Below, piece by piece: positions 1 to 64,000 of a DNA stretch of 64,000 nucleotides. Source of the DNA: Daphnia pulex (taxonomy: Eukaryota; Arthropoda; Branchiopoda; Diplostraca; Daphniidae). The notes under the pieces are model-generated. The model was not told the DNA's origin. It was given only the letters and a program-made list of their open reading frames with translations, and searched no databases. Where the stretch lies: NCBI RefSeq assembly GCF_021134715.1, contig NC_060021.1, forward strand, positions 10,820,501 to 10,884,500. The letters are read 5' to 3'. Numbering within the stretch: position 1 is the first letter of the stretch; every line of letters starts with the position of its first letter. The position numbers were made by a program, and so were the translations under genes.

Positions 1-1854
1 CACTTGCAATTTTTATTATTTCGCCAAGGAACCCCTACCAAAAAATAACTGACGCACACACGGAAGAGCAGACGACACCCCGAAAGTTTTGTTTTTTTGT
101 TTGTTTGTTTGGTTCACATTCCTCTTTGCTGGGACATGCTGGACGCCGAATGTGGAAAACAAAGTGCCCAACAGGACCCAATGAGAGTTTGTCCGTCTCT
201 GTCAAAGTCTGGCCGTTGAATGTAACAAAGTTGTTGTTGTTGTTGTTGCAGTTGCATCCACAGCACCAGCGGGGGGCTGGCTCCTTCAATCAAGCGCGGC
301 TGAACGACGAAAATGCACGTCAGCCCAGCACGCCGGGAGTCCTGGAGATATATGGAACAAACGACGACGAGTGTCTAAAATAGAAGAAGAAGAAAACAAA
401 CGTCGTTTTATCCGCAAGAAAAGTCTGCGAAAGAGAAAGAAATCAAAGGAAAAAAGAAAATAAAAAATAGACAAAACACAAAACAAAAGGAATATAAATA
501 AATAAACGACAGTAGGAACTTTTCTTTTTATTTGGGGGGGGGGGAAGAGTTGTTTTGTATTCCCTTTTACTTCTTTATAGACGCGTAGTCCCCCTCCCTG
601 TATACCCTCCCTTGTTACATCGGAAATGAAGCGTCAGAACGCGCTTCGGCTGGCAGCACTTGATCACGCGCCTCTAATAGAATCGATTCCCCCCCCCCTT
701 CCTCCTTGTCCCGCCACGCTCTAAGGGCAGAAACAAGAAGAGAAAAAACGACGGGAGTCGTGTGAACATTTCACCCGATAAATAAAAATTAACTTTTAGC
801 TGCTACAACCAGAAAAACAAAAAACAAATAAAAACAAATTGAGTAGTAATTAATTTCATTCAAATGAGTGAATCCCCCGCCTATTTGGTAAACTTTGCAT
901 TTTGATTTCCAAGAATGCCGGAAGTCAAAGTTTAGTTTATTTCTCAACTTTGCCTGTTATGTTTTCTTTCCTTTTTTCTTTTTTTGGATCAAGATAGGAT
1001 CGTATTTCTATATGGAGCCAGGAGAGAGCGGATTTTTACGAGGGGGGCCCTGCGGAATGAAACCGGTCCGGAATATACAAGAAAAGAGAAAATGGGAAAA
1101 ATGGAAGGAAAGTATCTAAAGGTTTGAAAGTATCCGTCTATTGGGACCCTGGCCGCCTCCAAAAAATAAACCCAACTTTTCCTTCCTATATGTATATTCA
1201 AGGGTGGGCGAGTATATATCTATACATCCTCTCTTTTTCATTATATTCTACCCTTATCTCAGATTGGCCGGCGTCCCTGCCAAAGTCTAAAGGAGACAAC
1301 TCTCTGGACACCTATCTGGCCGCGGTGTGCTCTTCCCTACTAATTCGGAACAGCTCCGACCCTCGTTTCCTCATTTCCTCGTTCTCATCTCTTGTTCTCC
1401 CATACAGCAATCTTCTACACCACCAGGGCTAGAGAGCTAGCTAGCTCGCCTCCTGGCTTTACTGAATAAGGGCGAAGGGGGGGGGGATAGCACATTTAAT
1501 ACGTTAGGACGTTTTCCCAAAAACAGGAGCCGAGATCCAATCACTGGCCGCCGTTCGGGGAATGTGAAACAATTGGCAAGCCACAAGCGTCCGACCGCCC
1601 CGGCATCGGCCCAGTGATCAGCGCCAGCCAAACACCACCAGCAACAACTTGATTCACTAGCCGCGGCCACTAAATCACGACACTACACCCCGCTCATTCC
1701 ATCATCCATTATTTACTTAAAAAAATACAAGAAACACAACTGGAACAACAAAATGAAATCATCAAATGTTTAAGGTTATTCAGTCAATAACAAAAGAGGA
1801 TCGAGTTAAAACACTGTGATTAATAGGATCATTGGCCCGTCTGAGGAAACTAAC
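1..1854. other. Non-coding, homopolymer-rich stretch
   Basis: No convincing coding exon is seen. The stretch holds a short GTT repeat near 232-250, a G run near 532-542 and a C run near 690-698. The small open frames read as low-complexity or biased sequence and show no recognisable domain. It may be upstream or intronic sequence of a gene lying to the left, but nothing in the window proves that. Confidence 0.5.
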
Positions 1855-2300
1855 CTGCAAAATGCCCCCTCGCCGCTGGACACGAGAGAAACCAGAAGGC
1901 CAATGTGATGACGGAACGGCTCTGCTGCTGGCGCACTAGAAACACTGGGACTGCTGACTGGACTGAACGTGAGTGATTAGTATTTAGTCGGCCGGATATT
2001 GTTGTACAGCCGGGGTTTTTTTTCGAGTCCGTCTGCTGCTATCGGTCTGGTGTTGCTCCTTTTATTTATTCTGTTGATGCGGAGAAAATGGTCAAAGAAC
2101 GGCAGCACCGCCAACGTCCCCCGTCTCCGAAACTTTCCTTTTTCTTTTTCTGGCTGTGAAAATGTCCCGTTCACGTTGAACCGCACGACGGTCTCCTGTA
2201 CGTAATAGAAGACGAACGACAGTGGGAATGGGAGACGGGCAGAGGTCGAGAGATGAGGGCAGAACGCGTGCAACGAGTCGGATGAACGTCGGTCGACTGA
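1855..2300 (-). promoter_or_regulatory. Possible first non-coding exon and initiator, reading left
   Basis: On the minus strand a TCAGTCGACC initiator-like sequence lies at about 2291-2300. Some 440 bases further on, a TTTTGCAG|GTTAGT splice-donor match sits at 1855/1854. This could be the 5' UTR exon of a gene running left out of the window. There is no TATA box and no recognised protein, so the call rests only on the initiator and donor pair and is weak. Confidence 0.2.
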
Positions 2301-5300
2301 GTTAAGTCCCGAGCCCAGCCGTCCGACCAAGTCAGCAGCTCTTCTCCTCTCCCGTCGTCTGCGTGAGTGGAACAACGTGCGCGGGCACCACCTCCCTCCA
2401 ATGGGGGGGAAATAAAAAAACGCCGCTTACCTCCTCCCTAGTCTCGAATCGAATTTAAAAAGGAAGGGAAAAAAAATAAAATAAAGTGCGGGAAGGATCG
2501 ACAAATCAATGGCGGAATAATCAGGAAAAAAGAACCAAAAATTATTCAAATGGCTTTCAAGTTGAACGGCGAAAAATGGGCGTCATTGTTGCCAAAAAGT
2601 CGCGGTTGACTCTTTTGCCCCCCCGCGTAATAACAAAGCTCTTTCTAATAGCACCCAAATGTGTAAGGATTCATTAATTAACTGACGTGGGTCCCTTTCA
2701 ACCCCCCCCTCCCCGTTTTACGCCCTTAATATTAAATTCTTCCCTCCTTCCCAAAGAAAAAAAACGGTGGTGAACGGATGAAACCTTACATCATAATAAC
2801 TTTACCAGTTGGTATAGTCTGTATAAGGCGAACCAGCAATCTGGAAAGACCCAATGAGAGATCGTGTTTGTGAAACAGCCAAGACCCCCCTAAAAAAATA
2901 ACCTCCCCAGTTAACAGATGCATAATGAAGGGCTTTTCTAAGGATCGGATTTGTGTCCTCCCGTGAAGAAAGGAGGAAAGTTTCAGTTCTTAATAAAGAT
3001 ATTATTTTGATCAGCGCAGAAGAAGGAGAAGGACGTCTCTAGCTGCAGAACATCCACTTGACAATGGTTAAAGGAGAGCGAAAACGCTCGAGTGGGGGGG
3101 ATCCTACGGGTTTTTCTTCTTTTTCCTATCGGGCGAAAAAGATCCTGTGCGGACGCAGCAGCAGCACCTTTGAATGTGCTAACACTCATCACGGCTCCCA
3201 CTGTGTCTTAATTATCAGGGAGGAGGGTCGAAATAACACTATGCCATGTCTGTTTTGTTCAACATTTATTGTCCATCGATCGTTTCCGCGATGAGGAAAC
3301 AAAAGGTTTCAAAAAAGGGAATAAAAAAAAAACTATTTAGTTTCTAGCCACGACACTTGATAGACAACGGAAGCGGAAGTGAGTTGCCGGGATGCTGCGC
3401 GTGTGGGAGAGTTCGCCCGGTGCGAAACTTAAAAACGTATAGAAATTCGAAACAATTCGTATTAAAAAATTATGCTGAATTTGTTGTTTTATTTTTAAAA
3501 AAGAATTCCGCTTTAGCAGGTCAGCAAGGCAATCGACTTTCACACTTTCTTTATTATTTGTTTCGTTGGGAATTTGTCATCAAACAATGTCCGACAGCAA
3601 ACAAATAACCACACACGGTGGAAGGGAGGGGAGTGATAGTTTGATGGATAATCAATCCCGGAGAAAGAGAGGGGGAGAATCCAGCGGAATTTTTTCGTCG
3701 GAAACTTCCCGCAGGGCAAATTTGCGTGTTTCTTTTCTGTCGCTTAATAAATCCCGGAATTAAAACGAACCCAGTAAAATAAAATAAAAAAAAAACACGC
3801 GGTCCATTATCGACAAACGCCAAGTTACAGAAATAACAAAAATTTTGTCTTTTTTCTTCCCTCCCAAAAATAACCGAAAAATAAATAAAAGAGCTGGTCG
3901 GATAAGAAAATATCTATCTGACGTGCGTCGCTTGTTGATGTCCTGTACAATGGAGAGACAGCGGGCGGGGAAAAAAAAAGAGTGGGAGTAGCTATAGTAT
4001 AGTAGATGTAATATAAGCGTTCGCTTTGAATCGATGACAACAGCTATACTACTACACTTTCTTTTTCTTTTTCTATCTATCCTGTACTATAGTAGTGGAC
4101 TGGGCACAGAGTTGGTTTGTGTAGTAGTTATATAGGGCTACTGTAGAGTCGAGTCTATTGGGACTTGCAACTGCCGAACAACAAAAACGGCGCAGGGGGA
4201 AAAAGAAAAAAAAAGTTATGGCTGAACTGCTGCCCTCCCTCGAAATCCTTTTTTTCTATTCTCTGATGGCGTCCCTACTCTCCGATCAAACCAAGGGGTC
4301 ATACAACAGCGGCCGTTATATAAGAGGGAAAAAAATATCTATCTGAAAAGATCTCAGCTGTTTTGTGAAATCACGTAATTCCGCACAGCCAAAAGCTGCA
4401 GCAGTCAGCATTTGGCGGATGATCGCAATATAGCTCTCACGTTTTTTTTTTCTTTTTTTCATGCCATCGATCAGTTACTTACTTCGTATCAAAGCGCTAA
4501 ATTCTGTTTAATCCTCGGGAAAACTCAACGCCCGGGTAAAAAAGAAATGGAAACATTTTGGGATTCTCCACTAAAATTTCAAAGTCTTCGAGATAATCTT
4601 GTTTTGCTAATCCTTCGACTCTAATGGAACGGGCAACAGAGTCTGCCGATATGAAAAAAAAACGGATCAAGCGGAAATCAGGGCGATGTTGCCAAGGCAA
4701 TCGAATTATTAGTAGTAGTGTGGGGGAGGGTTCAAAACTCCGCACACATTTTGCCAGTCGTTCCCCCCCAACGAAAATTACCTTATCGCTTGTTTTGTTT
4801 TTGTTTCCGGCTTGACGAAAACACCTTTTTTTTTGGATGCGCATCTTCTAAATTCATAGATTTACAAAGTCCACATTATTCTCTATAAATGGATTAGCCT
4901 TAAAATAAGGCGGGCATACACCAGCAGGATGGATGGTCTTTCTTTCTTTTTTGTTTTGTTTCCCTCCTCAGAGTCTCTCCTTTTGGAGCTTCGGAAAATT
5001 CCAAAAGGCTTGACGGTCTCAGCAGTGCGCAGCTCTAGCAGAGAGCCTATACGTTTGATGGCAAGCGGAGCAGAAGAGAATAGTTGGATCAAGCCTAATA
5101 TATTATTAAACCCGTCAGCGAGGCTAATCGAATCATTCCGTGCCTTATATTTATATCTACAGTATATCCCTGGATGTGTATAAGCGCGTACACTGTAGCC
5201 TCTGCTCCTGCTCCTGCTGCTGCCCGTGTCTAAAAAGGCTCAAGTGTATTTAAGTTGCTGGCAACACAAAAGTTTCCAAACACGCCTTTTCACTCCCTGG

Positions 5301-8300
5301 TCTTTTAGCATGCTAATTATTATACCAACGATTTCTGATGACGCCAAAGCGATCAATCTATTCTCGTCGCTAATCAGCGCTCAAAGTTTACCTTTCTTTG
5401 GTAGGCTGCTGCCGTGTCCGTCAGAGTATATCTTCAATCGTTAACTACGACTGAAAGTTGAGCACCGAATCTTCGACGACGATCCACTCGCCAAAATCCA
5501 GCGCTGGATGGTTACGTTTTATTTTCAAATTGCAGCAGCTGGAATACAAAAAAGGCAATAGACTCTTTGCTGCTGCTGCTGTACCAGAAAGTCGTCTAAT
5601 GTATAAATTGCGTAGTGATTTAATTAGACGTTTATGCATAGTATATAACTTAGTGTCGGTCTATCCACACGAGACTTGGGAAGAGCGTCTATATAACCTA
5701 GCATGCTGGAGAGTTTGGTTGGGCCATATAAGACGCAACTTTCAACTCGGCTTCCGCCGTCTTAATTGTGTAACTTGATGGCGGTCGCTTCTCAACACAC
5801 TCTGCGCTCACTTTTGCGCAACGTCCGTTCTCTTATTCTGCGCGCGGGTCCAATTTTTAAAACGATATTTTGATTGCGGCCCACATGCATATCCGTAGTG
5901 TTGAATCATTGCCAAAATGTTGTTGGGCCCCTTTGGTCTTCTATTTGGCCACTTTTGATCCATTGGCCGATTGATGGGAAAGCTGCAAAAATAAGTGGAA
6001 ATATGTGTCGGTGGAGGGGGCGATTGAGTGGCTTTCTATTGCGTGCGTTAAAATGTCACCACAGACCCCTTTTGTCACAAACCTAAAGTCTAGTGTTTGT
6101 TTATTTTTTTACGATCCGTCACTCCCCCCATTTTTTTTTGGGCCCCGGTCGACCCTCCCCCTCCACATTTGGTACCATACTTTTGCCGTGGGGTCGTGTT
6201 TACATAACATTTGAAACTGAATACCTGCATGCCTGTATATGTCAAGCTCAGCTTGTCAGACCTACTTTTTCGCCCTACTGCAGAATATCTAGACCATCTG
6301 AATACCAAAAGTGTTCCATAGATCCAAAGGAAATCATATCATATGGAAAAGGTCAAAATAATTTGCATGGAATTCTCGTGGCTCACAGAGGTACCTCACC
6401 GTTTTAAACTTTTTTTTACAAGGCAATCTGAACTAACCCGGAGCAGTATATACCTTCTGCACTAATGTTTCAATTGGCTACTCAGCACCGACTCAAGTCC
6501 TAAAAACGCGGTTAAGCTTGCCAAAAACGTTTTGTGATTATTTGGGTCGAAAAGGATCTGTGCTATTTGTGAAAAGCACTCGGACGAAAAGAATGTCTAC
6601 CGGTCTCGGCGACTAGATACACACAGCCGCATTAGCTGCACATAAGTTCTTCCGCCGAGCCGGTGGATTGTGCAATATAGAGCCTGGAACGATACACACA
6701 ATATCTATATACGCCCGCTCTTTCCTCATCCTCGAGGATTATTTGTCTACCTGTCCAGCATCACTGGTCGTTTTCAATCGGAGCGTGTAAGCCCCGATAT
6801 TATTTCTCCCGTTCTTTCATATATAATATAGCTAGTCTCTCTCTTCTTCCCCTCCACGCACCTTTATTTACTTTCCTCCCACAGCAGATCGACAGGTGAT
6901 ATTCTTGTTTGTTTTTTTTTGGATCCGACAGGCATGTATAGTTAGTCTGCCTCCGCACAGGTTGCCATCATATAACTCTGCGTCAGCATTTGCTCGACGG
7001 TGTTACCTGTAAACCAATAGCTATAGCGACTCATTTGTGTGCTGGTCTATCTTCTGGGACAAGCGTTCATTCAATGTCCAAAAGGGATTGTCTTGACTGT
7101 GAGCCATATAAACATCCCCCCCCCCTTCTCTGGCTGCTGGATTTGAACCCCAAAAAAGAGAGGGGGGCAAAAGCCAAAAGATTCAAAAAGTGATAACACA
7201 AGTATAAGATGAACCCCTTCTTCTGTCGCGGTTGTTCTGGGTTCAATCCATTTTGCTGGGTGCTGGTCTTTACGGCTCGTCCAATAGCTCACGTTGTTCC
7301 CTCTATAAAAATGTCTTGTAAAAAAAAGGAAAGAAAAAAAGAGCTGGATCGAATCTCATTTTCTATCTGCGCAGCGTCCGTCGTAAAATATAGGCCTCGT
7401 ATATACAGGCACACACAGCAGCCGGTTTTGGTTATATACAAAAAACACAAAAAAATAAAATAAAAATACGAGACACCCAACGTGCTTTGGTTGTATTTCC
7501 TTCTGTCTTTTGGCCAGTCGTAACTTGACAACTAAATAGAAAAGCAAAGTAGAGAGAGACGGACTATTAAAGATTGACGACTTGTTTCGTTCTCAGGAGC
7601 AGCACTGCGTGTGTATCGTGTATCTCCTTTTTCTTCTGAAAAGAGAGGGGGGCTTTAAGTTTCAAACTTACGGATGGACGTGTGCACTGGCAACCATGGT
7701 ATATTGCTCCTGTGTGTTGCAAAGGGGGTTTGTGTGCAACTTGTGTTTTATGGCTGCTACATAGGCCTATATATGGGACAGTCGTAGAAACGACTTGCTG
7801 CCGCCAGATTTTCACAGTTAATAGCCAGAGACCTGTTGGGTGAGGAGGTTCGCTTATTCTGCTGGCGCCGACGTCCAAGTAGTTGAGTGCAGTTCTTGGA
7901 ATCGGTATTGAGCAATCTATCGACTATCTACAATTATTAATAAGGACGACGCAAGTGCTCTTATTCGGACTCGGACTAAATATTCATTGACGTAAGTTTC
8001 CAAATGTTCTGAAATCCAACAAGTAGTATAGTTCTACCATTTTTGAACTTTTCAACAACTTAAATGATTTCAACAGTCTATAGTATCTGTTCAAATGTGT
8101 GGGAAAGCTTATCAATGGACGCAAAGATGTCATTCAAAATTCAAATCCAACAATCAACTTCTTTCAAACCCAATTATTTTTGTCTTCCCTAAATTGGGAT
8201 AGTGTATTGATTATCTTGAAGGTGGATTTTGGATCTTGATACGACATACGATGCGTCCGGGAGATGTAAAATAAAGAACCACAAAAAGGAGGAGACTGCT

Positions 8301-9541
8301 GACGAGCGCGATGGATATACATCTTCTTCTTACAGTGCACTGTTCCGGGTCGATGTACACTATATACGTATATACGTGCGGACGTGTGTAAAGTTTCCAA
8401 ATCAGTAACACGAGGACATGTGGGTCTCTCTTTTCTTTTCTTTCTGTACAGATGCGTTTTCATTGCCCGGTGTTTTGTATGCATTCGACACCACGATTTT
8501 TATGACACCAGAACAAGAGTGGGAAATAACTCGGTCGCTATTTCTTTTTTAACATAAACTACAGTACGTATAGTAGTGAGTTAGACAGCAGTCGAGCCGA
8601 ACGGAGACGCTGCTGGGATTTGTGCGCTGCGCTCTTTTTATTGCTGAGCTTTTATTCCGGAATTGCTGCATCCATGAACAAGATCTGCTGCAAGGTATAA
8701 CCTTAATAGTCGCCGGCCGGGGAAGCAAAAGATATGACGACGTACAACTTGGTCCATCGTGAGTGTATAAATAATTCGTTTCACGGAATTACTTTCAATC
8801 CATCTGCTTGCATTGATGAAAAGACTCTTTTTAATTAAACACGGTTCCGTGAATTAGAAAAAAAACATTCGCTCATTTTCCTTTGAACGTGAAACATTTA
8901 CGGATTTCTCAAAAGTCGATTCTTTTGTATTTTTAACTTTCTGTTTGTATTATTCGCGGCTACTGAGCTTTTAAAAAGCGGAAATTCCAAACTACAAAGT
9001 AAGTTCCAAGTATTGCTGATAAATAGAAAACTGTAGACGTATAGGCTGCACAACTTTGATTAGGTCTGATTATTAATTGCAAAGAAGGAAAAAGAAAAGC
9101 GAAGCAGGTAAACTGACGTTCACGGAATCAGAACTATAGTAACAAAATGTCTACGCACGTGAGTCTCAACTATCTACAGCTCTGACGGATTGACGGAATC
9201 GGAGTTCGGAGAATCGAAATTCGGAAGTTTGGAAGTCGGAACTCTGATGTTCTCAGAAGTGTCAGAACCAAATTTTAAATATTATTGCAGCACTACAGCA
9301 ACAAGGCATTTGGCATTAGCAACTTTGTCGTCTGCTTCTTTCAGGCATGGGTCATTCTTGATCGTCGAAACGTTTCTGTACTATAAAATTCTTAGAGGTT
9401 GACTCCACAGGTTGCAATTTTATAGCTAGTTTTATGAAAAAAGCCATTTGAAAATCAACTTATCTGGATCGACAGAAGTAGTGTTTCTCGATTATCAGTT
9501 ACCACTTCCTTAAATGAGTAAACGAAAATCGCTCGAGCACA
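2301..9541. other. Gene-poor region upstream of the zinc-finger gene
   Basis: About 7.2 kb without a supportable coding exon. Open frames are short and unlike known domains. Homopurine and homopyrimidine tracts and C runs are frequent (about 2701, 6123 and 7108). Near the right end, GCTGCAAG|GTATAA (donor at about 8694) and CTACAG|CTCTGA (acceptor at about 9179) could be non-coding 5' exons of the gene starting at 9542. The region probably holds cis-regulatory DNA, but no specific element can be named with confidence. Confidence 0.4.
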
Positions 9542-12500
9542 ATGTATGCAGGTAGAGGAAGAGGTGTTATATATGTCAACGAACATCACAATCATGGCCG
9601 AACAGACGGGCCTGCTGGTGGAGGTAGAGGTAGAGGAAGAGGTCTTATTCATGTCGACGAACATCACAACCGGGGCCGAACAGACGAGCCTGGTGGAAGT
9701 CGCCAACATTATTTTCACCCTGATGATGTACAGTTTCACTGTAACCCAAGTAGAAATGATGTGAACGAGCATGGTTTTGGGCCACAAATAGGTTGCTTTG
9801 CTGTTATCATTAGTAAATGTAGAAGGCCTAATTTTTGTTTTTATTTCTAGGAGATCCAAGGCAAGACTTTTATTACAACTCTCATCTGGCAGCGAGACCA
9901 GAATCGAACAGAATGACAAAGTTCATGCCAGATCCGAGGCTGCAGCCAAAGATTATACCTCATGATGTTGATCAGTATCCTTACTCATCAAATGAGAATC
10001 CAAACTACACGATGGAGGAACCAATATGTAATGCAAAAGGAAAGTCACTTAGGCCACCACAGTCTGGGAGCCCAGTGGTTGGAATTACAAGGATGGTGAA
10101 GCCAGGTGCAAGAAACAATGAAAAGAGGCATGAGCAGCACTTAAACGAAGGAAGATTTGATCGACAATTTTCTTCTATGAGTCACGAATCTTCAGTCGTT
10201 GACGAAAACATCCATCAAAACGTGAATTTAGATTCACTTGTTCATAATCTTCTTGATTCATTGGATGATGGAATCGTTTACGATAATCAGTCTCGTCACA
10301 GCAACGAGGAACCAGAAGAACCCGAAGATTTTCCAACGAGGTACGCGAACTACCAGAGGTCATTTGACGATTTTGAAAAGTATGCTGTAGCATTACCTTG
10401 CGACCCACGCTTGCAGAAATCAACAGTCACTTCTGGCCATCCATCGTCAGGACATTCAAAAAATGACTCTCATCTGACAGCTAGAGTTAAACCAGAGCCT
10501 AGGGAGAAGATAACAGGCCCTCAACAGGATGTTAACATTCCCGAAAACAATTTAAAACAAGCATTAGAAGATATTCGTCAAAGGCAGCAAACACCGTCGA
10601 CCCCTGCTCCGTACGTATCTAGTTACAGCGAAGTCAACAAGGCAAAAAATAGCAACACCACTAGCAAGACTACGACTGATCCTCAACCAAAGAAAATAAC
10701 TCCTCCCAAACCAAGTTCAAACAAGAGAGACAGCAAAGGAAATCACCAGTCGCCAGAGTTGAGCAGTGACAAAACACGTCGGAAGGTAGTCGAAGATTCA
10801 GAATCTAGGAATAGTAGTAGTAGGTCGAGTAGAAACAGTTCACCGGGAGCAGATCGGCGACGAACTGCTTCAGGTAGAATGGCTCTAGGTAGCCCGGAAT
10901 GGCACCGTCAAGTCAGAATGGTTGATAAACCTGATCCTCGAAATAGAGATTCCCGCGAAAGAGAAATGCGACGTGTCAGGCGTTTGAGTCGATCCCGAAG
11001 TCGTTCGCGATCCCCGAGACGTACTCAGCGCTACTTTCGTTACGGTTCGCCGGAACGCCGTTCACGAAGCCGTTCTCCGATATCCCGGAGAGCCCGAAGA
11101 GTTTCGCCAGAATATCCTCACCGCCGTTGGGGACAGTTGGGACCTAGCCGAAATTCACGTTCGCCTGTTAGAACTAGAGATCGCAGACGCTCACCTCCCG
11201 ATCACAGCCATCGTAATGTTGTCGAACGGACCGTCATCATGCGCCAGCGAAGCCGATCTTTATCTCGCTCTCGTTCTCGATCGCCTTCTAGGTCTTCATC
11301 TCAGCAACAGCAGAATTCTAAACGTTTGAAGGATCATCACGCCGTGCCTGCAAGAGAAATTCAGCAATCGCAGCCGCCACCGTCGTCTAGTAAACCGGCT
11401 GTCAATGTTGATTCACCAGTTGCCCATCAGACAACTCAGTTGTTTACTCGTAATTATGTAGTAGCTAATCAGGTTGATCATGTTGCTCATATTGTTCAGC
11501 CAATACAACCGGTACAGCAACCAATAACCGCAGCAAGATATGTCGCGCCACCCAATACGGTACCTCCTAACGTTTCCACCATTCCGCCTTTGATGAATTA
11601 TTACAACCACCAACAACAACATTACCAAGCAACGGTGCAGCAGCAAATCGACATTATAACTTACCAACATCAACAACAACATCATCATCATCACCTACAG
11701 CAACAACAATTTAATCAGCAGCAGCTCTACCAACAACATCTTCAACAAATGAACCAAAATCCCGTTGCTCACCAATCCATGCCATCTTCGCCTTTGATTC
11801 CAATCATTCATCCAGCAGGTGTAGTTAATAGTCCAGCCCGACATAACATTCCGCCACCTCAAACCTTGCCAAATCTTCCCTCTACTTCGACACAACCAAC
11901 AACAGCACCTACAACCAATTCGGAAGGAGGGTCTGTGGAAGAACAACGTACTCGGAAGACACGCGACGGTCTATTGGAGAAACAAGCGAACCTCATCCAT
12001 CAACTGTTAGTTCTTCAGGTGCAACAAGCTGACCTAGAATTGAAACAAAAGTCAGCTGAAGATGGCGAGTATGAGCGTTTATCGAATAATATTATTGAAA
12101 CAGCAAAATTTGGGAAAGAGATGATGGTTAGTGCCCAGTCCTTGGAGAAAATCATTCAGAAACACACCAATCAACTAAAAGAGGACCTTTCTGAGCTCAA
12201 GAAGACACGTTCCAGTAATCGTTACAATTATTATGATCCTCAACAGCATTGGTGCGAATTGTGTGACGTCATTACAGATAAACTAAACGACTATCTCACC
12301 CATCTGCATTCAAAAGAACATGAAGAGAGGCTGCAGTCCACCGGAGTACAGTCTACGCCATGGCACAAGAAGCGTACGATAACCCCCGAGGAAAAAGGAG
12401 GAATCCGCATTCCCTTCAATGGATTGCAAAACCTTCAACCGGTCAAAGCGTGGTATTGCGAGCTCTGTGATGTTTGGATGGGCGACCTTTTGTGTGCAAA

Positions 12501-14229
12501 GCTTCACATGTCTTCTAGCTCCCACAACGATCAACACATGAAGAGAAGCATGGAACGACCCGAATCCTTGTTGAATCATGCGACGAAAAAACAAGCGGCG
12601 CTACGACGTAATTTGGTCCGTAAGAGGGAAGAGGAAAGAGTCCGAAATCAGCAAAAGCAGGCGGATAAGATGAAGATGGATGCAGAACGGAAAGAAGCGG
12701 CCAAGAAAAGAGAAGAGGAAAATGAAGAAAAACAGAGGCTGATGAAAGAAAAATGGCAGGATTTCGTTAGGAATGAAGAAGCTAATAAAGCCTCTGTCGT
12801 TGAACTCGAAGGAGAACCTACCGGAGAAAAGAGCGCGACCATTCAACGATCCACTAGCAGTTTGACTTCGTCTAGTATTCGACTAAACATACGTACTCCC
12901 TTAATGACTACCAAAACGATGGATCAAGACGATACCTCCGAGGCACCGATTTCATCTCTGATGGAAACATCTGATTCAATTGAAGGGCAAGTTATCCTCA
13001 CGGAAAAAGAAATTTCAGTAGAGCTGTCGGCCAAACAAGTTTCCATTGATGGTTCGAATAAAGAGGGTTTCGAACAGCGATCCACCTTGGATGTACAAAC
13101 GGACGAGCCGAGCGTCGTAAACCCAACTGAAAACATCATCAAATCCAACGAAATTGGCATTGAGCCACCTCCCTGTCTTGATGGAGTCGCTGAGAAAGCG
13201 GCTGTTCCTGACTCGTTGCCGATGGATTCCAGTGATAAAGAAGAACCTGCTAGTGTGAGCCGTGAAGCCGAGGCGTCCAAAGATATTCCGGAAAGTAGCA
13301 ACCCAAAAGCTGCACAACTTTTGGTTGGAGAACAAAAATCGAGTGCAATCGTTTTAGAAGAAAAAGATGTTTGTGATCGAATGGATTCGTCCACTTGTTC
13401 TAAAATATCGATGGAGAAAACTGATGTTAAAACTAATTCAAATTTGATCAATTCCTTTCAACAGATGGTGCCAATTAGTCAAAATAATCTTCCTTCTACA
13501 GCATCAACCGTGGAATCGGGAGAAACAAAGAGTGCCGACCCGATGTTCCATGATCGTATTTCTGTTCCTGAACAAACCCAGCAGGTAGACGAAAATTCTC
13601 AAGATCCATCGGACTCATCCGGAATGGACCCGGAATGCTTGGATGTCCAGGGAAACATTGAAAATGTTCAAGACTCTCTCGAAAATGCTGGAGTTTCTGC
13701 TGAAGTTTCGGGGTGTAACAGTATTGATGGCTCTCAACAAAACTCTGATTCCAATCTGAGCGATAGCCAGGAGAAAAGATTTGATGTACAAGATGGCATA
13801 CTACTTCCAAAAATTGAACCAAAAGATTCCGAGGAGATCGGCGATTGTTGCGTCATTCTGGAGGTGAATCCTAAACTTTCCAAAGTACCAGAGCTGATTG
13901 ATTTAGAGTCTTCAAATGAAGAATGTGATCAGCAGGCAGCTAAAGTTGAAATGGAAACGAGTGAGAATAGTGAACATTGTGAGCCATTGTCTGAAAGTGG
14001 CGAAGAAAAGTGCGATAGTTTACTTGTCGGCGAGAATCGAGCTTCCACGCCGTGTAAAATTCAGTTTGGCGAATTTATTGTTTTGAGTGAAACTACCGAA
14101 GATAGTTCAGGTATCGATGCCGACAGTCGCGCCAGCATCAACTCGTCCTCGGAGCTGTCATCAGGGGAACGTCTCGTTGTAGTTGAAGAGGCGCCAGGAG
14201 ATGAAACGGAAACTAATAAAATTGTTTAA
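9542..14229 (+). CDS. RG/RS-rich nuclear protein with two matrin-type zinc fingers (ZNF318-like)
   Basis: Two exons, 9542-9791 and 9851-14229, joined in phase 1 (ATA-G|GA-GAT), give 1542 residues. The start is the ATG in ACAATGTATG. Residues 1-60 carry GRGRG and GGGRGRGRG repeats. About 390-567 is a dense Arg-Ser region (SRSRSRSRSP), as in splicing-associated proteins. About 666-720 is rich in Gln and His. Two Cys2-His2 fingers of the U1/matrin type begin HWCELCDV (about 882) and WYCELCDV (about 950). A charged Glu/Lys helix follows (about 1000-1060), then a long Ser/Glu-rich acidic tail. RS stretches and paired matrin fingers suggest a nuclear RNA- or transcription-linked role. The closest family I recall is ZNF318. 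The domain call is firm and the orthology is inferred. Confidence 0.75.
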
Positions 14230-15106
14230 TTTTCATTATATTGTGTACCCTTTATATTTTTTTGTAATCAGAAATTAGAATGTATTTTCAGAAAAAAAAG
14301 AATTTCTTCAACTTTGTGTTTATGGCTGTCTGCGTGAACATTATATTTTGATTTGTGTCGTTTGTTATTTAGATCTCAGAAACTCAGGAACTCTCGTCTT
14401 ATGTATAATTTTCATTTACGCAAAGGTAAAGATTTGTGTTGCCATAATTCACAGAAAATACACACGTTGAACCATCTTGGTCAAACTCAGAGTGATTCAA
14501 GTAGGTTACAGAAATTATTCAAGAAACCGATGCAGTGGATGGCCAGATCATGAATATGTAACACAACGATGACTAGTAGAACGGGGAAGTGCGTCTTTTG
14601 TGTTGAAAATCTTTTACCCTCGAGACTTTTTCGTTGGCACGTAACTTCACGCTCTCACAGGCTCGTGATTTGAGCCCTCCATATGCAAGATCGACCATAA
14701 TGAGGGCATTCACGGTCTCTTTTTGAGAGATGTTAGTCCTTGAAAGCTCTAGGTGCGCTCAACAATTATAGGGCACTATGGATTGGGCATGAAGCAGATG
14801 CATGTAGAAATCGGAGCGGTTACACTGCTGTAATCTTACCGAACGAGAGAAAGCGCAATCTTATTATTACAGACTACTAGCTACTAGGTATAGTAGCCAC
14901 TTGTCCCTGTCATGGCTCATGGTGTCATCCTTCATATTTCTGGGATCTATTCAATTTTATCAGTAGAGCGAATTATGGGGCGTGGGAAATGGTAATAGTT
15001 CTCATGTGGGAGATGTTTTTATGACAAAAATTCCTTTCACCAGTGCGTACGCGTATGTATTCAACTAACTAAACACGGACACGAATATGTTTTTTTTTAT
15101 TTTTAG
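14230..15106. other. Intergenic: 3' UTR of the zinc-finger gene and SETD3 upstream
   Basis: A/T-rich 3' UTR-like sequence follows the stop at 14229. No coding exon is supported. A strong acceptor, a T tract followed by TTTTTAG, ends at 15106 and probably begins the SETD3 exon carrying the start codon. An upstream non-coding SETD3 exon probably exists but was not located. Confidence 0.45.
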
Positions 15107-15248
15107 CTGGCAGCCTGGCTCGAGGAGATTCAGAATAGAAAGCAGACGAATTTGGAAAATTAGTGGAGAAGAAGACCAGACAACAGTCGCCGGGCATAAC
15201 TTCCTTTTAATTCTATCAAACAAAAGTGCTTTTGGCCAGTTGATAATC

Positions 15249-18200
15249 ATGGGGAAAAAATCTAATGGTGACCCTAACCTTATTCGTAAAGGATTGACGC
15301 GAGGGAAAAGAGAAGAGTTGAAGAAATTAGTCGATGAACTATTGCAGAGTCAGTCCCAACTTTTTACATCACACTGATTTTAGTTGTCATCAAATTTTTA
15401 TTATCACCAATTCTTCTTTTTTTATAGAATGTTCTTACTCAGTAACATCACAGTCAAAAGATTTGGAAATCTACTCAGAATCCTGGACTCTTCTGGAGAA
15501 AATATATGAAATGGAGAAAAGCTTGGAGAGACCGACAGTCAAAAGAAGCGACGCCTTGCCACCTTTCTTGGAGTGGATGACTAATCATGATGTAAAGATG
15601 GGTCCAGTGGAATTAGTTGAACTTCCACTCTATGGCTGCTGCGTAAGAGCCACAAAACAAGTTAGCACTGGTGAATTGTTGTTCTCTATTCCTCAAAAAC
15701 TGATGCTGTCCAATGAAACTGCCGACAGTTCCACTATAGGTAATCTGTTGACAAGATGAAGCCCTCATTAAGTAATGTTACTCATTTAAAACGACCTACA
15801 TTTCAGGGCACTTTATCAACAATGATCCTATACTTAGCCAAATGCCAAATGTTGCTCTCGCCTTTCACGTATTAAATGAGCTGTACGACCCGAAATCGTT
15901 TTGGAAACCGTATCTTGACGCTTTACCTAGTTCTTATGACACGGTCATGTACTTCACTCCAGACGAGATCACCGAGTTGAAAGGATCTCCAGCTTTTGGT
16001 AAATTATAGTGATTTTTGAGCATTTTCACACATGTTTGTTTGGAAAAGAGAAATTGAAAGACGATTTTCTCTTTCAGATGATGCCCTCAGGATGTGCCGC
16101 AACATTGCTCGTCAGTATTCTTATTTCTACTCTCTGCTCCAGGTATTCGAACTATATAATTTTTAAAGAGAAAATTTGAAATTTACACTCTTTTGACGTG
16201 TGTGTTTGAAGAAAAACGTGGACCCCGCCTTGTCTAATCTTCGTGCAAACTTCACGTACAATGACTACAGGTAAGTTTCCAAAATTCCAACACATAAGGG
16301 TTTCGTGTATTTAAAAAAATGGGACAAACAATGAGCAAGGCACTACAGGATATTCACATTCACAAAGGCACACGCACCGGTGAGCAGTTCTAGAACCCAG
16401 CTAGCACCTCACAAATTTGGTGGATAAATAATACTAGTTGTCTCTTCGTTTCATAGAAGAGAAACTTTTTTTTTTCTTTTTTTTTTTCCTTTTTTTCTTT
16501 TTTAATTTGTTTAAAACAAAAAACTAAAGTCTATGAGTAATGGACTTCCATCTGTCTTACCGATCGGCGAAGGGTCCCCCATAGGGAACTGCTACGTCGC
16601 GGCAGTTTGGCGTAGCCGCTTTTACTAGCCGCATGGGATGTTGGCGTCGTTATTCCGCTGCTGTCGCTTCCGTTGGATGCGGTCATATCTGTCATTCCTC
16701 CCAATCCCAGTAAAGCGGCCGGGTGGCGAAGTCGAATGCGTGTCTTCTGTCGTATCCGGAAGACGAGCAAAATGACGAGAAAGACGACCAAACAGAAGCC
16801 TCCAATTGTTGAACTGACGATGATGGCGTTGCGAACGCTTACCGGAAGGTCGAAATACGGATCGTTTTCGATGAGTTCCTCCTCGTTGAAATGGGTTAGA
16901 ATTGGTGAAGGGGTTGTTGTCGTTTGCGTGTCGTCTTCTTCCTCTTCTTCCAATAGAGTATTGTAATTGAAATTGAGCACTGGTCGATTTTTACGAGGTG
17001 GAGGGGGTGTCAGTCGTGACGTGGCTATGGGTCGTTGCATCCCGTAGCTTCCAATCATATTGTTGGAAGAACCTGAACGTGTGCCGTTATTATCTTCATC
17101 TTCGTCATCTTCTTCGAACGATCTGCCCAAATGAGACCCGTACTCTCCTACATTTGCTCCGGCCATGTAAGGTCTCTTGGACTGGATCACCATCTGTCGT
17201 GATGTCGTCCTTGCCGTTGTTGTTGTTGTTGAAGCTGTTGTTGTATCGTCAGCATCCTCTTCTACCGGTCGTCCTCCTCCAAAAATCATCGGTTTCAATT
17301 CACTCACCGCTTTTGAATTCGTCGCTTTGCTCGGCTGTGAAGTGGTGCTTTTTGAACTGAATTCTGTTGGAAGCCCCTCGGAAGGTGTCGTCGTCGAAGC
17401 CACAAGGCCCACCAGTCCTTTACCCCTTCCAGCTGAAAAAGGAATAGGCATTTTGACTCCCGGTTTCAGCGTTGGTCCTCCGCCAACACTGGAGGGTTTT
17501 TCGGTGCTAGAAAGGGCCAGATTGGGATGGATGATTTCTTGCAAAGTGACATTTTTAGCTGCTAGCAATTCTCGCAAACTAATGGGTTTAACCGAAGGCA
17601 GCGTGCCTGGACGGATTGGCGCATTAGTCATCGGTTTTGTAGTGGTGGTCGAAGTATTGGGAACAATCGGGGTCGCAGTAGACGCAGTAGTGTGCTCTAC
17701 TTTCACCTGATTTTTTGCAGGGGCGTCAGGAGAAGAAGTTGTAGTGATGCCGCCAATAACGGGAGCTATTTGGGTACCACCTTTTAACAAATCGGCCAAA
17801 CTCATACCCTTTTGCTGGAGGATTTCACTCAAACTCAAAGGTCCAGCGCTGCGCAAAAGCGATTTGATGTCAGGAGGTCCATTGGTCGCCGGAGGAGACA
17901 AAGTTTTGGGTTTCAGTGTTTCGTTTTCGATCGTGGATGCTGGTTCTTTGATCTGGTGGGTCGGATGCGTTTTTTCCTCCACCTCTTCTTCTTCAATGTC
18001 TTCTGATTGATTAGTGTCGGCATTTATATTGACATCTTCCCGTGAAGTCAGCTGGTCCTTCTCGCTTTGTATCTCAATTTCCGACTCTTTTTCGTTTGGT
18101 TTTATTGCCTCTGGTTCGATTTCCTCGTCTGTCATTTCCTCTAATGGCGGCTCATTTTCTGTTTCCGTCTCTTCTGTAATCAAATCCAAGTCTTCCTCCT

Positions 18201-21200
18201 CCTCCTCCTCCTCCTCCACGTCATCAACGTCTTGCGCATGCTGTTGTGGTTCAGTGTTCTTTTCCAGCGGCACAGTGGTGGTGCTCTTGACTGAAATTGG
18301 TCGCCGCTTATAAGGTCGAGGGACGACGCGTTGCCGCAGTCCTCCGGTTCCATTTCTATGCCTTAAGGAAGGCTGGATTCTTGCGTAAACCGAGGCAGCC
18401 GTCAACCCGTAACTAACCCGATGATTGTCGATCGCTTTGGGCTTGAACGACGGATGCTCCTCGGCTACGATGACCCGCTTACCTGGCGGAGTCGCTGGAG
18501 CCAGTAGCTGCGGATAGAGCTGCTTCCACGTCGGCGTGTTCTGAATGGATGCTGCAGGTGCTTTAACGTTCACCTGCTCTTTATCTTTATCTCCTGTGCC
18601 GCTTTCTTCGTTGCGATGGGGCAAATTCGATAAACCTGACGTGAAAGCGCTAAGAATTTCCATCGTTTCATCTTCGTCCTCCCTCTCGGGCACTGAAATG
18701 TCGTCATTTGATTTAGGTTTGGCCACTGTCGAATGTTGGGACGGCGTTGAATCGAGTTCTACTTCTTCCTCGTCGAATAATTCAGAACTATCGTAAAATT
18801 CTTCCTCGAGAATCTCGTCGGATCGGCCATCGGAAAGGATGTCGCTCGTCTCGGTTGATGACGACGAAGCCGCGGGGTGATAGGTATTTTCTCTGGGCGG
18901 CTGAGCCACTTCTCGGTGCCACTCTTGACTGGACATTGAGCCACTGGGCCCATCTCTGGGTGGCGGAATCGCTTGATGATGTTGAGGCTGTTGTGGCCAC
19001 TGCTGGATGGCTCCGTCGCTCGGCGGCAGTAGGCGATAGGACTGCTGGTATCCCGCATTTCGCTCCGAGTGATTAGGTAGTTGCTGCTGATTTTGTTGGT
19101 GTTGGTAATCATAATATCCTGGCCGATTCTGTCCATAAGGGTTCTGTCCGGAAGGATTCGGTGCTGGAGCGTTCCACTGCTGTTCCGCCGTCCTTAAAAA
19201 ACAAAATAAAGTTACGAAAATCATGTTACAAGTCCGTTGATTGATGCTATTCTGACATGGTTTCAATTTCATTGGCAAGTGCCGTGTCTCTCAGGTGGTA
19301 ATTGCGGAGAGATGTAACAGGTGGGTGTAATGCAATCTCCCCCATTCCCGCGACCGGTAAAGCTCATTGCTCTCAATTGTACCCATACGTCCACATTCCA
19401 CAGAATGGGTCTAGGCCCTTTGATTTTGTTGCAAATTCCCGCCCCATTTGGAACCAAAGTCGGAATAATGATGAGGTCCGAGCTGTCTTGATTCATGGGG
19501 GGGAGACTGCTCTGGCTTTGCATAGCGATGTTGACTTTTTCGTTCAACCTCTTCTTATGTAAAGAAAAAAAAAGAGCTCAACTGGAGCTCAGTAGTCCGT
19601 GTCAGATCGTGGGAAATTCTCCGTCGCTGCCCATTATAATTCTGACGTTTTCCCCTCTTTAGTCACTTCTTACATATTCGGCCAGATCGTTCACGTCGAC
19701 CGATCACAGATTTACTACCGTCCTATTGGCTTTTAACGTTCCACCATCCTTTTTTAGAAAAAATCCCCCCCAAAACTGTTAGGTTAGGCTTATTGGCGAT
19801 ATTGTAGGCCACCATTTAGCCGAAAGCAGTAGAACTTATAATCAATAAATCAAAAAAACGTCAGTCTTACCTTCGTGCGTTGTAGCTGTTCACGGGCATC
19901 GGGGGCTGAAGCCATTGTTGATGTTTCTATTGCCGGAGAGAGTGCAACAGCAACAGCAAAACGACAACACAATGTACAAAGAATGATTAGGAAATTGTCG
20001 CACGCGGACAACAAAAAAAGTCACATCGTTTGAGTCGATTTCACTTCTAATGCACTGTAGGTGTTTCTTTTTAATCATCCTTTAGAGAGAAATTCACCAT
20101 GAGAAGTAACAGAAATGCTTTTCATGAGAATTTCTGAAACTATTTTCTCTCCAAACATGTAAAATAAGAATGATTTCTCCAATGGTGTTTAGCGATGAGA
20201 AGAATTTGTTTACCCGTTACTTGTATATAAATATCATGTCCTCGTTGAAGGAATAAATATTCTTACCTGTTGGCTGGGTTCCGGCTTGGAAAAATCCATC
20301 CAGTGTAGGGCTCTAGAGTCGAATCGGATTTCGGCCGCATTGAGGTTGTCGTGGTTCCTAGTCGTTAGGAGCTCTTGGCCTCCTGTTACCCCCATCATCA
20401 CTGTCCAGAAGATGACGTATCTCATAGCTGCGGCCGCTCTGCCCATCGCAGTCTGGCCGGAGCCGACAATCGGCCTAATTCCCATGTTGCGAGGGTTGTT
20501 TTTGTGTGTGTGTGTTTTTTGTTTTTAAATAATATTGTTTCTTTTCTTTTTGTTTTTGTCTGTCGAGTAGTTTTCACGGGCGATTGCCTCCGGTCGTTGG
20601 GCTAACCTAGTTAGACTGCGCCTTCATCTAGGGAACAAACCAACAAACATAACACACAACGTCAATCATAAAAACTTGTGGCTAACGTAGTACATTCGTC
20701 TCTGTAATTGTACATTTATAGTGTGAAGTACTCAAGGCCTTATCAGCTCTGAATCAACGTGACAAGGTGAAAATCAAACAAATTCTCAAAATCATCTTTT
20801 TTTAAAAAAAGCTCTTTCTGGATGTGTTTCTTTTTCATTCGGTCACGAATCGGATAGACTCATTTTTGGAGGAATTAAAATGCTATTATCATCTTGTTAG
20901 CGGTTTTGCGACCAAAGATTCTTTGAATAGAAAAAAAGGGGTAGCCATTTGAATTGAGATTGGTTGTAACACCAGCCGCCTTCTGTTGGCCTAGTGTTAC
21001 ATCTACCGAATCCCTCCCAACACACAAAGAAGCGTTAGATTCTTCTTTCTTTTTATTATATTCTATATATTTTTTTTCTCTCTTTTTCTCTCGTTCCCTT
21101 TTTATGGCGCGCTCTCTGGTATCGGGTAGTATACACGCCATTGAAAAGAATGGATGGCTTCTGGGCTGCAGCGGCCGACGAGTCAGCTGTTGTTCTAGGT

Positions 21201-24200
21201 TTCCGGGTTTCATCCACACCCGAAGGAAAACATGTAATCTCACGGCCTTGGCGGCTTGGTCACCACTATTCCATTTAATCGCGCATCGCCCCCCCCCCTC
21301 ACTCAATTAGTAGGCCGTCGTTTAATTCAGGATTTTTACACGGTCATCACGGTCAACTGACCGTTTTGAATTTTTTTTCGCGGGAATTTTTCAACTTGGA
21401 ATTTTGAACATTAAAATTGGGATAAAAAAGAAAAATACGTGACTTACAGACGGTGCGGCCCGCATGATGCGCCAATGTCAGTGTTTGGTTGAAAAGCACA
21501 GGTGCACTACAACACACAAGACACTATTACACAATTCACTGTGGGGACACAGACGCACGTAAAAGACTACCCGAAGTAATAGTGGGCCAAAAAGAAGCAA
21601 ATTGTCGATTCGATGGTATACTGTTGTTGTTGTTGTTGTTGTTGTTGTTCAAAAATGGATGTTCGATACCATCCGCGCGCGCGCTCAGCAAAGGGGGAAG
21701 ATGTTACTCCGGACGAATTCCGTCAACGACTGGTCTTCATTGGTGTTACCACCTGCCCTGTGTCTGGACGATTCTTCTGCCCGTGGACTGGACTGCTGTC
21801 CCACTTATGCCTTCCTCATGGTGCTCACACACACACCAATCGCCGCCCCTGCTCCCATGCGTTCCTCCATACACAGTTACACACACACACACACATACGC
21901 GAGCAACAGATGGGATGCAATTTCATCGAGTTCAACACTCGACTGCCCATGCTGCTCCAGTCTTTTGGCTGTAGGGTAGTAGTGGCAGCCGGCGATAGGC
22001 TCTAGGCAGACAGGGTAGGCAGTTGAGACTGAGAATAAGTCGGCGAGATAGATCGGATCCTCCCACCATCTTTTTTCGTCATCTACACTACTTGACCACT
22101 CACCTGTGAACGGCATTCGAACACACACACACACACGTACATACACAGAGCCGCTCGGGACGCGTGTAATAATAACAAATCGAGGGGGTTTCTTTTTCTC
22201 TTTATTTTCACTCGCATTGTAGCCTAATGAGATTTGCATTTTTTTAAATGGCTCCGATTTTTTTGGCTGAGATTTTGATCAATTTTTTTGTGTGCGGGGT
22301 TTTTTTCCGTTTGTTTAGCTTTCCATTAATTGATGTGCATCGGAGAGAAGTTAGAAACTAGAAAAAAGGTTGTTATCCCTTTGAGCGAGAGATTTTGATC
22401 TTGTTCGAGGAAGAGATTCGTGTGTAATGGGCGAATGTTTCCCCCAACGGGCGCCTAAAGTTAAGGAAAAATCAGAACCGATTAAATTGGATCGAGGCGA
22501 AAGTTTCTTATAAACATAATTGCGCTTTTCCAACGAGTTTGCCCAAGTCTAATTGCGCATTAAGCATGTAAATCAAGTCAGTGTGTTTCTTCTTGTCGTT
22601 TGAATTCCTTCTTTTCTTTGTCAAAGAGTGACCAAGAAGGCACTTAAGGGTACAGAACAATTGAAGAACAAGTGAGAGGGGGGAGCAAATTGGTGAAATC
22701 GCCAGCTGTCAGTGGGGCCGAGCAGCGGCGGTCATTTGGTCCTCGCGTGTTGCGGCCTCACATCCATCGAAAGACCTAGATAGAGCGCAGTAGTATTTGC
22801 TCACACACACGGCTGACGGCCTTCGTGATCTCGGCAACTGACATGCCGCTCTCAGCGGACAGGGCTCGCATATCACGCGGAACAACGCTTTAAGGAGATA
22901 AGAAAATTTCATTTAGAAAGCTCTTTCGTTTTTTTGGCTTTTTTGTTCTTTAACAGCGACAACAAAAACACGAAAAAAAAAAAGCGGAGAAGCCTCCAGT
23001 CCTGCGTAAAAATAAACGGTCCATGAGAGGAATTATTTTTCTAAAAAAAAAAAAAAGGAGAGAGGGAAAAAAAAAATAAGAAAGATTTTTTTAAATTTTT
23101 ATTTCGTATCAGCCACAACAGGGAGCCACTTGGCGTGCAGCCCACATGACGCTCCCGATTTGCGGGGCTTGAGAATGAGGTTGAATTGAAGGAATTAAGA
23201 AGACGACGACGACCAAGAGGAAAAGAAATAGATTTACAAATGGAATAGGAATGACACTCGCTTGTTATGACATTGAATTTTATTTATTTTTTATTTTCTT
23301 AAAAAATTCGTATTATATACTTGACGTATTTTTCTTATTGCCTCGACATTTATAAACTGCCGTGCAATCCGCAACGGTATTACGAATGTCGAAATCACAA
23401 AAAGAAGAGCAACGGGACAAAAGACTTATCCCGAAGATCTAGATTGTATTGCCTGTCGTCGTCCTGGTCGCTCCCTTTCGTTCGACTTGGAAATGTCTCA
23501 TTTTACACACGGACGACGTCTAACTGATGGCCGCTCGTTAGCGCCTTAAATCACCTGCGACATGGAACAATTTTTTTCATGATTATTTTCGTATTTGCCT
23601 TTTTTTTTTAATTTTTAGTAAAATGTAAGACAAAAAAACAGCTGCCGTAAATGAAGAAAAGAAAAAGAAAAAGAAAAAAATGAGAATGAAACCGGCCGCG
23701 GGAAAAATCGTCCTCCTAATATCTGTGTCTTGGAGCCGGCTGTCGTCGATTGGCCACCCATGGTGGCTGCTGGTCTATGGTTGCTCTAATTCCGGACGCG
23801 ATTCTTTTCTTCTGCCTCTTTTAGTGTGCAATACCAGGAAAAAGCCAAAAAATGTGCGCACAGAAAAAGAAAAGAAGAAAACAAAAAGAGAGAAGAAGAA
23901 AACAAACAAGGAATACAATAAGGCCTGAGAACATATCCGATTGCAGATGAGTGAAACGATGAAATTTGAAACAGAAAGAAAACGATGAAACAAATGGCTA
24001 TTTTAAGGTTTGCGCTTTTACCAGAGCCTCTCAAGTCGACTCGGAAGAAAAAGAAAACGGCTGCCATTTTCTCTTGTTTCTTCCCGCCGTCGTATAATTG
24101 AAGGGATGTCGGTAACTTTCGTCGTTCTGGCAAAATCCAAAGAGAAAAGCCAATAGTTTCCATTCCTCGTTTAAAGGCACAATTTATGGTGATATGATTT

Positions 24201-25549
24201 GGTTTCCGTCTGGCTTCTCCTTTTTTTTATTGGACATTTTTACTACAATGCATATGGTTTTTTTTTTTTTTTTCATTTTTTTGTTCTCTTCTTTTCATTC
24301 AACAGATGGGCCGTTTCGACGGTGATGACCAGACAGAACCTGATCCCCTCACAGGAAGAAATCTCAGGAAATGATAAGGACCAGCTGCCACCTGTCAACG
24401 CTTTGATTCCATTGTGGGACTTTTGCAACCACCAGGATGGACAGGTATAACACGTAAAGAAGTGAACACGCAACGTTTAAATAGCCATCCGAATTCTCGG
24501 TAGCCTTTCTCTTCAATAACCTATTGTGTTTTGTATACGTGATACCTTGTCATTTATAGTTTTCGACGGATTTCCAACTGGAAAGTCGGCGAACGGTGTG
24601 TCAAGCTGGCCGGGATTTCGGTCCTGGAGAGCAGGTCTTCATCTTTTATGGAACTAGAACTTGCGCCGAGCAATTCATTCATAACGGCTTTGTCGACATC
24701 AATAATGCGCATGACGCGTTAACCCTCAAAGTGGGACTCAGCAAGAGCGACCCACTAGCCGGCCAGAGGGCAACTCTTTTGTGTAAACTCCGCATTCTGT
24801 CGGGTAATCCATAACACATTTATAACGCCGCGTGCATGTTAGATATGGCCCATCACCGATGCTTTATAGCCATCATTTATTTCATCCCGTGAATATGTAA
24901 GACGAGAAGATTTCGGGTCCGATAGCGTTCCAATTAAAAGCTGGGCCGCAACCTGTCGACGGGAAACTCCTGGCGTTCTTACGGCTGTTTTGCATGACGA
25001 AAGATTCACTCGGTAAGCTAGGCTCCCCCATTTCCCAATGAAGAATAATTATGTACCCGATATTCTAATGAAGAATAATGCTTTGCGGTTGCAGATCGGT
25101 GGCTCCAGTCTGACAACGCGTCCAACTTGATGCACGAGGAATGTGGCATCGAAACAGAAGTGGATGACAAGTCGTGGTCTTTCCTGAAAGCCCGTTGCCA
25201 ACTTCTCCTCCAGCTCTATCCAACCACAAAAGAGGTACGTACCTAATGCACACACACATACTGGTATTACATCACTAGTCGTAATAGCCGTGCGATGTAT
25301 GATACGAAAAAAGTATCATGCGCAAATTGGCTCACACAACTTGTGTGCTGTGCCGCATATTGTTTCTGTGAAGAAAAAATGAATCCAGAGCGGATTTGAT
25401 TTGGGTTTCTGGTTTGGCTACAGGCGGATTTGAAGATGCTGGAAGAGGATTTGAGCTCGCATCGTCGGATGTGTGTCCTCCTCCGTCTGGCGGAGAAACG
25501 AATTCTGCTCTCGGCCATTGAATGTGCTGCTCAAAGAATCAAAAAGTGA
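15249..25549 (+). CDS. SETD3: SETD3, actin-histidine N-methyltransferase
   Basis: Ten coding exons: 15249-15348, 15428-15739, 15807-15998, 16078-16142, 16212-16270, 24306-24444, 24560-24803, 24902-25012, 25095-25234 and 25424-25549. All phases close to give 495 residues (human SETD3 is about 594). In the family, SETD3 uses S-adenosylmethionine to methylate His73 of actin. The product starts MGKKS as in vertebrates. Its split SET domain includes GCCVRATKQVSTGELLFSIP (about 109-128), ALIPLWDFCNHQDGQ (about 275-289, the cofactor-binding NHxxG element) and VFIFYGTR (about 315-322, catalytic tyrosine region). A Rubisco-LSMT-like substrate-binding C-terminal half follows. The C-terminus is shorter than in human. 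Intron 5 (16271-24305) is about 8 kb, against about 70-190 bp for the others, and contains another gene on the opposite strand. Confidence 0.93.
16531..20485 (-). CDS. Single-pass membrane protein with long Thr/Pro/Glu-rich ectodomain, nested in SETD3
   Basis: Three coding exons on the minus strand, 20485-20267, 19926-19871 and 19192-16531, close in phase for 978 residues if the first ATG is used. A later ATG gives MRYVIFWTVMMGVTGG, a good signal-peptide core, so the true start may be at about 20446 or 20425. The ectodomain is low-complexity: Gln/Pro/Tyr-rich, then strongly acidic (poly-Glu coded by a GAG/GAA run near 18195-18220), then Thr/Ser-rich. Two related motifs stand out: LSLSEILQQKGMSLADLLKG and ISLRELLAAKNVTLQEIIHP. 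A hydrophobic helix (AIIVSSTIGGFCLVVFLVIL) lies about 110 residues from the end. It is followed by the basic stop-transfer RIRQKTRIRLRH and a Ser-rich tail with KLPRRSSSLWGTLRRS. I do not recognise the family. Type I topology is inferred. Confidence 0.8.
18195..18220. repeat. CCT/AGG trinucleotide run coding poly-Glu
   Basis: A run of TCCTCC units on the plus strand lies inside the membrane-protein gene. On the coding (minus) strand it reads GAG/GAA and gives an uninterrupted glutamate stretch in the acidic ectodomain. Such runs are prone to length change. Confidence 0.8.
20486..24305. other. Remainder of SETD3 intron 5: 5' region of the nested gene
   Basis: No coding exon is supported. The segment must contain the promoter and any 5' UTR exons of the minus-strand membrane-protein gene, but no TATA box or initiator could be chosen. 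It includes a GTT repeat near 21624-21649, CA repeats near 21880-21895 and 22120-22136, and long A/T tracts at 23040-23100 and 24259-24275. It ends with the polypyrimidine tract and AG acceptor before SETD3 exon 6. Confidence 0.45.
21624..21649. repeat. GTT trinucleotide microsatellite
   Basis: About eight to nine uninterrupted GTT units lie within SETD3 intron 5, in no gene's coding sequence. Dinucleotide CA runs are nearby at about 21880 and 22120. Confidence 0.9.
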
Positions 25550-27304
25550 GCTATTTTACCACCTACTACGTCTATCTATCCTTTCAAGAGAGAAAAGAAA
25601 TGCAAGTCCATGAACTACCAGCTGCTTTGTGATCCCGTTAACAGTTTTTTGTGTCAATTTCATCCGCCTTAATCATAATAAAAGAACAACATTGCTTTTT
25701 TTGCCTTCCAAGTAATAAGTTGACTTTTTTTTTATGGCCAGGAAAAAATTAGCAATTTTCATTTTGTTCAGCTGCCGTTCAATTCCGTCAGATTTGGGTA
25801 TCAATCCAACTTTCGCGTTTCGATTATGAGCGGGGGGCATTATATTTTACCATCCGCTTTTGTAGGAAAATGACGATGTCCTTTTACGCTTTTTATCGCC
25901 TTAATTCGAGAAGCCTCTCTCTAATGTGTATCACTTTTTAATTTGAAGCCTTCCGGAGAAGAAAGCGCTTACTGCTGGAAATTTTCAATGGCGCGACGTG
26001 ATGATGGGAATTTTAATTTTTAACACCGACACAAAACTGATTCAGAGACGTAAAAATGTAGTGCTAGCCGTTCCGCGTTTATCTGACTGGAGGGAAACAA
26101 ATTTGCCGTCACACGCTTGACGGTGAAATTTAAACATCATTTCTCAAAAGTGCTAGAAATTCATTTAAAAAAAATCAACTTGGGATAAAGCAATAAGGAA
26201 ATGCTTTTCTTCAATTCGATCCTTGCAAACGCTCATTGGTATGGCAGAACTGGCTTTCGATTTCCTGGAAATCGTGGTTGTAGCTACTAACGATTTGTTT
26301 TTCGACACTGTCGTGGTTTACGTGACGGCACGGCCGCCCTCCAATACTGAAACACATCCGGGTTCCCGCCCATCGCGATTATCGTGTGTTTTTGTTTAAC
26401 TTGTTGATGGTTGATTATGATGTGACGCAGTTTGGTCTGAACGCTTGACGCACGATAAGTGTCGTCAGTGATTATAAGCTACACAACTACCCAGGATGAT
26501 TACGCGGATTCATCCTTCCGTCTTGGTTTGATGCCCCAGTTTACTTATCCTTCCTTTTGCTGGGCTGATTCTATTTCCAGCATGGCACTGGCCTTGGGAT
26601 GTCGCGCTGGGAACCAAAGAGTTTTTGAGCTTCAAAGAGCTGTGGAATATGGAATAGACCTCTAATCTCAGCTTTTATCTTAACTATATGTAAGTCGATT
26701 CGAGGTCAGTTGGTTCGAGTTAATTAGCAGTTTGATACACGAGAAGATAAACGTTTATGGTTAAAGCTATAAGCTGCCCTCTTTCTGGCAGGTCAAGTGA
26801 AAGTGGTTATTGCTTTCGAGCTTGAGGGGTGGTAGAAATGATTTCGATTGTCTGCCCACTTTTTATTTCGATCCGCCCACTTTTTTTCTTCTTCTCCGGT
26901 TTCTTGGTCGAGACATCCTTTCAATTTTCGGAAGTGAAGTCGTTGCGCTCAAAGAGCTAGGTGATCCAGACCGGCAGGCATCGTTAAGAGTTAGCTCTCG
27001 CTAGAAAATCGCTGGCTAACCTTCAGCATTTGGGTCAGATTAAAAACAATTCAACTCTGTGTTGAAATAATCAATTACTATTCGCTTTCACTTCCTTCGT
27101 TTCGGAAGTTATCTCTCTCTCTGTTGTTGTTTATAAGCAGGGAGCCCTGTGTTTTGGTTAGCCTATCACGTAATACGTGACGTCAGAGGATCCCGCGACT
27201 AGAGGGGTGGGGTGGGGGGGAACGCACGAACTTGTACACAAGTATTGGCAGCTTGACTGTAGACAATCTCAGACTGTGATTTGCAAGCGTCCGTGCAAAG
27301 CGTG
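25550..27304. other. Intergenic region between SETD3 and NANP
   Basis: Contains the SETD3 3' UTR and the NANP promoter. The short open frames here are not family-like. The only recognisable element is the CRE palindrome listed separately just upstream of NANP. Confidence 0.4.
27178..27185. promoter_or_regulatory. CRE-like palindrome upstream of NANP
   Basis: A perfect TGACGTCA octamer, the consensus site of CREB/ATF bZIP proteins, lies about 120 bases before the NANP start codon in an A/T-rich context (ATACGTGACGTCAG). The position fits a promoter element. Function is inferred from the motif alone. Confidence 0.4.
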
Positions 27305-30300
27305 ATGGAAACAGCAGCTTCTGAAGCGAGTTCCTTTTATCGAGCTGCTGGAGACGGTCACCATCATCACGACCACCTGCAAGGGATTGATGCCATTTTC
27401 TTCGACCTGGATAATACACTCGTCCAAACCAGAGCCGTCGACGAAAGAGCCTGCAATGAGGTATGTTCATTCATTTATTTTTTTTTTAATATGCTCAGTT
27501 GCCTTCTCTCTTTGGTTGTCGTCGAGTATTAAGTGGACGTCGTTGATTCATTGGATCATCTGTCGTGACATGCGCTTGAACGCGCCGCAATAGCTGCAAT
27601 GAAAAAGCGAGTCAGTGTTCTATGTGGGTTGCATCACGATGAAATGTAAGGCGAAGACAGGGAAAAAACAGCTGTCGCTCTAATCATTATATCCATGCAT
27701 TCCCCTCCAATCTAAAAAAGCGTGATGAGGAGTGATTGCTATGTTAGTCGTCCCCGCTAGCAACCCGACGTTCGTTTTCCCCCGGTTGGGAAACTGTGAC
27801 GTCAACCAAGCAGCTGCTTTTCCGAACGCCGTTTCGTTTAGCAGACGAATTTGGAGAAGCTTAGAAAAAAAACAAAACACACACGACACTGGTCTGGCGG
27901 CCCTCGTGTTTAATTTGCCGCCCCCAAGAAGGCAAAATTCCGGCTGGAAAGCCTAACAGAAAAGTCTAATTTTAGAAGTGTAGAAGAAAGAAGAAGAAAA
28001 CGTTCATACGTGCAAGAAGCAGCCCTTTGGAAAATTCTAAAATTAGAAGAAAGACGCATCGGCACAAGAGTGCAACGTTTAAGACGGGCTGTTTTCATCT
28101 ACCGGTTCACTCTTGAAAGCCAGAAAGTGTAGCCGGAAGACGTTGAAATTTTCCAAGTCACTCGTTCAACCTTGACAGTTTACGCGTAGAGAAACTAAAA
28201 TTGTGCTTGTCCTTTGTTTAGAGAGGGACAATCATTTTGATCCAATCATGAGTAAAAAAGAGAAAGTCCCTGAATCTGTCCTTCGCTGTGTGGTGGCCCT
28301 GAGAAGTGCCAAGTCTGACAATGACAAGTTCGCCTCATTGTTTGTTGTAACCAAGTTGATCAAGGCTGACGAGTGTGACCAGCACTCCCTCAAGCTTTTG
28401 TATGATGCCATTGGATTTGATTTCCTTAATCGTCTTCTCAAGTCCACTGAAGTTCCACAAGACTGCCCACCATTCATCTACAAATCGATAGCACTCTCCA
28501 TAGTGAGTTGCTTCTGCAGTGTACCAGAGATTGTCGAATCTGATTCCATTTTGGGTATCATACCTGTTCTCCTGGATATCGTCAGCACATCTGACACAGA
28601 TGACATGGAGGACAACTTGATGCTGGTCTCCGATTGCTACACCTGCCTTCAGGCCATTGCCTTTTTTGAGTCTGGAAGGAAGGCTTTGTTAACGAAAGGC
28701 TGCTTGCTGAAGCTGACAGAGGTTTATGTGGAAGAAATGTTTCGACATGATCAAGCTCTGCAATTGCTGGTCTACATCACATCAAAGGAAGGCAAACAAC
28801 TCTGGGCTGGCCACGAAGAACCCTTCAAGCAACTCTTGAACAGACTTGCTAATGAATTCAACGAAGATACTACGGAAAAGAAATTTGAGCTATGCAAAAT
28901 GCTTGCCGTCTTCCTTGCCAACAGTCCTCGATTGCCAGTCGTCGAATTGCAAAAAGAAGACTGGCCTCAACACACACTCCTAACACTTGAAGGCATCCTG
29001 TGCAGCCGTATTGGGACATCGCAACGTGATAGCGCCCTGCAACTCATTTCCCGTCTCTTGGAACTCATGGGCATTGGGTGGGGTTTGAAGTTTGGACCGA
29101 ATCCTCGTCAATTTTTGTTGCTGCTAGTCAATTTGGCATGTGTTGAAGTTCGCATGAAACTCGAAGATAGGACGCTAGAGCAAGCGATAGAATCGGCCGA
29201 TATTTTAGTTGCTTGTTATTCGGTCGTCGAGCTGTTCATCACTTTCATGACGTCACAAGGCTTTCTTGATTTCGATGCCAAACAGAGAGAGCAAGCATAT
29301 TGCGCCCTCAAAGGAGCAGTTGGGTCCATTTTGGCTATGCTGCACCGAACGGACGAAGAGTGCTCGCACGAATGGACTCGTCCCGTCAACGACCGCCGAA
29401 CTGAGTTTGTCTGCGCCTCCATTCGTATCCTTGGCTCTTGGCTTGCCGAAGAAACTTCCAGCATGAAAGAAGAGGTCTGTGCCGTCCTACCATTCATCAT
29501 CACCGTTTGCTCCAGGATGTACGAAGAGCGTAAGTTGGGCTCCATCAGCGACATGCCTGATCCATTGCGCTTTATGCTTCCAGCCTTCTGTCATCTCGCA
29601 GCTGAGGATGCCCCTCGAAAAATCATGCTATGCCAAAAATTGCCGCAACTCCTCTATGACTATCTGCTCTATCAATGGGGTATCTTCTCGAAATGGCTGG
29701 CCCTCCAGCCCACCGTCGCCGCCGATTGGTTACACGTTCACACGACGCCAGAAGAAGATGACGTAGCCGAAGCCAACCGACCCGAGTCTGAATCAGCAAT
29801 TATTCTCGTCTGCGGTGTCTTTATGAACCTTGCCGTGTTGGAACCGGAGCTCGTCGCCACCGACGTTGTCTTCGCCCAGCTCCTCAAATTCTGCATCACC
29901 AACCTCCCACCGTTAGTCCATCGGCAGGATTTTATCGTTTTGTTGGGTAATGTCGCCGTCTTGGGTCTCCTCCTCCTTCGTCACCACACCTGGAAATACG
30001 CACAAGGAGACAGCGCAGCTTTCCGGTACATCCAGGGCACCGTGTCGTTCCTGTGGGATGCGCACAACAGCGAGGAGTCGTGTGACTCGTTGAGCCTCGT
30101 CATTTCATTGCGCTACAAAAGGGACTGGCCCGACCTGGCCGAACTCTGGTTTCTCGGCATGCAAGGCCTTAGCAACGTCATGGGCAAATTGGACTGGATC
30201 GTCGAATTCATTGTCGATTCCGGCTGGCCCCATGAGATGATGAAGTCATTGTCCCGCATCGTTGCTGGCGCGATTGATGCCAACACACGTACCGCGTACG

Positions 30301-31382
30301 AAGATTTTCTCTGCTGCCTGTTACGTGCCCAGCCCGCCAAAGTCAAAGCCGTCATATTGGAAAACCGTGGTCGTCACACATGTCGTACTCACTCCATGAA
30401 ACAATTGATCGCTCTGCTTGATGACAACAACCCCGCTTAACGCTCATGTTCTCTTCCGTTTCAAGCCTCAATTCGTTCTTGCTTTATAGTGTAATTCACT
30501 TAAATTATGAATTCAATTACACTGCTCATACTCTAGTTGCGTACAAGACTAAGAACTCATTCGTCTTTTTAGTTTTATGTGTCCGATTTTTTTAAAGTTC
30601 GACTTTAATGGGCAATGATGCATTTTGAAAAGTGGGGCGTGAAAATGACCAAATTTGCTTTTCTGACAGATGAAATTGCTGTTGCGGAAAGAGTGGAGAC
30701 TTCCAGAAACTGCTGCCCAGAAAAGTTGCGAAGTCTTTCTACGCCAGTTTCGCCTCCGTCCAGATCATTCTGAACTGGAATTAGATGCTTGGAGGACATT
30801 CCTTTGGGTTTCTGCACTTGGAGATTACCAACATTTAGCAGGTTTGTGTGTTCAAAATATCGTTTTTTATAATTATATTAATAATGTGTTTCTTTTTCTA
30901 AATTTATTTTTGCAGAAGAGGTTTATGAAGTTTGGAAGAAACTGCGCTACACTTACATGACGCTGGATGGACCGGCTGCAAACCTTTTGTCGGCGCTTCG
31001 CAAGCATAACTACACTATCGGTCTGATTACCAATGGACCCTCACGATCTCAGTGGGAAAAAATCGTTCAAATTGGAGCTGAAGACTATTTTGATTTGATA
31101 CTAGTGAGCGGAGATCTGAATTACGAGAAACCACAGCCGGAAATATTTCACCTGGCCTGTCAGCAGCTCAACGTTCGTCCAAATAAATCATGCATGATTG
31201 GCGACAAATTAGAAACTGATATATTGGGCGGCAAAATGGCTGGATTGGCAGCTACGTTCTGGATTCCCTTAAATCCTTCAGAGAGAGCAACGTGTACTGA
31301 AGAGATGCCTAGCTTCACCATTGAATCCCTCGCGGATTTGGCTCCAATCTTTGGGATCGCGCCGGAAGAAATCAACAGATGA
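27305..31382 (+). CDS. NANP: N-acylneuraminate-9-phosphatase, HAD family
   Basis: Three exons, 27305-27460, 30670-30841 and 30916-31382, close in phase for 264 residues (human NANP is about 248). The enzyme family removes the phosphate from N-acetylneuraminate 9-phosphate, the last step of free sialic acid synthesis in the cytosol. HAD motif I is FFDLDNTLV with the two catalytic aspartates. Motif II is LITNGPS, the motif III lysine is in NYEKPQPEIF, and motif IV is MIGDKLETDILGG. The helical cap lies between motifs I and II. The N-terminus has a His-rich HHHHDH stretch before motif I. Intron 1 (27461-30669) is 3.2 kb and holds the entire neurochondrin gene on the same strand. Arthropod sialic acid pathways are patchy, so a broader sugar-phosphate phosphatase role is possible. 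Confidence 0.88.
27797..27804. promoter_or_regulatory. Second CRE-like palindrome, upstream of neurochondrin
   Basis: A second perfect TGACGTCA lies in NANP intron 1, about 450 bases before the neurochondrin start codon. If neurochondrin has its own promoter inside the intron, this could be part of it. Motif evidence only. Confidence 0.35.
28248..30440 (+). CDS. NCDN: Neurochondrin, nested within NANP intron 1
   Basis: One uninterrupted coding exon of 730 residues starting MSKKEKVPESVLRC, close to the 729 residues of human neurochondrin. The whole chain is alpha-helical repeat-like (armadillo-type), with stretches such as DDMEDNLMLVSDCYTCLQAI and LMGIGWGLKFGPNPRQFLLL that fit the family. In animals neurochondrin is a cytoplasmic protein linked to neuronal signalling and neurite outgrowth. 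The ATG at 28248 is preferred because conservation begins there and a good acceptor (TTTGTTTAG|AGAGG, at about 28221) lies just upstream, implying an intron in the 5' UTR. The coding part has no intron, unlike its neighbours. The gene lies wholly between NANP exons 1 and 2 on the same strand. Confidence 0.88.
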   Translation: MSKKEKVPESVLRCVVALRSAKSDNDKFASLFVVTKLIKADECDQHSLKLLYDAIGFDFLNRLLKSTEVPQDCPPFIYKSIALSIVSCFCSVPEIVESDSILGIIPVLLDIVSTSDTDDMEDNLMLVSDCYTCLQAIAFFESGRKALLTKGCLLKLTEVYVEEMFRHDQALQLLVYITSKEGKQLWAGHEEPFKQLLNRLANEFNEDTTEKKFELCKMLAVFLANSPRLPVVELQKEDWPQHTLLTLEGILCSRIGTSQRDSALQLISRLLELMGIGWGLKFGPNPRQFLLLLVNLACVEVRMKLEDRTLEQAIESADILVACYSVVELFITFMTSQGFLDFDAKQREQAYCALKGAVGSILAMLHRTDEECSHEWTRPVNDRRTEFVCASIRILGSWLAEETSSMKEEVCAVLPFIITVCSRMYEERKLGSISDMPDPLRFMLPAFCHLAAEDAPRKIMLCQKLPQLLYDYLLYQWGIFSKWLALQPTVAADWLHVHTTPEEDDVAEANRPESESAIILVCGVFMNLAVLEPELVATDVVFAQLLKFCITNLPPLVHRQDFIVLLGNVAVLGLLLLRHHTWKYAQGDSAAFRYIQGTVSFLWDAHNSEESCDSLSLVISLRYKRDWPDLAELWFLGMQGLSNVMGKLDWIVEFIVDSGWPHEMMKSLSRIVAGAIDANTRTAYEDFLCCLLRAQPAKVKAVILENRGRHTCRTHSMKQLIALLDDNNPA

Positions 31383-31913
31383 CAAATTTTGTTATTAGTG
31401 TTCTACATTTTATTTTTATTTTTATTTAGAAAGAACTAGTGGTGACAATTATATACATTTTTATAATCTTCTGCCAACCGTCCTTTACGTCTACCTTAGT
31501 GCCTTGTATCCCGCGTCTTTTTGATAACGGACAACAATGCCTTATTTTCTCAATTTTAAAGCTCAAAATCGATTGACTATTGTCTTTTTAAAAGAAGGTT
31601 TTGGATTAATTATTTGTTGGCAAATAAAATACACACCACTTTGCAGAAAAAGAAATTAAAACAATCAATGAACATCTGCGTCATCGATCAGATATTGTTT
31701 AGTACACTCTTTTAGATGTTGTTTAGTACATCTTTTGGTTTCCACGTGCAGAAGCACTGAAGCAGAACAAGGTTTTCAATAACAAGCGACATTAGTGTTT
31801 CTCAAAATTAATAGTCGGAAAACTGAATCAACTAAATCCATTTATAGTTTATGGGTGTGACTTTTATGTGTTTAAAAGAGGAGTTTACAAGGAATTAAGT
31901 CTTCAAGACCATT

Positions 31914-33459
31914 ATGGCTGGACCATTTGTCCATGAAAAGTTTGGGGCAGAATTGGGTAAGAAAGTATTGAACAGCATTTTCTAGTATTGTTAGAAATTA
32001 TGAGTTAAAATGATTTCCTACGTGTACAGGATTTCTGGACAAAACAGATAAGTGGCGCTTGGAGAGCAGGTTTTTCCCAAGCAAAGTAGGTGGGAAACCT
32101 GCTTGGCTAGATTTATTAAATTTGCCTCCAACAGAACAACTACTGTGCAAGTTAGTATTTCCATTCTAAAATAATCTGTCACAACTCTGTAGCTGAATCA
32201 CCTTGTGACAGACTCGTGTAAAATAAATTGCTCTATAATGGTGCTTAATTGAATATTAATGCCATAAATGCCCTAGTAATAAACGGCAATTTAATATGTT
32301 TTCATTGTTTGACTAATTTTTACAGATGCTGCCAAAAACCTATGATGTTTTTAGCTCAGGTGTATGCTCCTGATGATGACGATGAAGGAGGAACCAGAGT
32401 TATCAAAGAGACATGTTATCATAGAACTATATACATTTTTTTGTGCACAACCCAACTTTGCAACAAGAAAAATTCAAATGAAAATTTTGTTGTCTTACGT
32501 TCCCAACTGGCCAGAAAAAATGAATTCTACCCACCTATAGACCCACCAGAAGACCCAGATTGGAAAAAAGATTTAGTTGTTTCTAAGTTCACTAAAGTGT
32601 GTATGGTGTGTGGTTGCTTGGGAACAAAACTGTGCGGAGGTTGTAGGGGGGTTAATTACTGCACCAAAGATCACCAAGTGTTACACTGGAAGAATGGGCA
32701 TAAAATGCTATGCAAAGAATGTAAGTTTTTGGTGTCATTTTCCTTTGTTAACTTACCTTCTATTTTATTATTTCATTATTCCAGCTGTTCGTGTTGAAGG
32801 AGAAGATTCAATGTTTACACTACCGGGTAATCATAATCAGTTTTATTAATTATCTTTGTGTCGTTAATTTCAATTATCGATTTTAAATTTAGAATATGAA
32901 ATTATCATTGAAGATGAAAAAATTGAGCCCCAAACTGGTAAACTTTCGACATCAGATGAAGCAGAGCTTAAAGAGTTTGAGAAAATTCTTAAAGCTAAAA
33001 ATCCTACTTTTCAAAATGATGAATCTATTAACGAGTCGCTAGAAGAATCAGTTACAGATGTTAAAGAGGACAAAATGTTTTTGAAATTTAAAGAGAAAAT
33101 TGACAGCTATCCTGATCAAGTTCTACGGTACGGTAAAAATGAAACTCCTCTATATGTATCAGACTCGAATATTCCGTCGTCTATTCCTGATTGTGAGCAC
33201 TGTGGGTCTAAAAGAAGGTTTGAATTTCAGGTGAGTTTTTCTATTTCTTTACATTACTGAATACGTAAATATAAGTTTATTTTTCTTTTAGATCATGCCT
33301 CAAATGCTCAATTATCTGCGACTGGATAACATTTCTGAAGAAGGAGTCGACTGGGGGACTTTGCTTATTTATGTATGTAAAAATAATTGCGATGACGGTC
33401 CTGCCTACAAAAAGGAATTTATTTGGAAACAAGATTTTTCTGGACAAAACTCCATTTGA
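31914..33459 (+). CDS. PDCD2: PDCD2, programmed cell death protein 2 (MYND zinc finger)
   Basis: Six exons, 31914-31956, 32030-32150, 32326-32720, 32785-32826, 32893-33230 and 33292-33459, give 368 residues (human about 344). The N-terminal half carries the PDCD2 core (GGKPAWLDLLNLP, CCQKPMMFLAQVYAP). A MYND finger follows (CMVCGCLGTKLCGGC, then NYCTKDHQVLHW and GHKMLC) with its cysteines and histidines intact. The C-terminal PDCD2_C domain has CEHCGSKRRFEFQIMPQ, LNYLRL and DWGTLLIYVC. In other animals PDCD2 acts as a chaperone for ribosomal protein uS5 (RPS2) in ribosome assembly and affects cell growth. An AATAAA lies 11 bases after the stop. Confidence 0.93.
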
Positions 33460-33469
33460 TTAAAATAAT

Positions 33470-33475
33470 AATAAA
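33470..33475 (+). terminator. Polyadenylation signal of PDCD2
   Basis: AATAAA begins 11 bases after the PDCD2 stop codon, implying a very short 3' UTR. The next gene starts about 345 bases on. Confidence 0.5.
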
Positions 33476-33820
33476 CCTTTTGGAACATCAAATTTTAACT
33501 TATTAAAGAAAAAAAATTGGAAAAATATGTTAACGAAAATAGATTGATTTCACAAATCCTAGATGTCACTGTCAACATAAAGAGAAAGTAAACATCTGAT
33601 CACGCCATATTTAGTCGATCTAGTGCGACTAGCGCCAGCTTTCCATATTTTGAAACATAATACCAACTGCGTAGTGCGCCTGATTCGATTTACTCAGAAG
33701 GCTGAGGAACACGAAGTCGATAAGCTGCACGTTAATACAGGCGAAATTTGGTAAATTGTAATTTATTAGTTAATTATTTGCATTTAGTACCACATTACCG
33801 ATGACTACAACTAGGTGAAA

Positions 33821-35102
33821 ATGGTGGATAATATTTATCGTACAAGATCTCTTGGCACTGCCGCGGAAGGATTGAGAGATCAATATGCTGATGGAAAGGC
33901 TGCCAGAGTTTGGGAAGTTTACATTGGAGATAAGAGCTCAAGAACTGAAAACTACAGGAATTTCATCACTTCCCTGTTGAAAGAGAAAAAATGTCATACA
34001 GTTTTGGATTTGGCTTGTGGCACAGGGTATCATCCTAATATACTTTTATTCATGCATGCTAGTGTGCTTGCAGATTATACATCAGAAAATTAATTATTAT
34101 TTATTTTGCTTTACAGGATTGATTCAATAATGTTGTTGGAAGAAGGCTTTCAAGTTACTTCAATTGATGCATCTGACAAAATGTTAAAGTATGCTTTGAA
34201 AAAGAGATGGGACAGACGCAAAGAAGAAGCCTTTGATAAGTGGGGTAACAGACTGAAATTTCACATGTTTAAAAAAGCTTCTCATGCTATTTTCAATGTT
34301 ATCTGTGTAGTTGTTGAAGAAGCCAATTGGCTTGCTTTGGATTCTGAGGCTGATTTCTTAAAGGGAGGATTTGATGCTGTAATCTGTCTAGGAAACTCAT
34401 TTGCACATCTGCCTGACTTTGAAGGAGATTTGAGAAACCAAAGGTTTCTTTTATAGTACTTCAAATCTGTCATCTTTATTAACAATTCCTGTTTTTAGGA
34501 CTGCCATTGCAAATTTTGCAAGCTGTGTTAAGCCAGGTGGTTTGTTGCTAATTGATCATAGGAACTATGACTACATTCTCAATAACTGTGCAACACCAGC
34601 TAAGAATATCTACTACAATGTAAACATTTGATAATTAAGTGTTCTATAAGTATTGTGGTGTTATAACAATGTGATGTTCTCTTAGAGCAACCACATTGTT
34701 GATATCAAAACTTCGGTATTGAACGTTAATAGAAGACCCACTTTGGTCACTATGGTAACAATACAATTTATAGTTGTTATAGTAATAACCTTAATCAATT
34801 TCCCTTCCTGTAGGATTATATTATGAACATTCCATCTATGGGAATTGAACATGGTAATATTTATAAGTACGAGTATTGTTTCGAAGAATTATTATTATAT
34901 ATTTTTTTTCGTTTTTTTGTTTTTGTCTGCAGAGTCGTTTCGCTTGTCATACTATCCGCATCGTTTAGATGAATTCAAGGGACTACTCAAAGAAGCCTTT
35001 GGAGACTCCTGCAAACACACTGTTTTTGGTGATTTTAAACAATTGGAAGAAATCTCTGATCCTGCCTTCTACATTCATTTAGTAGAAAAGCTGACTGAGT
35101 AA
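33821..35102 (+). CDS. GNMT: Glycine N-methyltransferase
   Basis: Seven exons, 33821-34026, 34117-34244, 34311-34443, 34499-34619, 34686-34754, 34814-34853 and 34933-35102, close in phase for 288 residues (mammalian GNMT about 295). The enzyme methylates glycine with S-adenosylmethionine to give sarcosine, controlling the SAM/SAH ratio in the cytosol. Family signatures are the start [12 protein letters not shown], the SAM-binding [52 protein letters not shown] and [13 protein letters not shown]. Intron 2 (34245-34310, 66 bp) is a multiple of three with no in-frame stop, so an unspliced read would insert 22 residues. Splicing it restores the family sequence. A likely AATAAA lies at 35303. Confidence 0.94.
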
Positions 35103-35959
35103 AGTATAAACAAAAAAATGATTTGCAAAAAGGAGGGGAAGAAATCTGCATTTTTTTTTCTTATGAAAAATTCTTTTAATTCTTATGTTTTGTGCATTTA
35201 TATTTCAATAATTTTTTGGAAGGTTAAAAAAAAAATACAACTAGTTTTGCGGATTAAACGCCAATTTCTGTCGATGGAATTTTGATGAAATAATAATTAA
35301 TTAATAAAAGAATCACGAATTTAAAATAAGAACACGTAATGCAACATTTTTCGAACGACAACAAAGAGCACATAAGATATCAGGGGTCAAGTAAAAATTT
35401 AAAGTGAACGAGTACAGTCACTACAGTGTGCAGTGTGCTTTTTTTTTCTCCGTAAACTTGACTCAAAATTTTCTATCCTCGTAATGCGTCTCTACTTGCC
35501 AAGCCGTTGTAGCCGCCTTGTTAGTTCAAGAGCTGCAAAAATATCAATCACTCGTGTTTCTTAATTTTTTCACGTGTACGACATGTTATAGCAGTTATAT
35601 TTGAATTTGTTTTTCAAAACACGATTTTGAAGTAGATATAATCTTTGTGTGATCTGGTAAACAAGGTTAAGACTTATAATATTTGAAATACAAAACTGCG
35701 ATTTTAAATGTTATAGGGAATTAGGCCACTAGATGGGTCTGGTCTACGGACTTCAATAGGCGTGATCATGGGCGCTACGCTACGCCGCTACCTATTTTTT
35801 ATTTTGAATATTAAAAATAAATAATATTATTTTAAATATTAATTTTTTTACCTATTAAATAATTAATTTGAAATGTTTATCGATTGCGCCCCTCGACGAA
35901 TTCGACCTAGAATTAAAGAAAGGATTATATATTTTCTAGATTGAAGAAATGCAACGCTG
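35103..35959. other. Intergenic, A/T-rich
   Basis: GNMT 3' UTR followed by A/T-rich sequence without a coding exon. It should contain the promoter of the snoRNA host gene, but no TATA box or other core element was identified. Confidence 0.4.
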
Positions 35960-36982
35960 TCTGACGGTTAGGGAACAACCGACCGAAGCTATCTTCGGGA
36001 AGTGTCATCGTCGTACTAATTCATTGTATTCTCAATCTTCAAACTCCTAACATGTAAGTTGAGTAGTCTTGGTCTGAACACGTGGTTGTGACTTTTTCGG
36101 GGTTTTAGTTCTGTCTAAGTATGTCACTGTAGTTGTAGGATATGATGTTCATTTGCAACTCAGTAAACAAGATGGAATTTATATTTTCTACATTTGAATT
36201 GTTTTTGAGATTATGATGTCTGTCAAAATGTAGTACACAGTAAGGCACTGGCAAGGCAAGATAAATGTGATGTCTAAAGCTATTTTACTTGTTGTTGAGT
36301 TCATATACATTCAATTTTTTTTCCCTACAAATTCTTCAATATCCACTTGTTGATCCACTTTATTATCTTTTATTTTATAATTCTAGGTTGAAATCTTACG
36401 TACCAGGTAATGGACAAGTGCAGTGGGTTGGAAGAATAAGGGATGTGGTGCCTTGTAGATGAAATATTTGGAAGGTAAATCAATTTTCTTGTTGAATGTG
36501 ACTTAATAGACCTGATGATCCTAGGATTACAATGAAATTTAGTAAACCTAAATTAATATCTTGATTAAATCTCTATCGCAATTTACTGAAGTTTAGACCT
36601 AAGCAGTATCGATCTGAAATGGTTTGTAGATTTTCATTATCAATCTTATCTAGGTTGATTCCTGACCTCACTTGGTTTTGCACTAGCTGTATTGTATCTT
36701 CCAGAATTCGCTGGCTTCTATGTAATTGAGGAATTGAGGTTGGCATTGTTAATATTGTAGAATATGCTGCTAGATTTTGCTGAAGATATTCTTAGGACAC
36801 CTAAATATGTACCCTGATTACTAAATGTGCTGAAAGTATCAAATGACTTGTCGACATTTTGGTCTAGTCCTCGCCTTAACGTTATTTCGTTTTTACAGAG
36901 AAGATTCCATGCCTAGACATTTCGTGGAGGATTGATCTCGACTGTTACGGCTATGGAGGAGGTATAGTCATGTTTACATTTG

Positions 36983-37118
36983 CATTTGAGCCTCAGAGTC
37001 ACCGGTTTAACGCACATGTAGTATTCCGGTGCTAGAGGATCTCATAAATTAAACGTCGAACCACTTATGCTCGATCTGTATTTATTGCAGAGGTTGATCA
37101 CCTCGGTTTGAGACAATT
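36983..37118 (+). ncRNA. Candidate H/ACA snoRNA in host intron
   Basis: The first hairpin has a strong stem, CACCGG paired with CCGGTG inside CCTC/GAGG. A possible H box AAATTA and a 3' hairpin closed by CGAACC/GGTTTG follow, with ACA at 37113-37115. The 3' hairpin's internal spacing is irregular for a pseudouridylation pocket, so the call is less certain than for the duplicated H/ACA pair. Confidence 0.4.
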
Positions 37119-37269
37119 TGTTTTGACTTTACAGGAAGATTAAACATTTTAATGGTGTTTATTTTTATTTTTTTGCAGGCAGTGGGTGTGCATTACACTA
37201 GATGAGATACAATCATGAAGGTGTTTGCGATTCTTAGGTAAATGGACAGTTTTTATGGTTTCTTTTGGA

Positions 37270-37338
37270 TTTTTGTGATGAACAACAGTTTCCTGTGTTT
37301 CTGACAACCATGAAGACCCACTCGAGTCCCTGATAATT
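37270..37338 (+). ncRNA. Box C/D snoRNA, copy 1 of 3
   Basis: Box C GTGATGA at 37275-37281, D' CTGA at 37301-37304, C'-like TGAAGA just after, and box D CTGA at 37330-37333. It lies in the intron between host exons ending at 37237 and starting at 37407. The sequence before D' (GTTTCCTGTGTTT) and before D (ACTCGAGTCC) is kept in all three copies, as expected of guide elements. Box C/D RNAs direct 2'-O-methylation at the base paired with the fifth nucleotide upstream of D or D'. Confidence 0.85.
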
Positions 37339-37555
37339 CAGGCTTTTTAATATAATTTAATCGGCTGTAAACAAATATTGACGATTTGTTTGGTTCGTTT
37401 ATTCAGATTGTCTTGTTTAACAACCGCCGTCGATTGTTGAGCTACTGGGCCAAAAACTGGAGTTTCATTTTCTTTCGTTTCGATATGTTTGATGCTGGTG
37501 ATTTCATGATCTACGTAGTAAGTAGAGAGAATTACTTGGAATGTTTAACGTAAAT

Positions 37556-37640
37556 TGAAATGATGAGAACGCTTAAAAGCATTTTCCGAGTTCCATGATG
37601 ATTCATTCTGCCTTCCTTTTGATCTTTAACTGAGTTGACG
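37556..37640 (+). ncRNA. Candidate box C/D snoRNA
   Basis: Box C ATGATGA at 37560-37566, a C'-like ATGATGA near 37596 and box D CTGA at 37630-37633, in the host intron 37518-37686. A D' CTGA is missing (CCGA at that place) and the terminal stem is weak. The support is its boxes, its size (about 75 nt) and its position in a host intron otherwise without a guide RNA. Confidence 0.5.
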
Positions 37641-37772
37641 ATATCAGCGTTACAAACTGGTGTTATAGATTTATTTTTTTCTGTAGGTAATGTGGTATTG
37701 CTTCTTGGTCAACGTCATCGGGAATCCGAGGAGTTCATTTTACACAAGGTAAATTTTTTCTAATGCGAGACT

Positions 37773-37905
37773 CGGCAAACAGGTTTGTTTAAGGAGACAA
37801 TTGTACGCCAGGTTTCTTATTGTCCTGTTTGCAACATTAAAGCGAGTCCCTGAGGCCTTTCTTGCTTCGTTTTTTTTAAGCAAGGGGTTGGGCAACCGGA
37901 CAAAT
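37773..37905 (+). ncRNA. H/ACA snoRNA, copy 1 of 2
   Basis: The 5' hairpin is closed by GCAAACAGG/CCTGTTTGC (37775-37783 with 37824-37832). The H box ACATTA is at 37834-37839. The 3' hairpin has outer stem GTCC/GGAC and apical stem CTTGCTT/AAGCAAG, with unpaired pocket strands between. The ACA box is at 37900-37902, about 13 nt below the apical stem, matching the usual 14-nt rule. It sits in the host intron 37749-37941. H/ACA RNAs guide pseudouridylation. The target was not identified. Confidence 0.8.
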
Positions 37906-38029
37906 TCATGAAAATAATTAGTGTGTTTTTTGTGTGTTCAGATGGACTGGTTTATTGTTCGGTGTTTTTTTTCTGGCGCCATCTTCATAGGATATTAGGT
38001 AATAGCTCAATATGTTAACGAATTAAACA

Positions 38030-38105
38030 TAAATATCATGATGAACAATTGTTTCCTGTGTTTCTGACAATTATATGAAGACTCACTCGAGTCCCTGATA
38101 GATTA
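38030..38105 (+). ncRNA. Box C/D snoRNA, copy 2 of 3
   Basis: Box C ATGATGA at 38038-38044, D' CTGA, C'-like TGAAGA, and box D CTGA at 38095-38098. Both guide stretches match copy 1 (one base differs before the second, ACTCACTCGAG against ACCCACTCGAG). The flanks AAATATC and GATTATTT can form a terminal stem. It lies in the host intron 37999-38175. Confidence 0.85.
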
Positions 38106-38404
38106 TTTATCTTAATCTGCCTTTGAGCTGCTGCTTTCCGCACCTTAACGATGATTTTATTTTGTCGTCTTTTAGGTTGCTCGGTCGGTTGTCTTGGAGT
38201 ACTTGGCGAGGATGTTATTGGGTATGTTGTGTTGTTTGTTGGTTAAATTTTTCTTATCTAATTTAATAATCTGGTATATCTAGGTCTGACTACGGTCTAT
38301 TGGATTGTAGGAGATTTTGTTTATATACGTTTTCTTGATAAATCCCTGTTGTCGAGGTAAGAGTGGTTCCATTATTGCGTTCTTTGGCAAATGATATTTT
38401 GTAA

Positions 38405-38517
38405 AGAAATTGCTGAACACCAGATTTCTTTTTGTTCAGTTTGCAACATTAAAGCGAGTCCCTGAGGCCTTTCTTGCTTTGTTTTCTTAAAGCAAGGGGT
38501 TGGGCAACCGGATAAAT
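38405..38517 (+). ncRNA. H/ACA snoRNA, copy 2 of 2
   Basis: From the H box ACATTA (38446-38451) onward it is nearly identical to copy 1, including GTCCCTGAGGCC and AAGCAAGGGGTTGGGCAACC. The 5' hairpin differs in sequence but can still pair (GCTGAAC/GTTCAGT). The terminal box reads ATA instead of ACA (38512-38514), a tolerated variant in some H/ACA RNAs. It lies in the host intron 38357-38548. Confidence 0.75.
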
Positions 38518-38635
38518 TTCAATATTATCATCTGATTTTCTTTAATAGGGATATATGCGGTGGGACGCTGGATTTAATAGTGTCGGCCTAAGGAGTCCTG
38601 AGGTAATAGAGAGATTGATGTCAAACCTTCATTGT

Positions 38636-38705
38636 AAATTTTGTGATGACAAATGTTTCCTGTGTTTCTGATAACTATGAAGACCCACTCGAGTCCCTGA
38701 TAGTA
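38636..38705 (+). ncRNA. Box C/D snoRNA, copy 3 of 3
   Basis: Box C GTGATGA at 38642-38648, D' CTGA at 38667-38670, C'-like TGAAGA, and box D CTGA at 38696-38699. Both guide stretches match copy 1. It lies in the host intron 38603-38762. Confidence 0.85.
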
Positions 38706-38861
38706 GATAGACATGTTGGTGTAAAGAGATTAGTTTTCTCCTAACGTTATTCCATATTTTAGGTGTGTTAATTTTCGATCCGTTGCTTAACGTCTGTGGG
38801 ATGGTATGGAGTTATGAAACTTGCACAAGGTAATTTGAGTTCATATCACTTTAAATTGTTA

Positions 38862-38936
38862 CCAGTCTGATGAAAACGAGTTACCGTTTGACCTTAATGA
38901 AACCATTAATATTGGCTGTATAAAATCTGAATGTCT
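38862..38936 (+). ncRNA. Candidate box C/D snoRNA
   Basis: TGATGA core at 38868-38873 (preceded by C, not the usual purine) and CTGA at 38927-38930, in host intron 38830-38998. The guide-like stretch before D is GCTGTATAAAAT. The terminal stem is poor and no clear D' is seen. Its position, in a host intron otherwise without a guide, supports it. Confidence 0.4.
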
Positions 38937-39043
38937 ACGCTTAGACATTTACTTTGTGTTTTATAAATCATTCTAAAACTTTTTTTTTTTTCATTCAGTT
39001 TGTCGCAGTTTTGAAGGTCTTTGGATTTGGAGCGAAGTTTATT

Positions 39044-39979
39044 GTAAAGTTCCGATACAGCAGTATGGACGAAAATGTTACTGGGAAATTAGTGTCATTA
39101 TGGGAGAAATTAGTAACAATAGATAGACTTATTATCTGTTTTTGATTCTGTTTCCTTTTCCAATTGCATAATACAACATGATCACTATGTGTGTATAATC
39201 TGCCTGCTTATTTGATTATTTCATTTCTAAAACTGCTGTTCTAACAAGATGCTTGAGTTGGTTGTAACCTATAAACTCGAGTTTAAAGCTTACTTAGGCT
39301 GTTATGCACCTAAATTTTCTAATGGTACATGTGATTATTCATTTAATTATATGCCGAGTCAGATTGGGTTGTGTGGAAAGGATTTTTCACCTCCACCATC
39401 GTTTATGATTGACTTTACATTTGCTGTTGCCTTGTAGTATGTAGCCTAGTAGAATGCTACAATGAATAGGAACACATTCCGAATAACTGGCAGGTCTACC
39501 TTACCAACACTGGGTGTTATCACTTTCAGCAATCTATTCTCCAGCACTGTTGCCCAGGTGCTTAAACGTCTGGGATCACTTGCAGACAACATGAACGGAT
39601 ATCTGTCTTGATTGCCTTCTCCTCAGTGTAGAAGTTGAAGTGGCGTTCAATATCACCTTGGGGATTTCGTCTTTTTTGATGTGTGATACTGCGTGTGGCT
39701 TTTCGATGAAATTTTTCATGGAGAATATTACGTGAGTATCAAAGTTATTTGTTACCTTTGTTTGTCAGTTCTTTTCAATTGAGTGTCACCGAGTTACAGC
39801 GGACATTTCATGTTACTTTTAAAAAACGTTTCTTCTTTCTGACACTAGACAGCATAGCCTTTGATCATTTTTACCTGTCAGAATCAGTTTAGTTACGTCA
39901 ACTTTAAACATCTCTGTAGATATTTCTCAATGCTACTTCAAAAAAATTTTGGGTGATAACTGTCAGTTTTTGTTTCAGC
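39044..39979. other. Downstream part of the snoRNA host locus or intergenic
   Basis: A/T-rich sequence with a few splice-like sites (for example an acceptor near 39530) but no exon that can be defended. The open frame at 39249-39437 has no recognisable domain. Confidence 0.3.
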
Positions 39980-40368
39980 AACAAAGCTCACTTGCTAGAT
40001 TTTTAATAATATGTTTTTTTTTCTACTTCCGGTTTTCCTATTTCAGTCAGTAGTTCAGTAAATATTCATTCGACGCACAAAATAACCACATATTCGTGAT
40101 CCTCGTCGAATTTGTGGTAAAGTTCATGTTTTGTTTTGTACGTTTTCGTACTTCCGGTTTTGAAAATTTTCCTGAACTATAGTTCAGGAAAATTCTCGAT
40201 TTTGGCCAAAATCTGGATTTCGTTTAAATTACATCTAATCGACCCCAAATTTCACGTAGATCACGAATATTTGGTTTATTTTGACGACAGCTCAATGGTA
40301 GAGGCACTATCGCTTACTTCCGGTATACTTCCGGAAAATTTGCATAAAACTAGCAAATGAGCTTTGTT
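39980..40368. mobile_element. Fold-back MITE, about 389 bp
   Basis: The left terminus AACAAAGCTCACTTGCTAG (from 39980) is the near-perfect inverse of the right terminus CTAGCAAATGAGCTTTGTT (to 40368). Further inverted blocks lie inside: AAAATAACCACATATTCGTGATC-like sequence at about 40079-40101 against its inverse at about 40259-40282. The centre is a perfect 30-bp palindrome. CTTCCGG repeats occur on both arms. There is no transposase frame. It is therefore a non-autonomous fold-back element. No clear target-site duplication was seen, so the superfamily is unknown. Confidence 0.75.
40165..40194. repeat. Perfect 30-bp palindrome at the MITE centre
   Basis: The left half reads AATTTTCCTGAACTA and the right half is its exact reverse complement, with no spacer. 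It marks the symmetry axis of the surrounding inverted-repeat element and could extrude as a cruciform. Confidence 0.95.
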
Positions 40369-41420
40369 CTCTGTACTAATCTCAAGATTTCAAGCTAGGT
40401 TTAATAAAGCAAATACAAGTGCGTTGTTCAAGTTATACAAGTAGCTAAAGAACTGAATTGCTTTGAGTTTATACATGGCACATACAGAACTGCAGCTCGA
40501 TAACCAGTGCGGTAAAACATTATCGGTACCTAAATATGTAATATTTCTGTTTTTATTAAGATCTACAATTTCACTAGGATTCAAAAATTTAATGCTGTGT
40601 CTCACACAACTAAAATTTCGTTTTTGATTGTTGGGACTTGGAGTGTCAGAGTTGTCCAATAGATGACATAGGCGTCGTCGTTTTCATGTGATGGCGGATT
40701 GTTGTGTTGAGTGGTTGTCAAAAGTTTTCCTTTTTTTCCATGAAAATTATCGATGAATTCATAAGTAAATTCAAGTTTATTTCTGTGCAACTTGTTTGTG
40801 ATTTATTCCGTATGTGTGCTGGATCAAATTCAAATTCCTCAACCTAACCTGTAGGAAGGAACAGAAAAGGAAACAGTAGCATACAAGTAGCCTATCATCA
40901 CTATACCACCAAGGCACCAACTCTTTTATTAAAAATCTTCATTCTGCTGAATGCATCATACAGTTAATACAGGTAAAAACCAATAATGTCTTGGTCACAA
41001 TTGTTTAAATACTTGTTCCCAGACTTAGTTAATATTTGTCTAATTATCCGAAGTTTCTATTGATCTCGGTAGGTCACTACCCCAGTGTGGACATGTTTGT
41101 TTTTCTGAACATGTTTTTCAGCAAATAATTCATTGACGTACAAGTATTATTCTTCTTTTTGTTTTAAACTGTTATTTGATGTCATAGATTGCATTTTCTG
41201 TCATAGGGAAAGCTATGAAAAATATCATCATCTAGGCCATGGGTAATCTTCAGGTTTATTGCAGCAGCTTAAGAGAAAAATGTGAACATATGCAGGGCAC
41301 ATACCAACATGTGTTGTATTTTTCTGAATGTTAAACACAAGCAGTACTAAGGTAGGCATTAACTTTAGTTTATTGGATGAATGTTGGAATATTTATTGAC
41401 ATATTTCCTTTAGATTCAAC
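40369..41420. other. No supported gene
   Basis: A/T-rich sequence with two short minus-strand frames (40390-40790) that have no recognisable domain. The acceptor TTCCTTTAG ends at 41414, just before the start codon of the next gene, implying a non-coding first exon somewhere here. Confidence 0.35.
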
Positions 41421-42438
41421 ATGACTAACTGTTTGATGCCAAAGTTAGTTGGAACTCAACTCACTGTACATACTCTAACACAGATAACTGGTGCTGTTGC
41501 CTTTCAGCCACTGGCAGGAAAATTATTCTTTACTTCAGAAAATTGTAAGTTTAATTTTTTATCTTGACCCCCAACATTTTCTGTTAATATTATAGATTTT
41601 TATGTTGAAAGAGTTAAAAAGTCTGAAAAGCAAACTAAAAACTGTGAGTATTTGTGTCATAGGGAAAGCTGCTGGAGTAATCTGGTGTTCATGCTCATTT
41701 GATTCATTTCGTGCCACTTAGTGAAAGCCGAAAGGCATGTCGAATTCAATTGAGCCGTGCTGTCTCGAAGCAAGCAATCCAGCCGTTGCGTTCAGTCATT
41801 TGGAACAGGAATCTAATGGCTGTCAAAAGGTGGCTGACTGGCTGTGAATAATGTCCACCAGGTGCGCGAGTGTCTTCAGGGGCGAATAGCGGCCATTTTT
41901 TCCCAAGACGCAGCAGAAATGGGTTGTTGGTTGTGACGTTCCTCGCGATGAAAATTAAAAGGTATTTATTGTTAATTTCATATTGTTATTGAATGTAACA
42001 TGTTGATGTGAAAATTTACAGGTGATTCAGCACGTAGAAACCAATTTGCCAAATCATTCAACTCAGACTTGGAAGTGCCTGTACATTTCCGAAATGGCGT
42101 GCCTCGTGTGTCTCGCTGCCTGTTCTTTGGCGTACGTCTCATCCCATTCAACAGTAAAAAGTAATTATTTTGATTAAATGTCTTGCAAAAGTACTACAGA
42201 TTTAGTTAACATGACTAGAGAGTAGACCAATTTGCTCCGCTGCTATAGAAATTTTGAATCACATATCAAAGTTATTCTGTTGGACTGCGTAGTTTTCTGT
42301 TACTCTTTGTATTCTTTGGTTATAATGAGTATGCATGTGTACACAGTTGTGTTTCTCGAAAATAATTTTCTTTTCTTAAACAGGTACAACAAACACTTCT
42401 TCAACGCTGTTGGTTACCTTGTTGCAGCCAAATGGTGA
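41421..42438 (+). CDS. Small protein resembling cytochrome c oxidase subunit 7A / COX7A2L
   Basis: Four exons, 41421-41544, 41596-41643, 42022-42160 and 42384-42438, close in phase across three introns to give 121 residues, near the size of COX7A2L (about 114). The stretch FAKSFNSDLEVPVHFRNGVP resembles the COX7A pattern (F...D..VPV...GG.PD). The N-terminal AFQPLAGKL may be a mitochondrial leader. The expected transmembrane helix after that pattern is not clear in this frame: it reads RCLFFGVRLIPF. In another frame the same exon gives a hydrophobic LVCLAACSLAYV. Either this is a diverged member or the last exons contain a frame error. The inner-membrane respiratory role is family knowledge and not shown here. 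Confidence 0.45.
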
Positions 42439-43269
42439 AAGGTGTGACGAAGACAGATTGAACCATTGTATGCAGCATGCGGTTGCAGTGTAATCCAGAA
42501 GTTGCTGTGCCGTTGTAGCTGAGCTGTTCCATCTGGGTTCCTGACTTCAAAATTTTTGTGTTGTCGTTTTCATCCATGCCATGAAATTGCTCTGTGTTAA
42601 CTGCGTGCTGAAAAGTTTGATCTGTTGTCTTTCGAGTTTTCATTCAATCATGCAGTATACAACTGAGGCAACCTGATCAATATCAGGTTTGACACAGTCG
42701 AGAACTGCTAGATAAAACAAGCTTTCTGCGCCAAACAAATAATAACTTGCATATAACTTGCATCATGTTATTATCGCGGTAGAGAAAGCGACAGGCCCCC
42801 CCCCCTGGGGGCCACTGGAAAAATAAATGTGTAGATATTATAAAATAAAATTTGTATGCAATAAAATATTCAATAAATAAATAAAATAAATTTTGTTGCA
42901 ATAAAATTTTTCGCGAAATTTTTTTAAAAACTTTGTGTAAGGGGAATTTTTTTAAAATTTTTTTCAAAAACAAAAGTCTGGACTTAGCAGAAATAATAGG
43001 TATGTGAACTTTGTATTTTTTGAAAAATATTGAACTTTGTAACTTAGAAAAATATTGGTTGTTGGACTTTGAATTTTAATGATAGAAAAAAATTTATAAA
43101 AAAGAAATATTATTGGAATGTAAAACATGAGTTTGAATTTTTATTGTTGTATTTTTCAAGATCAATTGTTTGTAAGTTTACATAGCACTCAGAAATATTT
43201 TCTCACATCATGCAATTATCAGCAGCAGGAAAGGTACTTGAGAAAATAGAGAAATGGACTTGTAATTTA
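42439..43269. other. Intergenic, very A/T-rich
   Basis: Holds the 3' UTR of the preceding gene, a C run followed by a G run near 42797-42812 and A/T-rich sequence. No coding exon is supported. Confidence 0.4.
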
Positions 43270-44320
43270 TCAATCAATCTTGTATTTCAGCAATCTTTCA
43301 ACACATCCAGAGAAATACTTCAGAACTTCGGTGTATAGTTCAAAGCAGCTTAAGTAGTGGTGACATAGTCGGGAGAATTGCTGACGTAATACATATGAAC
43401 CTTGGAAGAAGTAGACGTCTTCTTCTGTGTAGTACTTGGGGGCTGCGGTGTTGTAGCTAGGTGTAGAGCAGGTCGTGGTGTAGTAAACTGGAGCATCAGT
43501 GTAGTATTTCTGTTCAACGTAGCACGAAAGGGCAGCTTCTGTGTAGTAAGTCGGGACTGCGTAATACTTGGCCGCCTCAGTTGTGGTTGTGTAGATCGGG
43601 GCAGAACTTTGGCGCTTCGGTATAGTATTCAACCGTTTTGGTGGAGTAACCAGCGGGAGCCTCGGTGTAGCAACTGGGAACAGAGTAGTATTTAAGTAAT
43701 TCGGTGCAATAAGTAGCTGAGAATAGAGTTATACTTAAGGTGTAATAGGATGGGGCAGCATGCGTAGTAATGTAGTACTCCATCGCCTAGACGGTGTAGT
43801 AATTCAGGGTAGAGTAATACTTCAGGGCGTCAGTGTAGTAACTCAGGGCAGAGTAATACTTCAGGGCGTCAGTGTAGTGGCTCGGGGCAGCGTAAGTTGT
43901 GGTATAAAACTCCGGTGCTTTAGTGGTGTAGTACTTGAAGACCTCGGTGAGGGAACTAGTCGTTGCGTAAGTTGTGTAGGAAGGTGGCGGCGTTGCGGTT
44001 TGGTTTCCGCCATACCAAGGAGACATCGCTACACCAGTGGTCAACCCAGCCATCAACGATACCACACCAAACAGGAGCACGACGCCATAGTTTACTAAAC
44101 AGTAAATAAATTTAAACATTAATATTACATATTAAAAAGCATATTAACAAATAGAAAAAACATAGAATTGATACAAAACTCAATGTAAAAATAAAAATAT
44201 TTACCCAAAATTGCGAATGGATTACACGATGAGGAATGCAGCTGGTGACAGATAGGGCACTGCAGTTCGGGCACAACTTCTTTTTTTTTTAGACGACTCC
44301 TTTTACGCACAGTAAAACTT
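43270..44320 (-). pseudogene. Tyr-rich repeat gene, copy A (decayed)
   Basis: Read on the minus strand, it codes repeats of the type YYTTTYAAPSHYTDALKYYS after a hydrophobic leader (VNYGVVLLFGVVSLMAGLTTG). The family looks like the secreted Tyr/Thr/Ala/Pro repeat proteins common in Daphnia; its function is unknown to me. Exon 1 ends near 44216 (donor GGGTAAAT) and exon 2 starts near 44100 after TTTACTGTTTAG. The place of the start codon, ATG in copy B, is TTG here. At about 43787 an in-frame TAG stands where copy B has AAG, and near 43615 five bases are missing relative to copy B, shifting the frame. The promoter remnant lacks the TATA box and initiator present in copy B. Pseudogene status is inferred from these lesions. 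Confidence 0.65.
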
Positions 44321-45367
44321 CGGGACGTAGGTGTAGTAGCTCGGGGGAGCGTAGGTTGTAGTGTAGTACTTGACCGCTTCAGTGTTGTAGTAATGCAGGG
44401 CCTTGGTGTAGTAGGTAGGGGCAGCATACATAGACGTGTAGAATCCCGGTGCCTTAGTGATACTTGGGAACCTCGGTGTAGTGAACAAGGCGTGGTTGTA
44501 ATAGGCGGCTTCTTCGGTGTAGTAATTAGGGACTGCGGTGTTGTAGCTAGGTGTAGCGCAGGTCGTGGTGTAGTAAACTGGAGCATCAGTGTAGTATTTC
44601 TGTTCAACGTAGCACGAAAGGGCAGCTTCTGTGTAGTAAGTCGGGACTGCGTAATACTTGGCCGCCTCAGTTGTGGTTGTGTAGATCGGGGCAGAGTAGT
44701 ACTTTACCGCTTCGGTGTAGTATTCGACCCTTTTTGGTAGAGTAATCAGCGGGAGCCTCGGTGTAGCAGCTGGGAACAGAGTAGTATTTAGGAAAATCGG
44801 TGCAATAAGTAGCTGAGAACAGAGTTATACTTAGGAGAATCGTTGTAGTAGGATGGGGCAGCATGCGTAGACATGTAGTACTCCGTCGCCTTGGTGGTGC
44901 AGTAACTAAGGGCAGAGTAACACTTCAGGGCGTCAGTGTAGTGGCTCGGGGCAGCGTAAGTTATGGTACAAAACTCCGATGCCTTAGTAGTGTAGTACTT
45001 GTAGACCTCGGTGCAGTAACTGGTCGTTGCGTAAGTTGCTTTTGGGTAGTATGGCGGCGGTGTTGCAGTTTGGTATCCGCCATACCGAGGAGACATCAGT
45101 ACACCAGTGGTCGACCCATCAATCAACGATACAACACTCATGAACAGCATACGACGCCTTATTAACTAGACAGTAAACAAATTCAAGATTAATATTCTAT
45201 AAGAATTTGCATATTAACAAACAGAAAATAATTGGCATTAATAGAAATCTCATATGTAACAAACAGAATATTTACCCATGGATGCGAACTGGCAATAAGG
45301 TGAAGAAGGCAGATGGTGACAGATAGGGCACAGCAGTTGTTGCCGTGTCGGAGATGCTCACTCGACT
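44303..45367 (-). pseudogene. Tyr-rich repeat gene, copy B (promoter intact, frame broken)
   Basis: A minus-strand tandem partner of copy A with the same repeats (YYTEAVKYYSAPIYTTTTEA and similar). It keeps a TATA box, an initiator and an ATG at the end of exon 1 (near 45279), joined to exon 2 at about 45168. Net one extra base in exon 2 compared with copy A brings a stop after about 16 codons. The repeat frame could start only from an internal ATG giving MLFMSVVSL. A further extra base in an AAAAAGGG run near 44738 shifts the frame again. The final codons and TAA stop fall in the decayed promoter of copy A. Sequencing error in homopolymers could explain some lesions but not all. Confidence 0.6.
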
Positions 45368-45400
45368 GATGTCTCTGGCCTTTTTCGTCTCCTTTTTATA
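45365..45400 (-). promoter_or_regulatory. Core promoter of Tyr-rich copy B
   Basis: On the minus strand TATAAAAAGG (45400-45391) is followed about 33 bases on by TCAGT (45369-45365), the arthropod TATA plus initiator arrangement. The matching place upstream of copy A reads GCGTAAAAGG, a broken TATA box. Confidence 0.7.
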
Positions 45401-45439
45401 CGATTTTTTGATCACCCTCACCTCTTAAGCCTTGCGGGT

Positions 45440-45910
45440 ATTGTACCTGTTTGATAATGATGAAACACGTCCCTTTCTCACCCAACCTCTCCGCCGTCGC
45501 ATGATACGTTCTACGTAATGATCTCCGTGACCTTCGAGCGTCAAACTGGCCTTTCCTTCTGCAGTTTGAAGTTGCTGGGGGTGGGTCGACAAAAACCAAT
45601 ATCAAAATGAATACCAAATGGTTATGGCTTGCAGCTTTTTTACCTGTTTGATAATGATGAAACACGTACCTTTCTCACCCAACCTCTACACCACTGTATG
45701 AAAAGTTTTTCGTAATGATCTCCGTGACCTTCTAGATTGAAGGACATGCAAACTGGCTTTTCCTATTGCAGGTTCACGTTGCTGGGGTTGGGACTACAAC
45801 AAAATATGAAAATGAATACCAAATGGTTATGTAACACATCCCGTTCTCACCCAACCTCTACACCACTGTAGGACAAGTTTTACGTACCTTTCCTTCTGCA
45901 GGTTGTTGTA
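45440..45910. repeat. Direct repeats of about 190 bp, three partial copies
   Basis: The segment TGATGAAACACG followed by CCTTTCTCACCCAACCTCT recurs at about 45458, 45651 and (shortened, diverged) 45834. The stretch after it (CGTAATGATCTCCGTGACC, then CAAACTGGC and GTTGCTGGGG) recurs with it. The order and spacing are kept in the first two copies. It is a local tandem duplication upstream of the Tyr-rich genes, with no coding content seen. Confidence 0.75.
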
Positions 45911-46667
45911 GACCCATCCCCAACATTAGAAGAACTAGACAGGAGTGGAATCATGATAATAACAATGCTTTGTCCTTTAATTACATTTAGAGGCCAATAT
46001 TGTGTCATCGATTCAGCAGATTGTGAACACTGAAAAGAGGTTTCGTCACGCAACATTCGTACCAGACGTTAGTGCAAACCTTGGTGCGCCATCATAGATC
46101 TGGTTGCGATCTTTTCGGTATCAACATACCGTGTAAAATTTAATTTAAACTTACAATAAATCAGGCAACTACTATTTAAGAATGAAAGGTGAAACCATGG
46201 TGATGTCGCCAGCAGTCCATGAAAGCTGTTTTTAAGAAGTTTCGTTTTCCTTGCCAGCAGTGCCTCACAAAATTAAATTCTTCAGTCGAGTAAATTATTA
46301 ATAATTTAAAAAATCAATAGAAAAATATAAATATGCATATTTGTAGAGAAGAATTCTAAAAATTCTACATACAAAATTCACTATCCAAAAAACCTGATCT
46401 GAGGGTCGGGCACTGCAAAAACACGTCAGGACATTACCATATTTATGCCATATAAATAATATAATACCATATGTAAAAAATTAAGATCCTGATTCAAATT
46501 TTTTTAAACTACTAATGGGAAAGATTCACTGTTTTAACAATGACGATTCAATATAACTAAAGACTATATATTCAATACAATATAGACTGCATGCTCCACT
46601 TGAATCAATCACACGTTTCATAAGCTAGCTGTAACAGAACCATCTGCATGATTGACAGCAATGAGGT
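45911..46667. other. No supported gene
   Basis: A/T-rich intergenic sequence between the direct repeats and the lectin-like exon. Nothing recognisable on either strand. Confidence 0.35.
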
Positions 46668-46937
46668 TTAGACTTTGCAGTGGTTTTCTATTAATTCTTC
46701 AACAGTTGAACAAAAGAATCTCCTTCCTGAACATCGACTAATAAAATCTATTGCCTTATTGCAGGGATAGTGATCATCAAAATTACTTGAATAACACTCA
46801 ATTGTTTCGCCATGGGATAAGACGTACAGCCAGCCCGTACAAGTAACAATAGACATTTCGGCAAAATGAACAGCAGTTTCGGCCCGCGTGATCAAATTAT
46901 TTGACCATGTGGAAATTATAAGCTGGAGTACGATTAC
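46668..46937 (-). CDS. Partial secreted Cys-rich protein, possible SUEL-type lectin domain
   Basis: A minus-strand exon begins after the acceptor TGAGTTTACAG (at about 46938) and reads VIVLQLIISTWSNN, a signal-peptide-like stretch. It continues with VTCTGWLYVLSHGETIECYS, a spaced PC, FISRCSGRRFFC and ENHC before a stop at 46668. The spacing of cysteines and the CSG..C element resemble rhamnose/galactose-binding (SUEL) lectin domains. The first exon with the start codon was not found, so the gene is incomplete as annotated. The open frame does extend upstream through the acceptor to an ATG at 46988. Confidence 0.4.
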   Translation of the reverse strand, partial: VIVLQLIISTWSNNLITRAETAVHFAEMSIVTCTGWLYVLSHGETIECYSSNFDDHYPCNKAIDFISRCSGRRFFCSTVEELIENHCKV

Positions 46938-46988
46938 CTGTAAACTCATGCATAAATAAGTAACATTCAGTAAATTTAAGAAAGCCAA

Positions 46989-47691
46989 ACAAGAATAAAC
47001 CCATTAATTTTCGTGACACAAAATGTAAGACACCGTACATCAGTAATATACAAATTACTGCAAATTACATTTTCACTGTATCTCGGTTCTCGGAAACAAA
47101 TCGCGGTAAATTAGTCCCTCACAAAAACAATCGCCCCACCTGGGGTCTAGAGGACATAATTTTAGCCACCTACTGACAGCCAACAGTTCATCAACGATTA
47201 CGATTGAAAGGAAAGGAACGGTTGGATTGCTTTCCAAAGCTTAACTTAACATCTGATAAGTTTGTGACAGTGCGAAATAAAAGAACAAATAAGTAAATCT
47301 TAATTTTCAAATGCTGTTTTTAAATTTCTTCAAAATTACTTTAATATCAATTTAGCAAATTTAACTGTTTAGTTGGTGAAATGATGTTAATAAGAGAAAC
47401 CATGAAAAACTCTAAATATAAAAAAAAAAAAATACTAAAGTTTTAAACTTCATTAAGAGAAAACTCTCGTCGTCTTGTGTGATGTGTCATGTGTGACACG
47501 GTCAATATTTAAAAAAAAAAATTATTCGGCAGCCAATAATAAAATGCTATCTACGCGCAGACAAAGAAAATCGCGCGTAGTGTCACAGCCCAGTCCGCCA
47601 GTCGGCAATAATTTTCTAAAAGAATAGGTTGTGTGCAGTTGTGTGAAAAGTGAAAACATCATCAGCGAATCTTGTTTCAAACATCTACAAG
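46989..47691. other. Intergenic, probable divergent promoter region
   Basis: Lies between the minus-strand lectin-like exon and the plus-strand importin gene, so it should hold both promoters. It is A/T-rich and no TATA box or initiator stands out. Confidence 0.3.
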
Positions 47692-50600
47692 ATGCTGCCA
47701 CTGGATTTTCTAGTGGAAATGTTGGAGAAACTAGCCCCTGTAGTGCACTTCGAAGGTAATTCATTCAAAATAGGGATGTCGAATCTAAAATGCACAATGA
47801 TTTCCTAATCCAATGCTAGATTCTAAAGGAGAGGACAGGAACATTGCCCAGTTCGAACTCGACAATGCAGCTCAAACTGATCTAGTTAGTATGGGGGGCC
47901 GGGATTACACATGTGTGAATTCACCATTTCTACGTGTGGATTTTAAATACAGGATCAGTACTTGTGTTTCATGTCGGTGATAATGGCAGACCATGAGAAA
48001 TTCGCTACTGTAGCTCGACGAAGTGCAGCCTTTCAACTTCAGCAGCATTTGAACAGTAAAGATCCTGCAACGCTCGAGAAACAGCAAAAACATTGGAAGA
48101 CGATTGCAGCCGATGTTCGCGACATGATAAAAAACAACGTTCTGATCGCTTTACCAACGATCTCGCCAGTTTGTTCAAACGTCGCAACTGAAATAGTAGC
48201 CAGCATTGCGGTGATGGAAGTCCCGCTAAAAGATAATTGGCCTGATCTTCTACCAACCCTTTCCTACTACATACGTCACCTTAAGAACGAAGAGAAAGAA
48301 TGCGCAATGGAAACATTAGAATTTGTCTGCAAACATTTGGTAGGTTTCCCTTCTTCCGAGTTATTTCATCTAAGATGGTCATGGTTTGATTTACAGAAAG
48401 CAGAAATTTTGGCCGAATATTTTACTGAAATAATGATGGTAATTGCTGGCTTTCACATGGACCAACTCTCAAAAAAACTTCGACTTGCAACACTTAATAT
48501 TCTGTTGGCATGTTTCGAGTTTGTTCGTCCCTATTTTGAGAACTCGGTAAAATTTGAAATGTTATCATTACGAATTATAAAAAATAATGCATTTCTTTTA
48601 GGGGGAAGGCAGAGTGATCGTGCAAGCAATTTGTGAAGCCGCCGAATCGGCCGACATCGATATTCGTGTTACTAGTTTGGCATTGCTGACCAGAGTTGCA
48701 TCTTCCTGTTATCAGCATCTGAAAGACTACATCGATGTCATCACTCCAGTAAGTTTTAATGTACAGTTACTTATTAGAAAGAAAGCATCATTTTAATACC
48801 CAACTGTTTTACTTAATTAGATTACAATAAAAGCAATAAGCTCAGAAGATAAAGATATTCACAGAAATGGTCTCGAGTTTTGGAAGGCTGTGAGTCAGGT
48901 AGAAAATCCACGTGATCCTGACGGACGATTGAAAACGGGAACTGAAAGAAGCCAAGTAACATGTAGTTACGTCAAAATATCTCTGAAAAAACTCGTGCCC
49001 GTACTGTTCGCAGAATTAGTTAGAGGCGAAGGATTTATAAGAGCTGAAGGACTATCTGGGAATCCTTCCGTTTCTGACTCTGACAGTTTCAACGATGAAG
49101 CCCAGCCAATGGATTACGACTCATTTTTCAAAACGGAAAGTAGACTTCATAACGAGAGGTCTTCTGGCATGACGGAGAACGAACAAAATCAAAACACCCC
49201 CAATGCAAACGTAAATAGGAATTTCCAAAAAAAAGAAAAAGAAACTTCACAAAACAAACAATTCCCTGATTGGTGGACACCACCGAAGGAAGTAATCATC
49301 TACTTTAGTGAGCAATGCGAAAACTACCCAGAAGCTATAGATCGTTACGTTCTACCTCTCGTCCAAAGAGAAATCCGAGTAAAGTTTTAAATTATTTTAA
49401 AATTTTTGGCGCATGATGATTAAACCAAATAATCTCCAGCAGCACGTGAACTGGAAACATCGGCACGCTGCTATTTGGTCGTGTCTGGTTTTTCTCAAGC
49501 AAATGGATTCACGCCACGCTGAAAATACTCTTCCACAAATCTTTTCTTCAATTCGAGGTTGTGTAAGAGACACATCAAGCTCCAGAATTCGCAGTACTGC
49601 CCTATGGGCCATCAGTTGGATGGTCGAAAAGTGCCCGCTTTTACTATTCACTTCAATGACTTCACAAGATTTAGAACAACTCGTAAGCGACTTAGTAACT
49701 AGCCTCAATGATGATGAGGGTCGAGTGTCACCTTCAAGCTGCACTGCACTGACGTCAGTTTTGAAAGCCGCTTATGCTATAGCTCAGCAAAAGGTGAGCA
49801 TGTTATTCGACTCGTCTTAAAGTTTATAACCTCACAATCTGAAAACAGGTGGAAGAAAGTAAGCGACCACCTACCTTTTTGCTGTCACCATATTATGATA
49901 TGATCGCCAATCAGCTTGTGAAGGCCGCTAATAGACGTCTAACGGCTGCTTTTGACGCTCTCGGTCTGCTGCTACTGAACGCCCCCGACGATTGCTACTG
50001 GATTGTGTTGGAAACAATAGATGAATTGCTCCTTTTGCTGCGTAAAGTAAGTTATTTCACTTAAAATTCATGAAACGTATGATACCAAGTAAAATTTACC
50101 TTTGTATCGATATGCGTACAGGTGATAGAACTGCCAGATGCCCATCATGTGGGATGTCGCTGCCACGAAGCCGTTCAAAAGTTACTGTGTGGCGTTCTAC
50201 GACGCGTATTAAGAATATTAAAATTAGGCGAGACTACTTCAAATCAACTTTGTCACAAGTTTACGACTTATCTACTGAGCCTGCTAAACAAATTTCCTAA
50301 CGGACTAGCACGAGCAGAAGCTCTAATGTCTTTATCAACAGTTGCTTTACTACTCGGATGGGAACTTAAACATCATCTGGACTTTTTGGTCCCCTATTTA
50401 ACATCAGCAATTAACAAAACTGCCAAAAACGATCCTGCTTTATCTCTTGTGGTGGATCTTATCGGAACACTTTTCCTTGTACTAGATTCAGAAGCAATTC
50501 CTTTTGTGAACAAACTTATAGGACCATTGTTAGTTTTAACTGATGGAAACCAAAACTTACCATTAAAAGTGAAAATCCATTGCGTAGCTGTTTTCGGCCA

Positions 50601-51238
50601 GATTGCGACAGCAGTTGGTCGTCCTGGATTTCAAATGTACATGACGGCTGTCCTTCGACGCTTGCAGCATTGTGTAGAGCTTGCAATTTTGGAGGCAAGA
50701 ACTGAATCAGACCATGTAAAACAAAATTTTAGGTCTATTTTTCATTGCAGGAAATGTACGAGAGTGCCAACAGCAGAGAACTGAGAGAAAATTTACGTCA
50801 AGTTTGTTTGGAAACCTATTCCAGTCTTGTGAAGTCAATCCTTCATAGAGGAAGCCTTCCCTTAACTCTTGAACTGTGCTCTAGTTCTCTGTGTCTCAAA
50901 AACATAGCAAAATTAACAAGGTCTGTTCTTACAAGCAAAGGCAAACTACCTGCCAAAACCTACACAGCTGCAGCTCACTTGATTGGGTAATGATTTCGTT
51001 TTAGTTTATCATAAATATTAAAATTGTCACTACTTTCACAATAAACAATTATAGGAATGTTACACTTGAGTTTGGAGCAAAGAAAGCATTAGCCTTAACA
51101 TCTCTGGAAGCTACTGAATGTAAATCTTTACTGGAGTGTGTTGTTCGTCAGAACATTATAGACACGACAGTTCATTCTATTTGTCAAGAAGCACTTACTG
51201 AGATAGAAATGGCTGGAATAGGGTTGAGGTGTGAGTGA
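47692..51238 (+). CDS. Importin subunit beta-1-like nuclear transport receptor (divergent)
   Basis: Eleven exons: 47692-47755, 47820-47884, 47953-48339, 48397-48546, 48602-48748, 48821-49378, 49440-49793, 49849-50046, 50122-50715, 50751-50986 and 51055-51238. They close in phase for 978 residues (human KPNB1 is 876). The importin-beta layout is clear: AARRSAAFQLQQHLNSKDP matches the family's N-terminal HEAT repeats, ITIKAISSEDKDIHRNGLEFW and WKHRHAAIWSCLVFL match mid repeats, and ALMSLSTVALLLGWELKHHL and IHCVAVFGQIATAVG match later repeats. Importin-beta carries cargo through nuclear pores and binds RanGTP. Many core positions differ. A Ser/Asp/Asn-rich insert of about 70 residues (around 49060-49265) replaces the short acidic loop. 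This suggests a fast-evolving paralogue. Intron 3 (48340-48396, 57 bp) has no stop and keeps frame. A poly(A) signal is near 51413. Confidence 0.85.
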
Positions 51239-52017
51239 AGAAATTTTGATTTCAATTTGTTAACAAAGAACAGAAATCATGCCTTACTAGAATTACTTCA
51301 AGACTTCTATTTACTAATACCTAGTCACCTTACAGAATTACAGAAATCTATCACGCACGTGTAATTGTAGCCGATTGTAGCTTACGAATGTGTGTATCAC
51401 TGAGTGCAGATAAATAAATATTTCACTTTTTTTCCCGGGCACGAAAACGTTTGCAGTCGATGCATATTTTCATAAGACAAGGTTGCCACACGAGTCATTT
51501 CATAGAACTGTTAAAAAAAATTAAAAATAAAATAAACATTTATCTTTTCAGGTTCAGAGTTATTTATAGAAAATAATATTTTATATATTTCTGAGACGAA
51601 TGACATGTTAAGTGGGGAACACTGATCACAGTTGATTGATTAGATGTAAAGAATACAACTGAATCTTGTCTTTATATTTAATGCAAGTTCTAATGTACAT
51701 GATAAGTTTGCATATTATCTGGTTGTTTCCACTTAATTATTTGTAAGCTCTGGGGGACGGCAGTTGACTTGGCGAATAGTTGATCAATAAATAGCACGAA
51801 TTCCGTTTCGTTTGACAGGTTCTGTAGTTTTTAAGGTATTTCAAAATCTTCAGCACTTTATTTCTATCAGGCTATTACCACTTCCATTGAACATGTTTAA
51901 CAGAATGCCACATTAAAAAAGGCTTACCACCACGCGCAGAAATAAGCAGTAAAACGTAAAAGCAACAAATTTTAAAGCCGCATATGTTAGTGTGGACTGT
52001 GGACAGAACATTACTTG
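51239..52017. other. Importin 3' UTR and spacer
   Basis: A/T-rich sequence with AATAAA at about 51413. No coding exon is supported before the decayed importin copy. Confidence 0.4.
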
Positions 52018-52330
52018 AACAGTAAAGAACTAAAGATCCTGCAACGCTCAAGGTACATAAACATTTTTTTGGAAGGCAATTGCAACCGATGTTCACGACA
52101 TTCACGACGTGATTTAAAAAGAAAAATTCTGGTCGCTAGAACAAAGATCTCGTCATTTTGCCCGAAAGTCGCAACTGATATAGTACTTTATAGCAGCCTG
52201 CTTTACAAGCTAGCAAATGGATTACGACTCATTTTCAAAACGGAAAGTACGTTTTAGTAAGAGACTGCTGCTAGCATGACAGATAGAAGGAACAAAATCA
52301 AAACACTCTCTTGTAAAATTGTAAATCGCA
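52018..52330 (+). pseudogene. Decayed, internally deleted copy of the importin-beta-like gene
   Basis: 52018-52188 matches exon 3 of the neighbouring importin gene (about 48053-48205): AAGATCCTGCAACGCTC, TTGCAACCGATGTTCACGAC, GTCGCAACTGA and ATAGTA, with small insertions. 52211-52330 matches exon 6 (about 49105-49225): AATGGATTACGACTCATTT, CAAAACGGAAAGTA, GCATGAC and GAACAAAATCAAAACAC. The roughly 900 bp between these parts in the parent is absent. Frame is lost throughout. The whole gene is on the same strand about 1 kb upstream, so this is a truncated tandem duplicate. Confidence 0.85.
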
Positions 52331-52794
52331 AACTGCGATTCGCAATACAAAAAAAATCTTTTCAAGCTGAAAAAATAAAATAAAATAATCAATTAAAAAG
52401 TTTTTATGAAATTAACAATTCCAAAATTGCAGCAAGATTGAACACAATCATACAATCAAATGTTCTCTCCTTTTAAACTGTTTGTATACTACAGGTACAA
52501 AATTATTCTTAATAAAAAATGTTGATGTTCTAGTTATGTATCGTACCAGTGTTTGAACTTATGTTCTTTTCTCTCCCTTCTCTTTCAGTCTAGGTGCTAC
52601 TTATTAGAGAATGTAGTGATTATTGATTCCAGATTATTGAGCTCTATCCTTTTCAACAGAAAAACAGTTGGCCGATTTCCGGCTTAATTCACATTTGACT
52701 TTAAGGAATGTACTTCCTGTGTGTTACCCGGTGCCTAAATCCCAAAATGATTGCAATAAGAAGAACGTATTCTACCTCCCTTCTCGTTTTCGAC
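52331..52794. other. Spacer upstream of the first LPMO gene
   Basis: A/T-rich sequence with no coding exon. It ends at the TATA box of the LPMO gene. Confidence 0.4.
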
Positions 52795-52832
52795 TATAAA
52801 AAGATATTGCTCACACTGCTGAACGCATCAGT
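52795..52832 (+). promoter_or_regulatory. Core promoter of LPMO gene 1
   Basis: TATAAAAA at 52795-52802 is followed at about 33 bases by the arthropod initiator TCAGT (52828-52832). The start codon lies 47 bases after the initiator, implying a short 5' UTR. Confidence 0.75.
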
Positions 52833-52878
52833 CAAGTAGGATTGACATAACTGTAAGTAACGAGATACAGATATCACA

Positions 52879-54425
52879 ATGAATCTTCAAGTGCGTTCTC
52901 AATCACTAAGTATTCTGGCCATCTTAATAACCATGGTATGTAATGTTTAGAATCTTAAATATTCATCAGTTCTTAAGGGCGCTAAACTAAAATATTTCAA
53001 AAAATTAAAAGGTGAGTTTAGCAAACGGACATGGGCGGCTGCGCGATCCTCCATCACGATCTAGCCTTTGGCGAGAGGGCTTCAAAACGCCTCCCGATTA
53101 CAACGTGAGTTATACAGACATAAGCGAGATATCAATATTTTAATTTTACGTTTGAAATTGCTTAATTTTTTTCCACCATAGGATACGGAAGGATTTTGTG
53201 GCGGTTATGAAGTAAGATCTGACAAACACGGCTTTAATCGATCTCAAATTTGATTGACACAATAATTTCTCGCAGAGGCAATGGCTAGTGAATAAGGGCA
53301 AATGTGGTATTTGCGGGGATCCATTCGACGAAGCTGTCAAACCGCACGAGGCTCCTGGTGGAGTTTTCGCCACCGGTATAATAACACGCACTTACACCGA
53401 GGGACAGATCATTCCAGTCAAAATTGACATAACAGCCTTGCACAAAGGTATATTAATGTGCTACACTAATTTAGATTCCAAAAATCTTTCCTCCTGGCAG
53501 CGACTAAAACGATTTCGCTTAAAGGTTACTACGAGTTTCGACTTTGCGTCAATAATAACGTGAAGCAAGATCCTTCTCAAGACTGTTTCAGGTTAAAATC
53601 GTCAATAGACTTCCAAGAAAACGTAATTCTTACACGCATTTAAAAATTAGGCATGTGCTCCCTTTCGCCGACGGTGGTTCCCCGTTTACCAAGTACAATG
53701 TAGCCTCATTGACATCTGGCGTCGATTTTAACACTCGGCTGCAACTTCCCCCAGGAATAACATGCAGTCAGTGTATCCTACAGGTAAAATCTAGTTCATT
53801 AAATCATTTTATTTTTTAAACTATCTTTATTCCTCCCATTACAGTGGACTTACACGACGGGCAACCGATGGGGGACCTGCTCTAATGGAACTGGAGCACT
53901 CGGTTGCGGTCCCCAGGAAACATTTCGAGCCTGCGCTGATGTGAGGATTCTTCCTAGAGGAGGGTCAGTCGAATATAATTTTTCCCCACTAATAAAATGT
54001 GGCTTAAAGCAATAAAATTTATTGTTTTGGGGTGAAATAGCCTTTCAACTAGTACACCAACGAGTGAAACTGTCAGCCCAACGATGACTCCGATGACTCC
54101 GATGACTTCGATTACTCCAGAACCAGCAGTAACAGCATCGACTATGGCACCGACAATTCCAACGACAGCCATTATGACTACTGAAGCTCCGGTGACTGTG
54201 ACTCAGATACCCATCATGACTAGGCCGACTCAGATACCCATGATGACTAGACCTACCCAGCTTCCCACGACCATACTGCCCCCCATAGTGGTTACACCAT
54301 CCGGCGACTGCACCAGTTACATAGCTGTTCCTAGCCAACAAATTGTAACAGGTATGACGGAGTGGTGCAACACTAACTGTCGGCTTGGCTACTGCCCTTC
54401 CAGTCACTGCATTTGCATCCGATAA
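52879..54425 (+). CDS. AA15-type lytic polysaccharide monooxygenase, gene 1
   Basis: Eight exons, 52879-52935, 53012-53104, 53182-53211, 53276-53447, 53525-53591, 53651-53783, 53845-53963 and 54041-54425, close in phase for 351 residues. A signal peptide (LSILAILITMVSLANG) ends just before HGRLRDPPSRSSLW, so the mature protein would start with the copper-binding His1 of the histidine brace. The second brace histidine is probably the one in DITALHKGYYEF. Family signatures include FCGGYERQW, KCGICGDPFDEA and CGPQETFRACADV. LPMOs use copper and oxygen or peroxide to cut chitin or cellulose oxidatively. A Thr/Pro/Met-rich linker (TPMTPMTSITPEP) leads to a C-terminal Cys-rich module ending WCNTNCRLGYCPSSHCICI, possibly substrate-binding. 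AATAAA lies at about 54582. Confidence 0.9.
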
Positions 54426-54479
54426 ATGACTTAACTGTTTAACATGTACGGTACAGGGTTATCTAGAATTTTTTTTTTG

Positions 54480-54523
54480 TTTTTTTTTGGGGGGGGTTGG
54501 GGTGGGGGTGGGGTGGGGGTTTT
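54480..54523 (+). repeat. G-rich tract in the 3' UTR of LPMO gene 1
   Basis: A T run is followed by G runs of 8, 2, 4, 5, 4 and 5 separated by one or two T bases. Four or more G runs of at least three fit the pattern for an intramolecular G-quadruplex. It lies between the stop (54425) and the likely poly(A) signal (54582). Confidence 0.7.
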
Positions 54524-55733
54524 ACTTAGGTAAAAAAATGTGGGAATAGAAATAGTTGATGAATGTCAGATTAGCAGTTTAAATAAACAGCATATCCTAA
54601 TGAAAACTTTGGTTTCTCTCTTAATGCTCGAATGGTTTTCTCGGTGTAGCGAAAGGAACAAATGGGTCCTTTCATGTTTTCAAAACAAAATCTTCCGTAA
54701 AATGAATTAATAAATTTCCCACATCCCACGACGGGGCGGAGCCTATTAAACATGTGTAAATATATAATACTGGAAAATGTTCCAAATAGAAGGGAACGTG
54801 CAAGCTCCAACATGTTAAAAATGAAACAAGAATGATAGAGGGATTGGTGAAAAAGCCCAAGACTGCGCCGAAAGCAGTAGGGGGGAGATGGGAAATGTGC
54901 AAATAGAGAAATTGCGCCACCCGATCGATCAAACAGTTCAAAGATGGGCTCACAATAGATCGATGTAGCATCGGCTTATTTAAAATCTCATTCAACAGCG
55001 ATCAAAGGAGAAGATCAAATATGAACAGGAAGGTCAATATATGAAAGAATATATACCAATATGCCAAATATAAACACTGAACAGGTTCTTCTAGTAGGTA
55101 GGCTAGTAACAATACTACGGAGGTAGTCGAACGCATCTGCTTCAAGGTATTATATGTCCATGATAAAGAAAAAGATAAATCTTCTTCTTTGAACAACACG
55201 CTCCTATGATTTGACCTTGTAAATCAAAACGGATATCCTTAATAATGGAGTTGACTACCCATGCTAGGAAAAAGTCAAATTTTATAAGGACCTCCAGAGT
55301 GTTTCCACAAAAGGATCTTTGTGGCTCGAAGCACTGACGTTATTATTGAGTAAAGAGAAGGGACTTTTATTTAAAAATTTACAACTGAATAGCCTTCCCA
55401 TTTGTCCTTTCAAGAATTACTTGAGTGATGAGCTTAGTTTTAATTGACCGGAAGGGCTCCAGCCTACTCGGAATTGCGGAACCTAAACTGAAAAAAGCCT
55501 ACTTCGCCAGGTGAACCTAACCTACCCCAATATACTTATCCTGTACAACAAGGGAAAGGAATCCGAACTGAGTTCAAAGAACTTCCAATTGTTATCTGTT
55601 CTTGCAGTCAACAAATCATTTCCACCTAACCCCTAGAGTTTCATACCGCCCCCTCCCTCTTCCACCAATTGACTATCTACTTTCGCCAAAGTGACCTGAT
55701 ACAATGACACATGTTACATTTCGCTTGCGTTGC
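54524..55733. other. Spacer between the two LPMO genes
   Basis: Minus-strand open frames here (54571-55199) show no family resemblance. Nothing else is recognised before the TATA box of gene 2. Confidence 0.4.
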
Positions 55734-55742
55734 TATATAAAA
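55734..55742 (+). promoter_or_regulatory. TATA box of LPMO gene 2
   Basis: TATATAAAA lies 90 bases upstream of the start codon of the second LPMO gene. The initiator is less clear than in gene 1: a TCAGG occurs at about 55779, somewhat far from the TATA box. Confidence 0.6.
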
Positions 55743-55831
55743 GACATTTGTTCCTATCGCAAAATATAATCCATTCCGTCAGGAACTACTGAGTTGATTG
55801 GAGCAAGAGAGAACTGTCAACTACAACCACG

Positions 55832-57317
55832 ATGAATCCCAAAATTCGATCAAACTTTATTAATTTAGTACTGGTAGTCTTCGCTGCAATGGTTTGTGTC
55901 TTTTTCTTTCTGTTATTTTGGAAGCGAATAATTTGAGAAAGACTTTTTAAACTGTATCTGTCCCAGGTAAGTCTAGCGGACGGGCATGCACGTCTTCGCG
56001 ATCCACCATCTCGATCTAGCGCATGGCGAGAAAACTTCAAAACACCTCCAGACTATAACGTGAGTCTCATTCCATTTTAAGACAAAAGAAAATTCAGAAA
56101 ATTACGTGTCGAATAACCGAGTTAATGGATTTCTTTAGGATACGGAAGGATTCTGTGGTGGTTTTGAAGTAAGTCCCTTTCCATCGCAAAAGTTAAGTTT
56201 TCAAACGATCCTTGAAATTATTTTTACTATGTTAATATCCTGGACGGGTTTGAATACAAATTGGACCTCAATTCCTTAGAGGCAATGGATGGTGAACGGG
56301 GGGAAATGCGGCATTTGCGGGGATGCGTTTGATGAAGCGGTAAAGCCACACGAAGCTCCCGGTGGAATTTTCGCAACGGGGACTATTGTTCGCAGATATA
56401 CACAGGGACAAACTATTCCCGTCAAGATCGAGATTACAGCCAAACACAAGGGTTTCTACGAATTCAAATTGTGTCCTAACAACAACGTCCTACAAGATCC
56501 TACTCAAGCATGTTTTGACAGGTTTAAAACAAAGTTTGTACTTGTATAAAACTCTAGAAAAGTACTAATTGCGAATCCGAACCAGATTCCCACTATCTTT
56601 TATCAGTGTCGAAGGCATAATCAGCAAAAGGATTTTTGTCGATTCGGTGCCTCAGGGCACGTACGCCACTGAAATCATATTACCACCCAAAGTCACGTGC
56701 AGCCAGTGCATCATTCAAGTAGGTTTTAGGTTTTAGCATTAATAATGGGCCATTTTACGTTATTACCAAATTACAATTAAAAAACGATTTTCAGTGGACT
56801 TACGTGACGGGCAACCGATGGGGCAGATGTCCTAATGGAACAGACGGACTGGGATGCGGACCTCAGGAGACCTTTCGCGCTTGTTCGGATGTAGCGATTG
56901 TTTCTTCTGACGAGTAAGTTTAATAACCCAATCATCTTTAAGAGCCTAAGGTTTTACAATAAAACAATTTTTAGTCGGTACGGGTGGAAAACGATAAATT
57001 ATATTAAAAACATATTTTAACTATTTAGACAGATTTCTTTTTATCGACTTACTACTTCTGTTGAATTAACGTTTCATTTTGGTTTGTCTCAAATTCAAAG
57101 AATTCTTCCCACCACAACACAACCTCTTCTCGAAGAATCGACCACTTTCCAATCAGTTTCGACAACACTTCCGCCAACCGACGTTACCCCATGCAAAAAT
57201 TACGTTCCAGCTCCAAATCAGAAAGAGACACCCGGAATGGCGGATTGGTGTAAGAAAAACTGCTCCGGCAACAATTGCCCACCAGACTTCTGCGTGTGTT
57301 CTGAAAGCGATCAATAG
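55832..57317 (+). CDS. AA15-type lytic polysaccharide monooxygenase, gene 2
   Basis: Seven exons, 55832-55891, 55967-56059, 56139-56168, 56280-56521, 56607-56718, 56795-56913 and 57029-57317, give 314 residues. It is a tandem paralogue of gene 1 with the same exon plan, except that the intron splitting HKG|YYEF in gene 1 is absent here (ITAKHKGFYEF is contiguous). The signal peptide ends before HARLRDPPSRSSAW, so His1 is kept but residue 2 is Ala instead of Gly. KCGICGDAFDEA, CSQCIIQWTYVTGNRWG and CGPQETFRACSDV are kept. The region between the brace histidine and CSQC is more diverged than elsewhere. A short Thr/Pro linker leads to a Cys-rich module ending WCKKNCSGNNCPPDFCVC. The start of the last exon at 57029 was chosen because it alone keeps frame into this module; it is the least certain boundary. 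Confidence 0.88.
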
Positions 57318-57858
57318 CTACGTTTCAGAGGACGTTAACCATAGAAAACACCATCATAAGAGTTTATTAGAATAATTACAAAACCATAGACCGATTAATT
57401 TATATCTAGCGATAATTTAAATCAAGCTAAATAATCTACCAATAAAAAATTATGTAACATTCGAGATCGTTAAATAATTTGAAGCGGTGTTGTCTAAAAG
57501 TTTGAAATAGAAACTCATATAACATCCCATTATGCGTCGCCTTCATAACTGGAAAGAAAAGAGCAGCACCGAAAATTACAAACGAATAACAGACCGAGAA
57601 GTAGAGAAAAATGTCAATAAACATTGAAGTTGATGGCGAAAGAAAATGCTTTCTGAAGAAGTGCATGAAAACTGGAATTGAAAGATGGACAATAGTGAAC
57701 GCAGTTGAAATAGAATAAAGGAAAAATAGACGTCTGCCGAGAAGAGAAAGACTGAGAGAGACAGAGAATCAGAATGAAAATTATTAATTTCCGAGATTTG
57801 AAGGGGAAAACACTTAAAGGAGTAAAAATTGTTTGTGTGTTGTGAAGATTGGTGTCAT
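57318..57858. other. Convergent 3' regions of LPMO gene 2 and NOS
   Basis: The two genes end towards each other here. No coding exon lies between them. Confidence 0.5.
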
Positions 57859-60800
57859 TTATTGCTGACGTCTGTTGGCAATGACCGTTTCGGGCGCCCG
57901 ATAAGTGATACCAAAAATGTCCTCCTGATAACGCCTCTCGTTCTGCGCGATTGAAAAAAGAGAAAATCGTCATTACCTCTCTTATGTTTGCCTTCTTCTA
58001 ATTGACAAAACAAAGGATCCATACTCGCAGTTGCATGAGAAAGTCATCCGATTCTTCGGCATTCAAACTGCCGGCTTTCTGAAAAACCATTCGCAAAGTG
58101 CTGGCCACGTCTTCGGCCATCGCGCAGTCGCCACACACATAAAAATGACCCATTTGCTGAGTCAACATTCGATAAACTAGCGGGGCGGCTTCCAGCAACT
58201 TGTCTTGGACATAAGTCTACATTCGAAAAATGATATCAGTCTGGAAAACATATTTACAAAATTTGAATTATGCAAACAATATACCTTTCGAACGGGCGGG
58301 TGGCGGGATAGAGCCAAAAAGGCGTAGTCTAAAATTCCCGAGGCAACCATGGTCGATTTTTCTTCGACGAACAGATCGCAATCCGGAGAACGGTAGCCCG
58401 TGAACAACAACATGGGCCCCATCTCCTTCCCTTCTAAAGTTGCATAACAGGTTACGGCGGCGATTACTTTAATGAGATGAAACTTGGTAATTAGGTTTGT
58501 TAACTAACTCGATTGAAGGGCTTGTTTGTGTTGCCAAAAGCCACGGAAGGGAGCCACACCGGTCCCCGGACCGACCATAACCACTGGTCTTTCAATTTCG
58601 GTTGGTAAGTGAAAATTGGGTGCGCTAATAAACAAAGAAAACAGGGCGTCAATATCAAGTTTTGGGTGAATCAATAGGGATGAATCCCCGACCTGCGAAA
58701 GAAGCACTGGATTTTATCGCCTTCGTTCGCCTGAGACAGATAACTGGAGCAAACGCCGTAGTGCATGGGACCTTCGCCACCTGTCCATTTCGTGGATGTA
58801 AAGATAAATGTGAGAACGATGACTGGCAAAAAATGAAGTTGCAGAGTAAATGAAAATAAAAAAAGTACCTTGCGTTTTGAAGGCGATGACTGCAGCGGTA
58901 ATATCGATTTGGAGTGGATCGATCAGCGGAGATGAGGAGATACTGTAGAAACGAGGTTGAAGTAGAGGAAGTTGAGACACGAGTAGAGCAGCGTCTATGG
59001 CAACTGAAGGGAATTCTAAAAGAGTTTCCAGCAGATGAGGAAAGCCCCAGTGTTTCCAATCTTCGTATTCACTAGCGTCCTAGGTTAAAATAAGGCACAA
59101 ACAAATTCAATCAAATTAAGAGGAGCATTCAGAAGATAGCAATCGAAATACGGTTGCAAGAAGCTGGAGGCGTCGCTTGTCTTCCTCGGAAGAGGCGTGA
59201 GCTGCAAGCAGGGCCAGAAGGGTCTGCGACGCCGGAGTTGTGATATCCAGATAATGGGACAAGAGCGTCCGAAAACTGCAAGCTGGCAGGCGTTCTTGAT
59301 TCTGCCACGTTTTCCCACCATCTACTGCCAATCGAGGAAGAAAAAATAAATATCAGGCCATTCAAATATCTCGTCCGCTCCGGCTGTACCCAGATGCAAT
59401 AAGTTTGGTTAAAATAATACATCGCTCTTGAAAGGAGGCTATCTGTAGAACTGCACTGTGAGTGCACTGTAATGAGATGACATGATCACACCCCAGTGAC
59501 CGTGGCCGCAAAAGCAGCCATACTCAACTTTTCACCAGTACGTTCTTATACGACATTGCTAAGTTGTCAATTAGTATCCCACAGCAGGCTGCCGACCCAA
59601 GTGCACTGCACCCCGAAGCAAAAGTTCTTAGCCTCCTCCCCTCTTATATTTCATTTAGAAACTTGTGAGCAGCGCAAACGTCATCCAACACTAACTAAAG
59701 AAGCAATGGAAAGGACCATCTTCGTCGTTGTCGATGGCTAATGCCGGTCATCATTTCTCTGCGCATCGCACTCAACTTTTGTTTGCCTTTCACAGCAGTA
59801 AACAAATTCCGAGAATGTCGAGCGAATATCAAGAACGCCTTACGCAGTATTACCATACGGAGTCGTAACTTCCGTATGGTAATTCAATTAGATTCCCTTA
59901 CTTGTCCTATCGACCTTGCGACAATACCTTTCTGCTCTGCAAGTGTTTGCAGCTGGAGAGGGCCGTCGGGTGGCAGGGTAGAATTGATGCCAAGTCGATC
60001 AATCAGTCCAGTCACTAGGGGCTGGTGGTTGACAGCGAAAACGCCAATGTGATCACCCGGCTCGTAGGTGACCGCCGACGTCGCCGAGTTGCGAGTTCCG
60101 TTGATCCACTGGCTGGTGATTTTCAGTCCAACGTGAACAGTTTTACGACCATCAATGTCCTTTGCTAACGTCACGTTAAAGACGACCGGGCATTCGGTGA
60201 CGTTCTTGGCGTGCGTCTGCGACAAGCCTGACGAGGCGATAACAAGATAAAATTTCATTGTCTAGGAAAAGAAACAAGAAACAAGGGGGAAAAACAAGAG
60301 CAGCCGCTTCAAAAGCCGAGTTGATGTAGAAGCCTGTACCTGCAACAATATCGAGGATTGGTTTCTCCTGGGAGTTGACGACAGCGAAGCGAACCGTGTC
60401 CGAAGTAATAAGATCTCTGCGCAATGTGGCACTGACGTCGTCTATATTGACGTCGTCTTCCAAACAAAAAGTCTCGCAAGCCGTCTAAAAACACGTTTCG
60501 AAAATTTCAAATGGCATCGTTATCCAAAATCTAAAACTAAGATGCAGTTTGTGTTTCATGAGGAATAACCGTCAACTTCTCATTAACTAACAAGTGCTCT
60601 TTTTGAAGGACGATAAAATAACGAAGCAGCATTCAGTCCGATTGATAATTACCATCCGGAGCCCAAAGGGAATGTGAAACTTCCGACACCCAATTTCTGA
60701 TTGTGACATTTGTCATTTCGTAATCAGTCTCAAACTGTCAAAGGAGGATGATTCCGCCAGAACGAACTTGGCTTCACCGTCACAAACTTGTCAAATAGTT

Positions 60801-63800
60801 AATTTTAGCTACTAGTTCCATAGTTGGCTTGATCACTTTACCCGAAATCGATAACGACACACATAACTACGAGGAATCACAGGAAAATGACAGTTTGAAT
60901 GAATACGCACGTGGAAGACTTGCTGGGCCCATGATTTGAAAGTTTGCTCCTGGCCGCTCAGTTCGTCGCCGCAAATGACTGAGGCAAGCCTCTCGCCGCC
61001 GAGGCTTCCAAGTAGATCGTCGATGTAGAGGCCGAAACCACAGAAATTCGGATAGGCGCTGGATCCCAGAGCAAACACGGCAAACCTAATGAATTTCAAC
61101 GTTAATTAAAATAGTCTTCCGCATTTAGCTTAAGAAGCGGAACGACAGTTCAAATTTTATTTATTTCTTCCATTCGGATTTAAATCGGATCAGACTTTTC
61201 CAAATGAAATTTTAGCACCAGAATGACAGCTTTAATGACATTGAAAGCTAAACAAACAAATATCTTTTACGTTAGCATATTTAAGTGACTAAGGAAGACG
61301 GTTGAATCAATCTTAACAGCAGAGTCACAAACACAAATCTCTTTACCTGACATTACTTAGAGGTCCGAGACTGTCGACCGAGGGTTGTTGGAGTTGATCG
61401 AACGAAAAACTGCGCAAGCTATGCTGATCACGGTTGAGAACTCGATTAAGAAGCGGAGTGCCGGTCTTGGAAGAACTTGTTCACATCGATAAACGGTTGC
61501 AAATTAAGCCTCTTATTAGCAAAACTTGGCAACAGTACAAAGAGTGGAGTGAGTCCAAACATAATAGGAGACATTTACCCGAGTTGATATTTAGGTTGAG
61601 TAGCTATGGGATGATGTGAGTGGTGGTTGTTGGCCATTCCGCGCACTTCACGGGCAAACGCCTAGAGAATACCCGACAATCGCGTTCATTATTAACAATC
61701 CAACAAAGTGGCGACGGAAAAGCAACGAAAAGCTCGCTTTGAATCAAAGTGTGAAAACCGCGGCGATAGGCCCTCGCTTGTTAAATAATAGATTGTATAA
61801 CAAATCAAGCAGTCAGACCACATAAGTAAAACGGTTCCGTCTTATGATTACGTCGTCAATGTAGCTCTGCGACCTCTCCCATGGCAGATCCATACATTAT
61901 CAGGTTTCACAATGAAACGTTTTCCATGCTCGATCCTCATTAATGAGAGAGAGCTAATAAGCAGCATCTATATTGATCGCTGTTTAACAAGGAAGACGTG
62001 AATCGTTTTGTTTTGGGGGGTGGGTTACCGACTGATTACTCTGTCCAAACTACAGACGAGAGACCGACACGAAAGGATTAAGAATTCCACGATATTCCGG
62101 AACAAAGATGGAAGAAAGGGGAGGGAGAATGAAGGCATGGGTGCTGCGGACGGAGATTGCCATCCGAGATTATAAGAAGCTTTTCTCTCCTATTCACATA
62201 TCCGCACCGCAGTCAGCAATGGAGAGGGAATCTCACAGCTCGCCGTCATTTTTTTCCATTCTTTCCTTTTTTTTCTTTGATTTTCACTCAGCGGTATGTA
62301 TTGTAGTGTACTTTTAGATTTGCAATCAAGGGTAACCAACCTCTCCATTCTCCGGTGGATCTCCGTTGCCGAACGTCGACGTCACGATCATCACCAGCGC
62401 TTCGTGCTCAAGATTGATGACGTCGTAATCCGCCATACACATGACCTAAAAAGATATAGAGGCTGTAAATACCCATTGAACTTTCAACACACACACACAC
62501 ACACAACAGAGGTAAAATGTGCGCATTGAAACCCACACAATTGCATGATTGAATCCAAAGGACAGTTAACAGCACGATACCCAACCAACCAAGAATTGCT
62601 GCTTGTGGTGTACGTATTGCAAGTGCGGAGCGAAAGGAGGAAAAGTAACTCACGCAATAAACGGGCTATATTGTGCTACTCACTTGTGCATTGAAAGCGT
62701 GGTTGAAGAGCTCGGCCAGCATGTGAGCGTACCTTGTTTGATTTGAGGGAAAAAAAACAAAAAAATTGAACATTGTAGGGATTGCGAAAGACTCTGTACG
62801 TCGTCGTACTGCTTTAGCTGTTGAAAGGAGTTTTTTAAAAAAAAAGGACCAAGTATCAAGGGGGGAAGAAAGAAGAAGAAGAATGGAGTGTTCACTTTTC
62901 TGATTTGCCCGTCTCGGTGGCGTAGAGGATGGCGGCTTTGATACGACGCTGCAGGGCTTTGCCGAAAAGATTCGAAGTGAACTTGACGGCCCGTGCAACC
63001 TCCTTGAAACGATACTTGACGCGACGTCCTCCCGCACTTCGTCCGGCGGCCAGCAACCCCAACGCCGAGCCGGTATTCGTGTCTTCTTCATCCCACTGGA
63101 AATTCTTCCAAGCCACCTCCTTCACAATTTCGTGTGAATAGACAATATGAAATAAAATTCCGGAGCGTCACCAAAGTTCACGACATCATTTCAAGATTTT
63201 AAAAAAATAATAACAGTAGTGCATCAGAACATGACAAGTAACTGAAGGACAAATTTGGCAAATAGTACCTGGTATTCAAATGAAGGCTTGAGGGAATAGC
63301 AAACCATTTCCTGATGAAAAACGGGCGTCAGAGAACCGGAGGTTGGTGGGACGATCCAGACCCACTCGGCTGGACAGCCGCCTCTTAGTCGAAACTCCGT
63401 TTCCATATGTCTTCGTATATATTTTTTTCCCCCCATTTCAGAGAGGATGAGGGATGAAATTGAGGTAAAACGAAAATGGGAGAAGAAGAAAAAAAAAAGA
63501 TGAGAAACGCGGTCAAGTAAATCTACGGATTTCTAGTCGGCGGGAAAGACAAGTGCATGCTGGACAAAATTTTCCTCTGGAGACGTAAAGCCGCTTTCCT
63601 ATCACGATACGGCACCGACTTCTCATATCGATCCGGTCGGCACGCACAGACATCTGAGAGCTAGCCCAAGCATGAAATAGCTCGTCAGAATCAACAAATT
63701 GAGTCATGTGTTGTTCGCACGCGGATTCGCTGCTGAGCCGGCTCCGGAAACGATTTACCAGCTTACACGACGAGCGAAAACGATCATGTCGACATGTCAA

Positions 63801-64000
63801 CTTACTTCATAAAAGATTCGGAGGCTGTGTGATGATCGACGATAGTCACGTTCATTTTCTAAAAAAAGCGGAAAATCATTAAATAGTAATTCAATCAAAA
63901 CTTCCATCCGTTTTCATTTTTCAACATGTAACTCTGCTGGCCAACATCCCCAACCTGATAGCTGTAGAGAACGGCGGCGTTGATTTCGATGACGGCCCGA
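57859..64000 (-). CDS. NOS: Nitric oxide synthase, C-terminal 819 residues (5' part outside window)
   Basis: Eighteen minus-strand exons, from the window end down: 64000-63955, 63858-63806, 63410-63269, 63119-62896, 62732-62684, 62445-62341, 61661-61579, 61475-61347, 61085-60911, 60484-60340, 60227-59928, 59321-59152, 59079-58869, 58780-58693, 58624-58509, 58433-58285, 58216-58025 and 57942-57859. Phases close throughout. NOS makes nitric oxide and citrulline from arginine. Visible parts are the end of the oxygenase domain ([37 protein letters not shown]), a basic amphipathic calmodulin-binding stretch ([16 protein letters not shown]), the FMN domain ([25 protein letters not shown]), a loop of about 60 residues like the autoinhibitory insert of constitutive NOS, the FAD site (RFYSISSSP) and the NADPH sites ([27 protein letters not shown]). 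It ends [20 protein letters not shown] plus one residue. The loop suggests a calcium-regulated form. Confidence 0.95.
62489..62504. repeat. CA dinucleotide repeat in a NOS intron
   Basis: About eight CA units lie in the NOS intron between the exons at 62341-62445 and 62684-62732. A simple microsatellite. Confidence 0.85.

Follow-up and report, generated by a model that had tools for sequence, protein, structure and literature searches.

Hosts of the Uhg/SNHG type typically have an RNA polymerase II, 5' TOP start and give rise to an unstable spliced RNA.

The Drosophila Uhg genes lack an ORF and have as many as 16 introns, each with a single snoRNA (PMC4430873); Uhg4 hosts seven snoRNAs (PMC9710044). 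The gas5 or gas5-like host of vertebrates has been described as a hotspot at which snoRNAs expanded locally (PMC2653536). Protein-coding genes host snoRNAs as well; for example, human SNORD83A/B reside in RPL3 introns (PMC3412847) and chicken U18 in RPL4 introns (PMC2653536).

We analyzed a window of 64,000 nucleotides of Daphnia pulex (assembly GCF_021134715.1, contig NC_060021.1, positions 10,820,501 to 10,884,500; coordinates below are those of the window). With a probability of about 0.9, a locus in it is a non-coding snoRNA host of the Uhg/gas5 type, with guides copied between hosts and some of them duplicated locally. Like Drosophila Uhg1-5, 7 and 8 (PMC4430873), it is non-coding, has many introns and carries snoRNA candidates in nearly every intron; unlike them, it has two guides in one intron and two introns without a recognised guide. 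With the vertebrate gas5 and gas5-like genes it shares short exons and an intronic guide array, while the chicken gas5-like gene has ten C/D RNAs and the present host mixes C/D and H/ACA RNAs (PMC2653536). Related guides are also found in snoRNA-bearing RPL3 and RPL4 genes (in this genome, loci L058/L059 and L028, respectively), which, unlike the present host, encode proteins.

Since its guides have relatives in ribosomal-protein and other housekeeping genes, we consider the gene a fresh example of a known gene type. Non-coding snoRNA hosts are already known from flies and vertebrates, and the present gene is most likely a further example, from a crustacean; none of the titles among the literature matches listed dealt with a crustacean snoRNA host gene, from Daphnia or otherwise.

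Exons, coding capacity and copies of the host

Predicted features of the locus are collected in Table 1. Inside the stretch 36962..38998, to which the initial annotation had confined the array, the exons are 46-111 bases long and, as stated there, mutually unrelated (no exon matches another at a BLAST E of 1e-3) and not open as a single frame. The longest ORF of the spliced exons 1-12 has 47 aa, and 445 of 1,000 shuffled sequences had an ORF at least as long, in agreement with the proposed non-coding intronic snoRNA host.

Table 1. Predicted exons, guide RNA candidates and other features of the host locus
Feature	Position	Strand	Remarks
Putative promoter-proximal stretch and exon 1	35950..36053	+	donor CAT/GTAAGT
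CACGTG E-box, intron 1	36079..36084	+	kept in 3/3 host copies
Exons 2-12, predicted from splice sites	36387..39110 (3' end ~39110)	+	AG before exons 2-12, GT after exons 1-11
Exons 2-4	36387-36474, 36899-36961, 37179-37237	+	predicted from splice sites
Exons 5-7	37407-37517, 37687-37748, 37942-37998	+	predicted from splice sites
Exons 8-10	38176-38221, 38284-38356, 38549-38602	+	predicted from splice sites
Exons 11-12	38763-38829, 38999-about 39110	+	predicted from splice sites; exon 12 3' end approximate
C/D-box candidate, intron 2	36511..36592	+	C box TGATGA, D box CTGA
SNORD58-like C/D, intron 2	36772..36840	+	guide CTTAGGACACCT; Rfam 20.5 bits, E 0.62, gathering 42
ceN100-like H/ACA, intron 3	36984..37117	+	Rfam ceN100 60 bits, E 4.6e-10, full length, gathering 80
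C/D copy 1, intron 4	37271..37337	+	D' guide GTTTCCTGTGTTT; relative in RPL4 intron L028:4735-4794
snR52/SNORD83-like C/D, intron 5	37555..37626	+	guide TGCCTTCCTT before TTGA; weak Rfam matches
H/ACA copy 1, intron 6	37764..37906	+	H box ACATTA, ACA box; relative in RPL4 intron ~L028:4244-4393
C/D copy 2, intron 7	38034..38102	+	absent from L027
H/ACA copy 2, intron 9	38376..38518	+	terminal box ATA in place of ACA
C/D copy 3, intron 10	38640..38704	+	L027 counterpart without C and D' boxes
cdX, C/D of possible snR77/SNORD65 type, intron 11	38860..38938	+	guide ACGAGTTACCGT before TTGA

A search of the genome (133,188,837 bases in 13 contigs) found two further copies of the host: L026, in inverted orientation at a distance of about 155 kb, and L027, 3 Mb away. 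We observed, as the initial annotation had suggested, that the guides were held while the exons diverged. Between the window and L027, 610 of 644 guide positions were identical compared to 495 of 581 exon positions (Fisher p 2.4e-8) and 869 of 985 positions of the remaining intron sequence, in counts that omit cd3 as well as the block that L027 lacks and take exon 9 a base short. For all elements between host copies, an earlier exon model gave 659/706 for guides and 530/627 for exons. The gene has in common with Uhg/SNHG-type hosts both the lack of coding capacity and exons less conserved than guides.

The splice-site structure and the three copies would also suit a gene with exons that code for a rapidly evolving protein, in which the guides are ordinary passengers. 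However, the longest spliced ORF is of the length that shuffled sequences give, indels between the copies (1, 2, 4, 5, 7, 8, 9 and 28 bases) include frame-breaking ones, and the exons were no better conserved than the introns (p 0.09 for the window and L027), which makes a coding gene extremely unlikely. The term 'lineage-specific', used initially, may fit the host, judging by its exons, for which the search of this one genome gave matches in no locus but the copies of the host.

The putative promoter-proximal stretch with exon 1 was 69% identical between the window and L026 and 88% identical between the window and L027, while the 650 bases upstream were 43% identical between the window and L026. 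The E-box of intron 1 was the only CACGTG aligned across all three copies. The count of this word in the window, 9 compared to 10.7 expected by shuffling, is not above expectation, and therefore the motif is weak evidence by itself. No clear pyrimidine-tract start was fixed by eye in the host.

We infer that the locus would give a single RNA polymerase II transcript, which would be spliced to exons carrying no message, and that trimming of the introns would release box C/D and H/ACA RNAs. As parts of RNPs for methylation and pseudouridylation, the mature guides would direct the marking of ribosomal RNA. The window also encodes a nitric-oxide-synthase-like stretch; such genes are not known from nematodes, which makes the nematode origin hinted at by the ceN100 match unlikely. 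ARAGORN reported no tRNA.

Guide RNA candidates

The array was larger than first described, with 10 guide candidates in 9 of the 11 introns (splicing being predicted only), an intronic placement shared with Uhg/SNHG-type hosts. Successive GT..AG introns do carry C/D copies 1-3 and H/ACA copies 1-2, the similarity of which (BLAST E 8e-16 to 6e-36) is far beyond chance, and the single C/D candidate named along with them is the snR52/SNORD83-like RNA in intron 5. Outside the initial annotation were the ceN100-like H/ACA RNA in the first intron of 36962..38998, cdX in the last one, two C/D RNAs in the intron preceding this stretch, and the host copies elsewhere in the genome. The intron 38222-38283, of 62 bases, had no recognised guide. 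Both RNA classes are present in the array as proposed, but their alternation is not strict because further guides intervene.

The Rfam scan of the whole window at gathering scores gave 0 matches. In the covariance-model comparison, ceN100 was matched at full length, and no guide reached its gathering score. An annotation pipeline using Rfam alone would therefore presumably miss these guides.

Identity among the C/D copies was 92.3% for copies 1 and 3 (over 65 aligned positions), 88.7% for copies 1 and 2 (over 62) and 86.1% for copies 2 and 3 (over 72). In the window and L026, all three copies have an intact C box (RTGATGA), D' box and terminal D box (CTGA), with an invariant D' guide; the same boxes and a conserved guide were found in copy 1 of L027 and in the RPL4 relative. 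A SNORD18 identity of these copies was considered and rejected, since they read TTTCCTGTGTTT, which departs from the guide complementary to 28S GAAACACGGACC.

The two H/ACA copies were 90.5% identical over 105 positions by BLAST and 80% identical over 146 ungapped positions, with diverged 5' hairpins. In the alignment of this RPL4-type RNA, the H box (ANANNA) was present in 6/6 rows and the ACA box in 4/6, with ATA in copy 2 of the window and of L026. The consensus fold had two hairpins, with 4 of 42 pairs changed on both sides and several pairs broken. Part of the ACA box is paired in the 3' hairpin of this prediction, a point that, like the ATA of copy 2, speaks against the preferred reading.

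The ATA box would fit a reading of the copies as decaying, functionless snoRNA-derived repeats, as would a decayed C/D copy in L027, copy 3, which had lost its C and D' boxes and a splice donor. Conversely, the C/D copies of the window and L026 retain their boxes and D' guide, and the guides change less than the DNA around them; we regard general decay as very unlikely.

By its covariance-model score the intron-3 RNA is a relative of ceN100 (RF01607), and no member by the Rfam rule (60/80 bits). The genome has 8 sites with such RNAs, including two in RPL3 genes, and 2 of 31 pairs are changed on both sides. The C/D candidate at 36511..36592, which Rfam did not match even at E values as high as 5, was identical at 81/82 positions between the window and L027 and at 76/82 between the window and L026. 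The SNORD58-like guide was present in 9 of 12 aligned rows. The guide and D box of the snR52/SNORD83-like RNA were invariant in 7/7 aligned copies (two from RPL3 genes), and so were the guide and box of cdX in its 7/7 copies.

Predicted rRNA targets

Pattern and DNA searches, which show little in this respect, found no rDNA of the genome itself, and for this reason we used rRNA references from unrelated eukaryotes, namely eukaryotic rDNA in bacterial MAG records (L007 and L008 without Rfam scan). The IMG/VR loci L001-L005 had no rRNA at gathering scores, and the 18S pattern had no IMG/VR match.

The cdX guide could form 10 bp, including 2 G-U pairs, with GCGGTAATTC in 3/3 SSU references, all from unrelated eukaryotes; for an RNA of the snR77/SNORD65 type, methylation would be expected at 18S GCGGU. 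Compared to 60 shuffled guides scored on L010, the guide-rRNA duplexes were unexceptional: the RPL4-type D' guide scored 10.5 (95th percentile 10.5) and cdX 9.0 vs 9.5, while the snR52 guide scored only 7.0 in the L010 SSU vs a 95th percentile of 11.0, but 11.0 in the L009 SSU.

We take the snR52/SNORD83 site to be 18S AAGGAAGGCA, with the guide adjoining the D box (as in a chicken table). Among the SSU references, again of unrelated eukaryotes, this word was whole in 1/3, present in a near form in a second and absent in L010. The SNORD58 site, presumably 28S AGGTGTCCTAAG, was whole in 0 of these unrelated rRNA references, the best match being 11/12 letters in L007. For the three C/D copies, 18S CAACACGGGAAA is perhaps a candidate target; their D guide (GAGTCC before CTGA) had no convincing target in the rRNA references. 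A horse table (PMC12288042) gives SNORD83 without a canonical target.

Relatives at housekeeping genes and the origin of the array

For each of the ten guides, the genome contains a relative at an RPL4, RPL3, polyubiquitin or ATP-synthase-alpha gene. For example, the RPL4 locus carries both the C/D and the H/ACA RNA of the RPL4 type, as well as a SNORD18-like RNA at L028:5017-5095 (33.7 bits, E 0.001, gathering 41). The C/D candidate at 36511..36592 has a relative at polyubiquitin (L060:3463-3558; 75% over 97 positions, E 3e-10), and SNORD58-like relatives were found at polyubiquitin (33.4 and 30.6 bits) and at L055-L057. The RPL3 copies of the snR52/SNORD83-like RNA scored 29.2 and 27.1 bits against snoZ13_snr52, the gathering score of 47 being unreached. 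One relative of cdX is in an ATP-synthase-alpha intron and another about 2.8 kb downstream of the ATP-synthase-alpha coding region. The ceN100-like RNA of the host, with 60 bits, scored above those of RPL3 (45.8 and 43.8), and therefore RPL3 is not favoured as its source.

With such relatives at RPL4, RPL3, polyubiquitin and ATP synthase alpha, the host would have been filled by guides copied between hosts, presumably into the present gene. Some guides would have been duplicated locally, which would raise guide dosage.

The initial annotation had suggested repeated duplication of an exon-intron block, which comparison of the copies with one another did not show: BLAST similarity covers the guides and their immediate edges only. 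Tandem duplication of whole blocks in the host, with exons diverging past recognition, departs from the preferred reading only in how the copies arose. It would account for the order H/ACA-C/D-H/ACA-C/D and for L027, in which a block running from one H/ACA to the other, C/D copy 2 included, is missing as a unit and which has a single H/ACA with a 5' half like copy 1 and a loop like copy 2, as after unequal exchange between two copies. On the other hand, no similarity beyond the guides was found within the region at a BLAST E of 1e-3, and both RNAs reside in RPL4, so that the guides could have been copied repeatedly by themselves. Block duplication is, in our judgement, doubtful.

A different contig carries hosts of a second family; in its members L056 and L057, four of the guides (SNORD58, ceN100, snR52 and cdX) follow the same order as in the present host. 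Extending the preferred reading, copying between hosts with some local duplication, we tentatively suggest, at slightly below even odds, two non-coding collector families built by repeated insertion of intronic guides from four or more housekeeping genes (those named above), with the shared guide order kept, exons turning over, and some of the genes arranged as inverted pairs that exchange sequence.

As this locus shows, a single arthropod gene can contain some ten likely guides that Rfam gathering scores miss. With a multi-copy crustacean host and guide relatives still present at housekeeping genes in one genome, it would become possible to trace stepwise how such a gene originated. If the suggestion of two families is true, the collector families would be a living record of snoRNA host gene assembly.

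The repeated guide array and its predicted host gene

A gene of 12 exons is predicted on the forward strand, and the interval 36962-38998 begins exactly with its intron 3 and ends exactly with its intron 11. The three C/D and two H/ACA copies claimed for it in the initial annotation were recovered by automated direct-repeat detection. When the region was compared with itself by BLAST, C/D copies 1 and 3 matched at 92.3% over 65 bases, copies 1 and 2 at 88.7% over 62, copies 2 and 3 at 86.1% over 72, and the H/ACA pair at 90.5% over 105, with E-values of 8e-16 to 6e-36. Besides these copies no match was found at E 1e-3 and, therefore, no exon was found to resemble another, as the initial annotation had proposed. 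Its other statements about the exons also held: within the interval they have 46-111 bases, and they do not form a single open frame (the longest ORF of the spliced exons is 47 aa, and 445 of 1,000 shuffles had one as long). The exons are preceded by AG and followed by GT.

Ten guide candidates are spread over nine of the 11 predicted introns, with no recognised guide in intron 1 (333 bases) or intron 8 (62 bases). The Rfam search of the whole window at gathering scores gave zero matches; a permissive scan of 35900-39300 with a limit of E 5 gave ten, of which one was strong.

Guide candidates and the evidence for them
Feature	Position	Evidence
C/D candidate	36511-36592	boxes and comparison; relative at the polyubiquitin locus
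SNORD58-like C/D RNA	36775-36838	weak Rfam match
ceN100 H/ACA	36984-37117	Rfam, 60 bits, E 4.6e-10, gathering score 80; sole strong match
snR52/U83 and similar C/D families	37543-37630	weak Rfam matches
C/D copy 1		weak Rfam matches to SNORD18 and two other families
H/ACA copy 2		weak Rfam match to ceN110
C/D candidate cdX	38860-38938	boxes and comparison

Elsewhere in the window, nested inverted repeats at 39980-40368 (arms of 51 nt at 75%, 24 nt at 83% and 23 nt at 91%), with repeated CTTCCGG words, are perhaps a small transposable element. On the reverse strand, a FAD-binding stretch at 59884-60261 had three PDB matches, all to nitric oxide synthases (E 1.7e-6 to 2.3e-5). Repetitive ORFs rich in tyrosine and threonine (YYTEA..KYY type), which we take to be typical of Daphnia, lie on the same strand at 43270-45165.

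Exon drift and guide conservation among host copies

In the genome searched (133,188,837 bases in 13 contigs; the window is C5:10820501-10884500), H/ACA copy 1 was found at six places and C/D copy 1 at eight. These places were the window locus, two further host copies (L026 and L027) and the RPL4 gene on C2 (L028). The inverted copy L026, about 155 kb from the window locus, carries all ten candidates. The copy L027, 3 Mb distant, is without the block that runs from where H/ACA copy 1 stops to where H/ACA copy 2 stops. In the last C/D RNA of L027 the C and D' boxes have been lost, as has the splice donor of the exon ahead of that RNA.

Judged by sequence comparison, the host-gene exons drift and the guides stay constant. 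Between the window and L027, 610 of 644 guide positions were identical (94.7%), compared to 495/581 in exons (85.2%) and 869/985 in introns outside guides (88.2%), with p 2.4e-8 for guides vs exons and p 0.09 for exons vs introns; the counts omit 37907-38762, a stretch that contains the block missing from L027 and the decayed C/D copy 3. With all elements included, under the first exon model, identical positions numbered 659 of 706 in guides, 530 of 627 in exons and 957 of 1105 in introns, C/D copy 3 alone having 48/60. Exon indels among the three host copies were of 1, 2, 4, 5, 7, 8, 9 and 28 bases, in addition to the exons missing from L027.

Identity of the window to L026 was 64-69% in the 5' part (35950-36510) and 98-99% in segments from intron 3 onward. 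Its identity to L027 was 88-93% in the 5' part and 91-93% in the middle, and dropped to 76-77% at 38519-39110. We infer that these discordant values would fit sequence exchange between the inverted copies. Within 36000-36960, inside one gene, identity to L026 climbs from about 65% to 98-99%, a jump that suggests gene conversion.

Relatives in housekeeping genes and the likely direction of copying

Given the relatives found at the RPL4, RPL3 (L058, L059), polyubiquitin (L060) and ATP synthase alpha (L061) loci, each of the ten candidates is related to an RNA at one such locus at least. At the RPL4 gene, two of three scanned stretches matched Ribosomal_L4, one of these the C-terminal domain as well, and the third matched nothing; the introns carry the same H/ACA and C/D RNAs as the host, plus a SNORD18-like RNA (33.7 bits, E 0.001, gathering 41). 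The RPL3 genes (one stretch scanned per locus) have ceN100-like and snR52-like RNAs, and the polyubiquitin locus has SNORD58-like RNAs. Of the cdX relatives at ATP synthase alpha, one is intronic and another lies past the coding region, about 2.8 kb downstream.

In the aligned copies, the guide words TGCCTTCCTT and ACGAGTTACCGT were each kept in 7/7 rows, and GTTTCCTGTGTTT in nine of ten, the exception being the SNORD18-like RNA. The word CTTAGGACACCT was present in 9/12 SNORD58-type rows; the three polyubiquitin rows that lack it seem to be another C/D RNA. Three C/D-like RNAs of L060 (4650-4735, 5045-5130 and 6225-6311) have AATATGTACCCTGATTAC in common with the SNORD58-like RNAs and a different first guide.

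A second host family on C6 consists of L055 (G000:C6:4911501-4919500) and L056/L057 (G000:C6:5126001-5144000), the latter two being inverted relative to each other, with 99.2% identity over 6.3 kb by BLAST. The ORF listing covered L055 and L056, with no ORF of at least 70 aa on the guide strand at L055 2096-5947 or L056 2400-4935. Relatives of SNORD58, ceN100, snR52 and cdX occur in both L056 and L057 in the same order as in the window; among these four, only the first two were seen in L055. Since the same order has a chance of 1 in 24, it supports common descent only to a modest degree. Elements that are also present in RPL3 introns were observed at L056 2979-3054 and 3941-4005.

The Rfam scores of SNORD58 (polyubiquitin 33.4 and 30.6 bits, L056 23.9, window 20.5) and of snR52 (RPL3 29.2 and 27.1, window 20.5) agree with copying into the hosts. 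Those of ceN100 (window 60, L056 48.3, RPL3 45.8 and 43.8) do not favour an RPL3 source. Human SNORD83A/B sit in RPL3 introns (PMC3412847) and chicken U18 in RPL4 introns (PMC2653536); by this analogy, it is plausible that such guides resided in ribosomal-protein introns at an earlier stage. As a counterpoint, a sponge SNORD83-like RNA sits in RPP0 (PMC3412847). In addition, the present C/D copies are not SNORD18. With homes and scores thus mixed, copying from housekeeping-gene introns into the hosts is likely, short of proof.

Predicted targets, RNA structure and known host genes

The animal's own rDNA was not found in the genome search; complementarity was, therefore, scored on eukaryotic rDNA in MAG records. 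The snR52-type guide paired over 11 bp with the SSU reference L009, over 9 bp with a second reference and over 7 bp with the third. In all three SSU references, the cdX guide had 10 bp, including two G-U pairs, to GCGGTAATTC, and the C/D copies had 11 bp, including one G-U pair, to AACACGGGAAA. These duplexes were not above the 95th percentile of 60 shuffled guides. All targets are predictions. The SNORD58 target word was whole in no rRNA reference (best 11/12 letters). We read the predicted target GCGGTAATTC as the snR77/HBII-135 place, presumably corresponding to 18S-U-588. A chicken table gives 18S-U-588 as the snR77/HBII-135 target (PMC2653536).

Eight ceN100-like RNAs had a two-hairpin fold with 2/31 pairs changed on both sides. 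For the RPL4-type RNA, 4/42 pairs were changed on both sides and others were broken; its ACA box is partly paired within the predicted 3' hairpin, and copy 2 reads ATA. This RNA is likely, though not securely, of the H/ACA class.

The ten-base word GAGTCCCTGA was observed in the window at 37324, 37844, 38089, 38456 and 38691, on the forward strand only in the three C/D and two H/ACA copies, as well as in both RPL4 relatives (L028 4330 and 4784). It falls at the D box of the C/D copies and in the 5' arm of the 3' hairpin of the H/ACA copies; chance, a shared target or exchange may explain it.

The Drosophila Uhg genes are described as having up to 16 introns, one snoRNA per intron and no ORF, with Myc binding four of the seven at or near E-boxes (PMC4430873). 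A CACGTG in intron 1 is kept in all three present host copies, which is no more than a hint. A chicken gas5-like host was termed a hotspot of snoRNA expansion in a study describing cis- and trans-duplication of snoRNAs (PMC2653536). Among the matches listed in a literature search, no title concerned such a snoRNA host gene for Daphnia or another crustacean. By analogy with these known hosts, the present gene fits the Uhg/gas5-like class of snoRNA hosts.
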